Assembly (NCBI GenBank): GCA_019359675.1
Contig: JAHHGX010000009.1
Location: 1 to 64,000 of the forward strand
Direction: 5' to 3'
Origin: Calothrix sp. FI2-JRJ7
Lineage (GTDB): Bacteria > Cyanobacteriota > Cyanobacteriia > Cyanobacteriales > Nostocaceae
Length of the DNA: 64,000 bases
The notes beneath the pieces are model-generated. The model did not search any database, was not told where the DNA came from, and was given only the letters and a program-made list of their open reading frames with translations. Both the position numbers and the translations under genes were made by a program. Every line of letters starts with the position of its first letter. Position 1 is the first letter of the stretch. Shown in pieces: positions 1 to 64,000 of this stretch.

Positions 1-93
1 GCGTTTCAAACTATATTCTCACATTTAGCAGTGTTACTTCTTTTACAAGACATTGAACGCCTAAGAGAACTGGCACGCTCGTCAAGGAATTGA
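1..93 (+). CDS. possible 3' end of an upstream gene (partial)
   Basis: From base 1 a reading frame runs 30 codons to TGA at 91-93, with a hydrophobic stretch (LAVLLLLQ) and a charged tail (DIERLRELARS). It is in the same frame as the DUF3365 gene that follows and could be either the end of a separate gene or a detached N-terminal part of that gene. No family is recognised. The window edge prevents a decision. Confidence 0.25.
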   Translation, partial: AFQTIFSHLAVLLLLQDIERLRELARSSRN

Positions 94-117
94 CATTCAA
101 ATTTTCAGGTGCAAGAT

Positions 118-1050
118 ATGAGCTACCGCGCACAGTTGGCAATGCAATTAGTAAACGCCGTTAAAAGTTATACCAGTAACGATATAGCACCGTTGCTAGC
201 TTCGGTGACGAATCCAGAATCGCGTTTTTTTCCCGAAACTGTCCCAAGTTTGAGTGGGAGAAGAGTTTTTGAGCGGTTTAAACAAGATTGGAAATACAAA
301 GACTTAATATATAAGGATGCAGCATTAAACCCTACAAACCCCCATGATAAAGCTGATTTATTTGAAGCTAATTTAGTCGAAAAGTTTGAACAGAACAGAG
401 ATACTAAAAATCTTTCTGGGTTTAGGTTTGTAAAGGGTGAACAATTATTTTACAGCGCACAACCACTAACCGTTAATAGCCCCACTTGCTTAAAATGCCA
501 TTCTACACCAGAAATGGCGCCGAAAAGTCACGTTAAGCTGTACGGTACTAAAAATGGATATGGATGGAAACTCAATCAAATTATTGGCACACAGATAATT
601 TATGTACCTGCTAGCGAATTATTTGAAAACGCACACAAAGCACTTTTAATGTTTGTTGGCATATTTATCATAATTTTTGCATTAGTTATAGTCTGTATTA
701 ATTATTTACTTAAATGGAGAGTAATTCAACCTTTAAAACCAATGGCTCAACTTGCTTCACAAATGACTCAAGATGCAGCAATGAAAAGCGAAATTTGGGC
801 ACAAGAGCGTTCTGCACTAACTAAAATAGCCAAACGCACTGATGAATTTGGATATTTAGGAAGAGTATTTCAAAAAATGATGTATGAAATTTACCTGCGT
901 GAACAACAATTAACACAACAGCTACAACAATTAAAAGTTGAAATAGACCATAGCAAACGTCAACGCGAAGTAGCAGAGATTGAAGAAAGCGATTACTTTA
1001 AAAATCTTCAAAAAACAGCAAAAGAAATTCGTAACCAGTGGGATAAATAA
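118..1050 (+). CDS. DUF3365 (Tll0287-like) haem-motif sensor with HAMP-like linker
   Basis: Resembles the cyanobacterial Tll0287/DUF3365 sensor family: a globular domain with a c-type haem motif CLKCH (about residues 124-128), a single membrane helix (about 176-198), then a HAMP-like segment and a C-terminal coiled coil rich in Q, E and K. Typical members have another N-terminal membrane helix or signal before the sensor domain. Here the frame is cut by TGA at 91-93, so the protein may be N-terminally truncated. ATG 118 is chosen because AGGTG lies six bases upstream; GTG 109 is the alternative. It is followed after 16 bases by a ParA/MinD-type ATPase, so the two are probably co-transcribed. 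Haem or redox sensing is a family-based inference. Confidence 0.75.
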   Translation: MSYRAQLAMQLVNAVKSYTSNDIAPLLASVTNPESRFFPETVPSLSGRRVFERFKQDWKYKDLIYKDAALNPTNPHDKADLFEANLVEKFEQNRDTKNLSGFRFVKGEQLFYSAQPLTVNSPTCLKCHSTPEMAPKSHVKLYGTKNGYGWKLNQIIGTQIIYVPASELFENAHKALLMFVGIFIIIFALVIVCINYLLKWRVIQPLKPMAQLASQMTQDAAMKSEIWAQERSALTKIAKRTDEFGYLGRVFQKMMYEIYLREQQLTQQLQQLKVEIDHSKRQREVAEIEESDYFKNLQKTAKEIRNQWDK

Positions 1051-1066
1051 CAGGACGCTCAGGACA

Positions 1067-1882
1067 ATGACTAAAATTATATCAATTCATTCTTTCCGTG
1101 GTGGTACAGGGAAATCAAACATTACCGCTAACTTAGCAACAATGATTGCGCGGTCTGGCTACCGTGTTGGTATAGTAGATACAGACATTCAATCTCCAGG
1201 TATTCATGTTCCCTTTGGCTTAGACGACACCCAAATTAAATACACTCTCAATGATTACTTGTGGGGGAAGTGTAAACTCGAAGCAGCTACCTACGACGTT
1301 AGCTCAGTTTTTACCACTCGACAAAAAACTGGCTGGTTCAGCAATAATAAAGGCAAAATATATTTAATCCCATCAAGCATTAAAACCAACGAGATATCCA
1401 AAATTTTACGTGAAGGATACGACGCGCGTTTACTTAACGATGGGTTTCGTCATCTTACACAACAACTCAAACTAGATTACTTATTTATAGATACCCACCC
1501 AGGAATAAACGAAGAAACCCTGCTCTCAGTAATTATCTCCGATATACTAATAGTCATCTTGCGTCCCGACAAGCAAGACTACCAAGGAACCGCAGTAACT
1601 ATAGATGTCGCACGCAAACTAGAAGTCCCAAAAATGCTTTTAGTCGTAAATAAAGTATTACCAAGCACCAACCAAGAAGCACTGCGAAATCAAGTACAAA
1701 AAAACTATAATGCCACCGTCGCGGGAATTTTACCAGTATGTGATGAAATGTTTCAACTAGCAAGCAGTGATATCTTCTCACTGCGTTACCCCGAACATGC
1801 TTGGACACAAACCGTAAGTTCAATAGCCAAACAATTAACTGATAAACAACTTGCTACAAAACTTTATAAAGAAGCGCGCTAA
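1067..1882 (+). CDS. ParA/MinD-family P-loop ATPase
   Basis: A 271-residue protein opening with a deviant Walker A, RGGTGKSN, in the position where ParA/MinD proteins have KGGTGKT. The DTDIQSPG motif (about residue 45) and LFIDTHPG (Walker B region) follow. Such ATPases dimerise on ATP and position or regulate partners. The frame can be read from 980, but the ATG at 1067 matches the family start and comes after the upstream stop, with AGGAC just before it. It lies 16 bases after the haem-motif sensor, which suggests a sensor-ATPase pair. No ParB, minC or minE gene is adjacent, so it is not a standard partition or division set. Confidence 0.85.
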   Translation: MTKIISIHSFRGGTGKSNITANLATMIARSGYRVGIVDTDIQSPGIHVPFGLDDTQIKYTLNDYLWGKCKLEAATYDVSSVFTTRQKTGWFSNNKGKIYLIPSSIKTNEISKILREGYDARLLNDGFRHLTQQLKLDYLFIDTHPGINEETLLSVIISDILIVILRPDKQDYQGTAVTIDVARKLEVPKMLLVVNKVLPSTNQEALRNQVQKNYNATVAGILPVCDEMFQLASSDIFSLRYPEHAWTQTVSSIAKQLTDKQLATKLYKEAR

Positions 1883-1921
1883 AATTGAGTGCTAAAATTG
1901 TGGGCTAAAATATTGTGGAAT

Positions 1922-1935
1922 GGGCATCCTTGCCC
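1922..1935. repeat. GGGCATCCTTGCCC hairpin, terminator-like
   Basis: A five-base-pair hairpin (GGGCA, loop TCCT, TGCCC) lies in the 63-base gap between convergent genes. The same motif recurs at 14834-14847 and, as GCGGGCATCCTTGCCCGC, at 32201-32218. It is a dispersed repeat that may also end transcription, although no T-run follows. Confidence 0.5.
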
Positions 1936-1945
1936 GTAATTAATA

Positions 1946-2359
1946 TCAAGGACAAAGCTTATTAGTCCAAACTTGGCTGACTTTTCCTCTTGCACACTTA
2001 TTTTGCTCCCCAACCCAAACAAACCGCCATTTATTTTGACTACGTTGCATCTCAACCCTTCGTCGTATAGCAGCTACAGAATCATCTGCCAAACCTTCTT
2101 TAGTCATCACAACTACTGCTGTATCGCGCGTTGGGTACTTAACTTCAACATTTTCTGATTTTCTTCCCTCTGCTTCATCAGTATCAGCAAATAATTTAAC
2201 CGCAACTTGATTTGGATTTGAGGTAGATATTTGATTTTGAGCAACAAACTTTTTCACGTCTACCACCCGATAACCAGAACGGGCAGAACTTTGAGCAGTT
2301 GCAGCAACAGAAACAAGAATAACAGCCAACGTTGTTAACACAACTGATTGTTTTAACAT
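1946..2359 (-). CDS. small secreted protein, function unknown
   Basis: About 137 residues starting MLKQSVVLTTLAVILVSV, a clear Sec signal peptide with likely cleavage near ATAQSSA. The mature part has no membrane helix, two cysteines near the C-terminus (KCARG and KLCP) that could form a disulfide, and a basic stretch (IRRRVEMQRSQNKWRFVWVG). An alternative start three codons upstream (MYIM) exists; neither has a good Shine-Dalgarno. Convergent to the ParA gene and divergent from pgm. I do not recognise the family. Confidence 0.6.
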   Translation of the reverse strand: MLKQSVVLTTLAVILVSVAATAQSSARSGYRVVDVKKFVAQNQISTSNPNQVAVKLFADTDEAEGRKSENVEVKYPTRDTAVVVMTKEGLADDSVAAIRRRVEMQRSQNKWRFVWVGEQNKCARGKVSQVWTNKLCP

Positions 2360-4345
<1,986 letters not shown>

Positions 4346-4363
4346 CCTAATACCCAAACCCAT

Positions 4364-4391
4364 GTAGAGACGTTACATGTAACGTCTCTAC
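4364..4391. repeat. perfect 28-bp palindrome GTAGAGACGTTACA / TGTAACGTCTCTAC
   Basis: Each 14-base arm is the exact reverse complement of the other. It sits just after pgm. Related palindromes with the same outer GTAGAGAC arms occur at 37161, 40836, 48380, 54121 and, degenerate, 61229. Likely a dispersed cyanobacterial repeat that also works as a transcript 3' end. Confidence 0.8.
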
Positions 4392-4566
4392 ATAATGGAC
4401 AATCAACCAGACACGGCATAATGTCATGAGTCGCGAACGTTAACGCAGTTTTCCCGCTTTCTTAGCATCTTAAAGATTTAAATGCTTATTACACGTAAAA
4501 TTTTAATCTATTTTTAATATATTCACCTAATTATGTACACAACCCGCTTACAAAAAAGGTTTAAAT

Positions 4567-5064
4567 ATGAAATTTGATGAATTAGACTTATTTATGTTGA
4601 TGGATGCTTCAGATATAGAGTATACTAACTTACCAGAGAATATGTTGGTAAAACTTGCTTTATGCGATGAATTATATATTGCCAATTATGCCTTAGCAGA
4701 ACTATCTGCGCGCGATAGTAATCAAGCTTCTGTTGTCGCTTGGGAAATTTTGTCTACTTTAAAAGGTGATTATTACTTACAAGCTGCTGCATGAGAAGTA
4801 TTATTTGAGACAAATAAAGAAAAAGCTTTAGATTATATAAACAAGCAAGCACAGCACTTTGATTTATTCATATTGAATGACGTTATGCAACTAATGGTAG
4901 AAAACTTCTCTAACTTTGCAGCTAATAATTCTTCTAAAACAGTTAGCATTATTTCTGATAAATTAAAAAAATTAGACGATAAGCAAGGATTGATTGATAA
5001 AGAGGTAAGAGATGGATTTTTATTACTCTATAGCGTTGCTAAAATGACGGTAGCAGATGTATGA
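4567..5064 (+). pseudogene. immunity-like alpha-helical protein, interrupted by in-frame TGA
   Basis: One frame runs from ATG 4567 to TGA 5062-5064 but is broken by a single TGA at 4792-4794. Protein sequence on both sides is coherent: an acidic, leucine-rich helical protein with VVAWEILSTLKGD before the stop and EVLFETNKEKALDYI after it. The repeated pattern AWEIL / A-stop-EVL suggests that the TGA replaced a tryptophan TGG. The overall look is of small bacterial immunity-type proteins. The end overlaps the next gene by ATGA (5061-5064), so the pair was translationally coupled. Probably decayed, unless the TGA is read through. Confidence 0.6.
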
Positions 5065-5468
5065 CAGAATTAATTAATGCCTTAGAACGAATTCTGAAAT
5101 GGACAAAGCAACATAGACCCAGGTACGTTGACTATTTGCAACCAGGCTTATCAAGAGGTGAGATAGAAGATTTAGTCAAGGATTTACCGTTTCAAATTCC
5201 ATTAGAAGTTTATGAGCTATATCAATGGAGAAATGGTGCTAGAGATGGAGATTTAGGTCAAGAAACAGCTTGAATTTTTGGTAATTGGACTAAAATATTG
5301 CAAAATAGTGAAAGTCATCTTAGAACAATAGCAGCTTGGGCATTGGGTGAGGTTGGAGATGTTAAAGCAATAGAGCCACTTTCACAACTTATAGAAGATA
5401 AAGATGATAGCGTTAGCGAAGCTGTGAAAGAAGCTTTATCAAAGTTGAGAAACATTAATGATAGATAA
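5061..5468 (+). pseudogene. SMI1/KNR4-like N-terminus joined to a HEAT-repeat end, interrupted by TGA
   Basis: The first 70 codons resemble the N-terminus of SMI1/KNR4 immunity proteins (IPLEVYELYQWRNGARDGD). TGA at 5271-5273 stops the frame, but the same frame then reads IFGNWTKILQ and a HEAT-type repeat (IAAWALGEVGDVKAIEPL) to TAA at 5466-5468. The middle of a normal SMI1 domain (about 140 residues) is absent, so a deletion or fusion probably came before or along with the stop. Coupled by ATGA to the preceding broken gene. Part of a decayed immunity-like cluster; no toxin gene remains nearby. Confidence 0.55.
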
Positions 5469-5474
5469 AAGGTA

Positions 5475-6134
5475 TTAAGCTCCTTTAAACAACATCTCTG
5501 TTTGATATTCATCCTTGGACTGACGATGCATTGCTAAAAAGGCGCCACCAATTTTATCAGGGTCAAAAGGTGTATCAGGAGCAACTTGACCCATAATACT
5601 AACCAAACCAACACGTATATTTGTATTAGCAAGTTCTTGTGAAAGGGTAAATGCTAAACTACGCAGTCCAGCTTTACCAATACTTATAGAAGCAGCTTCA
5701 TCCCAAGGATAATGTGCCCAACCACCACCTGTAAATAAAATACTCCCATGTCCTTGAGAAACCATACTTGGTACAACAGCTTTTACAGCAACCAAGGCGC
5801 CCACAACATTAGCACGAAAATCTTGGACAACTTGCTCGGCGCCTAAGCTTGTGGGTTTACCATATGTTGGAGATACGACATTGTAAATTAAGACTTCTGC
5901 CTTTTGAGATTGCTGAAGTTTAGTGATAGCATCTGTAAGCGATTTTTCATTACTCACATCAGCAGCTTCAAAAGTCGCATCAATAGCTGCCTCTTTTAGA
6001 GATTCTAAGGCGCCAGTATATTTAGAAGGATTTCGAGCAATTAATCCTAATTGAAAACCCGCTTGACCAAATGCGCGCGCAATACCCAAACCAACACCTG
6101 TACCAAATCCAACAATAATGCAAAGTGGTTTCAT
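5475..6134 (-). CDS. SDR-family oxidoreductase lacking the catalytic tyrosine
   Basis: A 219-residue Rossmann protein with the SDR nucleotide-binding motif GFGTGVGLG near the N-terminus, a D at the end of ADVS, and a modified NNAG region (IYNVV). In the usual YxxxK position the sequence is ISIGK: the lysine is kept but tyrosine is replaced by isoleucine. The GGGWA segment upstream stands where the catalytic serine usually lies. It may be an atypical SDR or non-catalytic. ATG 6134 is chosen because AGG precedes it and the earlier codons read through the neighbouring ABM fragment. It belongs to a minus-strand cluster with the ABM fragment and an SMP-30 protein. Confidence 0.8.
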   Translation of the reverse strand: MKPLCIIVGFGTGVGLGIARAFGQAGFQLGLIARNPSKYTGALESLKEAAIDATFEAADVSNEKSLTDAITKLQQSQKAEVLIYNVVSPTYGKPTSLGAEQVVQDFRANVVGALVAVKAVVPSMVSQGHGSILFTGGGWAHYPWDEAASISIGKAGLRSLAFTLSQELANTNIRVGLVSIMGQVAPDTPFDPDKIGGAFLAMHRQSKDEYQTEMLFKGA

Positions 6135-6192
6135 TTGATTTTTACCTATTTTAAAAAAGCAATGGAAGTTTGGTTGTAATGCTGCATTTCTT

Positions 6193-6345
6193 CTATCTGT
6201 GGACATTTACCCCTAAATGTCCATCAAAGGTTTTGGCAGCTTCCGTCAATCCTAATAAAACATCTTCAAAAGCTTCTTCGCAACCTGGTTTTACCTCCTG
6301 AATTACATCAACAGTTGTTGGTGGGTCGTTAGGATTTGAAATCAT
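6193..6345 (-). pseudogene. truncated antibiotic-biosynthesis-monooxygenase (ABM) domain fragment
   Basis: A 50-codon frame reads MISNPNDPPTTVDVIQEVKP then CEEAFEDVLLGLTEAAKTFD and GHLGVNV before a stop. This matches the first strand and helix of an ABM-type ferredoxin-like fold, whose full domain is about 95 residues. The rest is missing, and the SDR start lies about 60 bases beyond the stop. Probably a 3'-truncated remnant that once sat between the SMP-30 and SDR genes. Confidence 0.55.
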
Positions 6346-6353
6346 GGCGCCAC

Positions 6354-7280
6354 CTACGGTTGCAATCTCAAAGGTAAACCAACGGCGCCTACATCAAGAC
6401 ACACAACTTTTCCACTTTCAATTCCGGTAGCAGGTGGCAGCGACATTCCACCATTAGTTACAACATATACCTTTGTTTGCTCACCTTCAATTCGACCAAA
6501 AGCTAAAGCAGTAGTACCAATCATTCCTTGTTCAGCTTGAGCAATAGTAGTAATACTGCCACTTGGCGTAATTTTCACAACGCTATTGTAAACATGAGTA
6601 GTACCGTAAAGATTACCATCAACATCAAAAGCAAAATCATCAAGATTGATATTTTGCAGAAATATCTCTGGTGTACCAGGTTGACCATTAGATTGCAATG
6701 GTATTTTCACCAATTGCATCTTTTCAGTAACCGAAGCGTATAAAACATTATCATAAATCTTCAATCCATTTACTGCTGGAAAGACACTCCCAGAAGAACT
6801 TCGCGCCAACATTGGATGTTCTAACCAAATCTCCACTGTTTTAGAAACTACATTCAATTTCCAAATGGCGCCGCGATAAGAGTCAGCAATTAAGTAAATA
6901 TCGTCTTTCAGATAAGTAAGTCCATTTAAAAAGATTGCATCGGGCAATGTTACTAAAACCTGTGCTTCTCCTTGAGGAGAAATAGTAAACACAGTTGGAA
7001 CATCTTGGTCATCCCAAGCACTAAGTAATAAACTTTCATCTTCTTTAACAGCTAGCCCAGTTGCTTTTCCAGCAATTGCTGCATGTAAAACAGGTACACC
7101 ATCTGCACCAATCCGAAACACTTTGCCATCATAATGACTACTAACAAACAGAGTGTTATCTTTGCCAACAGCAATGCTTTCCAAAAAAGTACTGACAGGA
7201 AACTCAGCAACTCGACGTGCTGGAACCTCCATAACTGGCATTTCTGCAAATATTGGTGGTAATTCTGGTGAGGTAGACAT
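6354..7280 (-). CDS. SMP-30/gluconolactonase-like beta-propeller protein
   Basis: A 308-residue protein with repeated beta-propeller blades: LESIAVGKDNTLFVSSHYDG, LNGLTYLKDDIYLIADS, AVNGLKIYDNVLYAS and DDFAFDVDGNLYGTTH. The pattern of N/D-G and D-x-x-G turns fits the SMP-30/gluconolactonase/NHL superfamily, whose members hydrolyse lactones using a divalent metal. There is no signal peptide, so it is cytosolic or non-classically exported. First gene of a minus-strand cluster (SMP-30, ABM fragment, SDR). The LysR gene at 7739 lies on the opposite strand and may control it. The substrate cannot be told. Confidence 0.8.
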   Translation of the reverse strand: MSTSPELPPIFAEMPVMEVPARRVAEFPVSTFLESIAVGKDNTLFVSSHYDGKVFRIGADGVPVLHAAIAGKATGLAVKEDESLLLSAWDDQDVPTVFTISPQGEAQVLVTLPDAIFLNGLTYLKDDIYLIADSYRGAIWKLNVVSKTVEIWLEHPMLARSSSGSVFPAVNGLKIYDNVLYASVTEKMQLVKIPLQSNGQPGTPEIFLQNINLDDFAFDVDGNLYGTTHVYNSVVKITPSGSITTIAQAEQGMIGTTALAFGRIEGEQTKVYVVTNGGMSLPPATGIESGKVVCLDVGAVGLPLRLQP

Positions 7281-7307
7281 TGAAACTCCTACTTCATGGC
7301 TAAGTAA

Positions 7308-7331
7308 AGACGCTCCTGAACCGGAGCGTCT
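7308..7331. repeat. AGACGCTCC...GGAGCGTCT hairpin
   Basis: Nine-base arms (7308-7316 and 7323-7331) around a six-base loop, ending CGTCTCTAC like the GTAGAGACG palindrome family. It lies in the leader of the SMP-30 gene, between it and the DUF2281 gene. Confidence 0.55.
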
Positions 7332-7483
7332 CTACCTATAAACTTACCAAGACGTGACACATTAATCAAATCGATTGTAAAAATACTTTTCATCAATGAG
7401 ATTAATTAGTGAGGCGCCTGTTAAGCTGAATGTAGCTAGATATTAAAATACATTTAAACTAGTATTGTAATACGAGCTTACTG

Positions 7484-7723
7484 ATGAGTCTAGAAGAAGA
7501 TTTATTAACAAAATGGCGTTCTCTTCCAAAAGATAAACAAGAACAAGTGGAAGACTTTGTAGAATTTCTGTATTTAAAAACTTCTCCAAATAAACCCCCT
7601 TTAGGAGAACGCTTGCGGCAATTACGTGCCGAAATAGTTGCTTCTGGAGAGCCATTATTAACTCAGGAAGAGATTGAAAAAGAAGTAGCGAGTCGTCGTG
7701 GTAGGTTTCAAGACAACGTATGA
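7484..7723 (+). CDS. DUF2281 family small protein (antitoxin-like)
   Basis: A 79-residue protein starting MSLEEDLLTKWRSLPKDKQE, followed by VEDFVEFLYLK. This is the DUF2281 pattern, whose members often sit beside PIN-domain toxins as antitoxin-like proteins. The C-terminus (EEIEKEVASRRGRFQ) is charged. No toxin gene follows; the next gene is LysR-type, 15 bases downstream, so the antitoxin role is uncertain. Confidence 0.7.
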   Translation: MSLEEDLLTKWRSLPKDKQEQVEDFVEFLYLKTSPNKPPLGERLRQLRAEIVASGEPLLTQEEIEKEVASRRGRFQDNV

Positions 7724-7738
7724 TAATGCAGTCCATCA

Positions 7739-8656
7739 ATGAAATCAATTGACCTAGCGTCCATCGATCTGAATTTGCTTGTTGCTTTTGAAGCGTTGTT
7801 CGAGGAAAGAAGCGTTACAGCAGCAGCCAAACGTCTTTATCTCGGACAACCAGCAATGAGTGCTGCATTGGGGCGCCTAAGAATATTATTCAACGATGAG
7901 TTATTTATTCGCATTGGTCGAGAAATGCAACCGACCAGTAAAGCAGTAGCAATTGCACCAGATATTTTTGCTGCACTTAGACAAATTCGTCATACTATAG
8001 AATTTAGCCAAAGTTTTAACCCTATTTCAGCACAAAGAAATTTTGCAATTGGCAGCGCTGATTATACTAGCTTTGTAATTCTGCCAAAATTATTAGAATA
8101 TTGTCGCGAAAAGGCGCCTTCTCTGAACTTTCGGATGATTGGGTTTGATAAAGATAATGTAGGCGAAATGTTAGAACACGGTACAATTGAATTAGCATTA
8201 GGTGTGTTTCCTAATTCACCTAGACAAACAATTTGTGTACCACTATTTCAAGAACGTTTCATTGGAATCGCGCGTAAAAAGCATCCTGCCATCAAGAATA
8301 AACCTATTTCTCTAGAAACATTCGCCAATTTATCCCACGTACTAGTTACTCTTCGCCAAGATGCAACTGGTGAAATTGATAAAATCCTTGCAACTCACAA
8401 TCTCCAACGTCGAATTCAGCTAACAACGCCACATTTATTAATATTACCAGCAATTATTTCATCAAGCGATATGATTGCTGCAGTACCGTATCGAATTGGC
8501 GCCCATTTTTCTAAATTAGCTAATATAGAGGTTTTTGAACTGCCACTGGAAACACAACCTTGGACTGTTTCACTGATGTGGAGTCAATTAACAGACAAAG
8601 ATGATGCAAATACCTGGTTGCGGCAAACACTTAGAACTGTATGCGAACAAATCTAA
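7739..8656 (+). CDS. LysR-family transcription regulator
   Basis: A 305-residue LysR protein. The N-terminal winged helix has the usual signature (LNLLVAFEALFEERSVTAAA, then LGQPAMSAALGRLR). A periplasmic-binding-like effector domain follows (about residues 95-300), with FAIGSADYTSFVILPKLLEY and a NodD/nitro-compound-type LysR feel. LysR proteins often control divergently placed genes. The closest candidates are the SMP-30/SDR cluster on the other strand, with the small DUF2281 gene between. The inducer cannot be predicted from sequence. Confidence 0.9.
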   Translation: MKSIDLASIDLNLLVAFEALFEERSVTAAAKRLYLGQPAMSAALGRLRILFNDELFIRIGREMQPTSKAVAIAPDIFAALRQIRHTIEFSQSFNPISAQRNFAIGSADYTSFVILPKLLEYCREKAPSLNFRMIGFDKDNVGEMLEHGTIELALGVFPNSPRQTICVPLFQERFIGIARKKHPAIKNKPISLETFANLSHVLVTLRQDATGEIDKILATHNLQRRIQLTTPHLLILPAIISSSDMIAAVPYRIGAHFSKLANIEVFELPLETQPWTVSLMWSQLTDKDDANTWLRQTLRTVCEQI

Positions 8657-9151
8657 GATTTATAATTTTATTCTATTATCAAAAAATAATGGGAAAGATA
8701 CGGTCGATCATTATCAGAAATATGAATTTCCAGAATTCGCTCTGGATGAAGTTTCAACCATCGCAGTTTTTCTTATATCACTACTGTGGCGCCACATAAG
8801 ATGTGCCATATCAACCACTATTTTGATTTAGGGAGCATCCTTACAAAACTGCTCAACTTCCTCATTATTATCTAAAAGGTTCTCAAATCCGCTACTAGAC
8901 ACAGTTGGATACATCGTTTCAACACCCAGAACATTAAACATTTGGAGGCGCCAATAAAATTGGGTAGGGTGTGTGAAAGCTATTACAACCAATCAATGTA
9001 ACGTATATTAAAGTGCTTTCACGCACCATCTAATCGTTAAGTAAGTGCCATTCGACGCTAGGAGGCATTATCTCCAAGATACTTACCCCTGGCAACTCCA
9101 AGAAAACCACGCGAAAATAGAATTTGGTTATAGTTGAATGGTGGGGGCAGT
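8657..9151. other. intergenic region upstream of the retron effector operon
   Basis: No convincing gene. A 37-codon minus-strand frame (8828-8941, starting MFNVLGVETMYPTVSSSGFE) may be a gene remnant, but nothing supports it beyond its being open. The region contains two GGCGCC sites and a GGTGCGTGA-type hairpin element (8968-9027). The promoter of the downstream retron genes should lie in 9028-9130. Confidence 0.45.
8968..9027. repeat. GGTGYGTGAAAGC hairpin element, copy 1
   Basis: Left arm GGTGTGTGAAAGC (8968-8980) pairs with GCTTTCACGCACC (9015-9027), one wobble, around a 34-base AT-rich centre. Preceded by GTAG. It belongs to a seven-copy family of 60-66 bp elements in this window. Confidence 0.75.
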
Positions 9152-12100
9152 ATGAAATTAATCAAGCGGACGACACTGCATTATCGCGAAGGTACATCTG
9201 ATAAAGTTTACGAAGTAGATATTTGCCAAACTGGTGAAGCGCAGTATGTTGTTAACTTTCGTTACGGAAAACGTGGCGCCAATTTAAAAGAGGGTGTAAA
9301 AACGACTCAAGCTGTGTCATTACAAGAAGCAGAGCGAGTATTCGACAAGCTTGTTCAAGAAAAAGCTAAAAAAGGATATACTGATGTATCCACTCCCGCA
9401 CTTACAACTCAGACACAACCAGTAGCGATAAACAAAACTCGTGAAGAAGCCATATTAACTCGTCTTGCCAACAACCAGCCAAGTAAATGGAAGTTAGAAA
9501 GAGCAATATGGCGTGCGGGTGAGCTTAAAATTAAAGAAGCGGCGCCTTTACTCATCAAGCTTATGGGAACAGGTGAGCCTTTACGCGATTATTGCATAGC
9601 CTGGTCATTGGGATACTGTGGAAATCAAGAAGCTATCCCCGTACTTATTCAACTTTATCAAAATGCATCTTCACCAGAGTTTGTAAGTCGAATAGCATTT
9701 GAAGCGCTATTGCAACTTAGTGACGCTAGCACCAAAGCTGAGTTACAAGCAGAAATGATAGAGTTTTTGCCCAAAAATTTACAAAAGTTAGCACGTAATG
9801 GTTCCGCAGAAAGCTTTGCCTTAGAACTCGACCATTATTTTAAGCGTGGAGATTATAAGAGTTTTGCTGTTCTTGATAAGCTCTATCAAATAGATAATAA
9901 TCATGTTCGCCCAGTATTACTAGAAATATTACGTACAGCCCCATATAAACCTAATTACTTTAAGTATTTGCGACATATCTTCAAAATGGCAGAGTATCGT
10001 TATGATGCTGAGATATTCAGTATTTTTGCTTATCGATTTGAGAAAGAACAAGGAACATTTGATAACGATAATAACTACTGGGAATGGAACCCTACTACTC
10101 AAAGATATAGCAAGGTTGAGAAACGGCGCCATGAGGAAGAGTTAAAAAGTCCGACATCAACAAAAGCTTATAGCAACCAAACTCAAGCGTACTTACAGCG
10201 AAGAATTTGGCGTACACTCAAACAATTGGGAGAAGAAGGCGCCGTAGAATATGTAAATATGGCAGCTAGCGTCTTGCTTCAATATTCTGATGCAGACGCA
10301 GAACCAATTAGAGAAACAAAATTTTATCGTTGGAACCGTTCTAATTGGACTCGAACGGAATTTTGCAATACATGGGATGCATACGCTGGTTACATAACTT
10401 TTAATCATATACTTTACGAGAACAGCACACGTTACGAATTAAAGACAAACTCCAAAGCATGGAAATGTCAACCAGGATATAAACCAGGTACACCAGAACC
10501 GAAACGTGAAGAAGCATTTCCACAATTGTGGACACAACACCCGCAAGTATTACTCAAACTATTACTAGAAAGTCAATGCTCCCCAGTTCACGAGTTTGCC
10601 GTCAAAGCACTGCGGACATGTATTAGTTTCCATACATCTATAAATATAGATAATATTATTCAACTCCTTCAAAAGCCCTATGAAGTCACCGCACAGTTTG
10701 CATGTGAATTAGCACAATCTAATTATAATCCACAAGAACCTAATATCGAACTCGTCTTAGCTGTAATTAACAGTGCATCTCAAACAGCAAGAAGTGTAGC
10801 GTATCAGTGGATAGAAAGCAACCGCGAGTTTTTCTTACAAGATACTAACTTTATTACAGCTATAATCGTCAGTACACACGATGATACTCGTAACTTCGCG
10901 AAAAAACTCCTCAGTGCAACAGTAATTAATGACACAACCGCACGAGTTTTATTAGGTAGAATAATTATTGAATTGTTAGCATTTACACCCGAAGTACCAA
11001 CTGAAATTATCAAAGAAATTAGCGAAATCTTACTTATAAGCTTTGCTCCCCAACTGCGAACATTAGGGATAAGTGTAATTAATGACTTACTAGCACATCC
11101 AATATTAGAAATTCAAGAATTAGGCGCCCGTATTTTACTCAACCACCAAACCAGTGCAGAAAATTTACCATCCAACATTATAGAATCATTACTAGCATCA
11201 TCATACGAAACATTGCGAGTTATTGGAATTCGATTATTTGGACAACTACCCGATGCCAAACTGCTAGAAGACAGTACCTTAATTATTGCAATGGCAATAA
11301 ATCCCAACCCTGAAATACGCAACGCGATTAAACCAATTATCCATCGATTAGGCGCCGCTCATCTAGACTTCCAAATAGACGTAGCGCATGAACTTATCGA
11401 AATATTACTTACTCCAGAACAACACGAAGGAGTCCATAGTTACCTACTCCACCTCCTCCAAGAACAACAAGGATGGATGACAAGTATTACTAAAGACACA
11501 CCATTATCTTTACTTCAAACCAAATCATCAGCAGCACAAGAACTTGGAGGAATACTACTCCAAGCCAACCTAACCGCATGGGTATCTCAATTTACAACCA
11601 GCGAAATAGTCAAACTGAGTAACCATGAAATAATGGCAGTTCGACAAGCAGCGCAACAAATGTTATCGCAAAACATAGAAGAACTTCGCAACAACCCCCA
11701 AGAACTAACTATCGCCGTCAAAACACTAGAAGCAAAATGGCAAGACACACGCGACTTCGCATTTAATATATTTACCACGCAATTCGGCGCCCAACAATTC
11801 ACCCCCCAAGTGCTAATCTCCATCTGCGACAGCGTAAGAGAAGAAACCAGAAAATTTGGTAGAGATTTACTAACGCAAAACTTCCAAACCCAAGACGCAG
11901 AACAATACCTACTCAAATTTAGTGAACACCCATCTTCCGACATGCAAACCTTAGTCACCAACTACCTAGAAAACTACGCCAAAGACAACCCACAACGCCT
12001 ACAGCAACTAACACCATACTTCACAACAGTACTATCAAACATCAACCGTAGCCGAAAAGCCAAACAACGCATCTTCCAATTCCTCAAAACCGAATCACAA

Positions 12101-12271
12101 AAAAGCGAACAAGCAGCGCAAATAGTAGTAGAAATAATGACCCGTCAATCCCTCACCATAGCCAAACAAGACAAAGCCACCACCCTACAAATAATGCTAA
12201 CAATCCGTAAAAAATACCCCCACCTTTCTCTTCCCCTCCACATCCTCACACCAACCGAAACCAGAATATAA
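9152..12271 (+). CDS. retron-associated WGR plus HEAT/ARM-repeat protein
   Basis: A 1039-residue protein. Residues 1-75 form a WGR domain (LHYREGTSDKVYEV, with YGKRG where WGRRG is usual), a fold known from PARP-type proteins that binds DNA ends and nucleic acid. From about residue 105 on, it is a long array of HEAT/ARM-like helical repeats, e.g. AAPLLIKLMGTGEPLRDYCI, ALGYCG-like turns and many LLxxL pairs. No catalytic motif is visible. ATG 9152 is chosen over 9134 because it starts the WGR fold and has GGTGGGGG just upstream. The next gene, a winged-helix/SWIM protein, begins 21 bases after the stop. With the retron RT downstream, this matches the ARM component that I recall for type XIII retrons. 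The role is inferred: a helical scaffold that may sense or deliver the retron nucleoprotein. Confidence 0.85.
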   Translation: MKLIKRTTLHYREGTSDKVYEVDICQTGEAQYVVNFRYGKRGANLKEGVKTTQAVSLQEAERVFDKLVQEKAKKGYTDVSTPALTTQTQPVAINKTREEAILTRLANNQPSKWKLERAIWRAGELKIKEAAPLLIKLMGTGEPLRDYCIAWSLGYCGNQEAIPVLIQLYQNASSPEFVSRIAFEALLQLSDASTKAELQAEMIEFLPKNLQKLARNGSAESFALELDHYFKRGDYKSFAVLDKLYQIDNNHVRPVLLEILRTAPYKPNYFKYLRHIFKMAEYRYDAEIFSIFAYRFEKEQGTFDNDNNYWEWNPTTQRYSKVEKRRHEEELKSPTSTKAYSNQTQAYLQRRIWRTLKQLGEEGAVEYVNMAASVLLQYSDADAEPIRETKFYRWNRSNWTRTEFCNTWDAYAGYITFNHILYENSTRYELKTNSKAWKCQPGYKPGTPEPKREEAFPQLWTQHPQVLLKLLLESQCSPVHEFAVKALRTCISFHTSINIDNIIQLLQKPYEVTAQFACELAQSNYNPQEPNIELVLAVINSASQTARSVAYQWIESNREFFLQDTNFITAIIVSTHDDTRNFAKKLLSATVINDTTARVLLGRIIIELLAFTPEVPTEIIKEISEILLISFAPQLRTLGISVINDLLAHPILEIQELGARILLNHQTSAENLPSNIIESLLASSYETLRVIGIRLFGQLPDAKLLEDSTLIIAMAINPNPEIRNAIKPIIHRLGAAHLDFQIDVAHELIEILLTPEQHEGVHSYLLHLLQEQQGWMTSITKDTPLSLLQTKSSAAQELGGILLQANLTAWVSQFTTSEIVKLSNHEIMAVRQAAQQMLSQNIEELRNNPQELTIAVKTLEAKWQDTRDFAFNIFTTQFGAQQFTPQVLISICDSVREETRKFGRDLLTQNFQTQDAEQYLLKFSEHPSSDMQTLVTNYLENYAKDNPQRLQQLTPYFTTVLSNINRSRKAKQRIFQFLKTESQKSEQAAQIVVEIMTRQSLTIAKQDKATTLQIMLTIRKKYPHLSLPLHILTPTETRI

Positions 12272-12292
12272 AATTAACCTAAAACAAAACCA

Positions 12293-13933
12293 ATGCAATT
12301 GAACTACACTTACAAAAACAACACAACCGTTCAAGAAAATGGCGCCAACACCCAAATGTCATTTTCACCCGATACCACCCGTCCTCCCACATACTTCATC
12401 GGAGAACTACGACAGAACATTGCATTTCGCGAGGCCATTAGTGCCCTACACGATGTCGTCATTTCCGACCTACGCTTCAAACCCAAAGACAAAACAGCAT
12501 ACAAAGAATGGCGCCAACAACAAGAAGGCCTTAACTGGGACTTAATAGCGGCAATGCGTCAAGACGTAACAGCAAAAATTCAAACCCTGCAACAAGAATA
12601 CAACCAACTAACCAAACGCAGCTACGAAAGAATGGCGCCATTTTACGCAGCCAGACAAAAATACTTTAACTACCTTTACGAAAAAGACCGAGACGCATGG
12701 TTTGTCCTCGACCCAGTAATCACAGTGCATCCCGACGAAGTATTCTTTGAATGTTTTAGTATAGACGAGTCAAGCTACGGGCGCCTCAGTGCCAGCTACG
12801 AAGTCTTCAAAAACATCAACGAATTTGCGTGTGGAACAACAAACGTAGACTACTCAGCAGCACTATACGAAGAATTTCAAAAAATCCGTACCTACAAAAC
12901 CACCGAACTCAAAGTAGACCCATCTGGCTTTGAAGTAGAAACCACCAACGAAGAAGCATACAAAGAAGTAAAAATAGACTTACCCGACACCTGGGTACGA
13001 GGGTTTCTACAAGTAAGTTCAGCAATGTGCTTACCCACAATCCAATTCGACCTACATCCAACCGACATCTATAATATGTGCTTCATACTACGGCGCCACA
13101 AAGAAAAACAAGGCCCCCGCAGTATGCGCTACCATCTCGAACCAGGAAAACCCATCCGTATCGTATTTGAACCGTGGAATATCGAAGTAACCTGTCCTCG
13201 TTCACCATACCTTGGTTCCGAACCACAAACAATAAGAGCATGGGGACGTAGGCGCCTCTTAATCCTCGAACGTCTCATACCCATAGCCAAAAAATTCACC
13301 GTTCATTTACTAGGAACAGGAATGCCATCATTTTACATCGCTGACCTAGGCGACATGTCATTTACCCTAGGATTATCAGGATGGACAGCAAACGACTGGT
13401 CAACATCAGGAAACTTCGACTTAATGGCGCCGCGTGCAGATGTAGATGAATGGACACAAAAGCAAATATTTGATGCACTGCGTGAAAACTGGGTAGAAAC
13501 AGCAGACGATTTAGCAAAACGATTAAAACTAAGTCGTGCAGCCATTACAGGGGCATTAAGTATTTACACACAAGCAGGGCGTGTAATATACGACTTAAAT
13601 AAAAAAGTTTATCGCATTCGCGAACTTAGTCGTGACCCATTACCAATGGACAGACTACGCTTTGCCAACGAACGCGAAGAAGGCGCCACAAGCTTTATAA
13701 CTAAAAACGCCGTCCAAATAACATCAGTAAACGACAGCAACAACAGACTCACAATAGAAGGCAGTGTCAAAGACAAACAAAAAACTTACACACCATCTTT
13801 GACGATTGATAATGACGAGCGTATAATTGGAGCAGAGTGTACTTGTAACTGGCACCAGCAAAACAAACTGTTCAAAGGGCCATGCGAGCATATTCTCGCC
13901 TTACGAATGCAACATAGTCGTGGGCGCCAATAA
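12293..13933 (+). CDS. retron-associated winged-helix / SWIM zinc-finger protein (WHSWIM)
   Basis: A 546-residue protein. The N-terminal part (about 1-380) has no domain I recognise and includes a coiled stretch (IAAMRQDVTAKIQTLQQEYN). Residues 387-446 form a winged helix (WTQKQIFDALRENWVETADD, then LAKRLKLSRAAITGAL, wing GRVIYDLNKKVYRIREL). The C-terminus is a SWIM zinc finger with C516-x-C518-x12-C531-x-H533. SWIM fingers bind DNA or protein. The gene lies 21 bases after the HEAT protein, in the same operon, and ends 11 bases before the first msr-msd RNA. The architecture matches the WHSWIM partner remembered from type XIII retrons. It is the likely effector or regulator, but toxicity cannot be read from sequence. 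Confidence 0.85.
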   Translation: MQLNYTYKNNTTVQENGANTQMSFSPDTTRPPTYFIGELRQNIAFREAISALHDVVISDLRFKPKDKTAYKEWRQQQEGLNWDLIAAMRQDVTAKIQTLQQEYNQLTKRSYERMAPFYAARQKYFNYLYEKDRDAWFVLDPVITVHPDEVFFECFSIDESSYGRLSASYEVFKNINEFACGTTNVDYSAALYEEFQKIRTYKTTELKVDPSGFEVETTNEEAYKEVKIDLPDTWVRGFLQVSSAMCLPTIQFDLHPTDIYNMCFILRRHKEKQGPRSMRYHLEPGKPIRIVFEPWNIEVTCPRSPYLGSEPQTIRAWGRRRLLILERLIPIAKKFTVHLLGTGMPSFYIADLGDMSFTLGLSGWTANDWSTSGNFDLMAPRADVDEWTQKQIFDALRENWVETADDLAKRLKLSRAAITGALSIYTQAGRVIYDLNKKVYRIRELSRDPLPMDRLRFANEREEGATSFITKNAVQITSVNDSNNRLTIEGSVKDKQKTYTPSLTIDNDERIIGAECTCNWHQQNKLFKGPCEHILALRMQHSRGRQ

Positions 13934-13944
13934 ATGAAATAATC

Positions 13945-14172
13945 GTGTAAGCGCGCTGGTAGAGATTCCTTGCAAATTGGGCGGTGTATCGCCGTCCGTG
14001 CATTCAGTCTATACACACATCACTAGTCTACTCTTGACTGTGCGGTCTTACGACTAGTAGGCGCATTCCTGTTTGACTTTTATAAAGTGAATGGGCGCCT
14101 ACTAGTCGTGACCGCTTGAGTTGAGTAACCTAGTCCCCAGAGATTTACGAAGGGAAACCAGCACGCAAGCAC
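13945..14172 (+). ncRNA. retron msr-msd RNA, copy A (effector-proximal)
   Basis: Begins 11 bases after the WHSWIM stop. Ends a1 GTGTAAGCGCGCTGGT (13945-13960) and a2 ACCAGCACGCAAGCAC (14157-14172) pair at 13 of 16 positions. The msr part has a hairpin GGGCGG/CCGTCC (13979-13997) with a G-U where copy B has A-U. The msd is a long hairpin: left arm 14042-14064 with a two-base bulge, right arm 14095-14115, loop containing TGACTTTTATAAAGT. Outside the stem, copy A and copy B share blocks such as CGGTGTATCGCCGTCC, CACTAGTCT and CTTGAGTTGA. The 23-base msd arms are unrelated in sequence yet both fold. Expected to be reverse transcribed by the RT at 15258. The exact ends and branch guanosine are inferred. 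Confidence 0.85.
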
Positions 14173-14205
14173 GAAATTTTCGTAATAAGCACTTCAGTGC
14201 TTACA

Positions 14206-14715
14206 CTAACACCCACCATAATAAGTAGCAAAACAGCTATCAACATGAGAATCAAGCTTAATTAAAGCATCCCAGGACTTGGCGCCAACAACACCATCAG
14301 CAGCCAAACCAAAATGAGCTTGAAAATCTTTCACAGCTTGCACAGTTTTAGCACCAAACGCACCATCAAACACACCATTATAAAAACCAGCACCAGACAA
14401 AGCTTCTTGAAGAGACTTCACAACACTTCCAGTACTATTTAACTTTAAAACAGGTAAACTAGCGGCGCCATTACAAATAAAATTCCAAGTAGCCGCATCT
14501 GTAATACCAGTATTATTGATAAAACCAAGACATTGTAAATATCTAACAGCAGTCTCAGTTCCGGCGCCAAAATCACCATCAACATCAATTTCCAAAGCCG
14601 GAGTATAAATAGCAGCCAAACGTTGATTCAAACGCTTTTGCATCTCCTTAACATCTTGACCATTATTACCAAGTCTTAAAGTAGGCTTAAAAGTAGGGCA
14701 TTGAATAGCAGTCAT
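14206..14715 (-). CDS. protein with two peptidoglycan-binding (PG_binding_1) domains
   Basis: A 169-residue protein with two PG_binding_1 repeats: LRLGNNGQDVKEMQKRLNQR with DVDGDFGAGTETAVRYLQ, and LKLNSTGSVVKSLQEALSGA with FDGAFGAKTVQAVKDFQ. Such domains bind cell-wall peptidoglycan in hydrolases and phage endolysins, but there is no catalytic domain and no signal peptide. The C-terminus DSCFATYYGGC has two cysteines. It lies antisense between the two retron RNAs, its stop 33 bases from copy A. It may be an unrelated insertion or a third component of the system. GGCGCC appears three times in it, as in neighbouring genes, so there is no sign of recent foreign origin. Confidence 0.85.
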   Translation of the reverse strand: MTAIQCPTFKPTLRLGNNGQDVKEMQKRLNQRLAAIYTPALEIDVDGDFGAGTETAVRYLQCLGFINNTGITDAATWNFICNGAASLPVLKLNSTGSVVKSLQEALSGAGFYNGVFDGAFGAKTVQAVKDFQAHFGLAADGVVGAKSWDALIKLDSHVDSCFATYYGGC

Positions 14716-14792
14716 GGTTTTAATCTCTCTACGAGTATTTTATTTACATAACGAAACTTCAACCACCATCACAAGAATTCCAGAATATTTAC

Positions 14793-14815
14793 GGTACCCT
14801 CAAGGGTACCTTTTT
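14793..14815 (+). terminator. intrinsic terminator on the plus strand
   Basis: GGTACCC (14793-14799), loop TCAA, GGGTACC (14804-14810), then TTTTT (14811-14815). The T-run is on the plus strand only, so it ends plus-strand transcription. The only plus-strand genes upstream are the retron effectors and RNA copy A, so their transcript would run through the peptidoglycan-binding gene as antisense and stop here, before RNA copy B. Confidence 0.75.
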
Positions 14816-14927
14816 AACTCTTGTGAAATGGGCATCCTTGCCCGTCCCTTTATCTAAATTTATCTAAATTATTTTTCCTACACATCTACCCAAAATAGAG
14901 AAAGTGCGAATACACTAGATGAAGCTC

Positions 14928-15157
14928 ACGCGGATTATCAGCAAGTAAGAACTTGCAACCCGGACGGTGTATCGCCGTCCATGCATTAAGCCCTAACATG
15001 CTTCACTAGTCTGTTCTTTACTGTACAGTGGAAGGTTCCTACCAGGGATTTTCGGTGTGACTTCTGTAAAGTTAATCCCTAGTAGGAACCTTCCACTGCT
15101 TGAGTTGACCAGCCTAGTCCTCAGTAACTTACGAAGATAAACTTGCTAATAACCGCG
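14928..15157 (+). ncRNA. retron msr-msd RNA, copy B (RT-proximal)
   Basis: End repeats a1 ACGCGGATTATCAGCAAG (14928-14945) and a2 CTTGCTAATAACCGCGT (15141-15157) are nearly perfectly complementary. The msr part has a hairpin GCAAGT/ACTTGC (14941-14956) and another GGACGG/CCGTCC (14963-14981). The msd is a 25-bp hairpin with one mismatch: 15026-15050 against 15074-15098, closing a 23-base loop with TGACTTCTGTAAAGT. The RT gene starts 100 bases after a2. This is the classical arrangement for a retron RNA upstream of its RT. The priming guanosine is probably near 14941 (TCAGC), by analogy with other retrons. Confidence 0.9.
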
Positions 15158-15196
15158 TCAGCCTTATTCTATGTTTGCCTACATATATATGTATCT

Positions 15197-15238
15197 TTAA
15201 CTACTAACTCCTAACTACTAACTCCTAACTCCTAACTC
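15197..15238. repeat. heptanucleotide tandem repeat before the RT gene
   Basis: Six units of a seven-base repeat (TAACTAC, TAACTCC, TAACTAC, TAACTCC, TAACTCC, TAACTCG). Short tandem heptamers of this kind are known from heterocystous cyanobacteria. It lies in the RT leader and leaves no obvious Shine-Dalgarno, so slippage here could tune RT expression. Confidence 0.8.
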
Positions 15239-15257
15239 GTCATTCTGCACTACCGTT

Positions 15258-16658
15258 ATGTCTGACCAACCTCGCACCCGTCAGGAACTTTACGACCGCA
15301 TTCGTCAAACAGGAAAAGACGAATTTATCTTAGAAGAAATGATACGTTTTGGATTTTGGGCGCCCCAAGGTACAATACCCGAAGACCCAGCAGACGAAAT
15401 TCGGCGCCAAGGAGAAATACGACGTGAGTTAGAAAAACTGCGCCAACAAAGCAGTCAACTTCGCAATGAAAAAGAATTGCGAAAGCAAATGTTAAAGCAG
15501 CGTTTAGAAGAGTCGCGACGCAAGCAGAAAGAAACCAAAGAACGACGTGAAAAAGAACGACTCGAACGTGCGGCAGCATGGCAAGAGAAAAAACAAAAAG
15601 ATATCATCTACCTTGGGGAAGATGTATCAGGCGGTTTAAACAATACCGAAGCAAACATCGAAAGATTGCAAAATCATAACTTACCACTTTGCAACACAGC
15701 CCTAGAAATCGCAGAAGCAATGGGGGTAAGTATTGGTAAGCTACGTTTCTTAGCCTTCAACCGTAAAACTTCCACAATATCTCATTATATTCGTTTCAAA
15801 GTTCCCAAAAGAACAGGTGGAGAAAGACTAATATCAGCGCCAATGCCCAACCTCAAGCAAGCACAATACTGGATACTAGAAAACATACTCAATAAACTCG
15901 AAGTTCACGATGCTGCACATGGGTTTCGCGAAAATCGTTCTATTATCACCAACGCAACCCCTCACGTCGGCGCCGATGTTATTATAAACTTCGACCTCAA
16001 AGACTTTTTTCCCTCAATATCTTACAAACGTGTCAAAGGACTATTTCAAAGCTTTGGTTACTCAGAAGCAGCAGCAACAATCTTTGCCTTAATTTGTACC
16101 GCTGCCGACATCGAACAAGTCGAACTCGACGGTAAAACATATTACGTAGCTTTAGATGACAGGCACCTTCCCCAAGGTTCACCAGCAAGTCCAGCCATCA
16201 CTAATTTACTCTGTCGTCGTTTAGATCGACGTTTACAAGGTATGGCAGAAAATATTGGATTTACCTATAGTCGTTACGCTGATGATTTAACCTTCTCAGC
16301 CAAAAGTGAAAATCGGCGCCACATATGTAATATCATGAGACGCACCGAATCAATAGTAACCCACGAAGGTTTCAACATAAATCACGATAAAACTCGCGTC
16401 CTACGTAACACAAATCAGCAAGAAGTTACAGGCATTATCGTCAACAACAAACTAAATATATCCAAAAAAGTTTTAAAAAAATTCCGCGCCACCCTACACC
16501 AAATCGAACAAGAAGGACTTCAAGGAAAACATTGGGGCAACTCCCATGATACACTCGCAGCAATCACCGGATTTGCCAACTTCGTCGCAATGGTCAACCC
16601 CGAAAAAGGCGCCGAATTTCAACAGCAAGTGCAACGCATCAAAAAGAAACGTAAATAA
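15258..16658 (+). CDS. retron reverse transcriptase
   Basis: A 466-residue RT that copies the msd RNA into msDNA. Residues about 45-115 are a highly charged coiled coil, an N-terminal extension absent from short retron RTs. From about 140 onward it has the RT fold: KVPKRTGGERLISAP (RT1), DAAHGF (218-223, the retron region X xAxxH type), FDLKDFFPSI (motif A, Asp246), QGSPASP (306-312), YADD (340-343, catalytic) and EVTG (389-392, the region Y VTG signature). The region X and VTG motifs are diagnostic of retron RTs rather than group II introns or DGRs. All catalytic residues are present, so it should be active. RNA copy B precedes it; the effector genes lie 1.3 kb upstream on the same strand. 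Confidence 0.95.
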   Translation: MSDQPRTRQELYDRIRQTGKDEFILEEMIRFGFWAPQGTIPEDPADEIRRQGEIRRELEKLRQQSSQLRNEKELRKQMLKQRLEESRRKQKETKERREKERLERAAAWQEKKQKDIIYLGEDVSGGLNNTEANIERLQNHNLPLCNTALEIAEAMGVSIGKLRFLAFNRKTSTISHYIRFKVPKRTGGERLISAPMPNLKQAQYWILENILNKLEVHDAAHGFRENRSIITNATPHVGADVIINFDLKDFFPSISYKRVKGLFQSFGYSEAAATIFALICTAADIEQVELDGKTYYVALDDRHLPQGSPASPAITNLLCRRLDRRLQGMAENIGFTYSRYADDLTFSAKSENRRHICNIMRRTESIVTHEGFNINHDKTRVLRNTNQQEVTGIIVNNKLNISKKVLKKFRATLHQIEQEGLQGKHWGNSHDTLAAITGFANFVAMVNPEKGAEFQQQVQRIKKKRK

Positions 16659-16678
16659 CTCATATAAACTCAAATTTC

Positions 16679-17104
16679 TCAATAACTTACATGAGCTATT
16701 GGAGGTAATATAATCAATCCCAGAATTAAAGTTACTGTATTAATTAATACGTTTAATAGTACTGCTTGTTTGATTGAACAGGTATCACGATTAATTCGAT
16801 TAATTAACCATTTAGATGATATGGGTAAACAACCAGCATCCTTACAAACGCCACTTTGCTTAAGCAACTAAGGTTTTTCGCATTTTTTGCTTTCACAATG
16901 TACTAACTGTACACCATCAGGCGCCGTATCAAACATAAACCAGGCATAATTTGAAGGTGCAGGTGCATTGGCAAAAGCAGGTAAATAAAGAAAAATATCA
17001 AAGAAAAGCATCATAATGGTGCTTTCCCAAAACGTGCTTTTATTTACATATAGTTTAATCATCACTAAGTATACCTCATTTAAACTGTGATGATAATAAC
17101 TCAA
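16679..17104 (-). pseudogene. broken cyanobacterial secreted/membrane protein gene
   Basis: One minus-strand frame runs from 17104 to 16679 with an in-frame TAG at 16868-16870. The upstream part has a signal peptide (MMLFFDIFLYLPAFANA) followed by APAPSNYAWFMFDTAP and LVHCESKKCEKP. After the stop it continues LLKQSGVCKDAGCLP. This CxxxxC plus GxCxxxGCLP pattern is familiar from cyanobacterial secreted proteins with a downstream membrane region. The end here is shortened to a single hydrophobic helix (AVLLNVLINTVTLILGLIIL). Probably decayed by nonsense mutation plus deletion. Confidence 0.55.
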
Positions 17105-17115
17105 TTTTGGCTTAA

Positions 17116-18312
17116 TTAAGATATACTTTTCCTAATTTTTTTAACTCCTGATAAAGTAATAAGTGTGATGACAACTGCTGCTATAAGTACAAAAGGATGA
17201 TGTAAAAGTTGAGAAACAAGTATTGTGACGGTTGTGAGGACAAAGGCAACAAAGAAGCTTAAACTTACTGTTATGTTTTCTATCCATTCACCGAAAAACG
17301 GTATTAAGTTGAGTAGAGTATTTATTGGTTGTAGTGCGAATATTATTCCAAAGGACATTGCCGCAAACCCGATAAGTCGAAGTACCCATGTCCAAACAGT
17401 ATACTCAGAGTTTAAAATTTTTATTGCTTCATTTCGACTAGTGGCAAATAATTGGTAAAATTTGGTGTTTTTGGGAGCGTTATAAGCAGTTATTCGGTTT
17501 GATGATGCAAGTTTACCAAAAACTGTTACGGTTGAGTTAGACGGTATTACATTATAGCAAATACGTACATCTCCAATACTAGGATTTTCAGGCACCCCTT
17601 TTCCTTTGAAAAGATAATTATTCTTTAATTTAACGTCGTCACCACTTGATTTAATTAACTGTGCAGATAATTGTAACCTACTGTTACTATTTAAATAAAT
17701 ACCTTCTGCTGTTGGATATGACAATGCAGTTGAGTTACTATCGCATGAGGTTTTACGTTGCATTACCTCTTTAAAATCAGTCATGTTAATATCGTATAAC
17801 CCAACTTTTGCGCCGGATGTAGTGTAATATTGGTCTGAATATGCTTTCTTAGGATTGTAATGTGTTTGCGAATAGTTAAAATCACTTGAATCGCTAGGCT
17901 CGTTTGTCCATCCTTTGGTATATTTATAAGTAGTCGTCTTAGTGACTTTACCATCTAACATACTTTTTCTTTCTTCCGTTCGCTTCTCCTCACTCCAAGA
18001 AAACATTTCAACGGTTCTATCGACAACACTATATGAACCTGGGATTAAAAATAAATTATCACCTAAAGCTTGATTTGATGTAATTGTTCCAGTTGTAGAA
18101 ATAAATTTTCCTATTGCCTTTTTATTTGGTTGCGTTGCGGAAATTTCCACAGCAGTTTTAGCAATTTCTGATAAATTTAATCTACCCTCGTTCCAGAATA
18201 GCAAAATAAAAGATCCAAAAAATAAGATAAGCCCTAAAATTACTGCAAATAGAGAGCTACCGAACCTATCACCCCAACTATCGTCTACGACCTCTGTATA
18301 TTCTTCGCTCAT
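17116..18312 (-). CDS. TMEM43-family membrane protein
   Basis: A 398-residue protein with one N-terminal membrane helix (SLFAVILGLILFFGSFILLF), the motif WNEGR straight after it, a large extracytoplasmic domain, and three to four C-terminal helices (from WVLRLIGFAAMSFGIIFALQ on). This is the TMEM43/LUMA layout; bacterial members have no proven function, though a role in membrane organisation is often suggested. Eleven bases separate its stop from the pseudogene start on the same strand. The start ATG 18312 has GGAGG close upstream (AGGAGGTTATCAATG on the coding strand). Confidence 0.85.
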   Translation of the reverse strand: MSEEYTEVVDDSWGDRFGSSLFAVILGLILFFGSFILLFWNEGRLNLSEIAKTAVEISATQPNKKAIGKFISTTGTITSNQALGDNLFLIPGSYSVVDRTVEMFSWSEEKRTEERKSMLDGKVTKTTTYKYTKGWTNEPSDSSDFNYSQTHYNPKKAYSDQYYTTSGAKVGLYDINMTDFKEVMQRKTSCDSNSTALSYPTAEGIYLNSNSRLQLSAQLIKSSGDDVKLKNNYLFKGKGVPENPSIGDVRICYNVIPSNSTVTVFGKLASSNRITAYNAPKNTKFYQLFATSRNEAIKILNSEYTVWTWVLRLIGFAAMSFGIIFALQPINTLLNLIPFFGEWIENITVSLSFFVAFVLTTVTILVSQLLHHPFVLIAAVVITLITLSGVKKIRKSIS

Positions 18313-18494
18313 TGATAACCTCCTGTCAATATAACTAAAACTCTAAATTATATCTACACAGCGTCAAAATAGTTTTTAGCATAACTACCGAAAACTTCTA
18401 CAAACTTTATAATGTTAAGTATTATTGCGCGATTCACCTTAATAAGGGAAAATTATTAAGTTAGTTTAATTACACTTCAAGGAATATACTGATA

Positions 18495-18938
18495 ATGCCT
18501 CGCCTTACTGCAATTATTTTTGGAATATTTTTGATTTTGGCAAGTATAGCACTTCCTGCTGATGCTTTAGGAATCAACGAGGGTCATCTTGAAAATTGTC
18601 CAGCTTCTCAAAACTGTGTCGTTAGTCAAGATGCTGACATCAAACACACAATTGACCCAATTTCATATCATATAGATCGCAACAAAGCAAGAGAAACAGT
18701 ATTAAAAGTTTTGACAGTTGTTCCACGCACAGAAGTTGTAGAACAAACAGATAACTACATCCATGCTCTTTCCAAAAGTCGTATCTTTCGTTTTGTCGAT
18801 GATGTAGAATTTTATTTTCCTGAAAACGAAAATTTAATTCATATACGTTCAGCATCTCGTTTAGGAGAATCTGACCTTGGAGTTAACCGCAGACGTATGG
18901 AGCAAATTAGACTTGCGCTACGCGACCTAAATATTTAA
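18495..18938 (+). CDS. DUF1499 family secreted protein
   Basis: A 147-residue protein with a signal peptide (LTAIIFGIFLILASIALPAD), a CPASQNCVVS motif, then the DUF1499 core: VLKVLTVVPRTEVVEQ, IFRFVDDVEFYFPENENLIH and SASRLGESDLGVNRRRMEQI. Members are small exported proteins of unknown role found in cyanobacteria and plants. The residues SRxGxSDxGxNRxRxE are all present. It stands alone between a divergent TMEM43 gene and a long spacer. Confidence 0.88.
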   Translation: MPRLTAIIFGIFLILASIALPADALGINEGHLENCPASQNCVVSQDADIKHTIDPISYHIDRNKARETVLKVLTVVPRTEVVEQTDNYIHALSKSRIFRFVDDVEFYFPENENLIHIRSASRLGESDLGVNRRRMEQIRLALRDLNI

Positions 18939-19242
18939 CAAACTGCCATAAACTTCCATCTCTTTCTCTGCCTCTCTGCGTCTCTGTGGTAAAAAATATA
19001 TCACCACAGAGACTATTAGGACACAGAGGTTAGAAGTTACATCAAAATATATTTATACAATTTCGTAATTTCGTAGTTTCGTTTTTATGATTATGATTTA
19101 CTTTTTTATTTACTAGTTATTTGTACTTAAATACTTAGAAACATGTAATAAATATCTAAAAGATATTCGTGGATATTACTCAGGTTACTATAATAATCAT
19201 ACGAATAAAGTAGCTACATTGATTCTCACACACTCAGCTACT
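18939..19242. other. intergenic region with CTCTGTGGT hairpin
   Basis: No gene seen. A dispersed-repeat hairpin lies at 18981-19012: arms TCTCTGTGGT and ACCACAGAGA around a 12-base AT loop, placed after the DUF1499 stop as a possible terminator. The remainder is AT-rich leader of the beta-helix gene. A TTG start at 19219 is possible, but ATG 19243 is preferred. Confidence 0.6.
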
Positions 19243-20160
19243 ATGAATTTCAAATCGCTTCTCAAGCAAGTAAATTATTCAACCGTAGTATTACTAAGTT
19301 TAATTAACATTTCTCAAGTAAACGCACAAACATCGGCGCCTACCAACACTGCACCACAAGTTATATTATACGTGAATCCACAGGTAGGAACAGATGGCGC
19401 CACTGCGGGAAAAAGTGAAGCAACACCCTACCGAAGCATCTCATACGCACTCACACAAGCAACTCCAGGAAGCATCATCCAATTAGCATCAGGACGTTAT
19501 TACAGCGAAACTTTTCCACTCATCATCAAATCAGGTGTCATTCTCAAAGGTAATGAAAACACCCAAGGTCAAGGAGTAGAAATCATCGGTGGAGATTCCT
19601 ACATGAGTCGAACCTTTGCAAAACAAAACGTAACACTCGTTGCACAAGACAACTCCCAAATAGCAGGTATTACGGTTACCAATCCAAACGTGCGCGGTAC
19701 TGGTGTTTGGGTTGAATTTGGACAACCCATCATTCGTAACAATAATTTTATTAACAGTAAACGCGAAGGAGTATTTATTACAGGTAACGCGGCGCCTACA
19801 ATAGAAAATAACCGATTCTATCGTAACGATGCCAACGGAGTTTCCGTCACCTCCGAAGCAAAAGGTGAAATCCGTAATAACATCTTTGATAATACAGGTT
19901 TCGGCGTTGCAATTGGTGGCAAATCAACACCCTTACTATTCGACAATCAAATCCGTGGAAACCGCAATGGTATAGTACTAACAGACTCATCCCACCCCAA
20001 ATTATTCTCAAATCTAATTGAAAACAACAGCGATTACGGTTTAGTAATAATTGGACAATCTCAACCCAGCTTAGACAGAAACACCTTCAAAGACAACAAA
20101 AAGCAAGACCAATTTCGCGTTATCCCAAGATTACAACCAGAGGCGCCAATCGAGCAATAA
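19243..20160 (+). CDS. secreted right-handed beta-helix protein (DUF1565 type)
   Basis: A 305-residue protein with a signal peptide ending near ISQVNAQTS. The DUF1565 start is YVNPQVGTDGATAG with TPYRSISYALTQATPGSIIQ. Parallel beta-helix coils follow, with repeated N-rich turns: PIIRNNNFINSKREGVFI, PTIENNRFYRNDANGVSV, GEIRNNIFDNTGFGVAI, PLLFDNQIRGNRNGIVL and PKLFSNLIENNSDYGLVI. Such proteins bind or cleave polysaccharides; no catalytic set is recognisable. Exported, stands alone. A C6/G6 hairpin follows the stop. ATG 19243 is preferred because it begins the signal peptide (MNFKSLLK). Confidence 0.85.
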   Translation: MNFKSLLKQVNYSTVVLLSLINISQVNAQTSAPTNTAPQVILYVNPQVGTDGATAGKSEATPYRSISYALTQATPGSIIQLASGRYYSETFPLIIKSGVILKGNENTQGQGVEIIGGDSYMSRTFAKQNVTLVAQDNSQIAGITVTNPNVRGTGVWVEFGQPIIRNNNFINSKREGVFITGNAAPTIENNRFYRNDANGVSVTSEAKGEIRNNIFDNTGFGVAIGGKSTPLLFDNQIRGNRNGIVLTDSSHPKLFSNLIENNSDYGLVIIGQSQPSLDRNTFKDNKKQDQFRVIPRLQPEAPIEQ

Positions 20161-20162
20161 AC

Positions 20163-20195
20163 CTTATTCCCCCCTCTTAGTAAGGGGGGTTAGGG
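20163..20195. repeat. CCCCCC/GGGGGG hairpin repeat
   Basis: CCCCCC (20167-20172), then CTTAGTAA-like loop, GGGGGG, TTA, GGGGGG. It separates two convergent genes and resembles a widespread cyanobacterial C/G hairpin repeat. Possible bidirectional terminator. Confidence 0.6.
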
Positions 20196-20199
20196 GGGA

Positions 20200-20931
20200 T
20201 TACTTACTCGCAGTAGAATTAGAAGAACACAACGAAACAATAAACTTATCACGTTGTTCTACAAAAGAAGCAGAAGGTTTATCAACTTCATACAACGACT
20301 GCAACGCATCCGACCAAGGAAGATAAGTTCTATCGCTGTTTTGATGCTTGATTTGATAATCTAAGAAATAGTGTGCTTTTTTGAGCGCAATATCTTCCGG
20401 TGATAATTTAGCTAACTTTGAGTTTTGCTCTAATGCTTGTAATCCGCTTTGAATTTTAGCACGTTCAGTTTCGGACATAATTTGGAATGTTACAGACTCA
20501 TTAAGTCCTCGTGATTTGTTGACTAACTGCCATTGATAAAGCTTACCTGGTTCCAAAGCTTTTTCGGTGCCATACACAAGCTTTTGTGCTGATGTATTAA
20601 CAGGTTGTCTCCAAACTTCGGTTTGACTATCGTACTCACGTACCACTAAATTAGCGTCTTGGTTTCCTGATGACTTCCATACAAACAGTGGACGTTCGTG
20701 CCAAAGTAAATATGTTTCAAAGATACCCGGTGTTATTGGGCAAACTCCACCAGAACGTGATGTTCTTAAAACTTTGCGCTCATCTTTCCGGCGCCATAAC
20801 CCAAAGAAATCTGCTACTCTAACTTGGGCAAATGTTTGAGTTGATGTCAGGTTCGTAAAGCTGTCTGTGGTGACAAAACTAGTTGCAAACAGCAAAATCA
20901 ACATGAACCGTAGATATTTTTTGTTAAGCAT
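20200..20931 (-). CDS. DUF928 family exported protein
   Basis: A 243-residue protein with a signal peptide (YLRFMLILLFATSFVTTD). The body has the DUF928 pattern: RTSRSGGVCPITPG, then beta-rich segments WHERPLFVWKSS and EPGKLYQWQLV, and a helical C-terminus with AHYFLDYQI. The family is almost confined to cyanobacteria and usually sits beside CHAT/CHASE2 genes. ATG 20931 is chosen: it has AAGGAGA upstream and overlaps the preceding gene's end by eight bases, so the two are translationally coupled. Likely works outside the cytoplasmic membrane, together with the CHASE2 sensor. Function unknown. Confidence 0.85.
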   Translation of the reverse strand: MLNKKYLRFMLILLFATSFVTTDSFTNLTSTQTFAQVRVADFFGLWRRKDERKVLRTSRSGGVCPITPGIFETYLLWHERPLFVWKSSGNQDANLVVREYDSQTEVWRQPVNTSAQKLVYGTEKALEPGKLYQWQLVNKSRGLNESVTFQIMSETERAKIQSGLQALEQNSKLAKLSPEDIALKKAHYFLDYQIKHQNSDRTYLPWSDALQSLYEVDKPSASFVEQRDKFIVSLCSSNSTASK

Positions 20932-23302
20932 GGTTTTGTCTCCTTGTCGCAGATAAAACATAAGCTAAGAATACCGATGATGGTAAAAACCAAGGAAGTA
21001 AAAGTGCAGCAGTTAAATATAATTGCAACGCTGCTACTCCGTATAACACAACTCCTATTAAGCTACCTGTGAGGATTTTCATCCTAATTTTTGGTGTTAA
21101 AGATGACTTGGATTTGAGAGTAAGCACAGCAATCTTACCGACTAAAATCGCAAGCGCAATTACCCAAATATCAGGTATTGGAGTAATTAAATGGCGCCGC
21201 ATAAAATGGTGAGTTGTGTATGCTAAAGATTGACCCCCTGTCATCCAAGTCTGTTCCGTCCAATATTTCATTGCTGTCGGTATTGGCATTCGGTCGGGTT
21301 GACCTGGTGCTTTTCCTAAACGCTCATCGTTTCCTGTTGCTATTAATACAGCTTGTTTTGATATCAATGGAAACTTGTTCGCATCTGGATTCTCCATTAA
21401 CTGCCAAGCAGGTATTTTGGTGTATACTTTGTCGGGAGGTATAGAAAAATCTATTATCGGTTGCTGTCCAAATAATGGGCGCCATTGTTTTAAAGCTGTT
21501 AAATCACCTTTTTTAGGTAATTTTGTTTTAATTGTATCAAGCAACTGAGTTCTTAAATCAATAGTTCCACCTGTGTTGGGTTTGGGTAAATCTGTTATTT
21601 CTTGGGTCGCTAATTGAGTTAGTGCCATCAAATAAGAAATCGGACATGTTTCGCGACACTCATTTTTAGGTAATTCCACGTAAGAAGGAAATGATTCTGT
21701 GTAACCTTGTAAAGTCCAGTTACGGTTTCTAATTCCGTTAGCATCATTAACACTCGCTTCTTTAGCTTCGTTTAAAATAGTCCCAAAAACAACCCATTTA
21801 TTTTCATTGACCGCACGACTTACTGCTGTTCCTAAATCTTTATCTGCTGTCGGTGGATATTTTTGCGGTGTATCAATTAAAAAATCTAAACCAATAACGG
21901 GTGCATTTAATTTTCGTACACGTTCCATTAACTCCGCTATATAACTACGGTTCATTGGTAAAATTTGTGAACTTGGTAGCTTACGTTTGGTAATGGACTC
22001 ACTATCTATTTCTACTAATGCTACTGGTGGCGCCTCATCAGATGGAATTTGATTCGTTGTGTTACGATAAACTGCTTGGGTAAATACTCTCCCATCAAGT
22101 AAAAAGTCCTGAACAGGAATCATTGTACCAACAGCAATAGTAACAGCTAACGCGACCCCTTCAATAATACTATTGGGTAAAACCACCTGCCTAATGCACT
22201 GATGCCAAGGTAACGATAGTGGAATTTTATATAACTCGGCGCCTGGATGACAGAATAAAGAAGGCAGTAAATAAGATGATGGATAAGTATGGGTTTTGTC
22301 TAAACGTAAAAATTGCCGTGCTTCCATCATCGACTCGTACACATTTAAGTGTTTACCTAATGAAAGCAAAAACTTAACTAAAAATTCCTGTGCGACCCGG
22401 TTGTGGACTGGTTCACGCATCACCATTACTTGGCTAAAGCCTAAATCTATCAAAGATTCAGCAATATTTAATCCACTGCACGAATTAAATATAGCAACTT
22501 TTAACCGACGTTGACGTGCTGTATTCAAAAGCGTTGCTATTTCTTTTATAGATATTGATACCCCTGGTGCAATTCCTAACTCACCCCCAGTTAAATCTGT
22601 TTCATTGCTATGTCCAGCAAAGAACAGCACATCCCATCCACGTTCATCAGCTATTGCATTTGTAATATTTTCAATTACTTGTAAAGCTGTTTGCTTAGGT
22701 TGCCACCCGACAAACTCCACATCAGCAATCTTTGATAATTCTTTTAAAGCTTCTCGTTCTTGTTGAAAGTCTAACCCAGTATCATCACCTAATATCGTTA
22801 AAATACGAGTGCGTCCTTTTTGCTGTAAAGAATGGTTGGGAGCGCTTATTTTTTGAGGAGAACGAATAATTTGGATTTTTCCAGCACTTTCCCAAGCTTC
22901 CCACGGAAATCTATCTAACTCAATAGGTGTACAAGTTAAAAATACCTTTATCGCTTGAGCTTGATTTAAATTACTGCCTTCTTGATTCAATTGTGCGCGA
23001 ATCTCATATAATTCAGCGCTTCGTAACCAACTATTAAATTCATAAGTCAACCTAGACTCAGCTTTAACTAGTTCTGCGTGCCAGTCAACCGAAAGCTCCG
23101 CAACTCCTCCACCAACTGCTTTTCCCCGCATTTCATCTGACTGGTAAAAGTTTAAATACGCTTTCTTCCAATCTTGATATATTTGAGTTAAAACGGTAGG
23201 ATAATCAACTTGTGCAGCTAACCTTTGTCCCTGTCCCCAGGACAACTCAAACAAGCATATTTGTTCTACTTTTTGAATTTTTAAACTAAATGAATGTTCC
23301 AT
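20924..23302 (-). CDS. CHAT (caspase-like) protease domain fused to a CHASE2 sensor with membrane helices
   Basis: A 792-residue fusion. Residues about 130-350 are a CHAT domain with the catalytic histidine in FFAGHSNET (about residue 231) and cysteine in FNSCSGLN (about 275). A membrane helix at about 383-402 (EGVALAVTIAVGTMI) leads to a CHASE2 extracytoplasmic sensor (DGRVFTQAVYRNTT, PPVALVEIDSESI, PVIGLDFLID), then two or three C-terminal helices. The catalytic part therefore precedes the sensor and should lie inside the cell. Third gene in a sigma-like / DUF1822 / CHAT-CHASE2 / DUF928 operon. Proposed role: a signal-gated peptidase; its target is unknown. Confidence 0.9.
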   Translation of the reverse strand: MEHSFSLKIQKVEQICLFELSWGQGQRLAAQVDYPTVLTQIYQDWKKAYLNFYQSDEMRGKAVGGGVAELSVDWHAELVKAESRLTYEFNSWLRSAELYEIRAQLNQEGSNLNQAQAIKVFLTCTPIELDRFPWEAWESAGKIQIIRSPQKISAPNHSLQQKGRTRILTILGDDTGLDFQQEREALKELSKIADVEFVGWQPKQTALQVIENITNAIADERGWDVLFFAGHSNETDLTGGELGIAPGVSISIKEIATLLNTARQRRLKVAIFNSCSGLNIAESLIDLGFSQVMVMREPVHNRVAQEFLVKFLLSLGKHLNVYESMMEARQFLRLDKTHTYPSSYLLPSLFCHPGAELYKIPLSLPWHQCIRQVVLPNSIIEGVALAVTIAVGTMIPVQDFLLDGRVFTQAVYRNTTNQIPSDEAPPVALVEIDSESITKRKLPSSQILPMNRSYIAELMERVRKLNAPVIGLDFLIDTPQKYPPTADKDLGTAVSRAVNENKWVVFGTILNEAKEASVNDANGIRNRNWTLQGYTESFPSYVELPKNECRETCPISYLMALTQLATQEITDLPKPNTGGTIDLRTQLLDTIKTKLPKKGDLTALKQWRPLFGQQPIIDFSIPPDKVYTKIPAWQLMENPDANKFPLISKQAVLIATGNDERLGKAPGQPDRMPIPTAMKYWTEQTWMTGGQSLAYTTHHFMRRHLITPIPDIWVIALAILVGKIAVLTLKSKSSLTPKIRMKILTGSLIGVVLYGVAALQLYLTAALLLPWFLPSSVFLAYVLSATRRQNHA

Positions 23303-23430
23303 AGCTCAGACGTAAAGGGGAAGGAAGTATCTTATTATTATGTATTTTGACTTACAGTTATATAACTAAAGTTTAAATTTTAATTTAAATTTCCGGTAAG
23401 AATTATAATTAATAGTAAACAGAGCGTTAA

Positions 23431-24738
23431 TTAACCTTCTAAGCCAAAAGGCTCAATTTCAAACACACTAGTATCATCAGCAGTCACCGTCACCCAGAAA
23501 CGGTCATTCGAGTCACCAAGAAGACGAGCGAAAAGAATTTCTTTGCTGCTGTCACCTTCTAGAGTTTGGTCAAACAATTGTTGCGTTTTATCACGAATTT
23601 CCAATCTTAAGGTTTGCGGGACTAGTGAACTTGAAATTGAGCGCACAACTATTAGTAACATCCACTCTGGGTTATCTGATACTTCATTTAATTCCCATAT
23701 AATTGCATAAAGTCTTAAAGCCGCACATTCTGAGTTTAAATCACGTGAGGCGCCTTGAGCATTTGAAGGAATGTAAATTTTTTGTTTTTCTAATGCTTCT
23801 CGAATTGGTTGAAAATCTTCACTTCTTCGTAATGCTGATGATGCTAAAGTTGGCATTAACATCCATCCTAACTCCTCGGCAACTGTATCAATTTGATTAA
23901 GTAACCAACGTCCAACATTGATAAAAGGTTGTATAGACTGACTTTTTGGCACATCTGTAACAACTTCTGCGCGTGTACATGCATATAACCAATCAATTAA
24001 ATGAGGGTTACTAAACAGTGTTTTCGCTTCATCCACCGTCAAAAACTGTGAAGGATGCTTTCTTAATTCAGATGGTAGCCTAGTTAACTTTTGCTGTAGG
24101 GCTGTGGATGTGTCAGTTTGTGTAGTTGCTATACTAGACTCTATAGGTAGATTAATTGCCCTAATATCTAAACACCGTAAATTTAGTAGCAGTGCATCAA
24201 CATCAAAATTAAGTATCTCATTTGGCAAACTATAAGTAAAATCTTCCTCAACTTGTAACAAAACTTGTTGTTTATAGCTTTGAAGCTGTGGATAACTCAT
24301 AAATCCAAACACATTAGCTTGCTGTAATTCTTCCTCAATATGCATCAACACATAAAAATGCGCTGCTAATTTAGGAACATCGACAACAGCAAAAGGAATA
24401 CTTTGTAAATCTCCAACCTTACTTGCCGTAATTACACAAACCTTAAAGGCACCGACTTGAACATTACAGGCAGCAGCAAGTATATTTGAGTAAGCAGGTT
24501 GCCAAATAGTTGACTTAGATACATCAACTTGTAAATCAGGCGCCCGTTCAACCATCCATTGTTCAAAGCCAATAGTACCTAAAGCATTCAAGTAAACTTG
24601 CCAACTTTGCTCAGGAGTAGAAATTCCCAAACTTAATTGTGCCGCACGTTGAATTTGTTCAGGCGCCAACTCGGTGCTATCATCACCAAGCGAGCAGAAA
24701 TCGAGCGAGTCAGTATCAAAAAAAGTATGTTGGTTCAT
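23431..24738 (-). CDS. DUF1822 family protein
   Basis: A 435-residue soluble protein. DUF1822 hallmarks include FGFEQWMVER-like IGFEQWMVERAPDL, a region FAVVDVPKLAAHFYVLMHIE, and VDEAKTLF plus WLLNQIDTVAEELGWML near the middle. It has no signal peptide or membrane helix. The family is cyanobacterial and co-occurs with CHASE2 and sigma-like proteins. ATG 24738 (MNQHTFFDTD) is preferred; the longer frame from 24795 reads back through a 23-base tandem duplication and a hairpin repeat. Second gene of the operon. Confidence 0.8.
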   Translation of the reverse strand: MNQHTFFDTDSLDFCSLGDDSTELAPEQIQRAAQLSLGISTPEQSWQVYLNALGTIGFEQWMVERAPDLQVDVSKSTIWQPAYSNILAAACNVQVGAFKVCVITASKVGDLQSIPFAVVDVPKLAAHFYVLMHIEEELQQANVFGFMSYPQLQSYKQQVLLQVEEDFTYSLPNEILNFDVDALLLNLRCLDIRAINLPIESSIATTQTDTSTALQQKLTRLPSELRKHPSQFLTVDEAKTLFSNPHLIDWLYACTRAEVVTDVPKSQSIQPFINVGRWLLNQIDTVAEELGWMLMPTLASSALRRSEDFQPIREALEKQKIYIPSNAQGASRDLNSECAALRLYAIIWELNEVSDNPEWMLLIVVRSISSSLVPQTLRLEIRDKTQQLFDQTLEGDSSKEILFARLLGDSNDRFWVTVTADDTSVFEIEPFGLEG

Positions 24739-24773
24739 AATATGCTGGTATATTGGTTCATAATATGCTGGTA
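24731..24773. repeat. tandem duplication, 23-base period, over the DUF1822 start
   Basis: The 20-mer TGGTTCATAATATGCTGGTA occurs at 24731-24750 and again at 24754-24773. Each copy contains the ATG of MNQ on the minus strand, so the second copy offers a spare start codon 23 bases upstream, in another frame. The duplication is followed directly by a GGTGCATGACG hairpin element. Confidence 0.85.
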
Positions 24774-24774
24774 G

Positions 24775-24834
24775 GGTGCATGACGGTATTAACAATTTTC
24801 ATACGAAGCTAGCCATCTAGTAGCGTCACGCACC
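24775..24834. repeat. GGTGYGTGACG hairpin element, copy 2
   Basis: Left arm GGTGCATGACG (24775-24785), right arm CGTCACGCACC (24824-24834). The right arm contains the stop and last codons of the sigma-like gene upstream in the operon, so the element was inserted into or grew over its 3' end. Confidence 0.7.
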
Positions 24835-26250
24835 AGATTGACCAGTTCCCGTTAAACCTCTTTTATCTAAACAAAGACAAAGACGGTGTGCAAACAGACT
24901 CTTGAGAGGTTGATTCCGAACAGGGTTTCTAGCTTCAGATTCTGCTTGTGCAATAATTTTATTAATTTGCTCATCTAGTGCTTCGTCAATTTTTTGGTCT
25001 AAGCATTGTAATTGTTCGATATCGATAAATTGTTTTGCTATATCAATAACCTTGCTACGTAAAATCATTAATAATCTTTGTCGAACATCCGCACGCAAAT
25101 CATTAAGTTTTAATAACCGTGTTACTTTATACTGTTGTTCGACTCCAATTTGCCGTGCAATTTGAGTCATAGACTCACCTCGACAGTGAAACAACTCTAA
25201 ACCTTTAATAAATGCTTCAACTTCGGACGGGCGCCGACGCTGCACTTTTATGATAAATTCTTCAATAACTTGAGCAAGTGCTTGGTCTAAAGATTCTATC
25301 AATTGTTGTTGATATAAATGAATAAACTCATTTTCTTCTTGGTCTTCATTATTGGACATTACTTGTTGACGCTCAAAAATAGGCTCAACTTCCTCTTGGT
25401 GATAAGATAACGTTTTAATGGCGCCACCTCGTGCAATAATTCGGTACTCTCGTAACTTAGCAGCAACAAACTGTAATTGCTTTAAAACACCTTCATTACT
25501 AAAAGTTTTTCCTATTCGAGTTTTTAAACCTTCGGCAATGCGAGATAGCTGCTCACCAGTTGGAGGTTGACAGGGTAACGTCGAACCCGCAAGAAACTGT
25601 AAACGGTCTGCACGGTATACTGCATGATAGCTAACCAGCAACTCACAAGCTTGTTGAACCTCAAACGTAGCCAAATGATACATCCCTGCTAAAATACGCT
25701 GTAATTCTTTAAGACTTGTATCATTCAACAATGCCCAATCGCTAACTAAAAACACACCATGCTGAAGTAAAAAATCTTTCAACTCTGAATGCTGTTTTAC
25801 ATAGCGACTCACCCAAGTATTAAGCAAACCTTTATCAGGGTTATAAGTTTCTAATATTGTCGTTGCCAAAGACTTATAAGAACCAGTTTTCTTTTGATAC
25901 TGAGAATTTTGTAGTACCTCATCTCCCAATACAATCGGTAATAAAGCTTTATAATTAAAACCGTGTTGCCTACCAAACTTGGCGCCTAAATCAACGCAAG
26001 CTTGGTAAATTTGATGAGAGATATAGCAGCGCAAACAAATTTCAGCCATGCTGTTACTTGCTTGCTGTTCGCGCATTAAATGCCAAAATTGTCGCTGTAA
26101 TGCAACATCCGAGTCATCAGCAAGTGTAGGAAACTGTTCGTGTAAGTAGTCTTCAGCTGCGTTAACCATTTCCCTAGAGGGACTACCATCATTGGATAGC
26201 TTGACAAATTCACAATACTTAGATATAAGAGCCACAGTGATTTTACTCAA
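24826..26250 (-). CDS. sigma-factor-like cyanobacterial protein of the CHAT/CHASE2 operon
   Basis: A 474-residue soluble, helical protein. No catalytic motif is visible. A C-terminal segment (GESMTQIARQIGVEQQYKVT, then RLLKLNDLRADVRQRLLMIL) looks like the helix-turn-helix of sigma-70 region 4, and the family is often annotated as sigma-like. The start is TTG 26250; the frame is closed by TGA just upstream, so no earlier start exists. A perfect Shine-Dalgarno (AAGGAGG) belongs to a seven-codon leader whose stop overlaps this TTG. The last codons lie in a hairpin repeat. First gene of the operon; it may direct transcription in response to the membrane sensor. Confidence 0.65.
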   Translation of the reverse strand: MSKITVALISKYCEFVKLSNDGSPSREMVNAAEDYLHEQFPTLADDSDVALQRQFWHLMREQQASNSMAEICLRCYISHQIYQACVDLGAKFGRQHGFNYKALLPIVLGDEVLQNSQYQKKTGSYKSLATTILETYNPDKGLLNTWVSRYVKQHSELKDFLLQHGVFLVSDWALLNDTSLKELQRILAGMYHLATFEVQQACELLVSYHAVYRADRLQFLAGSTLPCQPPTGEQLSRIAEGLKTRIGKTFSNEGVLKQLQFVAAKLREYRIIARGGAIKTLSYHQEEVEPIFERQQVMSNNEDQEENEFIHLYQQQLIESLDQALAQVIEEFIIKVQRRRPSEVEAFIKGLELFHCRGESMTQIARQIGVEQQYKVTRLLKLNDLRADVRQRLLMILRSKVIDIAKQFIDIEQLQCLDQKIDEALDEQINKIIAQAESEARNPVRNQPLKSLFAHRLCLCLDKRGLTGTGQSGA

Positions 26251-26266
26251 CGCTAATCATTATCAA
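26243..26266 (-). promoter_or_regulatory. leader mini-ORF overlapping the sigma-like start
   Basis: AAGGAGG (26275-26281, minus strand) is followed after eight bases by TTG ATA ATG ATT AGC GTT GAG TAA. The stop overlaps the TTG start of the sigma-like gene (TTGAGTAA). This arrangement suggests translational coupling or attenuation. A one-base deletion that split the original start from the gene would look the same. Confidence 0.45.
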
Positions 26267-26281
26267 TTGTTTCACCTCCTT

Positions 26282-26605
26282 CTAAGAATTGCAATTTGTA
26301 CTATGACACCCTTGTGGGCGCCTGTTAATGCTCTATTTCTGGCAACATTAAGCTTATGCAGTTTTTTTCCAAGACATTTTGTAGCATAGGCATTCTGTCT
26401 GTACAGTACATATGTTTACTTTTACACCACAGCAACAAGCCTAAAGAAACCGGGCTTCTGTACAAAAAATCAACGTTTTATCGCAACATCTTTGGCAAGA
26501 AGCCCGGTTTCTGTTCAAGGTGCAAAATGTAAGAAGAGGCAATTCCGGAATTTAAGCTAAATTAGGCGTAATCAGATTTTACCGATTTTAACTATTTATA
26601 CATCT
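26282..26605. other. divergent intergenic region with GAAACCGGG hairpin
   Basis: No gene seen. It should hold the promoter of the sigma-like operon on the minus strand and that of the small membrane protein on the plus strand. The main structure is the repeat pair at 26445-26512. Confidence 0.5.
26445..26512. repeat. AGAAACCGGGCTTCT / AGAAGCCCGGTTTCT inverted pair
   Basis: Two 15-base arms (26445-26459 and 26498-26512), exact reverse complements, separated by 38 bases. Each arm is itself nearly palindromic. Related pairs occur at 47612-47678 and 56553-56618. Confidence 0.8.
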
Positions 26606-27010
26606 ATGGCGCCAGTTCTGATATTTTGGCTTGCTAACAGCTTTTTGAATTTTTACACTGGGGGATTGATTGGCATTGGATTTATGAGTAGTATTACATC
26701 TTTACCAAAAGTACTCGTGGCGCCTGTCATTATTTTACTAGGAGACCTGATTGGAGCAGCTTTGTATTGGTTGTTATTAATAATTTGGGAAATTGTAGAA
26801 AATAAATTCAACCTGCCAAAACCACCAGATAACATCGGAACTTTCTTACTTTTTATCATCGCAATTGCAGGTTTTGGGCTGGCTGGATTAGCTAGTGGTG
26901 GTTTTTTAGCTATCTCTTCGCATCCTAAACGCCGCATCTGCTTAATTTTATCTGTAATTGCTTCGTTTATCGTAGGATTAGCAAATATATTAGAATATGG
27001 TATTAAGTAA
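26606..27010 (+). CDS. small integral membrane protein, unknown
   Basis: A 134-residue protein with about four predicted hydrophobic helices: VLIFWLANSFLNFY, LVAPVIILLGDLIGAALYWL, GTFLLFIIAIAGFGLAGLAS and ICLILSVIASFIVGLANIL. Glycine-rich helices. No family recognised. It stands alone. The start ATG lies inside ATGGCGCCAG, i.e. overlaps a GGCGCC site. No obvious Shine-Dalgarno is present. Confidence 0.55.
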   Translation: MAPVLIFWLANSFLNFYTGGLIGIGFMSSITSLPKVLVAPVIILLGDLIGAALYWLLLIIWEIVENKFNLPKPPDNIGTFLLFIIAIAGFGLAGLASGGFLAISSHPKRRICLILSVIASFIVGLANILEYGIK

Positions 27011-27093
27011 TTACAAGATGTCAAGTTTTATGTCAAAACTTATACTTACCAACCAGTCTAATATCCAGTTCATATGGTAATTTAACAGATATT

Positions 27094-27215
27094 AGGACTT
27101 ACGCGATTGGCGCGTAAAAACCGTAGGGTGTGTGACGCTATGAACAAATTTGAACGTAGTGATAAGACTCGTAGCGTCACGCACCAGTTCCCAATGTAAC
27201 AATATCGTAAGTCCT
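27094..27215. repeat. nested inverted repeats upstream of xisH
   Basis: Outer arms AGGACTTACG (27094-27103) and CGTAAGTCCT (27206-27215) enclose a complete GGTGYGTGACGCTA hairpin: 27127-27140 against TAGCGTCACGCACC (27172-27185). One small inverted-repeat element therefore sits inside another, six bases before the xisH start codon. Confidence 0.8.
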
Positions 27216-27220
27216 GAGAT

Positions 27221-27636
27221 ATGTCTAAAGAGGCTTTTTATCAACAAGTCAAAAACGCTTTAATTAAGGATGGGTGGCAAATCACTGGCGACCCATTCGC
27301 AATTTATATTAGTGAAACAATTAAAGTACAGATAGATTTAGCAGCAGATAACGCAATCGCTGCTGAACGCGATAATGATAAAATAGCGGTTGAAATAAAA
27401 AGTTTTATCTCAGGCTCAGATATTAGCGAGTTTCATGCTGCACTGGGTTAATATCTTAATTATTGTCAAGCATTAGAATTAAATCAACCTGACAGAATAG
27501 TTTATTTAGCTGTTCCAGGTGAAACATATAAAGATTTTTTCAACTTACTTTTGTTCAAATAGCAGTACAACGTCATCAAGTTAAGTTAATAGTTTATGAA
27601 CCGACAAAAGAGGAGATTATACAATGGATAAGTTAG
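27221..27636 (+). pseudogene. xisH: xisH, fdxN-element excision controlling factor (broken)
   Basis: Resembles XisH (about 138 residues, nuclease-like fold): LIKDGWQITGDPFAIYI, DKIAVEIKSFISGSDISEFH and, after the break, PDRIVYLAVPGETYKDFF and VKLIVYEPTKEEIIQW. TAA at 27449-27451 stands where CAA (Gln) is expected in ALGQ. A frameshift follows near 27540-27555, after which the normal C-terminus resumes and overlaps the xisI start. Both lesions make an active product unlikely. In Anabaena, XisH and XisI are required for excision of the fdxN element in heterocysts; many cyanobacteria carry several homologues. Confidence 0.85.
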
Positions 27637-27959
27637 AACACTATCGGCAAGTTATAAAACAAATTTTAACAGAACATGCTGAGATTAGTTTGAATTGCGA
27701 TATCGTCAAGTCACAACTAATTTTTGATAATGAAAATGACCATTATCAATTAGCTTATGTAGGTTGGCAAGGTAATAAGCGAGTATTTGGTCCAGTAATG
27801 CATTTTGATATCGAAAATGAAAAAATATGGATTCAATATAATGGTACAGAAGATATTGTTCCTCAAAGATTAGTTGAGTTGGGTGTACCTCCTTCTGATA
27901 TTGTTATTGGATTTTATTCACGTTTCAAGCGTCAATTTACAGGTTATGCTGTTGAATAG
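27624..27959 (+). CDS. xisI: XisI-like protein
   Basis: A 111-residue XisI homologue, intact: MDKLEHYRQVIKQILTEHAE, then YQLAYVGWQGNKRVFGPVMH, KIWIQYNGTEDIVPQRLVEL and GVPPSDIVIGFYSRFKRQFT. It is the usual partner of XisH and overlaps the end of the broken xisH frame. Because xisH is defective, this copy is probably orphaned or works with another XisH elsewhere. GAGGAG lies upstream of the start. Confidence 0.92.
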   Translation: MDKLEHYRQVIKQILTEHAEISLNCDIVKSQLIFDNENDHYQLAYVGWQGNKRVFGPVMHFDIENEKIWIQYNGTEDIVPQRLVELGVPPSDIVIGFYSRFKRQFTGYAVE

Positions 27960-27969
27960 ATGTTATTAG

Positions 27970-30792
27970 TCAAGATGGTACATTAAATATTGCATCTAAT
28001 AAATATAAGCCTAAGTCTTTATTTAATGGTTCGTTATGCTGCGGACACCCTGATGCGTGTAAGCATCTAGGACATCCAGTTTCGCAGTCACATCCGGACG
28101 CTAGTGCATATGCTTTTGCGGCAAATTTACTTAGGTCGTGAAATATTGCTTCTGCGGCGCCGTTTCCTCCTTCGCATGTATCATAAAAGTAGTTGTATGT
28201 TCTACCTTCTTTCTCTGTAACAATACCATCTACATCTAGGCTCGATGATAATACTACCAACGGAACGGCTTTAATAATTTGATGTTGCAAACTATGAAGT
28301 GCGATAAAGTCAGAGGCGCCTGTCCATAGTGGTTGGTACATTTCAGGAATACTATTGCCATATTTTTGAATTATTTCTTGTTTTAATATAGAAACTTGCT
28401 CACGAAGTGCTTTTTTAACTCCTTCGTTCAAGTCTATTAATACACATGGCGCTTGATATTTGGTAACTAATGGTGTTTCAAATACAATTTCATCTTGCAG
28501 CGTTATAACTTCTGCTGCATAAATTTGGCGCCGACATTTGGGACAAGAGTTTCCTTCAAGAGATTTTTTAAAGTTTGCACATTGTTGATTTTTACAGGTT
28601 TTACCGTATATACGCTTCATTAAACGGTATCCTGTAACGCTAGTAGTTATTTCTCCCCAAGCAAGCGTTAATCTAATTCTACCATCATCAATATTGGTAT
28701 TAATAATTTTAGGCTGTGCGAGTGTAGATAAAGGTACTATATCTAATTCAGATTCTGCTTCTGTATATAAAGTTGTTTCTTTACCTAGATATGCAAGCTG
28801 CGCTTCTCCTTTCTCCACATTCAAACTTTCGCTACGGTAAGCGATAATATCACCGTTTTCATCTTGAACAAAATAAATTGCTTGGGGAAATACTTCGCGA
28901 TACGCAACTTCAAGAGACATTTTTTCAAGAATATCTCCTGAATGTTTATCAATCAAATTTATCGAAGTATTTGCAGCACTTCTTAAATTTACCTCTTTAT
29001 GTGGATAACCGCGACCCCACAACTTACCCCCATTACTCAAGTAAAGTTTATTTTGCTGTAGTAAAGAATCTGCTATTGTACCAGCGACATGGCCAAAACG
29101 GTGATTAATTTCTCTTAAAGCTAAAGCACTTTCTATACACCCACATTCCAAATGCTTACCCAATATAGTTGGATAATCAGGATTAAACGCACTACACTCA
29201 ACGTCTCCCGATAAAAGCTGCTGAGGATTCTTAGCGTAATATACATCAATTGGATTTTGTGCCAACGGTAAATATATTACTAGTCCATGCTGCTTGCGTC
29301 CTGCCCTTCCTACTCGTTGCCAAAATGACATTAAGCTACCAGGGAAACCACGGATTAAACAGCAATCAAGTTCAGGTAAATCAATACCAGCTTCCAAACT
29401 AGATGTAGAAATAATGACTTTTATTTGCCCCGACTGTAACTTAGAAATAATTTCCCGGCGCCTTTCTCCAATCAACGAGCTATAAAATAAAGCAACCTGG
29501 TTTGCTAAATGTCCGCATCCGGTACGTTGAGTTTCCCGTTGAATTAATCCTAATAAACCTTTCACAGCAGCACGCGAGTTACAAAAAACAATCCCGCTCA
29601 AGTTATGCTGTAACCAGGAAATAATCATTTTACTAGCTTCAACATTCGCAGCACTACTTGGTTCGAGACATAATAAAGTACGTCCTGCACTATCAGCACC
29701 ACTTTCTCGAATTAAATATGACCTATTAGGTTGTTGTGTCCTACCGCTAAATCTCAACGCCATTTCTTGAGGATTGCCAATTGTCGCACTCGAACAAATG
29801 AACTGTAACTTATGTGAATTACCACCAACAGCATCAACAGCTAACCGTAATCTTCGCATCAAGTTAGCAAAATGGGCGCCGAAAGCACCAATATAAGTAT
29901 GAGACTCATCGATGACTACATACCGTAACTGTCTCAAAAACAGGCGCCAACCTTCACCTTCTTGTGGGCGCCGTATGTTATATAGATAATGATGAAGTAA
30001 ATCGGGACTCACAGCCAAAACATTGGGAGGATAAGGAATAAACAACTGCTGTCTTTCATCCCTTGGAGTATCCCCCGTCATCAAAGCAATTTTAATGCGG
30101 TGGTTTGGAATAGCTTTCACTAACATTTGTAACTTCCGCATCTGGTCAAGCGCCAAAGCCTTGAGTGGAAAAATATATAATGCTCTAGTATCAGGTTGTT
30201 TAATACAAGCTTCAATAATCGGCAAATTGTAACAAAGCGTCTTACCCGAAGCAGTGGGAGTAGTAATAGTCAAATCATAACCCGCCCGTAGCTTCGCCAA
30301 AGCCTCCAACTGATGCGAATAAACTGTATTTACACAAATATTCTGCAAACCCAAATGTAAATTAGACGGTAAATCTTCAGGTATCGGGTGAATACTACCA
30401 CCAACACCAGATTGAATATTAACCCTAGTAATAGTCGTAGCAAAATCACGCGCAACAGACTGAAAAGCAACATTAGGAATCTTATCAATCTCCTCACCAA
30501 TCGCCGCAACATCACTACCAATATCAGAATTATCTAAGTTACTTCCTAAACTGGCGCCGCTTTCCTTAATCAACCCCTTCTCAACAACATCTTCCCAATT
30601 ATCAAACTGAGTCGGGTTAACCTCTTCAATAAACTTAACAATTAAACGCCTACCCAAAACAGCCATCACCTCTCCCACACCATACTCAGGAGAATAGACA
30701 AACTTAGAAGGCGCCAACCACTCAGGAGGTTCATTAATTTCTTGGTTAGCCGCACGGAGAATAGCAGCGTAATCAGTAGGCTTTTCAGTCAC
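27970..30792 (-). CDS. DEAD/DEAH-box helicase with DUF1998 zinc domain (YprA/MrfA type)
   Basis: A 940-residue superfamily 2 helicase. Motifs include TTPTASGKTLCYNLP (Walker A), IDESHTYIGA (DESH box), CSSATIGNP, the helicase C domain GIVFCNSRAAVKGL and VGRAGRKQHG (motif VI). The C-terminal DUF1998 part has four cysteines in CDCETGCPRCLHASGC, as in the MrfA DNA-repair helicases. A second CxxC pair (CKNQQCANF and CPKCRR) forms another zinc site. GTG 30792 (VTEKPTDYAA) is preferred. The longer frame to 30885 reads through a hairpin repeat and gives a non-homologous N-terminus. No defence partner lies next to it. Confidence 0.88.
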   Translation of the reverse strand: MTEKPTDYAAILRAANQEINEPPEWLAPSKFVYSPEYGVGEVMAVLGRRLIVKFIEEVNPTQFDNWEDVVEKGLIKESGASLGSNLDNSDIGSDVAAIGEEIDKIPNVAFQSVARDFATTITRVNIQSGVGGSIHPIPEDLPSNLHLGLQNICVNTVYSHQLEALAKLRAGYDLTITTPTASGKTLCYNLPIIEACIKQPDTRALYIFPLKALALDQMRKLQMLVKAIPNHRIKIALMTGDTPRDERQQLFIPYPPNVLAVSPDLLHHYLYNIRRPQEGEGWRLFLRQLRYVVIDESHTYIGAFGAHFANLMRRLRLAVDAVGGNSHKLQFICSSATIGNPQEMALRFSGRTQQPNRSYLIRESGADSAGRTLLCLEPSSAANVEASKMIISWLQHNLSGIVFCNSRAAVKGLLGLIQRETQRTGCGHLANQVALFYSSLIGERRREIISKLQSGQIKVIISTSSLEAGIDLPELDCCLIRGFPGSLMSFWQRVGRAGRKQHGLVIYLPLAQNPIDVYYAKNPQQLLSGDVECSAFNPDYPTILGKHLECGCIESALALREINHRFGHVAGTIADSLLQQNKLYLSNGGKLWGRGYPHKEVNLRSAANTSINLIDKHSGDILEKMSLEVAYREVFPQAIYFVQDENGDIIAYRSESLNVEKGEAQLAYLGKETTLYTEAESELDIVPLSTLAQPKIINTNIDDGRIRLTLAWGEITTSVTGYRLMKRIYGKTCKNQQCANFKKSLEGNSCPKCRRQIYAAEVITLQDEIVFETPLVTKYQAPCVLIDLNEGVKKALREQVSILKQEIIQKYGNSIPEMYQPLWTGASDFIALHSLQHQIIKAVPLVVLSSSLDVDGIVTEKEGRTYNYFYDTCEGGNGAAEAIFHDLSKFAAKAYALASGCDCETGCPRCLHASGCPQHNEPLNKDLGLYLLDAIFNVPS

Positions 30793-30807
30793 AATTATTA
30801 CAAATAG

Positions 30808-30868
30808 GGTGCGTAACTGCATTAACCAACCACAAACAAAACGAAAAATCTCAATGCAGTTACGCACC
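30808..30868. repeat. GGTGCGTAACTGCATT hairpin element, copy 4
   Basis: Left arm GGTGCGTAACTGCATT (30808-30823) is the exact reverse complement of AATGCAGTTACGCACC (30853-30868). Same outer GGTGCGT as the other copies but a different inner arm. It supplies the possible N-terminal extension of the helicase frame. Confidence 0.8.
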
Positions 30869-30906
30869 ATCTTAATACATTTCATTCAATCAGATAAAAT
30901 GTTTTC

Positions 30907-31018
30907 TCCTGTGGAGCGGGCTTAAGATTGCCCGCCTATTAAAAGAGGACAGGCAGGGATGCCTATCCCACAAGAAGGATAATTTAATTTATTCAAACCA
31001 AAAATATAGTCGGCGCCT
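30907..31018 (+). repeat. left direct repeat flanking the Rpn-type gene
   Basis: TCCTGTGGAGCGGGC ... GCCTATCCCACAAGAAGGATAA, then an AT-rich tail ending TAGTCGGCGCC. The same order of blocks recurs at 32191-32345, so the pseudogene between them is flanked by directly repeated sequence of roughly 110-155 bases. Confidence 0.7.
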
Positions 31019-31200
31019 AGACAGCATGATGATAATCCATTTTGTTAATTTTTCTCCTGTTACATCTGTCTAAAAAAAGAAAGCACACAATTAACCCACA
31101 GTCATTAAAAACTAGACAAATTAAAATCTGTTCACAATAAAAATGATTATAAACTATATAACCATATAATCAAAAATATACTATCTATTGCATCACCAGT

Positions 31201-32173
31201 ATGCCACGTAAGAAGCGCGAACGCGCCGACAATGACTCACCTTGGAAGGAAGTACTAGAAGCATATTTTCCACAGGCAATACAGTTTTTCTTTCCAAATA
31301 CAGCTAAAACTATTGACTGGACACGTCCCCACGAATTTTTAGATAAAGAGTTCCAAAAAATAGTTCGTTCTGCTGAAACAGGAAGACTTTACGCAGATAA
31401 ACTAGTTAAAGTTTGGGATATTAAAGGAAAAGAAACTTGGCTTTTAATTCATGTTGAAGTTCAAGCTGTAGTTGATGATGATTTTGCTGAAAGAATGTAT
31501 GCTTATAATCAACGAATTTATCAGCGCTTTGGAAAGCATCCCATAAGTCTTGCGATATTGTGTGACAATGACCCAAAATGGCGCCCGTCCCAATATAAAT
31601 TTAAACATCCAGACACAAGTTTTGTCTTCAAATTTGGAATAGTCAAGCTATTAACATACTTAGTACGTTGGCAAGAGCTAGAAAGCAGCGACAATATTTT
31701 TGCCATAGTTGTGATGGCACATCTGAAAATGCAGGAAACAGACAAGCTACCACAGGAACGTAGTAGTAGGTCAACTCTGGCTAGTTCGGCGCCTTTACGA
31801 AAAAGGTCTACAACAGCAAGATATACGTAACCTTTACCGCTTCATAGATTGAATTATAATATTACCACATGCATTGGAAGAAGAGTTTGACCAAGATTTA
31901 GAAAAAATTCAGCAGGAGGAAACTATGCCTTATATTACTTCGTATGACAGATTTCAGTTTAAGCAAGGACAACGTGAAATCGTTTTTAGTCTATTACAAG
32001 AACGCTTAGGAGACCTGCCAGAAAACGTCATATTAGATATTAAAGCTCTTTCTCGTCCTCAATTAATCTTATTAGGTAAGGCAATACTTAATTTTACATC
32101 AATTGATGACTTAGTTAACTGGTTGCAAGCAAATCCACCATTACCTGATGACCTCACTGACAGATTCATATAA
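31201..32173 (+). pseudogene. Rpn-family (PD-(D/E)XK, transposase-like) gene with frameshift and TGA
   Basis: The first frame reads MPRKKRERADNDSPWKEVLE, FFFPNTAKTIDW, LVKVWDIKGKETWLLIHVEV (the nuclease-like core: D, then HVE) and FKFGIVKLLTYL, typical of the RpnA/transposase_31/DUF4351 group. A frameshift occurs between about 31755 and 31781. The second frame continues LVRRLYEKGLQQQDIRNLYR, FID, then TGA at 31850-31852 where the family has tryptophan (FIDW). It goes on IIILPHALEEEFDQ and MPYITSYDRF to TAA at 32171-32173. Two lesions, so probably inactive. Flanked by direct repeats. Confidence 0.8.
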
Positions 32174-32190
32174 ATAATATTTTTCTGCTT

Positions 32191-32345
32191 CTCTTGTGGA
32201 GCGGGCATCCTTGCCCGCCTTTGTGTAATAGGAAGTGGGACGGGTAGGCATGACTTTTATTAGAGGACGCTATGGGATGCCCATCCCACAAGAAGGATAA
32301 TTAGATTTATTCCATTCAATCAAATAAAAAATATATTCGGCGCCT
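32191..32345 (+). repeat. right direct repeat flanking the Rpn-type gene
   Basis: CTCTTGTGGAGCGGGCATCC ... CCATCCCACAAGAAGGATAA followed by an AT-rich tail ending TATTCGGCGCC. It has an extra internal block (TTTGTGTAATAGGAAGTGGG) compared with the left copy. The centre also holds the hairpin GCGGGCATCCTTGCCCGC. Confidence 0.7.
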
Positions 32346-32416
32346 CAGCTAGTGCAATTTATAATTCCTACAGCTTATTTAACATCTTGCATAATTCTTT
32401 CTTTTTCTAGATATGA

Positions 32417-32788
32417 GATACCCTATCCATTGAGGAAGCTGAGAAATATTATTCTCCTAGAAACGCGGATATTTATGACCCAAAATGCCTCCCATTCGTT
32501 TCGTATGAAAATGGTTTGCTAGTCATTCTTGGTTCGCTTACCCCAACCGAAACTTCCCCTGTACTGCAACGAGAAGACGCAAATAATGACAAGCTATGGT
32601 TTCCAAGCTTGACAAACATGATGTTAGCAATTGCAGAGTCTTTAGAAAAGGTTGGGTCAATTCTACCAGCGTTATCCAGCAGGTATGATGATGAAGACTA
32701 TGCGGCTGATGAGTATGATAAGAAATTCGAGAAAATTGTAAAATCGTCGGAGCGATTGCAAAAAAATATGGTTCTCCTAGGGGAATAA
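32417..32788 (+). pseudogene. SMI1/KNR4-like protein, N-terminus missing
   Basis: The frame is open from 32417, just after TGA, and reads LSIEEAEKYYSPRNADIYDP, CLPFVSYENGLLVILGS, WFPSLTNMMLAIAESLEKVG and SSERLQKNMVLLGE. This resembles the C-terminal two thirds of an SMI1/KNR4 immunity-type protein. No start codon fits before TTG 32516, which is inside the fold. The 5' part is gone, perhaps lost where the right direct repeat now ends. Confidence 0.55.
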
Positions 32789-32849
32789 TTCTTACTAATT
32801 AAGCTTATTTATCAAAAGATAAATATTTAATGCAATTATTGCAAAGCAT

Positions 32850-33035
32850 TTAAGCAAAAGTCATCAAAAATTTAATTGCTTCAGCCTTATCTTGAAATAT
32901 CGCGTGAATTACATCACCATTATTGTAACGAATATCAATCTCATACTTTAATATGGGTATAAGTGTAGTTTGAATAGTTGAATAATTTTGAACATACGCA
33001 ATTGCATTTTCAATCGTACTTACTTGCTGCATCAA
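32850..33035 (-). CDS. small protein, unknown
   Basis: A 61-residue frame: MMQQVSTIENAIAYVQNYST, LKYEIDIRYNNGDVIHAIFQ, DKAEAIKFLMTFA. The pattern EIDIRYNNGD followed by DKAEAIKFL looks like a compact beta-beta-alpha fold seen in small cyanobacterial proteins. No further family recognised. It lies 87 bases downstream of the restriction-modification operon, on the same strand. Confidence 0.5.
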   Translation of the reverse strand: MMQQVSTIENAIAYVQNYSTIQTTLIPILKYEIDIRYNNGDVIHAIFQDKAEAIKFLMTFA

Positions 33036-33122
33036 TCCATGTAAAACTATAATACTTACACTCTGAATTTGTCTACTAAATGATTTATTTATTTCATTTA
33101 TAAAAATATCTATACTAGGTTT

Positions 33123-33713
33123 TTATAAGCTGAGTAACTGAGATTTTACATTAGCTATATCCTGAGCAGACAAATTATTCCATCGATTAATTTTATCTTG
33201 GAACTCTTCCTCAGCAGTACTTTCATTAAAAGATGCATTGATGTTAACAAATGTAAATGCTTGAACAATCTTTTCGTATTTTAAGTAAAGAATCTTAAAA
33301 CTTTTTGATTCTAATTGCTCAAGGGCGCCTTTTGTAAATACTCCTGCTAAAATAACACCCAAGAAAGGATTGAGATTACTGTAAGTTTCCGATAGAGGAA
33401 TTAATGCACCTTCAATTTCTTGTGCTTTATTGCGAGAATGTTTAGTATAACGGCGCCATGCTGTTTCAATAAACGCTACGGGAAGTCCACGGGTATCTTC
33501 ATTTCCACCTCTTTCTAATACATAATCAAGGTCATGAAAATTACCATACCTATCTTGCCAAGATACCTTTTTGCTAGTTCGTGCTTTACGTTTTTTCTGA
33601 TAGTCTAAGTAAAAGCCATGTTCATTGGCAACTTCTTGAAGTGTTTCCCGAATAAACTCTTGAATAAGATTTCCAATAATTTGCCCCCATTTATGAGAAT
33701 ATGATTCTGCCAT
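33123..33713 (-). CDS. restriction endonuclease of the R-M operon
   Basis: A 196-residue protein just downstream of a DNA methyltransferase (12-base gap). It has DLDYVLERGG followed by LPVAFIETAWRRYTKHSRNK, an arrangement like PD-(D/E)XK nucleases in type II restriction enzymes, though the usual ExK lysine is displaced (ETAWRR). The C-terminus is helical. Annotated as a restriction enzyme because of its position and the motif. It is the last of three co-directional genes. Recognition sequence unknown. Confidence 0.7.
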   Translation of the reverse strand: MAESYSHKWGQIIGNLIQEFIRETLQEVANEHGFYLDYQKKRKARTSKKVSWQDRYGNFHDLDYVLERGGNEDTRGLPVAFIETAWRRYTKHSRNKAQEIEGALIPLSETYSNLNPFLGVILAGVFTKGALEQLESKSFKILYLKYEKIVQAFTFVNINASFNESTAEEEFQDKINRWNNLSAQDIANVKSQLLSL

Positions 33714-33725
33714 ATTTGTTTATAA

Positions 33726-34976
33726 TTAACCCTCAACCCATAAATAACCTTCACAAAGAGGAACTTGATGTTTACGATTTTTCCATTTAACGTTACGGTC
33801 ACGAATTTTTTCAAATTCAAAGCATTTAAACCCTGCTGACTGCGCTAATAATCCTAACCATTCAATTACTGGAACATAGATACCATAAGGAGCAGAATCT
33901 CCAATCACGAAACAAATTTTTGCGGGTGATTGACAAACTCTACGCAATGCTATCCAAACTTTAGCCATATCTAAAAAATAGCAAGCAATCATTAAATGAT
34001 AATTCTTTTTGCCACCATGTAATAGTCTTTCTTGAGATAATTTATAGCATATTTCTGTAATCGCTGGTTGAATTGCGACTAATTCCGGCGCCGCTAATAC
34101 TTCATCTAAGTTAACATTTTTGGATGTTACATGTTGTGAACATGAGCGAATCAAATATTGTCGTACAGCAGTTTGTAAATCACCCCAACCTGAAATTTCC
34201 CGTAAAAAGCACATTTCTAACCTTGTTGCATCTGCATAATCATAGTTATTCGCATAAGGTGGTGAGGTAATGACTAAATTAAATTTATTATCAGGTATTC
34301 CTTGACAGTAGCGCGCGTCTGACTGAATAATTCTTGCTGTTACAGATGCGCTATTTTTGGTAATCCTCATGTCAGAGGCAATAGTTTCTGCCATTAATGT
34401 AAATGCTACGGTTGGTTCTAAGTAAGATTGCTTGCTTTTATTTGGTAAAACGTATTGCCAAGGAGCAGTACCAACATGAGAAACATGACGAAGAATAGCT
34501 ACAAGTGTTAACCAAGCTAACTCTGATTGAGGAGAATTATTTGCTAGCTCTAAACAACCTTTTCGTAACTTATCTAAACATTCTAATGAAGAATGTTTAA
34601 AACATTTATGAATTAATTTTGGATAGCCTTCTACACTGCCTTGTATATTATCAGCTATTTTTATAATTTTATGTATATGTTCTTTGTAACTCTCTACATG
34701 AGTTTTATATAATAACTTTGCCTTTGCTACACGTGCGATAAAAGGATGAGCTTCAACACCATAACATTCTACTCCTAGTTTTTCACATGCGAGTAATGTT
34801 GTTCCAGAACCCGCAAATGGGTCTAATACTGTAACATTTCTTTGCTGAAGAGATTGAGAAACTAAATTCTCAACCCACATTGCCGAAAATCCTGCACTAT
34901 ATCTAAACCAACGGTGAACTGGTAATTTCATATTATCAGCAAACGTTGAAGAGGTGTTTATAAGACTTGTAACCAT
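33726..34976 (-). CDS. DNA (cytosine-N4 or adenine-N6) methyltransferase
   Basis: A 416-residue amino-methyltransferase. AdoMet-binding motif I is DPFAGSGTT (about residues 50-58), and the catalytic motif IV is TSPPY (about 237-241), which favours N4-cytosine methylation. A long insert between them is probably the target-recognition region. The order I then IV (gamma-like) is normal. The gene lies between two nuclease-like genes, spaced 4 and 12 bases, in one operon. It should protect host DNA from the downstream nuclease. Its site is unknown; GGCGCC is one candidate worth testing because of its abundance here. Confidence 0.9.
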   Translation of the reverse strand: MVTSLINTSSTFADNMKLPVHRWFRYSAGFSAMWVENLVSQSLQQRNVTVLDPFAGSGTTLLACEKLGVECYGVEAHPFIARVAKAKLLYKTHVESYKEHIHKIIKIADNIQGSVEGYPKLIHKCFKHSSLECLDKLRKGCLELANNSPQSELAWLTLVAILRHVSHVGTAPWQYVLPNKSKQSYLEPTVAFTLMAETIASDMRITKNSASVTARIIQSDARYCQGIPDNKFNLVITSPPYANNYDYADATRLEMCFLREISGWGDLQTAVRQYLIRSCSQHVTSKNVNLDEVLAAPELVAIQPAITEICYKLSQERLLHGGKKNYHLMIACYFLDMAKVWIALRRVCQSPAKICFVIGDSAPYGIYVPVIEWLGLLAQSAGFKCFEFEKIRDRNVKWKNRKHQVPLCEGYLWVEG

Positions 34977-34980
34977 GTCA

Positions 34981-35610
34981 TTAAACTTGTACTAATTGTT
35001 TGAGAACTTTTAATATTTGTAATACCCTGTATAGTCCATTTTCTTGATTCACAATTGTAAATTCGTCTGATAAAGCATATTGAGGAGTGCCTTGCTTTAT
35101 TAACTTGATAAATTGAAAGTGTTTACCATTCGTAACAAAACCAAATACTGGTTTTTCATTATTGTCATCGGTTGCCATCATATAAATTAATGCTTGTGGT
35201 AAGACAACATCAACACTAAACTGCTTATTTTTTGCTTCAATGACGACTGCACACAGATGTTTAAGTAAAATTCTTATGTCAATTTTGCCACGTATAATTT
35301 CTTCCCCATCTTCTACAGCAATTTTTATTTCTGCTTCTGCTTGCGGGTAAAAAGGGAAGCGCAACAGACCTGCCAACGATAATAATGGCGCCAAAATTGA
35401 AAGCTTTACGACTTCTTCATGCAAAGGATACTTCATTAATGATAAAAAGTCATCGCGACTTCTATCTAAACATTCTTTTTCATATTTGTTTAACTCAGGT
35501 AAATCAAGTTGCCATTCTGAAAAAAAAGATAGCGTTTTAACCTGCACTAAGTTAAATTTTTCTTCTACTTCATACAATGATAAATCACTTGCTTGAGTTG
35601 TTTTAACCAT
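34981..35610 (-). CDS. PD-(D/E)XK nuclease-like protein (HsdR N-terminal type)
   Basis: A 209-residue protein with LHEEVVKLSILAPLLSLAGL, then GKIDIRILLKHLCAVVIEAKN. The D of KIDIR and the ExK of IEAKN match the nuclease core of the type I HsdR N-terminal family. First gene of the restriction-modification operon, 4 bases before the methyltransferase. It could be the true endonuclease, with the downstream gene as helper, or the reverse. Confidence 0.75.
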   Translation of the reverse strand: MVKTTQASDLSLYEVEEKFNLVQVKTLSFFSEWQLDLPELNKYEKECLDRSRDDFLSLMKYPLHEEVVKLSILAPLLSLAGLLRFPFYPQAEAEIKIAVEDGEEIIRGKIDIRILLKHLCAVVIEAKNKQFSVDVVLPQALIYMMATDDNNEKPVFGFVTNGKHFQFIKLIKQGTPQYALSDEFTIVNQENGLYRVLQILKVLKQLVQV

Positions 35611-35710
35611 TTTATGCGTGTAAATGTGACTTTTGTATTATTATAAAACATTAGTACCTCATTTTTGCGTTTTAATTATAGATTGCTAATGCAACCCCTC
35701 TTACCTCTGT

Positions 35711-35733
35711 TTCTCTGCGTCTCTGTGGTAAAA
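35711..35733. repeat. TCTCTGCGTCTCTGTGGTA repeat
   Basis: One arm of the CTCTGTGGT dispersed repeat, here without its partner arm, in the spacer upstream of the GNAT gene. Other copies: 2514, 18981, 41051, 46661 and 61616. Confidence 0.6.
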
Positions 35734-35766
35734 AATATTAATACCCTATTCTCAAACAGCTAATTT

Positions 35767-36603
35767 ATGAAAATACAACGATTTGAGGACGCGCGTCAAT
35801 TTTACCAACAAGTAAAAGATTACTTGTTGCAACAAGAAGCTATGCATAATCTACAGTTGGGGATATGCAATCGGCTTATTAACGACCCCGACTATTATCT
35901 TTCACAAAGCTATTTTGCAACCGTTGTTAATGAAAGTAAAGTTATTGGAGTTATTATGCGTACTCTCCCTTTTCCTTTAATAGTATCCCTAATGCCAACT
36001 ACTGATATTATGCCTTTAATTGTTGCCGATGTGCATAATTATTATCAATCGCTACCAGGGGTAAACGGGCCAATTGTTGAATCACAAGCATTTGCTCAAG
36101 CTTGGTGTACTTTTACTGGTAATAAATATAACAGTAAAATAGCTACGCGCGTATACCAGCTAGAACAGGTTAAAACACAAATTCCCACCCAAGGAGAATT
36201 GCGTTTAGCAACAACTGCTGAAAGAGAATTACTTAAAATTTGGTACGAAGCATTTTGTTACGAAGCATTAGGAAAAATTGATGTTCCTGCTGAAACATGG
36301 TTAGAAAGACAGTTAAGCCGAAATAATATTTATTTTTGGTACAATAAAGTCCCTGTTTCTATGGCTTGTCGTACCCGTTCTACACCTAATGGCATCGCAA
36401 TTAGTATGGTTTATACACCGCCGGAATATCGGCGCCAAGGTTATAGTTCTAATTGTGTTGCTGCTCTGAGTCAGGAATTGCTCAACCAAGGTTATAAGTA
36501 CTGCTTTTTATTTGCAGATATTGACAATTATACATCAAACCATATTTATCAAGAAATTGGTTATCAACCAGTTGGTGAATGGCAAGAGTACAGCTTAAGT
36601 TGA
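35767..36603 (+). CDS. GNAT-family N-acetyltransferase
   Basis: A 278-residue protein with an N-terminal accessory domain and a C-terminal GNAT fold. The acetyl-CoA loop is YTPPEYRRQGYSSNCVAALS (R-x-x-G-x-S/A type), followed by KYCFLFADIDNYTSNHIYQE and IGYQPVGEWQEY. The two-domain form is common among bacterial acetyltransferases annotated without substrate. Its stop overlaps the end of the universal stress gene by nine bases, tail to tail. Substrate unknown. Confidence 0.88.
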   Translation: MKIQRFEDARQFYQQVKDYLLQQEAMHNLQLGICNRLINDPDYYLSQSYFATVVNESKVIGVIMRTLPFPLIVSLMPTTDIMPLIVADVHNYYQSLPGVNGPIVESQAFAQAWCTFTGNKYNSKIATRVYQLEQVKTQIPTQGELRLATTAERELLKIWYEAFCYEALGKIDVPAETWLERQLSRNNIYFWYNKVPVSMACRTRSTPNGIAISMVYTPPEYRRQGYSSNCVAALSQELLNQGYKYCFLFADIDNYTSNHIYQEIGYQPVGEWQEYSLS

Positions 36604-37116
36604 TAAAAGCTGGTTAATAGCGAATTGAGATGTTGGTTTTAGCTTTGCGCTTTCTCCTTGCACAATTAACACTGAGCAAGACGCGTTACATAAAACATAA
36701 TTACTAGTTGAACCGAGATTAAACTTACATAAGTCACTACGTCCAACTAGAATTAAGTCGGCATCCCAGCTATAAGCAATTTCGCAAATAGTTTTTCCTG
36801 GGTCGCCAAGATTTTGTGCTATTTCAACGCTGATACCTAATTCAGTTGCTTTTTGACAAAGCTGATATAAATAATTTAAACCTTTTTCTGTTAATGATTC
36901 CCATGCTCGTATATAGTAGTCAATATTATGCATGTTAACGGGATACAAATTGTCAGAACAAGCTTTTGTTGAATTTAGGTAACTAACATCGAATGGAGAA
37001 AGAACGTTCAGCAAGATTAAATGGGCGCCTGTTGATTTCGCCAGGAATAGAGCTTCTTCAAAAACCTTTTCACTGATTGGTGAGTTGTTGACTGCTACCA
37101 GAATTCGATAGAACAT
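36595..37116 (-). CDS. universal stress protein family (UspA type)
   Basis: A 173-residue USP. It starts YRILVAVNNSPISEKVFEEA, has AHLILLNVLSPF and the loop DADLILVGRSD with an altered G-x2-G-x9-G-S/T phosphate-binding segment (GRSDLCKFNLGSTSNYVL). ATP binding is possible but not certain. It is soluble and lies directly downstream of the PEP synthase gene on the opposite side of a palindrome. It probably acts in stress adaptation. Confidence 0.88.
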   Translation of the reverse strand: MFYRILVAVNNSPISEKVFEEALFLAKSTGAHLILLNVLSPFDVSYLNSTKACSDNLYPVNMHNIDYYIRAWESLTEKGLNYLYQLCQKATELGISVEIAQNLGDPGKTICEIAYSWDADLILVGRSDLCKFNLGSTSNYVLCNASCSVLIVQGESAKLKPTSQFAINQLLST

Positions 37117-37160
37117 AAAAATTCCTAGCTATTTAAAATTATTTTTGAAAATCGCGTGTC

Positions 37161-37188
37161 GTAGAGACGCGATTAATCGCGTCTCTAC
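37161..37188. repeat. perfect 28-bp palindrome GTAGAGACGCGATT / AATCGCGTCTCTAC
   Basis: Exact arms of 14 bases. It lies 12 bases beyond the end of the PEP synthase gene, in the leader of the universal stress gene on the same strand. Same family as 4364-4391. Possible terminator for ppsA. Confidence 0.8.
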
Positions 37189-37199
37189 ATCATTATTGT

Positions 37200-39620
37200 T
37201 TATGCGATTGAAGATACTTCTAATAGGGTTTTGAGAACAGAATCAGGGTTGAGACTGATTGAATCTATTCCTTCGGTAATTAGAAAACGCGCGAATTCTG
37301 GATAATCGCTCGGCGCCTGTCCACAAATACCTATTTTGCTTCCGTGTTTCTTGATTGTGTGAATGGCTGAAGCAATCATCTTTTTGACGGCTTCGTTACG
37401 TTCGTCAAATAAGTGCGCTACTAATTCAGAGTCTCTATCTAGTCCTAATATTAATTGTGTTAAGTCATTAGAACCTATTGAGAAACCATCGAAGATTTGG
37501 CTGAATTCTGAGGCAAGTATTATATTACTGGGTAATTCGCACATCACGTAGATTTGCAAGTTGTTTTGTCCCCGCACTAACCCATTCTTCGCCATTTCCG
37601 CGAGTACACGGCGCCCTTCCTCGGGTGTTCGACAAAATGGCACCATTAAAATGACGTTTGTTAAACCCATTTCATCGCGAACTTTTTTCATTGCTTGGCA
37701 TTCTAGTGCAAATGCTTCGCGATAACGTTCGTCGTAATAACGTGATGCACCACGCCACCCTAGCATTGGGTTTTCTTCTTGAGGTTCAAATTGTTTACCT
37801 CCTAGTAGGTTTGCATACTCGTTGCTTTTGAAGTCACTTAAACGTACAATTACTGTTTTTGGATAAAATGCTGCCGCAATAGTACTAATACCCTGAGCAA
37901 GTTTATCAACAAAAAATACAGCTTTGTTTTCGTACTGTGGTGTTAATTCTGCAATTTTATACTTCGCGAGTTCGTCTTCTAACTCGTCATAATGAATCAA
38001 AGCTAGTGGATGCGCTTTAATGTGGTTGGCAATGATGAATTCCATTCGCGCCAAACCTACACCATCATTAGGTATTGCACTCACACCAAATGCTTCTTCA
38101 GGATTGCCCACATTCATCATGATTTTAGTACGTGTACGAGGCAATTTTTCTAATGAAATATCTTGAACTTGATAGGATAATAATCCTTGATAGACTTTTC
38201 CTGTTTCTCCTTCTGCACAAGATATTGTAATTTCTTGTCCTGTTTTTATTCGCTTCGTCGCATCCCCAGTCCCTACTATGGCTGGAATACCCATTTCTCT
38301 GGCAATAATTGCTGCATGACAAACGCGACCACCCGTATTTGTAACGATGGCGCCTGCCTTCTTCATTATCGGCTCCCAATCAGGGTCTGTACGATTTGTT
38401 ACTAGTACTTCTCCCGGTTGAAATTCATGTATTTGGCGAGTGTCTAATATAACTCTGGCTTTGCCTTGTCCAATCATTTCACCAACGCTACGTCCTGTAA
38501 CTATAACTTCACCTTTTTTTTGTAGGTGGTAAGTGCGAAGAACGTTTTTAATTTTTTGCGACTGTACAGTTTCTGGACGTGCTTGCAATATAAATAATTC
38601 GTTCGTTATACCGTCTTTTGCCCATTCAATATCCATTGGTGTGTAAACACCACGCACTTGAGAATAGTGTTCTTCTATTAAACATGCCCAGTGTGCTAGC
38701 TGAAGAATTTCGGCGTCAAGAAGGGCAAATTGTTGGCGCTCATAATGTGATACTGAAAGATTCTTAGTTTGTTTGGAACCACCTGTGTCATAAACCATTT
38801 TTATCTCTTTGGTTCCCAAACGTTTATTGAGAATCGGCCGATATCCTTGCTTTAATGTTGGTTTAAATACTAAGTACTCATCTGGATTTACGGCGCCTTG
38901 AACTACAGTTTCACCCAAACCGTAAGCAGCGGTAATAAGTGCAGCATCTTTAAAACCTGTTTCGGTATCAATAGAGAACATTACACCAGATGCTGCCAAG
39001 TCAGAACGCACCATTTTTTGCACACCAACAGAAAGTGCCACTGTCAAATGGTCGAATCCTTTGATTTGACGATAAGAAATTGCACGGTCGGTAAATATAG
39101 ACGCGAAGCATTTGTGACAAGCTTCGAGTACCGTTGATAATCCATGAACATTCAAATAGGTTTCTTGCTGTCCGGCAAAACTAGCATCGGGTAAATCTTC
39201 CGCAGTCGCACTCGAACGAACTGCAACATCTATATCAGTTCCATATTTCTGACATAGTTGGTAATATCCTTGAGCAATTGCATTCTCCAAATCTTGAGGA
39301 AATGGGGTAGAGAGCATTAATGTTCGTGCTTGTTTACCTACAGAACGCAAATTATTTATATCTTCTACATCTAAATCAGCAAAAATTGAGCGCAGTTTGT
39401 TCTCTAAACCAGCACTTTTAATAAAGTAACGGTAAGCATGGGCAGTAGTTGCAAAACCTGTAGGAACCTTAACTCCTTTTTTGCCCAGTTGCTGAATCAT
39501 TTCTCCTAGAGAAGCATTTTTACCACCAACCACAGATATATTTTGAATCGTAACTGCTTCAAAAGGCAGTACTAATGACTCTTTAATATTCAAATCTGTT
39601 TGTAAATCAAATTCCAGCAT
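37200..39620 (-). CDS. ppsA: phosphoenolpyruvate synthase
   Basis: An 806-residue PEP synthase that converts pyruvate, ATP and water to PEP, AMP and phosphate. N-terminal ATP-grasp domain: VGGKNASLGEMIQQL and DVAVRSSATAEDLPDASFAG. Phosphohistidine domain: GGRVCHAAIIAREMGIPAIV (His near residue 424). C-terminal PEP-binding barrel: EFIIANHI, MLGWRGASRYY, FSIGSNDLTQLILGLDRDS and GICGQAPSDYPEFARFL. ATG 39620 (MLEFDLQTD) is chosen because GAAGGA lies upstream; an earlier in-frame ATG at 39665 adds 15 unmatched residues. Gluconeogenic role. Intact. Confidence 0.95.
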   Translation of the reverse strand: MLEFDLQTDLNIKESLVLPFEAVTIQNISVVGGKNASLGEMIQQLGKKGVKVPTGFATTAHAYRYFIKSAGLENKLRSIFADLDVEDINNLRSVGKQARTLMLSTPFPQDLENAIAQGYYQLCQKYGTDIDVAVRSSATAEDLPDASFAGQQETYLNVHGLSTVLEACHKCFASIFTDRAISYRQIKGFDHLTVALSVGVQKMVRSDLAASGVMFSIDTETGFKDAALITAAYGLGETVVQGAVNPDEYLVFKPTLKQGYRPILNKRLGTKEIKMVYDTGGSKQTKNLSVSHYERQQFALLDAEILQLAHWACLIEEHYSQVRGVYTPMDIEWAKDGITNELFILQARPETVQSQKIKNVLRTYHLQKKGEVIVTGRSVGEMIGQGKARVILDTRQIHEFQPGEVLVTNRTDPDWEPIMKKAGAIVTNTGGRVCHAAIIAREMGIPAIVGTGDATKRIKTGQEITISCAEGETGKVYQGLLSYQVQDISLEKLPRTRTKIMMNVGNPEEAFGVSAIPNDGVGLARMEFIIANHIKAHPLALIHYDELEDELAKYKIAELTPQYENKAVFFVDKLAQGISTIAAAFYPKTVIVRLSDFKSNEYANLLGGKQFEPQEENPMLGWRGASRYYDERYREAFALECQAMKKVRDEMGLTNVILMVPFCRTPEEGRRVLAEMAKNGLVRGQNNLQIYVMCELPSNIILASEFSQIFDGFSIGSNDLTQLILGLDRDSELVAHLFDERNEAVKKMIASAIHTIKKHGSKIGICGQAPSDYPEFARFLITEGIDSISLNPDSVLKTLLEVSSIA

Positions 39621-39907
39621 ATTTAAAATGTCCTTCCACGCTTGCTTCAGGGACTTATTACCCAATTCGCTTTCGCTTTTTGGCTATATTCCTAAATCAT
39701 TTAGACCCCATGTCTTATTTATAGCCATACAATTTGAGGAAATTGTGAGCATCGATTTTTAATTCATATTAGACGTGATTAATCGCAAACGCTTATTATT
39801 AATCGACATTTAGCTATATTACGATATGTTGCGAAAAGTAATCTTCTTCACAAGTTTCTCATATTTGGAAAATATGTTGAAATCAGATTATCACTGCGTG
39901 CCACACT

Positions 39908-40111
39908 ATGAATTACTGTCCTTGCTGTTCTCACGTCTTACTGCGTCACATTCGCTCCTCACACATTTATTGGTTCTGCCGTAATTGTTGGCAAACTATG
40001 CCAGTGCTAGAAGAAGAGGTTTCGTATCTTTCGCATAGAGCAACAATTTTTGAATCTCACCCCTGTATCCACATCAGAAATAAGCAATGGGAGATTTATC
40101 ACGCAGTATAA
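39908..40111 (+). CDS. small zinc-ribbon-like protein
   Basis: A 67-residue protein beginning MNYCPCCSHVLLRHIRSSHI, with YWFCRNCWQTMPVLE. Two CxxC pairs about 20 residues apart fit a zinc ribbon. Similar small proteins are common in cyanobacteria, and their role is unknown. It stands alone, upstream of the DUF4126 gene. Confidence 0.75.
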   Translation: MNYCPCCSHVLLRHIRSSHIYWFCRNCWQTMPVLEEEVSYLSHRATIFESHPCIHIRNKQWEIYHAV

Positions 40112-40260
40112 AATGCTATTTTTCAGGGCTAGATGTAACATCCGTTTTAATTACCAAGTTTCACAGTTGACATTTTTGATTTCGTGTGAGTGTAATTGTG
40201 ATAAATTTGGGTAAGTTTAAATCAATCCCTCGATTTAAATAAATTGCAACTGATGCGATT

Positions 40261-40806
40261 ATGATTGAAGTTCTAGCCGCACTATCTGCTTCTGCGGCAG
40301 CAGGAATCAGAACTGCCTTACCTTTACTGTTCGTAGGGTTATTGCAGGGTCATAGTCTGTGGTCACAAGTCCCAGTTTTATCGCGAATTTCTTCGCCACT
40401 TTTATTTGGTGCTTTGACTAGTTTATCCATTATAGAAGTACTTGCGTCTAAAAGATTGACAGGACAAAGGGTTCTGCAAGTACTTCAACTGATATTTAGC
40501 CCAATTGTAGGCGCCATTATGGGGTTAGCTTGTGCAAATGTTACAGAAACTCCGCAGTGGTTAGTAGTGTTATTTAGTGCCAGCTTGGCATTAGTTCTCA
40601 AACTCGTGCAAGTGGGTTGGTTTTTTCGGTTGCGAGGGTTACCCACATGGGCAGTTTTTATTCAAGACTTTTTATGTGTCATCTTAGTCGTTTTTGCTTA
40701 TAATGCTCCTTGGCAGGGCGGTTTAATTGCTTTGTTACTACTATGGTTTGCGATTCGTAGCGGTACAAGTTGGTACAATTGGTATCGCTATACACCTCGT
40801 CCGTAA
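40261..40806 (+). CDS. DUF4126 family membrane protein
   Basis: A 181-residue hydrophobic protein with about five helices. The opening ALSASAAAGIRTALPLLFVG is typical of DUF4126, followed by GALTSLSIIEVLASK, PIVGAIMGLACANV, VVLFSASLALVLKLVQVGW and PTWAVFIQDFLCVILVVFAY. Function unknown; members are conserved in cyanobacteria. A 28-bp palindrome follows the stop by about 30 bases. Confidence 0.85.
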   Translation: MIEVLAALSASAAAGIRTALPLLFVGLLQGHSLWSQVPVLSRISSPLLFGALTSLSIIEVLASKRLTGQRVLQVLQLIFSPIVGAIMGLACANVTETPQWLVVLFSASLALVLKLVQVGWFFRLRGLPTWAVFIQDFLCVILVVFAYNAPWQGGLIALLLLWFAIRSGTSWYNWYRYTPRP

Positions 40807-40835
40807 TTACTGTTTTCTACGTGTTTCAGAAAAAT

Positions 40836-40863
40836 GTAGAGACTAAACATGTTTAGTCTCTAC
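40836..40863. repeat. perfect 28-bp palindrome GTAGAGACTAAACA / TGTTTAGTCTCTAC
   Basis: Exact 14-base arms, same outer GTAGAGAC as the other family members but a different centre. It lies 30 bases downstream of the DUF4126 gene; possible terminator. Confidence 0.8.
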
Positions 40864-40866
40864 AGT

Positions 40867-40965
40867 TTGCCATTGGTAGAATTATTTTATGTTACAGATG
40901 GAAAAATTAAACGACTTGTACCTTTTTACTGGGATACTGCTGCTGTATTAAAAGTTCTTGAGTAA
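40867..40965 (+). pseudogene. C-terminal remnant of a SnoaL/NTF2-like gene
   Basis: The frame reads LPLVELFYVTDGKIKRLVPF then YWDTAAVLKVLE and TAA. The VTDGKIxRLxPFYWDTAA pattern resembles the last strand and helix of SnoaL/NTF2-like proteins. No start or upstream part is present; a palindrome now occupies that position. Probably a leftover fragment. Confidence 0.4.
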
Positions 40966-41162
40966 TAAAGATCTACTATTTCCCACAAATCTTTTTGGCG
41001 CCTAGTAATTCGGTTCAATTCTCTAAACCCGTCAAAATTAATTACACTTCTCTCTGTGTCTCTGTGTCTCTGTGTCTCTGTGGTAAAAATAACTATGTTA
41101 CTGCACAGGCGAAGAAGGCCTGTGCTAAAACTTGCCAAAAATATGTTGGGTGCTAACCCAAC
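40966..41162. other. spacer with octamer repeat and GTTGGGT repeat
   Basis: Between the SnoaL-like remnant and the end of hemH. It holds four units of TCTCTGTG (41051-41082) ending TGGTA, a GCACAGGC/GCCTGTGC hairpin (41103-41125) and GTTGGGT/ACCCAAC (41144-41158). All look like dispersed repeats; no gene. Confidence 0.55.
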
Positions 41163-42332
41163 CTACTGTAAGATGCCAATGAAGTGGAGTAAACCGCGAC
41201 CTGTTATCATTTCTACTACTAGGGCGATGAATCCAAGCATTGCAATTCGACCGTTCCAAACCTCAGCACTTGTTGTAATTCCCCATTGCCATTGTTCTTG
41301 AGGATACATTTTGATGCGCTTCTTCATTTGCGTGACTTGTGATAAGTCAAGGTTTGGAGATTTTAGCGCGTTAACAACTAAGTCAGCTAATGCACGAATA
41401 AATGTTGGATGTGTATTTAACGCTGGAACACGACGGAAGTTATGTATTCCCGCTTCAAGAGCAAGCTCACGATATTCTATATCGATTTCTTGGAGTGTCT
41501 CAATATGTTCGGATACAAAGCTAATTGGTACAACTACTAAATTCTGAATACCTTTGGCGCCTAATTCCTGAATTGCATCTTCTGTATAAGGCTGTAACCA
41601 TTCTACTGGGCCTACACGACTTTGATAAGCTAACGTGTAAGCATTGGGACGGTTGAGGGTACGCATTATTAATTCGGTACATTCCTCTATTTCCTGCTGG
41701 TAGGGGTCACCTGCTTCTTCAACGTAACTTTTTGGTACACCGTGTGCGCTAAAAAAGATATGCGCTTCTGAGGGGTTTGGCAGTTGGTCAAGTTCTTGCG
41801 CGATAAGGTCTGCCATCGCCTTCAAATATCCAGGTTGCTTGTACCAAGATGGAATGACAGTATACTCTATTTGTTGAAGCTTGGGGTCTGTTTTCCACAT
41901 TTGTTCGAGTAAGCGGAAACTAGAACCACTGGTACTAATGGAAAACTGCGGGTATAAGGGGAGAATAACTAACTTTTCTATCTCTGTATTGTGTGTCAAA
42001 CTAGCTACTGCTTCTTCTGTATACGGATGCCAATAGCGCATTCCTACGTATATTTCAGCATCTTCCCCCAAAGTTTGCAGTTCTTGTTTAAGAGCTTCAC
42101 CTTGAGCTTCGGTTATTTGCCGCAGTGGTGAACCTCCACCAATTTGTTTGTAATTTTCTTGCGAGGTTTTTGTACGTCGTGAAGCAATAAACCATGCCAA
42201 AGGTTTTTGCAGCCAACGAAACGGTAGGCGAATAATCTCTGGATCTGAAAATAAATTGTACAAGAATGGCCCTACGTCATCCAGCTTGTCTGGACCACCG
42301 AGATTTAGCAGTAATACGCCTACACGACCCAT
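41163..42332 (-). CDS. hemH: ferrochelatase with C-terminal CAB-like segment
   Basis: A 389-residue ferrochelatase that inserts ferrous iron into protoporphyrin IX, the last step of haem synthesis. [12 protein letters not shown] starts it, and [11 protein letters not shown] and [19 protein letters not shown] (active-site His) are present, as is [15 protein letters not shown]. After the catalytic part (about residue 325) a linker leads to [20 protein letters not shown], a chlorophyll a/b-binding-like membrane helix typical of cyanobacterial and plastid enzymes. That tail tethers the enzyme to the thylakoid membrane and is linked with pigment coordination. Intact. Confidence 0.96.
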
Positions 42333-42621
42333 AGCAGTTACTTTCTCCCAAGCACTTATCTAGTTTTTTTACTAATAATAGCAATATATCTTTACTTAAT
42401 ATATAGTTTATTTGTGAACTTTGAAGCAATTATTTTAAAAATTTTTGCTTCGGAGTTACCACTAACAACAGTCACTCCACACCCACCTACACGCTTCCAT
42501 GATTCTGTTCGCACTATCGCGCTCTTGCCAGTTACCTCAATTATAAAGTTTCTTAGCAACGCTTAACAATAATTCTCATATATTAATCTAAATTTTGATA
42601 AACTCCCCCCTAATCTTATAA

Positions 42622-43587
42622 TCAAACATTTACAGGGTAAGGCAACTGCTCACCTTTCAACCCAAACATTAAATTTTCAATCGCCATATCTGCCATTTTT
42701 TTGCGTGTCTTGTAGCTTGCGCTACCAATATGTGGTGCAATAACTAAATTATTTAGGCTTAATAATGGACTGTCGCTTTTTATGGGTTCGGGGTCGGTGA
42801 CATCAATAGCGGCGCCTGCGATTTGTTTATTTACAAGCGCATTATATAATTCTTCTTGGTTCACAATGCAGCCGCGCGCGGTGTTGATGAAAATAGCACT
42901 TCGTTTCATCAGTTCAAACTGCGTTTTCCCGAACAAATGATATGTATCACTAGTTAATGGTGTATGAATTGTAACAAAATCTGATTCTTTTAATACAGTC
43001 TCAAAGCTTACGAATTCAGCATCTAACTTCTTTTCTAACTCTTTATTACAGCGGTTGTTACTGGTATAAATAATTTTCATATCAAACCCATTGGCACGAC
43101 GAGCAACAGCTTGACCAATACGTCCAAACCCAATAATCCCCAATGTGGCGCCAGTAATATCTGCACCCAATAATAAATCTGGTTCCCAAGTTTGCCACCG
43201 AAGAGCGCGAGTAAATTTATCTGCTTCAACGATACGACGTGCAGATGCCATTAACAATGCCCAAGTCAAATCAGCCGTTGCGTCAGTTAATACACCAGGA
43301 GTATTACCAACAGGTATTTTTCTAGCGGTAGCAGCAGCAACATCTATATTGTCATAACCGACTGCCATCTGACTTATTATACGTAAATTTGTCCCAGTTT
43401 CGATTAACTGTTCGTCAATTTTGTCTGTTAACAAACATAACAAACCATCAATACCTCTAACTTTAGAAAGCAATACTTCATATGCAGGAGGTTGACGTTC
43501 AAGCCATACTTCAACGTCAGCAAACTCCTGTAATATACTTAAATCAGTAGGAAGATTACGAGTAATAAAGACTTTGGGCTTTGTCAT
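42622..43587 (-). CDS. D-2-hydroxyacid dehydrogenase (glyoxylate/hydroxypyruvate reductase type)
   Basis: A 321-residue NAD(P)-dependent dehydrogenase. The Rossmann motif is LGIIGFGRIGQAVARRA, the substrate domain has MAVGYDNIDVAAATARKIPV and NTPGVLTDATADLTWALLM. The catalytic residues are in INTARGCIVNQEEL (Arg), DVTDPEP (Glu region) and VIAPHIGSASYKTR (His). This matches the GyaR/glyoxylate reductase branch. It starts 13 bases after the HemD-like gene and is likely co-transcribed with it. Confidence 0.92.
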   Translation of the reverse strand: MTKPKVFITRNLPTDLSILQEFADVEVWLERQPPAYEVLLSKVRGIDGLLCLLTDKIDEQLIETGTNLRIISQMAVGYDNIDVAAATARKIPVGNTPGVLTDATADLTWALLMASARRIVEADKFTRALRWQTWEPDLLLGADITGATLGIIGFGRIGQAVARRANGFDMKIIYTSNNRCNKELEKKLDAEFVSFETVLKESDFVTIHTPLTSDTYHLFGKTQFELMKRSAIFINTARGCIVNQEELYNALVNKQIAGAAIDVTDPEPIKSDSPLLSLNNLVIAPHIGSASYKTRKKMADMAIENLMFGLKGEQLPYPVNV

Positions 43588-43600
43588 GGCATAAAGGCAA

Positions 43601-44398
43601 CTAATTAAAATGGCTAGCTATGGCAGCAGCAAATCCATCAAAAGAGCTAAAATCGTCAGCGATAATAGAGACGTTTAACCCTAATTTTCTTGCATTGGCG
43701 CCTGTATATGGGCCAAAACAAGCTATCACGGTATTTTGATAATCTGTTGGGTCACACATATTTAAGAAAGCGCTAACCTCCGCACTGCTACTAAAAGCAA
43801 TTACATCCACTTTACCCTGACGAATCAAATCTAACTCAACGTTATATATCTCTTTGTCCAAACTCCGCGTTTGATACGCAGTAACGCTAGTTACATTCAT
43901 TCCCAATTTTTCTAGTCCAGCTACAAAGTTCGGAATAACATCAGGTTCAGGAATGCCAATCACTTCGGATGCTGGAACTAAAATATTTTTACCCTCAATA
44001 TCAGATATTTTTGCTAGTTCCCGAATTATACCTGTTGGACTTGGTTCTTCTGGTATTACATCAACTTCGGCACCTAAAGCTTCCAAAAGTTCAGCATCTT
44101 TGCCTATCGCACATAAATGTATCTGCTGAAGCAATGAAGTATCCATTTTTAACTCTCGCATCCGCTTACTAACAGCATCGATGCCATTTCGACTAGTGAA
44201 CGCAATGGAATCATACGTATTAATTTTTCTCAGATGCTCATCTAATATAGTAAAATCTTCTAGCAAACTAGTTTCAATTACTGGCATAAACAGTGGCAAA
44301 GCACCTTGATTAATTAACGCTTGCGATAACCTTACCGCATAAACTCGCGGCGCCGTTATAATTATTCTTTTTCCGTACAAAAGTGATTTATTATACAT
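43601..44398 (-). CDS. hemD: uroporphyrinogen-III synthase-like protein
   Basis: A protein of about 265 residues (278 from the earlier start 44437). HemD-type features: GKRIIITAPRVYAVRLSQAL, YDSIAFTSRNGIDAVSKR, LCAIGKDAELLEALG, ILVPASEVIGIPEPDVIPNF, YQTRSLDKEIYNVEL, IAFSSSAEVSAFL and ACFGPYTGANARKLGL. The two-lobed fold and the TSRNG and SSSAEV segments are typical. It closes hydroxymethylbilane to uroporphyrinogen III in tetrapyrrole synthesis. The HemD family is poorly conserved, and this could be a paralogue. Upstream of the hydroxyacid dehydrogenase in one operon; hemH lies close by but separately. Confidence 0.8.
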   Translation of the reverse strand: MYNKSLLYGKRIIITAPRVYAVRLSQALINQGALPLFMPVIETSLLEDFTILDEHLRKINTYDSIAFTSRNGIDAVSKRMRELKMDTSLLQQIHLCAIGKDAELLEALGAEVDVIPEEPSPTGIIRELAKISDIEGKNILVPASEVIGIPEPDVIPNFVAGLEKLGMNVTSVTAYQTRSLDKEIYNVELDLIRQGKVDVIAFSSSAEVSAFLNMCDPTDYQNTVIACFGPYTGANARKLGLNVSIIADDFSSFDGFAAAIASHFN

Positions 44399-44635
44399 TT
44401 GATTAATGATGTTAGCTTCTCGAATCAACTTCAGCATTACAATAAGCTACATTTTAAATAGAAGCAACTTGAAGAATTAAAAACGTCTCTACTGGGAATA
44501 AATTGATACATTATAATTTTTAAATGATTGTTAATGATGCAATTAACTTTTCTTAATCACCAATTTAGCACTAACAGGGTATATTACAGGTCTGTAAGCG
44601 TAATTTTTAACAATAAAGTACTTAATTAAGCCGCA

Positions 44636-45289
44636 ATGACCAGAATATTCGACGCTTTTCTAGCGGGTGGACTTGTTATGTACCCTTTGCTAGCTTTATC
44701 AGTTGTAACTTTTGCTTATGCTATAGAACGGGTATGGTATTGGTTTAAATTAATTTTTCAAGAAAAACAGGTTGTACATGAAATCCTTAGAGCAGCAAAA
44801 ATAGACTTAGATGAAGCTTTAAGTCTTGCCGAACGCTCGGAAGATTTGGCTATTGGTCGTGTACTTGCGGCGCCACTCAAGTTAAAATTTGCATCACCAG
44901 AAACATTTCACCTCGCTCTCTTAGCTGCTTTAGACAGAGAATTTATTGAAATGCGTCGGGGTGATAAGCTACTCGAAAGCATCGCGGCTGTGGCGCCTCT
45001 ATGTGGTATCGTCGGAACTGCAAACGGTTTAATTACCATGTTCTACAATCTTAAATCTGGTGGAGCAGATAGTACTAACGTTTCGGCAGTTACAAGTGGT
45101 ATTGGGCAAGCTTTGATAGCTAGTGGTGCAGGAATATCACTAGCGGTAGCAGCATTTGTATTTCTTCGGACTTTCGTGATTTTGCGCGCACAACAGATGG
45201 ACTACTTTTCCAAAGTTGGTAGCGAACTAGAGTTAATTTACTTGCATTCATTAAATCATCCACTTAAAACCAATTCTACCTCCATTTAA
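44636..45289 (+). CDS. exbB: MotA/TolQ/ExbB proton-channel family protein
   Basis: A 217-residue ExbB-type protein with three membrane helices: GGLVMYPLLALSVVTFAYAI, then after a cytoplasmic loop ESIAAVAPLCGIVGTANGLI and GIGQALIASGAGISLAVAAF. The helix 2-3 region GIVGTxxGLxxMF and the TSGIGQALxxxGxGI motif are conserved proton-path elements. The usual partner ExbD does not follow; the next gene is on the other strand and overlaps the end by 14 bases. The partner is probably encoded elsewhere. Likely energises a TonB-type outer-membrane transporter. Confidence 0.88.
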   Translation: MTRIFDAFLAGGLVMYPLLALSVVTFAYAIERVWYWFKLIFQEKQVVHEILRAAKIDLDEALSLAERSEDLAIGRVLAAPLKLKFASPETFHLALLAALDREFIEMRRGDKLLESIAAVAPLCGIVGTANGLITMFYNLKSGGADSTNVSAVTSGIGQALIASGAGISLAVAAFVFLRTFVILRAQQMDYFSKVGSELELIYLHSLNHPLKTNSTSI

Positions 45290-45830
45290 AAACAGAATCA
45301 CCAGAACTATAAAACTGTAGGCGCCCGTATCCGAGAAATTGTCCATAAGCTTTTTCTCCTGCGGGAAATGCCGTTACACCAAATAGATAAACACCAGGAA
45401 CCGTAGGGTTTTGCACTGGTTTCATGGCAACAGTAATAGTTTTTCCTGGTGGGATGGCAGGGTTAAAAGTCATGGAAACGCTTCTTTCTGTGCGTTGAGA
45501 AGTTACATCAGAGAGTCCTAACTTTTGACCTTCCCTCCTGCGTGTTCCTTCAAAAGCGTAAGTTTTCTTGAGGTCAAAACGAATATTATCAACACCTTCG
45601 CGTTGGTTGAGCGTAATCCTTTGTAGAGGTTCAACGGCATTATCTGGAACACTAATCGTAAAATAATACGTGGCCCCCCAAACATACACATCATTATATG
45701 TAGTTGCAGCTTCGACAAGACGCGGCGGTTGATTGAAGTAAACCGTTCCGCGTATTTCTGCCGCATGACTAACTGATGCCATCATTGAAAATAACGCTGC
45801 ACTAATTAAATATCTAATTCCGATCCGCAT
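45276..45830 (-). CDS. DUF2808 family secreted protein
   Basis: A 184-residue protein with a signal peptide (YLISAALFSMMASVSHA). DUF2808 features are YFNQPPRLVEAATTYNDVYV, YYFTISVPDNAVEPLQRITL, PGKTITVAMKPVQNPTVPGV and YLFGVTAFPAGEKAYGQFLG ending GYGRLQFYS. Conserved in cyanobacteria, function unknown. Its 3' end overlaps the exbB-like gene by 14 bases, convergent. Confidence 0.88.
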   Translation of the reverse strand: MRIGIRYLISAALFSMMASVSHAAEIRGTVYFNQPPRLVEAATTYNDVYVWGATYYFTISVPDNAVEPLQRITLNQREGVDNIRFDLKKTYAFEGTRRREGQKLGLSDVTSQRTERSVSMTFNPAIPPGKTITVAMKPVQNPTVPGVYLFGVTAFPAGEKAYGQFLGYGRLQFYSSGDSVFKWR

Positions 45831-46033
45831 GTTCTTCCTATAGAGGACAAACCCAAGCTGTTAGTTGCCTATACATGTAAATATACGTAATTTCAGCCTG
45901 CTACTCTAACTCTACATTTACTTCCCCTGTAGATAATTAAAGTTTTGACAAAATTTCTTGTGGAACAGGAAAGATGCCTGTTACTAATATAAATGTATAA
46001 AACAATTTTTCTTTCAAGAAATACTAAGTAATT

Positions 46034-46639
46034 ATGCGTAAGTTGGCTGTACTTTGTATATTGTTTCTAGGGGTAATGTTACCCTCAGAAGCTCAATCTA
46101 AAAAGCCTAAAGCACAAGTAGTTCGGGGTAACTGTGGCAAACGCGGTTGTAGCGAAGTTCTCAAAACTTTGCGTAAAACATACCCAACGTATGTTCAGGA
46201 CTTTGAAAAACAATGTCCCCGTCCAAAAAATCTTGGTTTACAAGTAATAGCTGATGAAACAAGAGGACAGCGTGCTTTATTTAACTGCTGGGAAGCAAAG
46301 AAACAAAAGCGAACTCGTTACGGTGACTATTTGGGTTCTTTACCCATGCCAGGTAACGAGCCTAAGTTTTTAATTCCCTTACCCAAATCAGCATACACCC
46401 AAGAATTACAAAGTCGATACTCAGGAGAAATTAAACAAGCGCAATTTAAGTGTGGAACCAAAAGCGGTGACTTCAACTTTATAGAAGATAAAAAAAATAA
46501 CAGCGTTCAACTACAATGCTATTTTACAGCAGGTGTCGTTAGCTTAGATGAAAACGGTGACTTTGTATCTGATGGAGAAGCATCTAAAGGCGCCTTCGTT
46601 GATGAGATACTAGGTACATTCTTAGTAAAAACTAACTAA
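46034..46639 (+). CDS. secreted cysteine-containing protein, unknown
   Basis: A 201-residue protein with a signal peptide (MRKLAVLCILFLGVMLPSEA, cleavage likely near AQS). The mature protein has six cysteines in NCGKRGCSEVLKTLR, EKQCPRP, FNCWEAK, FKCGTKSGDF and LQCYFT, which suggests disulfides. Charged and soluble. I do not recognise the family. It is convergent with the hydrolase gene, with a hairpin repeat between them. Confidence 0.65.
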   Translation: MRKLAVLCILFLGVMLPSEAQSKKPKAQVVRGNCGKRGCSEVLKTLRKTYPTYVQDFEKQCPRPKNLGLQVIADETRGQRALFNCWEAKKQKRTRYGDYLGSLPMPGNEPKFLIPLPKSAYTQELQSRYSGEIKQAQFKCGTKSGDFNFIEDKKNNSVQLQCYFTAGVVSLDENGDFVSDGEASKGAFVDEILGTFLVKTN

Positions 46640-46660
46640 ACTCCTCTCTGGAGTCAACTC

Positions 46661-46690
46661 TGTGTCTCTGTGGTAGAAAACAGAGACACA
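46661..46690. terminator. TGTGTCTCTG/CAGAGACACA hairpin between convergent genes
   Basis: Ten-base arms (46661-46670 and 46681-46690), perfect, loop of ten. It occupies the 54-base gap between two convergent genes and belongs to the CTCTGTGGT repeat family. Likely acts as a bidirectional transcript end. Confidence 0.6.
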
Positions 46691-46693
46691 CAG

Positions 46694-47428
46694 TTATGGT
46701 AACGAAAATTGTTTTTGATAAAGCTGTATATCTTGATTTTGCCAAAAACTAGAAATTTTGGTGCCGACTTTTTCAGGGTAGAAGCAGTGAAAGAAGTGAC
46801 CACCTTGAGGACACTCCCAAAGCATATCTTGTAATTTCAGATATTTTTCCCAGTCATGTAGTTCAGGGTAACTTACAATAGGGTCAGTTTTGCAACCACA
46901 CACCATCATCGGGACTGATACTCCTCCCTTAGTTAAATTCTCCCTTTGGTACATAGAATGCATCAATGGTAAATTTTCTAAATCTTTATTTAAGTTATTA
47001 ATTAATTTATTTGCATGACACGGTAGTTTATCGCGGAATAAGTTATACACTGTATTGACTAAAACTTGGGTACGAGTCAAGTTGAATAACTGACGCTGCT
47101 GATAATAGTGTACATGCCAAGTATTTGCAGGTTGTCCTGCAACTGCCAATAACGTCAATGAATTTACATACTGTGGATATTTACGAGTAAAAATTAGTGC
47201 AATTACTCCACCTATGCCATGTCCAACTAAATGCACTGGACGACTAGTTTTGAGAAAATTATGCAGCAAATCTACTGCAACATCAATTGAGGCGCCTTCA
47301 TCAACGGTTTGAAAATACTCCCAGTGTGCAATTCTTTTATATTGATTTAAATTTATTAGCAAAGGCATGTGTAGACATTTCAAAGAGGGACTACCGCTAA
47401 CCCAAAGTGCATCAAAATCAGCAGACAT
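46694..47428 (-). CDS. alpha/beta-hydrolase fold protein lacking the nucleophile serine
   Basis: A 244-residue alpha/beta-hydrolase. Its nucleophile elbow reads VGHGIGGVIA, with glycine where the catalytic serine of GHSxGG stands. Later parts are normal: VPMMVCGCKTDPIVSYPELH (acid region) and LWECPQGGHFFHCFYPEKV (His). It may be non-catalytic or a cofactor-type hydrolase. ATG 47428 is chosen because GGAGA lies five bases upstream; ATG 47455 adds nine residues. Confidence 0.8.
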   Translation of the reverse strand: MSADFDALWVSGSPSLKCLHMPLLINLNQYKRIAHWEYFQTVDEGASIDVAVDLLHNFLKTSRPVHLVGHGIGGVIALIFTRKYPQYVNSLTLLAVAGQPANTWHVHYYQQRQLFNLTRTQVLVNTVYNLFRDKLPCHANKLINNLNKDLENLPLMHSMYQRENLTKGGVSVPMMVCGCKTDPIVSYPELHDWEKYLKLQDMLWECPQGGHFFHCFYPEKVGTKISSFWQNQDIQLYQKQFSLP

Positions 47429-47455
47429 TTTATCTCCAATATTAAGTACAAACAT

Positions 47456-47815
47456 GTGTGGCGCAGTTATTCCCCTTAATCATCACCACCAGGTGTTATT
47501 GCTTAATGATTATTTATTTCAATAATTCCTAATTAACATCATACTCGATACCTATTGAATAAAAGTTCAATCCTAACAAAATAAGTTTTTATTAATGTTT
47601 TCTAGAAACCTAGAAACCGGGTTTCTTTTTTGACATACTCAAATAAAAACGACGATTTTGCGTAGAAACCCGGTTTCTTCGTTAAAAATAAAGTTTTGCA
47701 TTATGGTTTGTAAGGTTTCAAAATAAATTTTCAAAAGCCTCAAATTAAAAAAAGTATTGTATAAAGGGTATTAGAGAGTTATCCAAAATTTAAAAACTCA
47801 ATTACGAGGTTTACT
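47456..47815. other. divergent intergenic region before the Dps-like gene
   Basis: No gene seen. The repeat pair 47612-47678 is the main structure. The Dps-like gene has GAGG close before its ATG. No clear NtcA or other operator is visible. Confidence 0.5.
47612..47678. repeat. AGAAACCGGGTTTCT / AGAAACCCGGTTTCT inverted pair
   Basis: Arms 47612-47626 and 47664-47678 are exact reverse complements, spaced by 37 bases, each nearly palindromic itself. The left arm is preceded by an extra AGAAACCT. Second copy of the family. Confidence 0.8.
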
Positions 47816-48370
47816 ATGAGTGCATCACCAGCAGTTTTACGCAATTTTGGTCAGGTTTACGATAATCCTGTTTTATTAGATAAAAGTGTTACTGAGCCTG
47901 TTTGTGAAGGCTTTAACATTGCATTAGCAAGCTTTCAAGCGTTGTACTTACAATACCAAAAACATCACTTTGTAGTAGAAGGTGCCGAGTTTTATTCGTT
48001 ACACGAATTCTTCAATGAAGGTTATGAAGCTGCTCAAGAACACGTTCATGATATCGGTGAACGGTTAGATGGACTTGGAGGTGTACCTGTAGCAAGCTTT
48101 ACTCAGTTAGCTCGACTCTGTTGCTTTGAACCAGAAGCAGACGGTGTTTTCTCTTGCCGTCAAATGGTAGAACATGACTTAGCTGCCGAACAAGCGATAA
48201 TTGGATTAATTCGGCGCCTTGCTTCGCAAGCAGAAAGTTTGGGTGACAGAGCAACCCGCTATTTATACGAAAAAATCCTACTTAAGACTGAGGAAAGAGC
48301 TTACCACCTATCTCACTTCCTTGCTAAAGATAGTTTAACTTTAGCTTACGTTGAGTCTAGCAACAATTAA
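47816..48370 (+). CDS. dpsA: Dps-family ferritin-like protein (DpsA type)
   Basis: A 184-residue Dps protein that stores iron and shields DNA from peroxide. Ferroxidase residues are placed as expected: [20 protein letters not shown] (His and Glu), and [20 protein letters not shown] (Asp/Glu). The C-terminal helix has [15 protein letters not shown]. The longer cyanobacterial DpsA branch is indicated by [20 protein letters not shown]. Single gene; a 28-bp palindrome follows its stop by nine bases. Confidence 0.92.
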
Positions 48371-48379
48371 TTAACGAGT

Positions 48380-48407
48380 GTAGAGACGTTACACGTAACG
48401 TCTCTAC
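48380..48407. repeat. 28-bp palindrome GTAGAGACGTTACA / CGTAACGTCTCTAC
   Basis: Nearly identical to the copy at 4364-4391; only the two central bases break the symmetry. It lies between the Dps-like gene and a convergent DUF937 gene, where it could end both transcripts. Confidence 0.8.
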
Positions 48408-48422
48408 AAAAATAACCAGTAT

Positions 48423-48938
48423 TTATCTACCCATATATTGGCTTGCCATTCGCATTGCGTCTGCTATGTCAACGTCACCATCTCTATCTGAGTCTAAAAA
48501 AGTATTTAGAACTGAGTTACCACCACCAGAAGTACTGGCACCTGATTGTAAAAAGTTGAGAACCATTGGTACAATCATTGGTAACATTTGTTGAATCATG
48601 TTTGCATCTACACCTGTACGCTGTGATGCCATTTGGGCAACTTGTTGTTGCATTCCGCCTGAAAACAGCGATGATACTGCGTCAGGGTTATGAGAATTTC
48701 CAGCAAATTGACTTACAATATTTTGAACTGCATCTGGACCTTCGTTTGCTTGCTTGTCTTGCAATGCTGAACGAACTTGACCACCAACAATCGACATTAT
48801 TGTTTGCATTGTTGAAGAGTCAGTACCAGCATTACCGCTCATTTGTTGCACTGCGTTTATGATACCGCCAAGTTGACTCATGCTGCCTTGCTGGTTTGGG
48901 TTGGCAACTGCACCGAGGATTTGGTCGAAAAGTCCCAT
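48423..48938 (-). CDS. DUF937 protein with C-terminal EF-hand/dockerin-like loop
   Basis: A 171-residue protein. DUF937 features: MGLFDQILGAVANPNQQG, helical glutamine- and serine-rich middle, and VDANMIQQMLPMIVPMVLNF. The end, NTFLDSDRDGDVDIADAMRM, is a DxDxDGxVD calcium-type loop like EF-hand or dockerin. No signal peptide. ATG 48938 has AAGGAG upstream at good spacing. Function unknown. Confidence 0.85.
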   Translation of the reverse strand: MGLFDQILGAVANPNQQGSMSQLGGIINAVQQMSGNAGTDSSTMQTIMSIVGGQVRSALQDKQANEGPDAVQNIVSQFAGNSHNPDAVSSLFSGGMQQQVAQMASQRTGVDANMIQQMLPMIVPMVLNFLQSGASTSGGGNSVLNTFLDSDRDGDVDIADAMRMASQYMGR

Positions 48939-49171
48939 ATCGTCTCCTTTAATTATCATTCCACATGATTAATTTAATCAAAAAATAACTAGTTAGAAAC
49001 TGGGTTTTTATGCAAAATCTTTATTTTCATTACAAGCTACCAACAAAAAATTAGGTTTCTAAGGTTTATGAGTAACTTTACCTAAGCCTAAAGGGTGAAG
49101 CGCTTTTTTACTTATATATGCCAATGTATATAGAAAATATTAATTTAGTTACAATTTGGCTATATAAGTGT

Positions 49172-49495
49172 ATGGGTAAAAAATTAGAACAGTCTAAAGA
49201 TATACGTCTTGCTGCAACAACTCGTATTTGGGGATTTACACTTGGAATTTTAGCAATTAGTGTGCCTCTGTCAATACCTCTACGTAGTTCATTAATTCCC
49301 CTCGCCGCTCTCACAGGCGCCACAGTTGGTACAGTAGCAGTATGGCGTTCTGATGATAAAAAATCTAAAAGATATAATTTGGCGCCACAGCAAGTAGAAT
49401 TACTCGAACAGCGTATCCGAGATTTAGAGGCAATTGTCAGTACTGAGGACTATGATTTAAAAGCTAGGCTTAAGCAACTGGAGTCCAAACGGTAA
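49172..49495 (+). CDS. small membrane protein with C-terminal coiled coil
   Basis: A 107-residue protein. Two hydrophobic helices (IWGFTLGILAISVPLSIPL and SLIPLAALTGATVGTVAVW) are followed by a basic loop and a coiled coil (QVELLEQRIRDLEAIVSTED, LKARLKQLESKR). ATG 49172 (MGKKLEQSK) is preferred; 49118 adds 18 residues with no matching pattern. Such proteins are conserved in cyanobacteria; function unknown. A hairpin element begins at its stop codon. Confidence 0.6.
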   Translation: MGKKLEQSKDIRLAATTRIWGFTLGILAISVPLSIPLRSSLIPLAALTGATVGTVAVWRSDDKKSKRYNLAPQQVELLEQRIRDLEAIVSTEDYDLKARLKQLESKR

Positions 49496-49615
49496 GGTGC
49501 GTGAAAGCAGCTTGATTTTTCACTTCATTGTAGATTGTAATGGCTTTCACGCACCCTACGACAAATCTTTATGGAGTAATGGCTTTCACGCACCCTACGA
49601 CAAATCTTTATGAAG
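49496..49615. repeat. GGTGCGTGAAAGC hairpin element, copy 5, with duplicated right half
   Basis: Left arm GGTGCGTGAAAGC (49496-49508) pairs with GCTTTCACGCACC (49543-49555). A 39-base unit starting TAATGGCTTTCACGCACC occurs at 49538-49576 and again, with one or two changes, at 49577-49615. The right half has been tandemly duplicated. Confidence 0.85.
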
Positions 49616-49708
49616 GGATATTACGAAAGTTTTCAGAAATATTTAGAAATCGTCAAATTTAAAAACATGGCTTTAAGGTAGAAATTAAGGCAAACTCAAG
49701 GGAAACTT

Positions 49709-50020
49709 ATGAGTAATATTCAAAAATATCGATTTGTCTGTACATTAACTTTTGGTGATATCTACGGTCAAATCATTGTTTGGCTAATCACCATTACAAT
49801 TAGTTTAGCTGCTGCACTAGCATTGATGGGCGCCAGACGACCTATTTACGCGCTAGCAACAGTCGGACTTATTGTGCTGTTATCCTTACCGTTCTTACTA
49901 TTCGCTTTTGTCACTACCTTATTGAACCATATCGAAGTGGCGCCGATGGAAGCTGGCGGCAAAATGGAACCAATACCTGGTAACATTTCTCAGCAACAAC
50001 CAGTGCAATTAACAAATTAG
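49709..50020 (+). CDS. small membrane protein upstream of sdhA
   Basis: A 103-residue protein with two hydrophobic helices ([20 protein letters not shown] and [20 protein letters not shown]) and a polar tail ending in a Q/N-rich segment. The opening [14 protein letters not shown] is followed by the membrane part. It is 77 bases upstream of sdhA, same strand. Could be a membrane anchor partner of SdhA, but no haem-ligand histidines are evident. Unknown. Confidence 0.6.
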
Positions 50021-50097
50021 TTGTATTTACTAGGGAAAAGGTTTTCCTCTTTTCCCTTTCCCCCTCGTACAATAGAGATTTGTATGCCAGATTACTT

Positions 50098-51825
50098 ATG
50101 CTTGAACATGATGTAATTATAGTGGGTGGTGGATTAGCTGGATGTCGTGCGGCAGTTGAAATTGCCCGTAAAGACCCCAGTTTAAATGTTGCAGTTGTCG
50201 CAAAAACTCATCCTATTCGTTCACACTCGGTAGCTGCACAAGGGGGAATGGCAGCTTCTTTAAAAAATGTTGATGCACAAGACAGTTGGGAAGCACATGC
50301 TTTTGATACCGTTAAAGGTTCTGATTATTTAGCTGACCAAAATGCTGTAGAAATTCTCACCCGCGAGGCGCCTGATGTTGTAATAGATTTAGAACATATG
50401 GGTGTGTTATTCTCGCGTCTTGAAGATGGAAGAATTGCACAGCGTGCTTTTGGTGGACATTCACACAATAGAACCTGTTACGCTGCCGATAAAACAGGAC
50501 ACGCAATTTTACACGAGTTAGTTAATAATCTGCGTAAAGATGGTGTCAAAGTTTACCAAGAATGGTATGTAATGCGCCTGATATTAGAAGAAGGTCAGGC
50601 GAAAGGTGTTGTAATGTTCCGTATAGAAGACGGGCATATTGAGGTAGTGCGGGCAAAAGCAGTGATGTTTGCCACTGGTGGTTATGGTCGCGTTTATAAC
50701 ACTACTTCTAACGATTATGCATCGGCTGGTGATGGGTTAGCGATGACGGCATTAGCTGGTTTACCGTTAGAAGATATGGAGTTTGTACAGTTTCACCCCA
50801 CTGGATTATATCCTGTTGGTGTGTTAATTTCTGAAGCAGTGCGAGGTGAAGGCGCCTATTTAATTAATAGTGAAGGTGAGCGGTTCATGAAACGATACGC
50901 TCCGAGTCGTATGGAACTGGCGCCACGCGATATAACTTCACGCGCAATAGCTTATGAAATTCGTGCAGGTCGGGGTGTTAAACCTGATGGTAGTGCAGGG
51001 GGAGTATATGTATATCTTGACTTGCGTCACATGGGTAAAGAAAAAATTATGAGTCGTGTGCCGTTTTGTTGGGAAGAAGCACATCGATTAGTAGGAGTTG
51101 ATGCAGTAACGCAACCAATGCCAGTTCGGCCAACTATTCATTATTGTATGGGTGGCATTCCCGTTAATACCGACTGTCAAGTTCGTAGTGGCGCCGATTC
51201 GATTGTAGAAGGATTTTTCTCAGCAGGTGAAACTTCGTGTGTATCAGTACACGGCGCCAATCGTTTGGGTAGCAACTCGCTATTAGAATGTGTTGTATAT
51301 GGAAAACGCGCAGGTGCAGCTATTGCACAATACGTCCAAAATCGCAAATTGCCCAATATCGACGAACAACGTTACATAACAGAAGCAAAACAGCAAATAC
51401 AAGCATTACTCGATCAACCAGGAGAATACCGCATTAACCAAGTCCGCACAGCATTCCAAGACTGTATGACCGAGTACTGCGGTGTATTTCGTACCGAAGA
51501 ATTAATGCAACAAGGTTTACAACAACTACAAGAATTCCAAAATCAATACTCAAAAATATATTTAGATGACAAAAGTAAAGACTGGAATACCGAACTTGTA
51601 GAAGCATTAGAACTACGTAGCTTAATGATAGTTGGACAAATTATCATGACCTCAGCAAACCGTCGTAAAGAAAGTCGTGGCGCCCATTTCCGCGAAGACT
51701 TTCCCCAACGCGACGATAATAACTTCCTACAACACACATTCGCTTACTACTCACCCGCAGGTATTGACATTCAATATGCGAGCGTAAGCATCACCATGTT
51801 CCAACCCCAAGAAAGAAAATATTAA
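50098..51825 (+). CDS. sdhA: succinate dehydrogenase / fumarate reductase flavoprotein subunit
   Basis: A 575-residue flavoprotein that oxidises succinate to fumarate. FAD-binding start: [20 protein letters not shown]. Flavinylation and substrate motifs: [78 protein letters not shown] and [20 protein letters not shown]. The C-terminal segment [18 protein letters not shown] is typical. ATG 50098 fits the family; an in-frame start 18 bases upstream is less likely. No sdhB or sdhC lies next to it, which is common in cyanobacteria. Confidence 0.95.
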
Positions 51826-51830
51826 AGTAG

Positions 51831-51890
51831 GGTGCGTGAAAGCCATTATTACCTACAATAAAAATAAAAATTAAACTGCTTTCACGCACC
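51831..51890. repeat. GGTGCGTGAAAGC hairpin element, copy 6
   Basis: Left arm GGTGCGTGAAAGC (51831-51843) is the exact reverse complement of GCTTTCACGCACC (51878-51890). It lies six bases after the sdhA stop, as a possible terminator. Confidence 0.8.
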
Positions 51891-51983
51891 TTATCATTAA
51901 AAATTCTATGTCAAATATCGAAGAAACAGATTTTGATGAAGCTATGTCAAATATTCAAGAAATAGCGTGATTGACTTATAAAC

Positions 51984-52256
51984 ATGCTCAAAATTGAACT
52001 GACTACGATGAACAAGAACGAAAGTGCTTTAATCGCAGGAATAGAAGCAGAAGCTAGTTTAGAACAGCGTTTATTCGCACTTGGATTTCGTCCTGGTCGT
52101 AAAATTACTATGTTACGTTCTTCACCTTTTAATGGTCCTATTCACGTTCGTGTGGGGACAACCGAAGTTATGTTGCGTCGTCGTGATACAAAATCAATTC
52201 AATTAATTCAAATATCTAATCAAATATCTGAGCAAATATCTGAGGCGCCTAAATGA
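51984..52256 (+). CDS. feoA: FeoA-family iron transport protein
   Basis: A 90-residue SH3-like FeoA protein: EAEASLEQRLFALGFRPGRK, ITMLRSSPFNGPIHVRVGTT and EVMLRRRDTKSIQLIQI. It supports FeoB in ferrous iron uptake. It overlaps feoB by four bases (ATGA), so translation is coupled. A later ATG (MNKNES, eight codons in) is an alternative start. Confidence 0.92.
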   Translation: MLKIELTTMNKNESALIAGIEAEASLEQRLFALGFRPGRKITMLRSSPFNGPIHVRVGTTEVMLRRRDTKSIQLIQISNQISEQISEAPK

Positions 52257-54124
52257 CTCATTGTAACACTTGTAATCCATCGGAAAACCAAATTATTGAA
52301 GGAGTTAAACAAATAGCTGTTTTGGGAATGCCCAACACAGGTAAGTCTACCTTTTTTAATCGACTTACAGGCGCCAACGCGAGTGTCGGTAACTGGCCGG
52401 GTATTACGGTTGACTTGATGACGGCAAATATTAAAATGGGTGGTCAAGAAACTCAAGTTGTCGATTTGCCTGGTATATACGATTTACGAGGGTTTTCAGA
52501 AGACGAAGAGGTAGTAAGGACTTTTTTAACCTCTACACCTATTCATTTAATACTAATTATTCTCAATTCTGTTCAACTCGACAGACAAATTAGTCTAGCT
52601 CTACAAATTCAAAGCTTAGGCGTGCCAGCACTGTTATTATTGAATATGGCAGATGAGGCGCCTGCTTTTGGTGTAGAAGTAGACCATGAGAAAATATCAG
52701 AATATCTAAAAATGCCCGTTGTTCCTTTCAGCGCAAAGTTTGGACAAAATTATGGGCAAGCGTACAAAACAATTCGTGATGAATTAGCAAAACAATATCA
52801 ATCAGTAATAATTGGGGATATTGAAGCGAAACTTCCAAAAGAAGCTGAAATAACTCTTGAAATGGAGAAGTTATTACAAAATGCAGTTAGTAATGTTGAG
52901 GATGTCAAAGAAAACTTAACAACTCGCTTGGATAGTATTTTACTGCATCCAGTGTTGGGGTTGCCTATATTCTTTGGCGCCATGTACTTAATGTTTCAGT
53001 TTATTTATGCTTTTGGTATACCCATGCAGGATAAATTAGCTGAAGTGTTGGCTTGGGTCAAGGATACAGCAATTGAACCGCTACTTGCTAGATTAATTGA
53101 TTTGGGTACGTGGGGCAAATTTTTCCATGACTTTTTGATAGATGGTCTTTATCAAGGTATCGGAACAGTCGCAGCATTTATACCCGTTATATTCTTATTC
53201 TTTGTTTGTATGGCAGTTATCGAAGATAGCGGTTATCTATCTCGTTCCGCGTTTCTAATGGATGCGTTTATGGAACGGTTGGGTTTAGATGGTCGCTCTT
53301 TTGTAATGTCGCTGATGGGGTTTGGGTGTAACGTTCCTGCAATTATGGGGTTACGAGTGATGCGTTCTCCCGCTTTGCGAATGCTGTCGATGCTGGTAAT
53401 TCCTTTTTCTTTGTGTTCTGCGCGTTTGAATGTATTTGTTTTTATGACTACTGCACTGTTTACTCAAAGACAGGCACCTGTCGTTCTATTTAGTTTATAC
53501 TTATTCAGCTTCTTAGCAGCAATTTTTACAGCAGCAGTATTTAAAGGTCAATTTCCAAATACAGAACCGTTAGTGTTAGAACTACCACCCTACCGTTTCC
53601 CAACCTTTAAACAAATGATACTGCGTGCTTGGCGTGAAGCAATGCACTTTTTATTCTGGTCGCGACGATTTATTATCTTTGGAGTTATAGCAATTTGGTT
53701 TTGTAATAACTTCCCTACTAATGTACCACCAGCCAGCGCGCAAACTATTTCTGGGATGATAGGGCAAATTACACAGCCAATATTAGCTCCTCTGGGAATC
53801 AATCCACAACTCGCAGTCGCATTGATATTTGGTTTTATTGCCAAAGAAATAGTCTTAGGTGGTTTAGCTGTAATATACGCAACTAGTGAAGACAGTTTAG
53901 GAACTGTTATTGCTCAACAAATCAACTGGGTACAAGCATATAGCTTTATGCTATTTACTCTACTGTATGTTCCGTGCCTTTCTACAGTAGCAGCGATTAA
54001 AGCCGAATCTAAAAGTACTAAGTTTACATGGATGTCAATTGCTTGGTCAGTCACTTTAGCATGGGTTACTAGCTTTATATTCTATCAAAGCGCTAGATTT
54101 TTTTTACATGCTAATTTATTGTAG
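52253..54124 (+). CDS. feoB: ferrous iron transport GTPase permease
   Basis: A 623-residue FeoB. N-terminal G domain: LGMPNTGKSTFFNRLTGANA (G1), SVGNWPGITVD (G2), VVDLPGIYDL (G3, with D-x-x-G). NMAD supplies the NKxD-type G4. The membrane part has two Gate motifs: GFGCNVPAIMGLRVMRSPAL and YVPCLSTVAAIKAES-type. About nine helices. It imports Fe(II) across the cytoplasmic membrane. The short form (about 620 residues) is usual in cyanobacteria. A palindrome overlaps its stop. Confidence 0.95.
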   Translation: MTHCNTCNPSENQIIEGVKQIAVLGMPNTGKSTFFNRLTGANASVGNWPGITVDLMTANIKMGGQETQVVDLPGIYDLRGFSEDEEVVRTFLTSTPIHLILIILNSVQLDRQISLALQIQSLGVPALLLLNMADEAPAFGVEVDHEKISEYLKMPVVPFSAKFGQNYGQAYKTIRDELAKQYQSVIIGDIEAKLPKEAEITLEMEKLLQNAVSNVEDVKENLTTRLDSILLHPVLGLPIFFGAMYLMFQFIYAFGIPMQDKLAEVLAWVKDTAIEPLLARLIDLGTWGKFFHDFLIDGLYQGIGTVAAFIPVIFLFFVCMAVIEDSGYLSRSAFLMDAFMERLGLDGRSFVMSLMGFGCNVPAIMGLRVMRSPALRMLSMLVIPFSLCSARLNVFVFMTTALFTQRQAPVVLFSLYLFSFLAAIFTAAVFKGQFPNTEPLVLELPPYRFPTFKQMILRAWREAMHFLFWSRRFIIFGVIAIWFCNNFPTNVPPASAQTISGMIGQITQPILAPLGINPQLAVALIFGFIAKEIVLGGLAVIYATSEDSLGTVIAQQINWVQAYSFMLFTLLYVPCLSTVAAIKAESKSTKFTWMSIAWSVTLAWVTSFIFYQSARFFLHANLL

Positions 54125-54150
54125 AGGCGCCTTTGTATATGCGTCTCTAC
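54121..54150. repeat. GTAGAGGCGC ... GCGTCTCTAC hairpin
   Basis: Arms 54121-54130 and 54141-54150 with one mismatch. The left arm contains a GGCGCC site, so the mismatch may have arisen as this member of the GTAGAGACG family gained it. It overlaps the last bases of feoB. Confidence 0.65.
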
Positions 54151-54156
54151 ATGATA

Positions 54157-54399
54157 TCAATCTTCATCCCATTTTTCGTTGCTTAGAAGGTCAATGACTT
54201 TATCACGCAATAAAAAGTCATTCCTTTCTAACTCGATTTCTAAGCAATTCCAGTCACAACTGGGCATAAACCTACACAAACTATAAATCGGCTCGTTACG
54301 CCTTATATCACCTTTTTTAACCAACTGACGAGCTGACTCTTTGAAAATTTCTAAGTCATAATTCACAGATGTATCCATTTGTAACATCTCCTTGTGCAT
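54157..54399 (-). CDS. DUF4327 family small protein
   Basis: An 80-residue protein with NYDLEIFKESARQLVKKGDI, RRNEPIYSLCRFMP and CLEIELERNDFLLRDKVIDL. This matches the DUF4327 pattern of small soluble cyanobacterial proteins. The role is unknown. A start within the first seven codons is uncertain (MHKEMLQMDT has three ATGs). Confidence 0.8.
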   Translation of the reverse strand: MHKEMLQMDTSVNYDLEIFKESARQLVKKGDIRRNEPIYSLCRFMPSCDWNCLEIELERNDFLLRDKVIDLLSNEKWDED

Positions 54400-54811
54400 T
54401 ATAAGACAATATAAAGCTAAACTTAAATTAATCTAACCTTTACTTTGAGATATACACTACTTTTGATTCCCCATTCACTAGCTATTATCGCTTCTTTTAT
54501 TAATTACACAAATTCCCTAAAATGTCATTCTTGCTTGTATAAGATGTTCTATTTTATCTAATTTGTACAAGTTAGAACTATTTCAATCAAGTTAGAATGA
54601 CGATTGAGGCGCAGTTCGCCAATTATATCAGATTTACCTCCGGGATACATACAACTTTTAGTAATGAAATTTAAAGAAGTTTTAAGATATAGGCGCCTTT
54701 GAATGGTTACATTTACTTATAATTCTAAAGTTAGTATAAAACTAACAGGTAAGTTGACAATCGTCGCATATTATACAGTTCACATCTTTCAATTGTCGAA
54801 AGAATGAGCTA
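54400..54811. other. divergent intergenic region before the diguanylate cyclase
   Basis: No gene seen. It contains a hairpin GTTAG/CTAAC (54732-54748), a repeated CAAGTTAGAA (54567 and 54588), and one GGCGCC at about 54693. The promoters of both flanking genes should be here; no convincing -10/-35 pair was found. Confidence 0.45.
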
Positions 54812-56554
54812 ATGGCGCGAAACTTCATGAAAAAGGCTAAGAGCGTTAATCAACTGACTCTAATCGCTCGTCGGTACCCAGGATTTGTTGTCCAGTGTTC
54901 ATATGGGGTAATGGTTGTAGCGTTTACTGTGCTATTGAGTTGGGGAATTTTCCAGTCATATGAGCAGCAAATAGTACAGCAACAACAAGAAGTATACACA
55001 AAAGGGTTAAAGATAGATAAATTTTTGGAGACTACCTTCAGCAATGTTAATCTATTGCGCTCTCAAGCTGAATACTTTTTAAAGTCAACACCCTCAGTTG
55101 AAACTCAGTTAACTACTTATAACTATCTAAAACGATTAAACAATAAGCATAATTTTAACTTATTTGTACTCAAAGATGCTGATATAGGCGCCGTCAGTCC
55201 TGTTTTTACACGAGGAAAACATACAAATTTAGGGCACGAGGTAGAGATGAGTTTGTCACTAACTCCGCTCCTGCGTCCGATTTATGAGCAATTACCAATC
55301 GAAGGACGCATACGTTACACTTCGTTAGCTGCACTTACAATGACTTATCCAGCGACATCCCAAGTTACTGATGATGATGAAAACATAAAAATATTCCAAA
55401 ATGCCCGAAATCAAGAGATTATCACAGGTGGGATGCAAAAAAATAATCATACACGCGAAACTTATTTAACTCATCCTTATAAAGATATATTTGGCCAAGG
55501 ACTAATGGTGACAGCGACCAGTCCCATTTATCAAGGAGATAAGCATCTTGGTAATATCGGTATCGATTTTAAACTAGAAGCATTAAATCGTTTCGTCGAA
55601 CAGCTTGGTGGTGAACATTCCTTACTCTTAACTGTTGACGGAAAAGTATTAAGTCACCATACGACGAAAACTACATCATTAATAAGTTTAGAACAGCTTG
55701 TCAAAAACCCTGTTGTTCGGACAAAACTGCTCAAATTATTCAAAAATGCCAGAAATAGCCAAGTTACGATTGATGGATATGTTTTGACGTATTATAAATT
55801 ACAGAATGTAACATGGGGTATTGTTAACGTTACACCAATAAACGCTCTTGGTAAAAATATATTAATTAGGCATTTACCTGTAATTTGCGGAGTTCTAATT
55901 GGGTTTACAGGTTTACTATTGGTAAGCATACGTACTATAGATAAAATATTTAAGAAATTAAACAAAGCACGTATAACCGCAGAGCAAACAAATAAAAAAT
56001 TACAAAGGGCATTAAACGAATTAGAAGTTTTGGCTTTAACTGATAAACTAACAGGTGTTTGGAACAGGCGCCACTTTGAACAAGTAATATTAGCCGAAAT
56101 GAGTCGTGCTTCGCGCCATAATCAACCATTATCGCTTCTAATATTAGATATTGATTACTTTAAAAATATCAATGATACATATGGGCATCAGATTGGAGAC
56201 GCGGTGCTAGTTCAATTAACTCATATTTTAAAAGAAAACATTCGTACTTCGGATGTATTAACACGTTGGGGTGGTGAAGAATTTGTTATTCTTACTCCTT
56301 CTACTTCAGTTAAAGAAGCCACAGACTTGGCTGAGAGACTACGATTAAAAATTGCCAGAGCTAGCTTTAACATGGTAAAAAATATTACAATTAGTCTAGG
56401 TGTAGCTCAATTTCAAACAGCAGAAAATGTAAGCAATTTCCTCAAACGAGCGGATACTGCACTGTATCAAGCCAAACATAGTGGACGAAATATGGTTGCT
56501 GTGGCGCCTTCAACGTTAGATACTTGGATACAAGGAGTTGAAAAGAATATGTAG
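54812..56554 (+). CDS. diguanylate cyclase with dCache-type sensor
   Basis: A 580-residue membrane protein. An N-terminal helix (FVVQCSYGVMVVAFTVLLSW) and a second at about 350-370 (LPVICGVLIGFTGLLLVSI) bracket an extracytoplasmic sensor of dCache type (LNVNLLR-like start, YPATS, and HTRETYLTHPYKDIFGQGLM). A short coiled coil (about 385-405) leads to the GGDEF domain: LTDKLTGVWNRRHFE, LLILDIDYFKNINDTYGH, RTSD (inhibitory I-site) and WGGEEF (about 487-491). It makes cyclic di-GMP, probably with feedback inhibition. Ligand unknown. Confidence 0.93.
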   Translation: MARNFMKKAKSVNQLTLIARRYPGFVVQCSYGVMVVAFTVLLSWGIFQSYEQQIVQQQQEVYTKGLKIDKFLETTFSNVNLLRSQAEYFLKSTPSVETQLTTYNYLKRLNNKHNFNLFVLKDADIGAVSPVFTRGKHTNLGHEVEMSLSLTPLLRPIYEQLPIEGRIRYTSLAALTMTYPATSQVTDDDENIKIFQNARNQEIITGGMQKNNHTRETYLTHPYKDIFGQGLMVTATSPIYQGDKHLGNIGIDFKLEALNRFVEQLGGEHSLLLTVDGKVLSHHTTKTTSLISLEQLVKNPVVRTKLLKLFKNARNSQVTIDGYVLTYYKLQNVTWGIVNVTPINALGKNILIRHLPVICGVLIGFTGLLLVSIRTIDKIFKKLNKARITAEQTNKKLQRALNELEVLALTDKLTGVWNRRHFEQVILAEMSRASRHNQPLSLLILDIDYFKNINDTYGHQIGDAVLVQLTHILKENIRTSDVLTRWGGEEFVILTPSTSVKEATDLAERLRLKIARASFNMVKNITISLGVAQFQTAENVSNFLKRADTALYQAKHSGRNMVAVAPSTLDTWIQGVEKNM

Positions 56555-56618
56555 AAACCTGGTTTCTTCATCGATATTTTGTAATAAAATGATAATTCTG
56601 AATAGAAACCAGGTTTCT
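56553..56618. repeat. AGAAACCTGGTTTCT / AGAAACCAGGTTTCT inverted pair
   Basis: Arms 56553-56567 and 56604-56618 are exact reverse complements with a 36-base centre. It lies between the diguanylate cyclase and the convergent ABC permease. Third copy of the family; the left arm begins at the cyclase stop codon. Confidence 0.8.
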
Positions 56619-56627
56619 CAGGTTTTT

Positions 56628-57479
56628 TTAATTTACTGATTTGTGTTGAGCTAGCAACCCGTGTCTTGGTGCGAATATCATGGCAATGAAAAAGAGTATT
56701 GTTAGTAAGACAACGATACAACCACCTGTGGCACCATCTAAATAATAGCTAATGTATGTACCAGCAACGCACGATATTACGCTGGCTGAAACGGCGGCGC
56801 CAATCATATAATTAAATCGGTCGCTCATTAAATAAGCGATGGCGCCTGGTGTTACTAACATAGAAACTACTAAAATAATACCAACAGCTTGTAATGCTGC
56901 TACTACTGTCAATGACATAAGTGACAGAAACATGTAGTAGAGGAATTGTGTATTTATACCGATAGAACGTGCGTGGTTTGGGTCGAAGCAGAATAGTAGT
57001 AGGTCTTTACGAAAGATATATACGGCAATAAGTGTAATTACGCTGACTATTACGGTTTGAATTATATCTTCGTTAGAAATACCAAGCACGTTTCCAAATA
57101 AGATGTGAAATAAATCAATATTGCTACGTGTCCTAGAAATTAATACTAAACCAAATGCAAAAAAACCAGTAAAAATTACGCCAATAACTGCATCTTCTTT
57201 AACACGGGTTTTTTCTTTAACGAAACCTATTGTTACAGTTGTCCCATATCCAAATATAAAGGCGCCGATTGCGAAGGGTATTCCTGCCATGTAAGATAAA
57301 ACTACCCCCGGAACAACAGCATGAGAAATAGCATCTCCCATTAGTGACCAGCCTTTGAGTGTAACGTAACAAGAAAGTACGGCACAAACGACACCAACTA
57401 AAGCGCTAACGCATACCGCTTTCACCATGAACTCATATTCAAATGGAGCTATTAACCATTGCCAAGCAGATAGAAGCAT
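56628..57479 (-). CDS. mntB: manganese/zinc ABC transporter permease
   Basis: A 283-residue permease of the ABC-3 (ZnuB/MntB) family with about eight helices. Conserved segments: GDAISHAVVPGVVLSYMAGI, LFHILFGNVLGIS, RSIGINTQFLYYMFLSLMSL and VAALQAVGIILVVSMLVTPGAIAYLM. It is the membrane channel of the cluster (binding protein, ATPase, permease), 18 bases after the ATPase. Symbol follows the Synechocystis mntCAB naming, by similarity of order. Confidence 0.9.
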   Translation of the reverse strand: MLLSAWQWLIAPFEYEFMVKAVCVSALVGVVCAVLSCYVTLKGWSLMGDAISHAVVPGVVLSYMAGIPFAIGAFIFGYGTTVTIGFVKEKTRVKEDAVIGVIFTGFFAFGLVLISRTRSNIDLFHILFGNVLGISNEDIIQTVIVSVITLIAVYIFRKDLLLFCFDPNHARSIGINTQFLYYMFLSLMSLTVVAALQAVGIILVVSMLVTPGAIAYLMSDRFNYMIGAAVSASVISCVAGTYISYYLDGATGGCIVVLLTILFFIAMIFAPRHGLLAQHKSVN

Positions 57480-57497
57480 ATAGTTTGAAATTTTAGA

Positions 57498-58265
57498 TTA
57501 AATTCTAGATTCTTTATTGTTGTAAAAACTGCGATGATGTAAAACTCCACCGAAAGTCATGGCTAAGTTATCGTCTGTAAATACGTCTTCTACCGAACCA
57601 TAAGCAAGAATAGTTCTATTGATAAACACTACTTGGTCACAGAAAGTAGAAATTGACCCCAAATCATGAGTCGAAATTAAAATTGTATGTCCTTGTGCGC
57701 GTAATGTTATTAGTAATTCAATAATTTCTTTTTCTGTATTCGCATCTACACCTGTAAATGGTTCATCCAAAAGCATAACTGTTCCCTGCTGTGCTAATGC
57801 TCGTGCCAGAAATACCCGTTTACGCTGTCCACCCGAAAGTTCCCCTATTTGGCGCCGTCTTAAAGAGTACATACCTACTCGTTCGAGTGTTTGCTGAACA
57901 ATTCGATGGTCTTCAGCAGTAGGTATTCGTAACCAGTTCATATGACCATAACGTCCCATCATCACAACATCTTCGACACTGACAGGAAAATTCCAATCTA
58001 CTTCTTCAGACTGAGGTACATAAGCAACCATTTGCTTTTGCTGCGCTTTCCTTATTGGTAAATCTTTAATTACTACTTTTCCTCGATGTGGAGTTAAGAA
58101 ACCCATGATTGCTTTAAATAAAGTAGACTTGCCACCCCCATTCGGTCCAACTAATGCAGCAATACATCCAGGGTTTAACTCGAAACTCGCATTATGCAAT
58201 ACGACTTTTTCGTGGTAAGCGACATTAATATCTTCAACTAAAATACTTATAGGTTCGACTGTCAT
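57498..58265 (-). CDS. mntA: manganese/zinc ABC transporter ATPase
   Basis: A 255-residue ABC ATPase. Walker [11 protein letters not shown]-loop [19 protein letters not shown], signature LSGGQRKRV, Walker [13 protein letters not shown], and switch His in STHDLGS. [18 protein letters not shown] is characteristic of manganese/zinc importers. ATG 58265 (MTVEP) is preferred over 58280. Middle gene of the transporter cluster. Confidence 0.92.
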
Positions 58266-58324
58266 ATATTTATTACGCATAAATTACACAGCTAAAATAA
58301 ATGTAAGTTAATACAATATATTCT

Positions 58325-59290
58325 TCATTTAGATTTGCCTAATAATCCCTGCACTAAGGTATAAGCGTTATACCTCTGAAGGTCTAAAAATGTTGCAGCA
58401 GGTTTTCCAACCTCAGATAACGAGTCTACGTATAACACACCCGCAAAAGTTGACTTACTTTCTCTTGCTACTTGTCTTTGGGCTTTATCGCTAACGGTTG
58501 TTTCACAAAATACTGCCGGAATTTTATTTTGCCTAACAGTATCAATAACTTTGGCTATTTGTTGCGGTGTTCCTTCCTGTTCAGAGTTCACTGCCCATAA
58601 ATATGCTTCTCGCAAACCATAGTCGCGTGCCATATAAGAAAAAGCTCCTTCACAAGTCACTAAATACCGTTGAATTGGCGCCAAAGTAGCAAGTTGCGTT
58701 TTTACTTCTTGACTTACCTGCTGTAACTTCTGAATATAAGCTTTAGCATTCGCGTTATAGGTTGCTTCGTTTGCAGGGTCAAGCTTGACGAAAGATAAGC
58801 GAATATTCTCTACATATATAGCTGCATCATTAGGAGACATCCAAGCGTGGGGGTTTGGTTTATTTAGATAAGAACCACTAGATATTTCTATGGGTTTAAC
58901 TCCATCACTGAGATTTGCAGAAGTCACATTTTTTACAGACCCCATGAATTTCTCAAACCACCGTTCTAACCCCAACCCATTGAATAAAACTAAATCAGCT
59001 TCTTGTGCCCGTTTAATATCGCTAGGTGTTGGTTCATAATCATGAATTTCGGCGCCTGGTCTTGTGATAGATTCTACAACTAACTTATCTCCTGCTACAT
59101 TGCGAGCCATATCAGCCAATATAGTAAAAGTCGTTAGCACTTTTTTCTTACCATCAGTTTTAGGTGACGGTGAAATTTGCGCTTGCGTAGAATTATCTGA
59201 AGCATTTTGAGATAAAGTACACCCAAAGACTGTTGTCAATAAAAGCATACTCAATATAATGCACGCTGGCGATTTTAACTGGTTCATCAC
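58325..59290 (-). CDS. mntC: manganese/zinc ABC transporter binding lipoprotein
   Basis: A 321-residue cluster 9 solute-binding protein. The lipobox TTVFGC puts the acylated Cys at residue 24. Metal ligands fit MntC-type sites: His in AEIHDYEPTPSD, His in NPHAWMSPNDA, Glu in TCEGAFSYMARDYGL and Asp in LYVDSLSEVGKP. The His-rich loop of ZnuA is absent, which favours manganese over zinc. A charged linker (about 25-55) separates the lipid anchor. First gene of the three-gene operon. Confidence 0.93.
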   Translation of the reverse strand: MMNQLKSPACIILSMLLLTTVFGCTLSQNASDNSTQAQISPSPKTDGKKKVLTTFTILADMARNVAGDKLVVESITRPGAEIHDYEPTPSDIKRAQEADLVLFNGLGLERWFEKFMGSVKNVTSANLSDGVKPIEISSGSYLNKPNPHAWMSPNDAAIYVENIRLSFVKLDPANEATYNANAKAYIQKLQQVSQEVKTQLATLAPIQRYLVTCEGAFSYMARDYGLREAYLWAVNSEQEGTPQQIAKVIDTVRQNKIPAVFCETTVSDKAQRQVARESKSTFAGVLYVDSLSEVGKPAATFLDLQRYNAYTLVQGLLGKSK

Positions 59291-59379
59291 ACCCTTACTG
59301 CCATTATCATTTAACTTTATTCATTTTTATCTCATTATTTTATCATATTGTTCTCATAATTCTGGCAAAGGATGATTAA

Positions 59380-60291
59380 TTATCCGTTACATCCGTTATA
59401 TCCGTTGCCAGTAATTGCTTCTTGGATGGCTTTTGCGACCCATTCGCTTATTACTAATCCAGATGCTCTGGCAGCGTCTTGTATCAAAGGTTGTAAATGT
59501 GAGGGAAGCTGAATATTTAAGTTAAATGTTTCTGGTTGTTGACTTTTATTCTCTGCTGGGGTGTTGCGGTGATTCCAATGCTGACATTCTGCTCCCCGTT
59601 CATTACCGTTTTTCTCTAATAAGCTTAGTTCTCCGAGTTTATTGCAGTAAAAGCTTTGAGGGTTTTCTGGTAGTTCTTTACTACAGTACGAACAGTTCCA
59701 ACAGCTACGAGTTTCTTCAGTCTCTATATATATTATATTATCTAGATTCGATTTTTTATTTGGCACGGCGCCTTTTCTACGGTATTCATTTACTACACAG
59801 GCTACATGTACTGCTGTTACCTTTCCGTTTGGCGCCGTGGAAACAACTTGATTCCAAGCTTCTTGCTGCTGTTTGGGGGATAATGCTACTAGAGGACGAA
59901 TTTGGCGCTCGTTCGCTGGTAGGATTTGAATTTTTTGTCGTCCATAAGCGACATTCTCAGGTTCATCGATAATATTCTCTGAAATATTCCTGTAAATAAC
60001 TGCTGCATCAATTAACTGGTAAGCAGAACGTCGGGACATTTCCCAACGTGTCATGCAATATTCCTCAAACGTTTTGTAGTTTTCACGGTACAAACGCTCA
60101 TCTCTAATCCTAGCTAGCGCACGTCCTATTTCCCAAAAAGACTTTAAACACTCTTCGACTCTTGTCTCTAAATACCTAAATTCTTCTGCTTCGGCTATTG
60201 TTAGCACATCTTCACTATCTTCACTAATGTCATCATGCAAAGGCGCCAGATGTTGGTTGGAATTATCCAAGCTAGATAATATGGGTGGCAT
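59380..60291 (-). CDS. phage/plasmid-like regulatory protein with a cysteine cluster and a repeat-encoded tail
   Basis: A 303-residue protein. An N-terminal helical region (FRYLETRVEECLKSFWEIGR, YKTFEEYCMTRWEMSRRSAY) resembles those found in plasmid and phage replication/partition-associated proteins. A cysteine cluster (CWNCSYCSKELP, FYCNKL, CQHWNH) probably binds zinc. Near the C-terminus NLNIQLPSHLQPLIQDAARA is a ribbon-helix-helix-like stretch. The last residues (GNGYNGCNG) are encoded by a three-unit ATCCGTTAC repeat. Divergent to an HTH gene across a spacer with palindromes. Function not known; likely DNA-binding. Confidence 0.6.
   Translation of the reverse strand: MPPILSSLDNSNQHLAPLHDDISEDSEDVLTIAEAEEFRYLETRVEECLKSFWEIGRALARIRDERLYRENYKTFEEYCMTRWEMSRRSAYQLIDAAVIYRNISENIIDEPENVAYGRQKIQILPANERQIRPLVALSPKQQQEAWNQVVSTAPNGKVTAVHVACVVNEYRRKGAVPNKKSNLDNIIYIETEETRSCWNCSYCSKELPENPQSFYCNKLGELSLLEKNGNERGAECQHWNHRNTPAENKSQQPETFNLNIQLPSHLQPLIQDAARASGLVISEWVAKAIQEAITGNGYNGCNG
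59381..59410. repeat. ATCCGTTAC nonamer repeat encoding a C-terminal tail
   Basis: Three units of TATCCGTTA / CATCCGTTA / TATCCGTTG lie on the plus strand at the very end of a minus-strand gene, and encode NGYNGCNG plus stop. A near-identical repeat closes the gene at 62688. Confidence 0.8.
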
Positions 60292-60686
60292 AAATGCTGG
60301 TATTCCTCCTTTTTACGGCATAATGTATGATGTCGTTGCTAGGTGATACCTAGAGGCGCCATCGTCAAAACACGCTTTTTTCACCATGCAAGTCCTAAAC
60401 TTGCAGGTTGCAATATCTAGGTTTGCACAATGCAATGCAATAGTACATCAATGCTTAACATTTCTTAATATTGAAAAAAATGTAGTTAAGAATACAGAAA
60501 ATTCAGTGTAAAAGTGATACGAGAAAATAATCAAGAATTACTAAAACCCTTGTAAATATGGAAAATTTGGTTTTAAACTAGTTACTAGGGACTAATTCCT
60601 GAACCTCACAACCGCTCCCAAACAACAGAAGCATTCCGCTTTGGTTGGTAAACAGTGGTATAAAGACTACACAAAGTAAACTAACT
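60292..60686. other. divergent intergenic region with operators and leader
   Basis: No gene. Besides the palindromes at 60339-60405 it contains one GGCGCC (60355) and AT-rich DNA to the HTH start. A longer frame for the HTH protein begins at 60645. Confidence 0.5.
60339..60405. promoter_or_regulatory. two palindromes in a divergent promoter region
   Basis: CTAGGT-GAT-ACCTAG (60339-60353) and TGCAAGT-CCTAA-ACTTGCA (60387-60405) lie between two divergent genes (60291 minus, 60687 plus). The first has the size and symmetry of an operator for a dimeric regulator. The HTH protein at 60687 or the DNA-binding-like protein at 59380 could bind. The second palindrome is followed by several TGCAA repeats. 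Confidence 0.5.
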
Positions 60687-61136
60687 ATGGAAAACAGGGC
60701 AACACTAGTGACTTGTAATTCCGGGTCTTCTACCATCCAGGAACGCCAACGACGATTAACAGTGTTGCTTGAGCATCTTACGGATGAAGGTTGGACTCAA
60801 TCAACTATAGCGGAAGCGCTGGGTGTCGATTTTACAACTGTCTATCGATGGTCGAAGGGTAAAACAGTACCTGAAGCTGAATCTCGTAATTTCCGGCGCC
60901 TAGCTGCATTGACAGGGGGTGACGGTGCATCATTGGAACTATACTTAACTGGAAAAATACCGCTTGCAGCATATCGTCAAGGCAAGCAAACCTTGCAAAG
61001 CGACGACACACCACATCAAATACTTCCTCCAGAAAAAATTAAACAACAACTACTAGCACAAATATACTTATTAGACCCTGCGGATATCGCGGACGTTATT
61101 TCTAACAGTGTCGCTTTCTTAGCAAAGCGCGCGTAA
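60687..61136 (+). CDS. XRE-like helix-turn-helix regulator
   Basis: A 149-residue protein. The HTH is RLTVLLEHLTDEGWTQSTIA followed by EALGVDFTTVYRWSKGKTVP, a clear XRE/Cro-type pattern. After it RRLAALTGGDGASLELYLTG, and a C-terminal helical part (IKQQLLAQIYLLDPADIADV). ATG 60687 is preferred over 60645. It faces a gene coding for a DNA-binding-like protein across two palindromes and may autoregulate both. Confidence 0.8.
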   Translation: MENRATLVTCNSGSSTIQERQRRLTVLLEHLTDEGWTQSTIAEALGVDFTTVYRWSKGKTVPEAESRNFRRLAALTGGDGASLELYLTGKIPLAAYRQGKQTLQSDDTPHQILPPEKIKQQLLAQIYLLDPADIADVISNSVAFLAKRA

Positions 61137-61228
61137 CCCTAGTAGGTTGGGTGGAGAAACGGAACCCAACATAATGTTAACTAAATAATATTAAAGTGTT
61201 CAACAGTTGCGTGTTAACGAAATACATC

Positions 61229-61253
61229 TAGGGACGTTACATGTAACGTTCCT
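61229..61253. repeat. degenerate TAGGGACGTTACATGTAACGTTCCTA palindrome
   Basis: Same core ACGTTACATGTAACGT as the copy at 4364, with outer arms changed to TAGGG/TTCCTA (one mismatch). Related family member, beyond the HTH gene. Confidence 0.6.
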
Positions 61254-61731
61254 ACACGCACCTGAAATTTACTCTAATTACTGAGGCACCTTCTTGAGTA
61301 TAGCTAGTAGACTTTCTTATAGATGAGTTCTACAAAATTCCTAACAATGGACTTTTCCCCTGCATTTATATATGATGATAATGACGTTGAACCGGAACTC
61401 CAAAAATATCCGTCGTTATGAGTGCTGTAGTTTATATCCAGAAGTTTACTGAGATTTATACAGGTTTATCAATAGTTTACTAGTAGTATATTGTTATACT
61501 TTTGATGTGAAATCCAATTACTGTCAATGGTTGAAAATTTTGTGCGCCATTGGCGCACATTTTGAAATTGTAAAGTTTTTGTATGCTTAGTCTCTTTCGG
61601 TGACTTCTGTGCATATGTGGTAATATATCTTTTCACCACAGAGATACAGAGAACGTAGAGGAAGAAGTTTTTGATGGATATTTATCTGTTGACATAAAAC
61701 ATAGGATTTCAGTGGTTTATTCGTCTTAGCT

Positions 61732-61791
61732 GGTGCGTGACGCTACAAGGCTTATAATTTTATTGAAAGCGAGTTCATAGCGTCACGCACC
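61732..61791. repeat. GGTGCGTGACGCTA hairpin element, copy 7
   Basis: Left arm GGTGCGTGACGCTA (61732-61745) is the exact reverse complement of TAGCGTCACGCACC (61778-61791), with a 32-base centre. Same inner arm as copy 3 (27127). Confidence 0.85.
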
Positions 61792-61864
61792 CTACGGTTT
61801 TAATGTCAATTGTTCCCATAAATCATTCAACGGGAAATTGGACTCGATGCAGTTGAAAGTGATT

Positions 61865-62623
61865 CTAGGTAAATGATGCTAATTCTAGAACACGATATTG
61901 TACACCTGTTTCAAAAATTCTAGTTCCTCCTCCTTCAGCTATGGTTTGTTTTAGTGATTCTTTCTGAGTAACTGCGACACCAGCTAAATAGTCAATTCCC
62001 ATTTCTGCTAATTCTGGTATCCAAGGAACGGTTGGTCCCATCAACACGAGTTTAGCGTTTTGTGATAACTCAACTAAACGGGGAAAGGTTTTGTTGACTA
62101 TTGAGGTTGCCGTTAAAAATACCCAATCTGCTTCTGGTAAAATATACTCGCAAGCTGTATCGGGAAGGTCTTGTGAAGCTGGTTGACGTTCGAGTACTTG
62201 CAAGTCTATTTCTTGTTCGTACTGCGATAACCCAGGATAACGTCCTACTACTACCACTTTCTTCCCCCGAATTAGCGGTAAAAAGTGTTCAAAAACTGCG
62301 AGATTTGCTGAAACTTTGGGATATAATGGCGCCGATGCTGCTATAAGTGGAGAGGAAGCGTTAATTACAGCGTTGATAGCTGCCATACCTATAGTAGCTT
62401 GATAACTATCCCAAGATTTTAACCAAGGCGCCAAATCTTTAATTTTTTGATTTACTAAGGTTCCCGACCAAGTTAGGGTACGGGTTGGTTGACCAGGACT
62501 CATACATAACCCTATTCCTTCTGCTTGGCAGTATGTCCAAGTCAGTCCAATAATTATTTCTTTTACTGCTGTGTCTGTTGAAGCTGACTGCAATAGTAAA
62601 TTATAAATTTCTCGTGGGTGCAT
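61865..62623 (-). CDS. DUF364/DUF4213 domain protein
   Basis: A 252-residue protein. N-terminal DUF4213-like region: EIIIGLTWTYCQAEGIGLCM, SWDSYQATIGMAAINAVINA. C-terminal Rossmann-like DUF364: LIRGKKVVVVGRYPGL, VLERQPASQDLPD, ADWVFLTATSIVNKTFPRLV and LVLMGPTVPWIPELAEMGID. The family is thought to handle metal or metal-cofactor chemistry; members often sit with transport or nitrogen genes, but no proof is visible here. It precedes a methyltransferase on the same strand. Confidence 0.82.
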   Translation of the reverse strand: MHPREIYNLLLQSASTDTAVKEIIIGLTWTYCQAEGIGLCMSPGQPTRTLTWSGTLVNQKIKDLAPWLKSWDSYQATIGMAAINAVINASSPLIAASAPLYPKVSANLAVFEHFLPLIRGKKVVVVGRYPGLSQYEQEIDLQVLERQPASQDLPDTACEYILPEADWVFLTATSIVNKTFPRLVELSQNAKLVLMGPTVPWIPELAEMGIDYLAGVAVTQKESLKQTIAEGGGTRIFETGVQYRVLELASFT

Positions 62624-62687
62624 TTGGCAACGGATGATGAGCGAATAATTGATTTTAGACGATTAGATTTTGTTTGTAACCCATAAC

Positions 62688-63371
62688 TCATCCGTTACAT
62701 CCGTTACATCCGTTGCCAATTTCCGCTGTCCAATGTAACTCAGATGATTGGTAAACTTTAACACCTATTATTCCAGCAATTTCTAGCATTTCTTCAACTT
62801 CTGCAATAGTAAATGCGGCCTTTAGTGAGTCTCTAAATAACATTCTTTGGTGTTCATTATACTCAGTGCTAACACTTTCAACTATGCTATTTATGGTCGC
62901 TTCATTTACAGGTCGAAGTAAATCGCGAATAAAAATCGCTCCGTTTGGTTTTAATACTCGTTTAATTTCAGTAAAGAAAGGTATTGGGTCGGGTAGGTGG
63001 TGAACTAAGCTGTTGGACATCACCATATCAAATTGTCCATCTTGATATGGTAAATTTTTAGAATCGACGAGTTCAAGTGATATTTGTTGTTGTAACCCTG
63101 CTGTTTCTATATTTTTGGCGCCTATTTTCAGCATATTCTCCGCAAGGTCTATACCAATAATTTGTAAATTTGGGCGCCGTTGACGTATTAGTTGACATAT
63201 TAATATAGGTATACGTGCTGTCCCTGTACCCGCATCTAAGACTAAACCAGAGGCGCCTAAGCTAATTGCGTGTTCTGCAAATGCGGTGTTAACATTAGTA
63301 AAATCCATTGCATCATATTCGATAGCCTCTTGTAAGGTATCCATGACTTCTGGTTCGAGTACTCGCTGCAT
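62688..63371 (-). CDS. class I SAM-dependent methyltransferase with repeat-encoded tail
   Basis: A 227-residue methyltransferase. Motif I LVLDAGTGTARIPI, acidic loop IIGIDLAENMLKIG, then DMVMSNSLVHHLPDPIPFFT and RVLKPNGAIFIRDLLRP, the usual Methyltransf_11/25 layout for small molecules. Substrate unknown. The last eight residues (GNGCNGCNG) are encoded by three ATCCGTTAC units, the same repeat that ends the 59380 gene. Upstream, 64 bases from the DUF364 gene, on the same strand. Confidence 0.85.
   Translation of the reverse strand: MQRVLEPEVMDTLQEAIEYDAMDFTNVNTAFAEHAISLGASGLVLDAGTGTARIPILICQLIRQRRPNLQIIGIDLAENMLKIGAKNIETAGLQQQISLELVDSKNLPYQDGQFDMVMSNSLVHHLPDPIPFFTEIKRVLKPNGAIFIRDLLRPVNEATINSIVESVSTEYNEHQRMLFRDSLKAAFTIAEVEEMLEIAGIIGVKVYQSSELHWTAEIGNGCNGCNG
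62689..62718. repeat. ATCCGTTAC nonamer repeat, second copy
   Basis: Three units CATCCGTTA, CATCCGTTA, CATCCGTTG on the plus strand, lying over the end of the methyltransferase gene. Matches the repeat at 59381-59410 almost base for base. A single further unit (GGCAACGGATGA) is at 62626-62637. Confidence 0.85.
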
Positions 63372-63601
63372 CTAAAATGTCTCCACATCTTGACCATAAG
63401 CAACGCACGGACTTTCTACCTCATGCATTGGTTGAAAAGAACTACAGAAAGTCACATTATAACAATTAATTTCAAACTCGTAACTGATCTGTACACTCGA
63501 TGGCGCCTATCCTTGAAACATGAAAAATACAATCATTACATAGAGTTTTATTTTGTTTATCAATAAGTTCTGACATGTTACTAAACTTCTCCTAGAGACT
63601 T

Positions 63602-63988
63602 CTAAGAGTATGGTGCCATCATTGCATGAATATTTTCAATCAAATTATCAAAATCAAATGGTTTAAAAATCAATTTATTAAAACCATTATTTGTTTCATA
63701 CTTGGCTAACTCAGTTTCAGCTAAGGCAGTTACACCAATAGCAGATATATTACTAATTTTTTCGTTGACGTGCGTTCTAATTTTCTTAATTAGCGAAAAA
63801 CCATCCTCCACAGGCATGACTATATCAGTAATTAATATATCTGGCTGAACTTGTGTGACAATTTGCCAAGCCTCACTAGCTGATGTTGCCGTTAACACAT
63901 TGAAGTTAACTGAGCTATCGAGAATCATTTTTAGTAATTCTAAACTATCGGCGTTATCATCAACTGCCAATAAAGTTAATTTACTCAT
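63602..63988 (-). CDS. single-domain response regulator (CheY-like)
   Basis: A 128-residue receiver domain with no output domain. The acidic pair is in LLAVDDNADSLELL, the phospho-acceptor Asp in PDILITDIVMPVEDGFSL (about residue 53), Thr in GVTAL and Lys in IFKPFDFDNL. It should act by protein-protein contact. The window ends 12 bases beyond its start, so its partner kinase could lie outside. Confidence 0.93.
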   Translation of the reverse strand: MSKLTLLAVDDNADSLELLKMILDSSVNFNVLTATSASEAWQIVTQVQPDILITDIVMPVEDGFSLIKKIRTHVNEKISNISAIGVTALAETELAKYETNNGFNKLIFKPFDFDNLIENIHAMMAPYS

Positions 63989-64000
63989 TTTTAACTGTGC

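Follow-up and report, generated by a model that had tools for sequence, protein, structure and literature searches.

Two described systems are introduced first because they are close to the locus analysed here. Both are taken, like the other published systems cited below, from the consulted parts of the respective papers. In 2021 a class was predicted in which a caspase-fold protein with a variable sensor is accompanied by an ECF sigma factor and a DUF1822 protein (PMC8195603). Its EACC2-caspase proteins consist of a constant alpha+beta module, a caspase domain and a variable C-terminal domain (for example, CHASE2), and most of their TRADD-N-independent neighbourhoods carry ECF sigma and DUF1822 genes (PMC8195603). 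In the second system, CASP-sigma is bound and blocked by Csx30, and Csx30 is in turn the target cleaved by Csx29, a CHAT protease (PMC10028731).

The window, a stretch of 64,000 nucleotides from Calothrix sp. FI2-JRJ7, contains four adjoining genes. Since most of their parts were predicted for the 2021 class, this kind of system is, as far as the consulted part of PMC8195603 goes, already known. Our preferred reading, quite plausible but still tentative, is that the four genes encode one transmembrane unit. A periplasmic signal would be sensed by CHASE2 together with an exported DUF928 protein and would switch on the cytoplasmic CHAT cysteine peptidase within the same polypeptide. The DUF1822 protein would hold a sigma-70-like protein inactive until cut; active CHAT would cleave DUF1822, and the freed sigma would redirect RNA polymerase. 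The initial annotation had proposed a single signalling pathway. One functional unit that combines sensing in the periplasm, proteolysis in the cytoplasm and an output at the level of transcription is well supported; release of the regulator, the final part of that proposal, has a precedent in the Csx29 system, and cleavage by CHAT is a prediction.

A conserved set of four genes

The four minus-strand ORFs were confirmed at 26250-24826, 24795-23431, 23302-20924 and 20961-20200. In the direction of transcription they encode the sigma-70-like, DUF1822, CHAT-CHASE2 and DUF928 proteins, and ORF coordinates, Pfam and homology through relatives agree with the initial annotation of 20200-26250. For all four, comparison with five relatives gives dN/dS values of 0.08-0.38 (20 comparisons).

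Conservation was assessed with two sets of loci. The first comprises 79 loci from cyanobacteria, collected with the sigma gene as anchor; 62 of them have enough downstream sequence. DUF1822 is present in 75/79, and all four genes occur in 51/62; the set is incomplete in the other 11, and CHAT is absent nearby in 6 of the 62. The second comprises 60 neighbourhoods from 53 genomes, partly shared with the first set. Here, 27 of the 46 neighbourhoods with room are complete, 19 are incomplete and 12 have no CHAT gene nearby, while DUF1822 is found in 52 of the 60. Some sigma and DUF1822 genes are paired without a nearby CHAT gene. Within the Calothrix genome itself, the families' own profiles place a sigma-like ORF directly upstream of 16 of the 18 DUF1822 genes, and of one more weakly. 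Co-occurrence of the four families in cyanobacteria, whose failure would have refuted the proposal of the initial annotation, is strong, and a chance neighbourhood is rejected because the set is conserved in many genomes and because of the dN/dS values. At one locus (L205) sigma and DUF1822 are fused. The fusion probably arose when a deletion brought two truncated genes together, since fragments of CHAT and CHASE2 lie next to it, and it was set aside as evidence.

A short leader frame, read from the sequence, runs from TTG to TAA at 26243..26266 (minus strand). Its stop overlaps the TTG start of the sigma gene, and its ribosome-binding site, AGGAGGTG, lies at 26273-26280 on the same strand. 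An alignment of seven sequences from the Calothrix group shows the leader region as a conserved block; L127 has not retained the leader's start codon. The spacer between DUF1822 and CHAT (23303..23430, minus strand) includes an AT-rich block that close relatives conserve and that is possibly a second promoter; of the 39 loci examined, only six, all from the Calothrix group, match it strongly. Promoter and terminator scans gave counts at chance level, including the promoter scan of the spacer. A shared promoter or autoregulation motif was also rejected: in the regions ahead of 74 sigma genes, best matches to the block average 11.1, close to the 10.8 of shuffled sequence.

The CHAT-CHASE2 protease and its DUF928 partner

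The third gene (20924..23302, minus strand) encodes a membrane protein of 792 aa. According to Pfam and hydropathy, this is composed of an N-terminal region, a CHAT peptidase domain, a predicted transmembrane segment, a CHASE2 sensor domain (predicted to be periplasmic) and C-terminal transmembrane helices. The CHAT domain (PF12770; residues 112-337, 22292..22969, minus strand) is matched with E 2.5e-08 and a score of 34.2 bits (cut-off 24), and CHASE2 covers residues 389-721 (21140..22138, minus strand). The approximately 110 residues ahead of CHAT can be aligned across the family. The His and Cys reported as intact in the initial annotation are indeed present: alignment places the catalytic residues at His231 (22610-22612) and Cys275 (22478-22480), both on the minus strand, and they are invariant in 118/118 aligned CHAT modules, 109 of them unique. 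Proteolytic activity is predicted from the profile match and this His-Cys dyad. No TPR was matched in this protein by Pfam at E up to 0.1, and a profile search of solved structures gave no convincing match for CHAT, DUF1822 or DUF928.

The DUF928 protein (20200..20931, minus strand; start ATG 20931, nominal ORF to 20961) is predicted to be exported. Its direct match to Pfam DUF928 (PF06051) has an E of about 0.01 (0.0097-0.011) and about 16 bits, below the cut-off of 26. We include it in the family because intermediates in a shared alignment match DUF928: 21 of the 30 aligned proteins, the window protein being one of the 21, do so at E up to 0.01, the best at 7.4e-61; five of the 30 are own-genome paralogues that had been found earlier with the Pfam model itself. 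An N-terminal hydrophobic stretch occurs in 49/55 relatives. This fits the exported partner described at first, as a predicted signal-peptide protein.

With ATG 20931 as its start, the DUF928 gene overlaps the end of the CHAT-CHASE2 gene by 8 bases (20924..20931, minus strand; ATGCTTAA, read from the sequence). The overlap is exactly 8 bases in 39/53 CHAT-CHASE2/DUF928 pairs, and translational coupling is likely. The pairing also extends beyond proteases. Of 65 DUF928-anchored cases, 39 have a CHASE2 gene on the same strand no more than 2.5 kb away, and CHASE2 proteins with any of four outputs (protease, cyclase, histidine kinase or Ser/Thr kinase) are paired with DUF928. Among CHAT genes without CHASE2, only one of nine, a tandem case, has DUF928 beside it. 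The tie of DUF928 to the CHASE2 sensor, irrespective of output, appears to be new.

The variability of the sensor bears on a different explanation, that these genes form a conflict system directed against invaders or leading to cell death. A triggered CHAT would then cleave itself or cellular proteins, and the sigma-like and DUF1822 proteins would mainly control the cassette or a defence regulon. For this class, a role in biological conflict was indeed predicted in 2021, with autopeptidase activation and a step that involves the ECF sigma (PMC8195603). On other CHAT proteins CHASE2 is replaced by, among others, nSTAND1, nSTAND1 with WD40, pentapeptide repeats, Peripla_BP_6 and CVNH, and one locus (L203) encodes a fusion of the sigma-like domain with an AAA_35 ATPase domain; a second (L204) looks alike by eye. 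However, PADLOC, run on the four proteins, gave a single weak match (BovA, E 0.0072), a sensor in the periplasm suits a signal from the environment no less well than an invader inside the cell, and DUF928 also pairs with CHASE2 proteins that have kinase or cyclase outputs, as is ordinary in signalling. We consider a conflict system rather unlikely. A search of NCBIfam found nothing.

The DUF1822 and sigma-70-like proteins

The DUF1822 protein (23431..24738, minus strand; likely start ATG 24738, nominal ORF to 24795) matches PF08852 with E 1.7e-45 and 156.1 bits against a cut-off of 25. Its predicted model (mean pLDDT 86.1) has an N-terminal alpha/beta domain, a helical middle and a C-terminal eight-strand beta-sandwich at 325-429. 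Tandem helical hairpins of the TPR type are absent from this model, and Pfam TPR is unmatched. The initial annotation counted it as one of two soluble partners; it is probably soluble, with one short hydrophobic stretch just above the hydropathy threshold.

Profile and fold searches found no solved structure that resembles DUF1822 as a whole. Foldseek gave two matches with E <0.001, PDIP38 (2.1e-04) and the ApaG domain of FBxo3 (3.8e-04), with TM-scores of 0.15-0.17; these are taken as a common beta-sandwich. Csx30 is absent among the matches listed for the model, which says nothing on relatedness. The N-terminal domain has moderate matches to nucleases (D212, Z 9.1; HJC, Z 6.7). An ExK pattern was not seen by eye in the conserved columns and nuclease activity is therefore not claimed. 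The conserved linker (approximately 261-303) was also dropped as an indication of docking or cleavage: its conservation reaches only the 74th percentile, and the Trp motif, taken as a relaxed pattern, occurs in 5 of the 18 own-genome DUF1822 proteins.

Co-variation among own-genome paralogues was calculated for nine sets and for the seven contiguous ones, which leave out two (L009 and L011) whose halves stand apart. The result for CHAT and DUF1822 distances varies with the sets taken: r is 0.46 (p 0.02) in the nine and 0.16 (p 0.18) once the window is left out, and 0.69 (p 0.015) in the seven and 0.40 (p 0.10) once it is left out. In this last comparison CHAT-DUF928 gives r 0.35 (p 0.09). Free exchange of a sigma and DUF1822 cassette against a CHAT-CHASE2 and DUF928 cassette, suggested by the nine-set distances, disappears with the contiguous sets and is at most a hint.

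We infer that DUF1822 is a candidate sigma inhibitor and protease substrate. The reverse assignment, in which CHAT would degrade or trim the sigma-like protein itself with DUF1822 as adaptor instead of inhibitor, is improbable. A poorly predicted loop of the sigma-like protein (residues 281-300, pLDDT <50) could hold a cleavage site, and sigma and DUF1822 genes can stay paired in the absence of a nearby CHAT gene, but in the one CHAT/sigma system studied it is the inhibitor and not the sigma that is cut (PMC10028731).

In the preferred reading, with DUF1822 as the substrate, the output is the sigma-70-like protein (24826..26250, minus strand; 474 aa), identified by alignment, profile and model. 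It starts at TTG 26250 or at GTG 26235, the position aligned with the usual start of the family. The window protein matches no Pfam sigma model at E up to 1, and 25 relatives yield one weak match each to Sigma70_r4 and Sigma70_r4_2 (E 0.014 and 0.04). Its type (type C) is connected to sigma factors through six type-A paralogues: comparison of the two profiles gives a probability of 98.8 and E 1.1e-16, and all six type-A proteins are above the Pfam cut-off for Sigma70_r4. Two of the six also match region 2, one of them over the Sigma70_r2 cut-off. When the 63 type-C proteins are searched with the six-member type-A profile, just 8 are detected at E <0.001; with the type-B profile, none is. No relative was found in viral contigs.

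The predicted model (pLDDT 88.6) was compared with solved structures using VIA. Judged by title, sigma factors and complexes of RNA polymerase make up 48 of the 50 matches listed (Z 6.5-7.6). The likeness is found at both ends of the model, with all Z <8 and a whole-length rmsd of 14-18 A; the sigma-2 part has an rmsd of 3.9 over 104 residues. Foldseek gave no significant match (best E 0.049). The family alignment contains a conserved FDP..SL.TW stretch, which we take to resemble sigma region 2, and a helix-turn-helix stretch in which six residues are invariant in 59/59 proteins. The 'sigma region 4-like helix' of the initial annotation is thus supported by the paralogues but understated the likeness, given the region 2 matches and the resemblance at both ends. 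Profiles and model together indicate a diverged sigma-70-like protein with a predicted sigma layout, and it may act as a sigma factor. It is improbable that the protein descends from sigma factors but no longer works as one, serving instead to bind DNA or as an adaptor. The scarcity of Pfam matches agrees with this alternative, as does the top hit when the family profile is searched against the sequences of solved structures (E 0.0003, to a deoxyribonucleoside regulator's helix-turn-helix), but the two sigma-like ends, both conserved stretches and the type-A homology argue against it.

Comparison with known systems

If the preferred reading is true, DUF1822 and DUF928, cyanobacterial families of unknown function, would each gain a function and a partner, and the many CHAT proteins beside sigma-like genes in a large genome of the filamentous type would be explained. 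Protease-controlled release of a sigma could be tested outside CRISPR, and the DUF928-CHASE2 link apart from the protease question. A broader version is possible, although somewhat doubtful: CHASE2 with exported DUF928 as co-receptor may be a plug-in receptor for cyclase, histidine kinase, Ser/Thr kinase and CHAT, the CHAT version, receptor and protease in one membrane protein, cutting DUF1822 and freeing a diverged sigma. Because CHAT sensors and CHASE2 outputs are swapped, a single genome could then operate many parallel protease-sigma channels.

Like the EACC2-caspases, the window protein has a variable C-terminal domain (CHASE2 with transmembrane helices, E 3.1e-16) and adjoining sigma and DUF1822 genes, recognised here by type-A homology instead of Pfam and by Pfam, respectively (PMC8195603). 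In the consulted part of that paper, however, CHASE2 is given for the TRADD-N-linked version, and its combination with sigma and DUF1822 is not spelled out; the term 'DUF928' does not occur in the text. The paper describes DUF1822 as a TPR protein, whereas our model has an alpha/beta domain, helices and a beta-sandwich; and the window's sigma-like protein is long (474 aa) and diverged. Adjoining CHASE2 and DUF928 genes have been described in Nostoc punctiforme as one lineage-specific cluster with WD40 genes (PMC5587647), whereas here the pairing recurs over genomes and output domains. HetF of Anabaena is also a membrane CHAT-domain protein of a filamentous cyanobacterium, but has one transmembrane segment and TPR repeats, lacks CHASE2 and is a divisome component (PMC8406250).

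As proposed here, sigma is released by proteolysis of an inhibitor in Escherichia coli (RseA/DegS/RpoE) and Bacillus subtilis (RsiW). In those systems the transmembrane segment of the inhibitor is cut, whereas here the protease would bear the sensor and membrane part and DUF1822 is probably soluble (PMC10028731). The type III-E system of Csx29 (TPR-CHAT), Csx30 and CASP-sigma likewise encodes a CHAT protease, a candidate substrate and a sigma-like protein together (PMC10028731). Between 17.1 and 30.9 kb, 11 ORFs are listed; the scan covered 8 of these, all but three of 111-134 aa, and found no gRAMP/Cas7-11 gene. Csx29 carries a TPR part, which was not found in the window's CHAT protein, and is activated by the CRISPR RNA target, whereas activation here would come from the proposed membrane sensor (PMC10028731). 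In the broader version, the device would be a membrane counterpart of the Csx29-Csx30-CASP-sigma switch.

The four genes and their conservation

Four ORFs follow one another on the minus strand within 20200-26250. These are a sigma-like ORF (474 amino acids), a DUF1822 ORF (nominally 454 amino acids; Pfam E 1.7e-45), a CHAT-CHASE2 ORF (792 amino acids; Pfam CHAT 2.5e-08, CHASE2 3.1e-16) and a DUF928 ORF (nominally 253 amino acids; sub-threshold Pfam E 0.011). For this quartet, dN/dS is 0.08-0.38 (20 comparisons, five relatives).

The initial annotation placed these genes in one pathway, and the four families do co-occur in cyanobacteria. When the 243 genomes of the order were searched with the window sigma-like protein, 72 gave a match. 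An order sample of 60 neighbourhoods, counted with one anchor each, was taken from 53 of these genomes (the strongest matches and a spread of weaker ones). DUF1822 is nearby in 52 of the 60, and the full quartet occurs in 27 of the 46 with room (5.5 kb or more of downstream sequence, or else a permuted gene order). The 19 incomplete cases include six without any partner, six with DUF1822 alone, three missing only DUF928 and four with CHAT but neither CHASE2 nor DUF928. A second sample of 79 loci, for which the 80 top matches were kept out of 168 confirmed, has DUF1822 in 75 loci and the full quartet in 51 of 62 with room; the two samples overlap in genomes and their counts are not additive. 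Among the 62, five carry sigma, DUF1822 and CHAT-CHASE2 with no DUF928 nearby, four carry sigma and DUF1822 alone, and two have no partner within the distances used. The closest relative of the window sigma-like protein among the 79 best-scoring loci kept is from Calothrix sp. HK-06 (94%), so the host is probably a Calothrix-like cyanobacterium of the Nostocales. Two loci (L066 and L067) hold all four genes in permuted order. Window-type sigma-like genes also occur with DUF1822 and CHAT absent within the distances used (L077, L079, L084, L089, L093 and L098).

In the host genome (8.66 Mb, 91 contigs) the profiles match DUF1822 at 19 places, CHASE2 at 20 and DUF928 at 13. Some of these matches are pieces, and the last figure leaves out the window's own DUF928. 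We examined 18 of the DUF1822 genes, the nineteenth being a fragment with an internal stop. A sigma-like ORF, called by profiles built from these very families, lies directly upstream of 16; one more is recognised weakly and one gene has none. Complete same-strand quartets are found in the window and at L012, L014 (CHASE2 frame broken), L015 (one additional ORF), L016 (an additional CHAT-CVNH gene), L017 and L018. At L009 and L011 the two halves of the set lie apart, and at L019 no sigma was recognised.

The surrounding DNA includes a TMEM43-family membrane protein gene (17116-18312, minus strand; Pfam E 6.9e-47), of a family best known from animals, and a gene for a DEAD-box helicase bearing an MrfA zinc-binding domain (27970-30885, minus strand). 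The palindrome GGCGCC is present in 134 copies in 1-64000, compared with about 3 expected from base composition. The cyanobacterial HIP1 octamer, GCGATCGC, has 0 copies there. GGCGCC looks like another highly iterated palindrome, different from HIP1.

DUF928 and the CHAT-CHASE2 sensor

The catalytic residues described in the initial annotation as intact are present in the window protein as His231 and Cys275, and are invariant in all 118 aligned CHAT modules with a profile coverage above 80% (109 unique). Hydropathy places a membrane stretch ahead of CHASE2 (about 372-402) and others behind it (about 703-732 and 739-785). From the domain order, CHAT would be cytoplasmic and CHASE2 periplasmic.

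Nine of the CHAT proteins in the swap counts below do not carry CHASE2. They have nSTAND1 (L120, L123), nSTAND1 with WD40 (L119, read as L206), pentapeptide repeats (L020), Peripla_BP_6 (L014), CVNH (L016) or no recognised domain beyond CHAT (L023, L114, L115). In L014:13356-15995 CHAT is fused to the Peripla_BP_6/ANF-receptor ligand-binding domain, with a sigma/DUF1822 pair adjacent on the opposite strand. In L016:9338-10948 the CVNH (cyanovirin-N) domain is C-terminal, and this gene and a CHAT-CHASE2 gene form a tandem pair.

DUF928 belongs to the CHASE2 sensor, as seen from domain swaps, a DUF928-anchored sample and gene coupling. The swaps were counted over CHAT ORFs of at least 300 amino acids with 1.5 kb on either side. 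In the host genome DUF928 lies within 2.5 kb of 11/11 CHAT-CHASE2 genes compared with 1/4 CHAT-only genes (Fisher p 0.009), the single exception being the tandem neighbour of a CHAT-CHASE2 gene. The order sample gives 25/29 compared with 0/5 (p 0.0005). DUF928 is beside 47 of 52 CHAT-CHASE2 genes in the 79-locus sample, which holds 0 CHAT-only genes for comparison.

The DUF928-anchored sample covers 49 cyanobacterial genomes (14 with DUF928, a few of the genomes being close relatives of one another) and 60 stretches, which take in 66 of the 67 matches beyond the host genome. Here a CHASE2 gene on the same strand lies no more than 2.5 kb from 39 of 65 DUF928 ORFs (identified with our own profile); simple arithmetic (20 CHASE2 matches per 8.66 Mb) gives a chance expectation of about 1%. 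Of these 39 neighbours, 27 are without a CHAT module. A Pfam check of ten of them identified every one as a CHASE2 protein: five are histidine kinases, three are nucleotide cyclases, one is a Ser/Thr kinase and one has CHASE2 alone. The remaining 26 of the 65 ORFs are without a same-strand CHASE2 neighbour, which argues against a strict rule.

The CHAT-CHASE2 and DUF928 genes overlap, in the window by ATGCTTAA. Of 53 pairs in the 79-locus sample, 39 share exactly 8 bases, a count biased upwards because the script picked the start closest to this value, although a start codon was still required there. A hydrophobic 12-mer lies at the N-terminus of 49 of 55 DUF928 proteins, in line with the predicted export; two have one past residue 90.

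The sigma-like protein and DUF1822

The window sigma-like protein (type C) does not match the Pfam sigma models. Six type-A proteins of the host genome all exceed the Sigma70_r4 cut-off (29.7-39.3 bits compared with 24.1), and two, one of them barely above the cut-off, also match Sigma70_r2. Profile alignment joins types A and C (probability 98.8, E 1.1e-16, 312 columns). Single-profile searches give a weaker link: with the type-A profile, 8 of the 63 type-C proteins are recovered at E < 0.001, and with the type-C profile, four type-A proteins (E 1e-07 to 1e-11) among 18 searched. Profile comparison does not connect the short type B with type A or type C (probabilities 1.4 and 7.4).

With the structure model (pLDDT 88.6), Foldseek returned nothing significant (best, sigma-S, E 0.049). 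In VIA, a second structural comparison, 48 of the 50 matches listed are by title sigma factors or RNA polymerase complexes (Z 6.5-7.6), counting the sigma factor WhiG. Most alignments span residues 19-398 or so at an rmsd of 14-18 A, so the domain arrangement differs; the sigma-2 part alone gives 3.9 over 104 residues. Window-type proteins conserve an FDP..SL.TW stretch, presumably similar to sigma region 2.

A very short leader frame with a strong ribosome-binding site (26243-26280, minus strand) overlaps the sigma-like TTG start with its end. This block is conserved in seven aligned sequences and might possibly exert translational control of sigma. At two loci (L203:6868-9735 and L204:6588-9476; 955 and 962 amino acids) the window-type domain is fused after a big N-terminal region, which in L203 is an AAA_35 ATPase domain (E 2.7e-26).

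In the DUF1822 model (pLDDT 86.1) the N-terminal domain is predicted to be alpha/beta, the middle helical and the C-terminal part a beta-sandwich. The top structural match of the N-terminal domain is nuclease D212 (Z 9.1), with HJC lower (Z 6.7). Since no ExK motif was seen in the conserved columns of DUF1822, we do not claim nuclease activity despite this likeness.

Proposed pathway and known systems

An inhibitor gene often sits beside its sigma gene. The DUF1822 gene adjoins the sigma gene and accompanies it at more loci than CHAT does (60/62 compared with 56/62 loci with room in the 79-locus sample, and 40/46 compared with 34/46 in the order sample).

Co-variation points neither way as to whether CHAT and DUF1822 evolve as partners. 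Across nine paralogue sets of one genome (two non-contiguous), CHAT, CHASE2 and DUF928 distances intercorrelate (r 0.89-0.91). Values for DUF1822 are lower: 0.46 with CHAT (p 0.02), 0.50 with CHASE2 (p 0.004) and 0.40 with DUF928 (p 0.04). Without the window they fall to 0.16 (p 0.18), 0.26 (p 0.035) and 0.04 (p 0.37), and CHAT-DUF928, CHASE2-DUF928 and CHAT-CHASE2 to 0.68 (p 0.0009), 0.55 (p 0.02) and 0.48 (p 0.01). The seven contiguous sets give 0.69 for DUF1822-CHAT (p 0.015). When the window is removed from these, DUF1822-CHAT (0.40, p 0.10) is equal in kind to CHAT-DUF928 (0.35, p 0.09), and the correlations therefore decide neither for nor against this partnership.

In the best-supported pathway, a periplasmic signal would reach a CHASE2/DUF928 receptor, which would switch on CHAT; CHAT may then cut DUF1822 and so set sigma free. 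The last two steps are proposed by analogy with type III-E CRISPR, in which the protease Csx29 cuts Csx30, an inhibitor bound to CASP-sigma (PMC10028731).

A search of the open-licence literature turned up neither the general DUF928-CHASE2 pairing nor the 8-base overlap nor the DUF1822 fold, which are new relative to it. Two papers there name DUF1822 and one names DUF928, reporting one CHASE2/DUF928 gene cluster from Nostoc punctiforme (PMC5587647). The class of sigma/DUF1822/caspase-fold sensor systems is already known as a prediction (PMC8195603). In that paper the C-terminus of EACC2-caspase proteins varies (CHASE2 is an example), ECF sigma and DUF1822 genes occur in the majority of TRADD-N-independent neighbourhoods, and a transcriptional output is proposed. 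The paper calls DUF1822 a TPR fold, whereas our model predicts a fold other than TPR.
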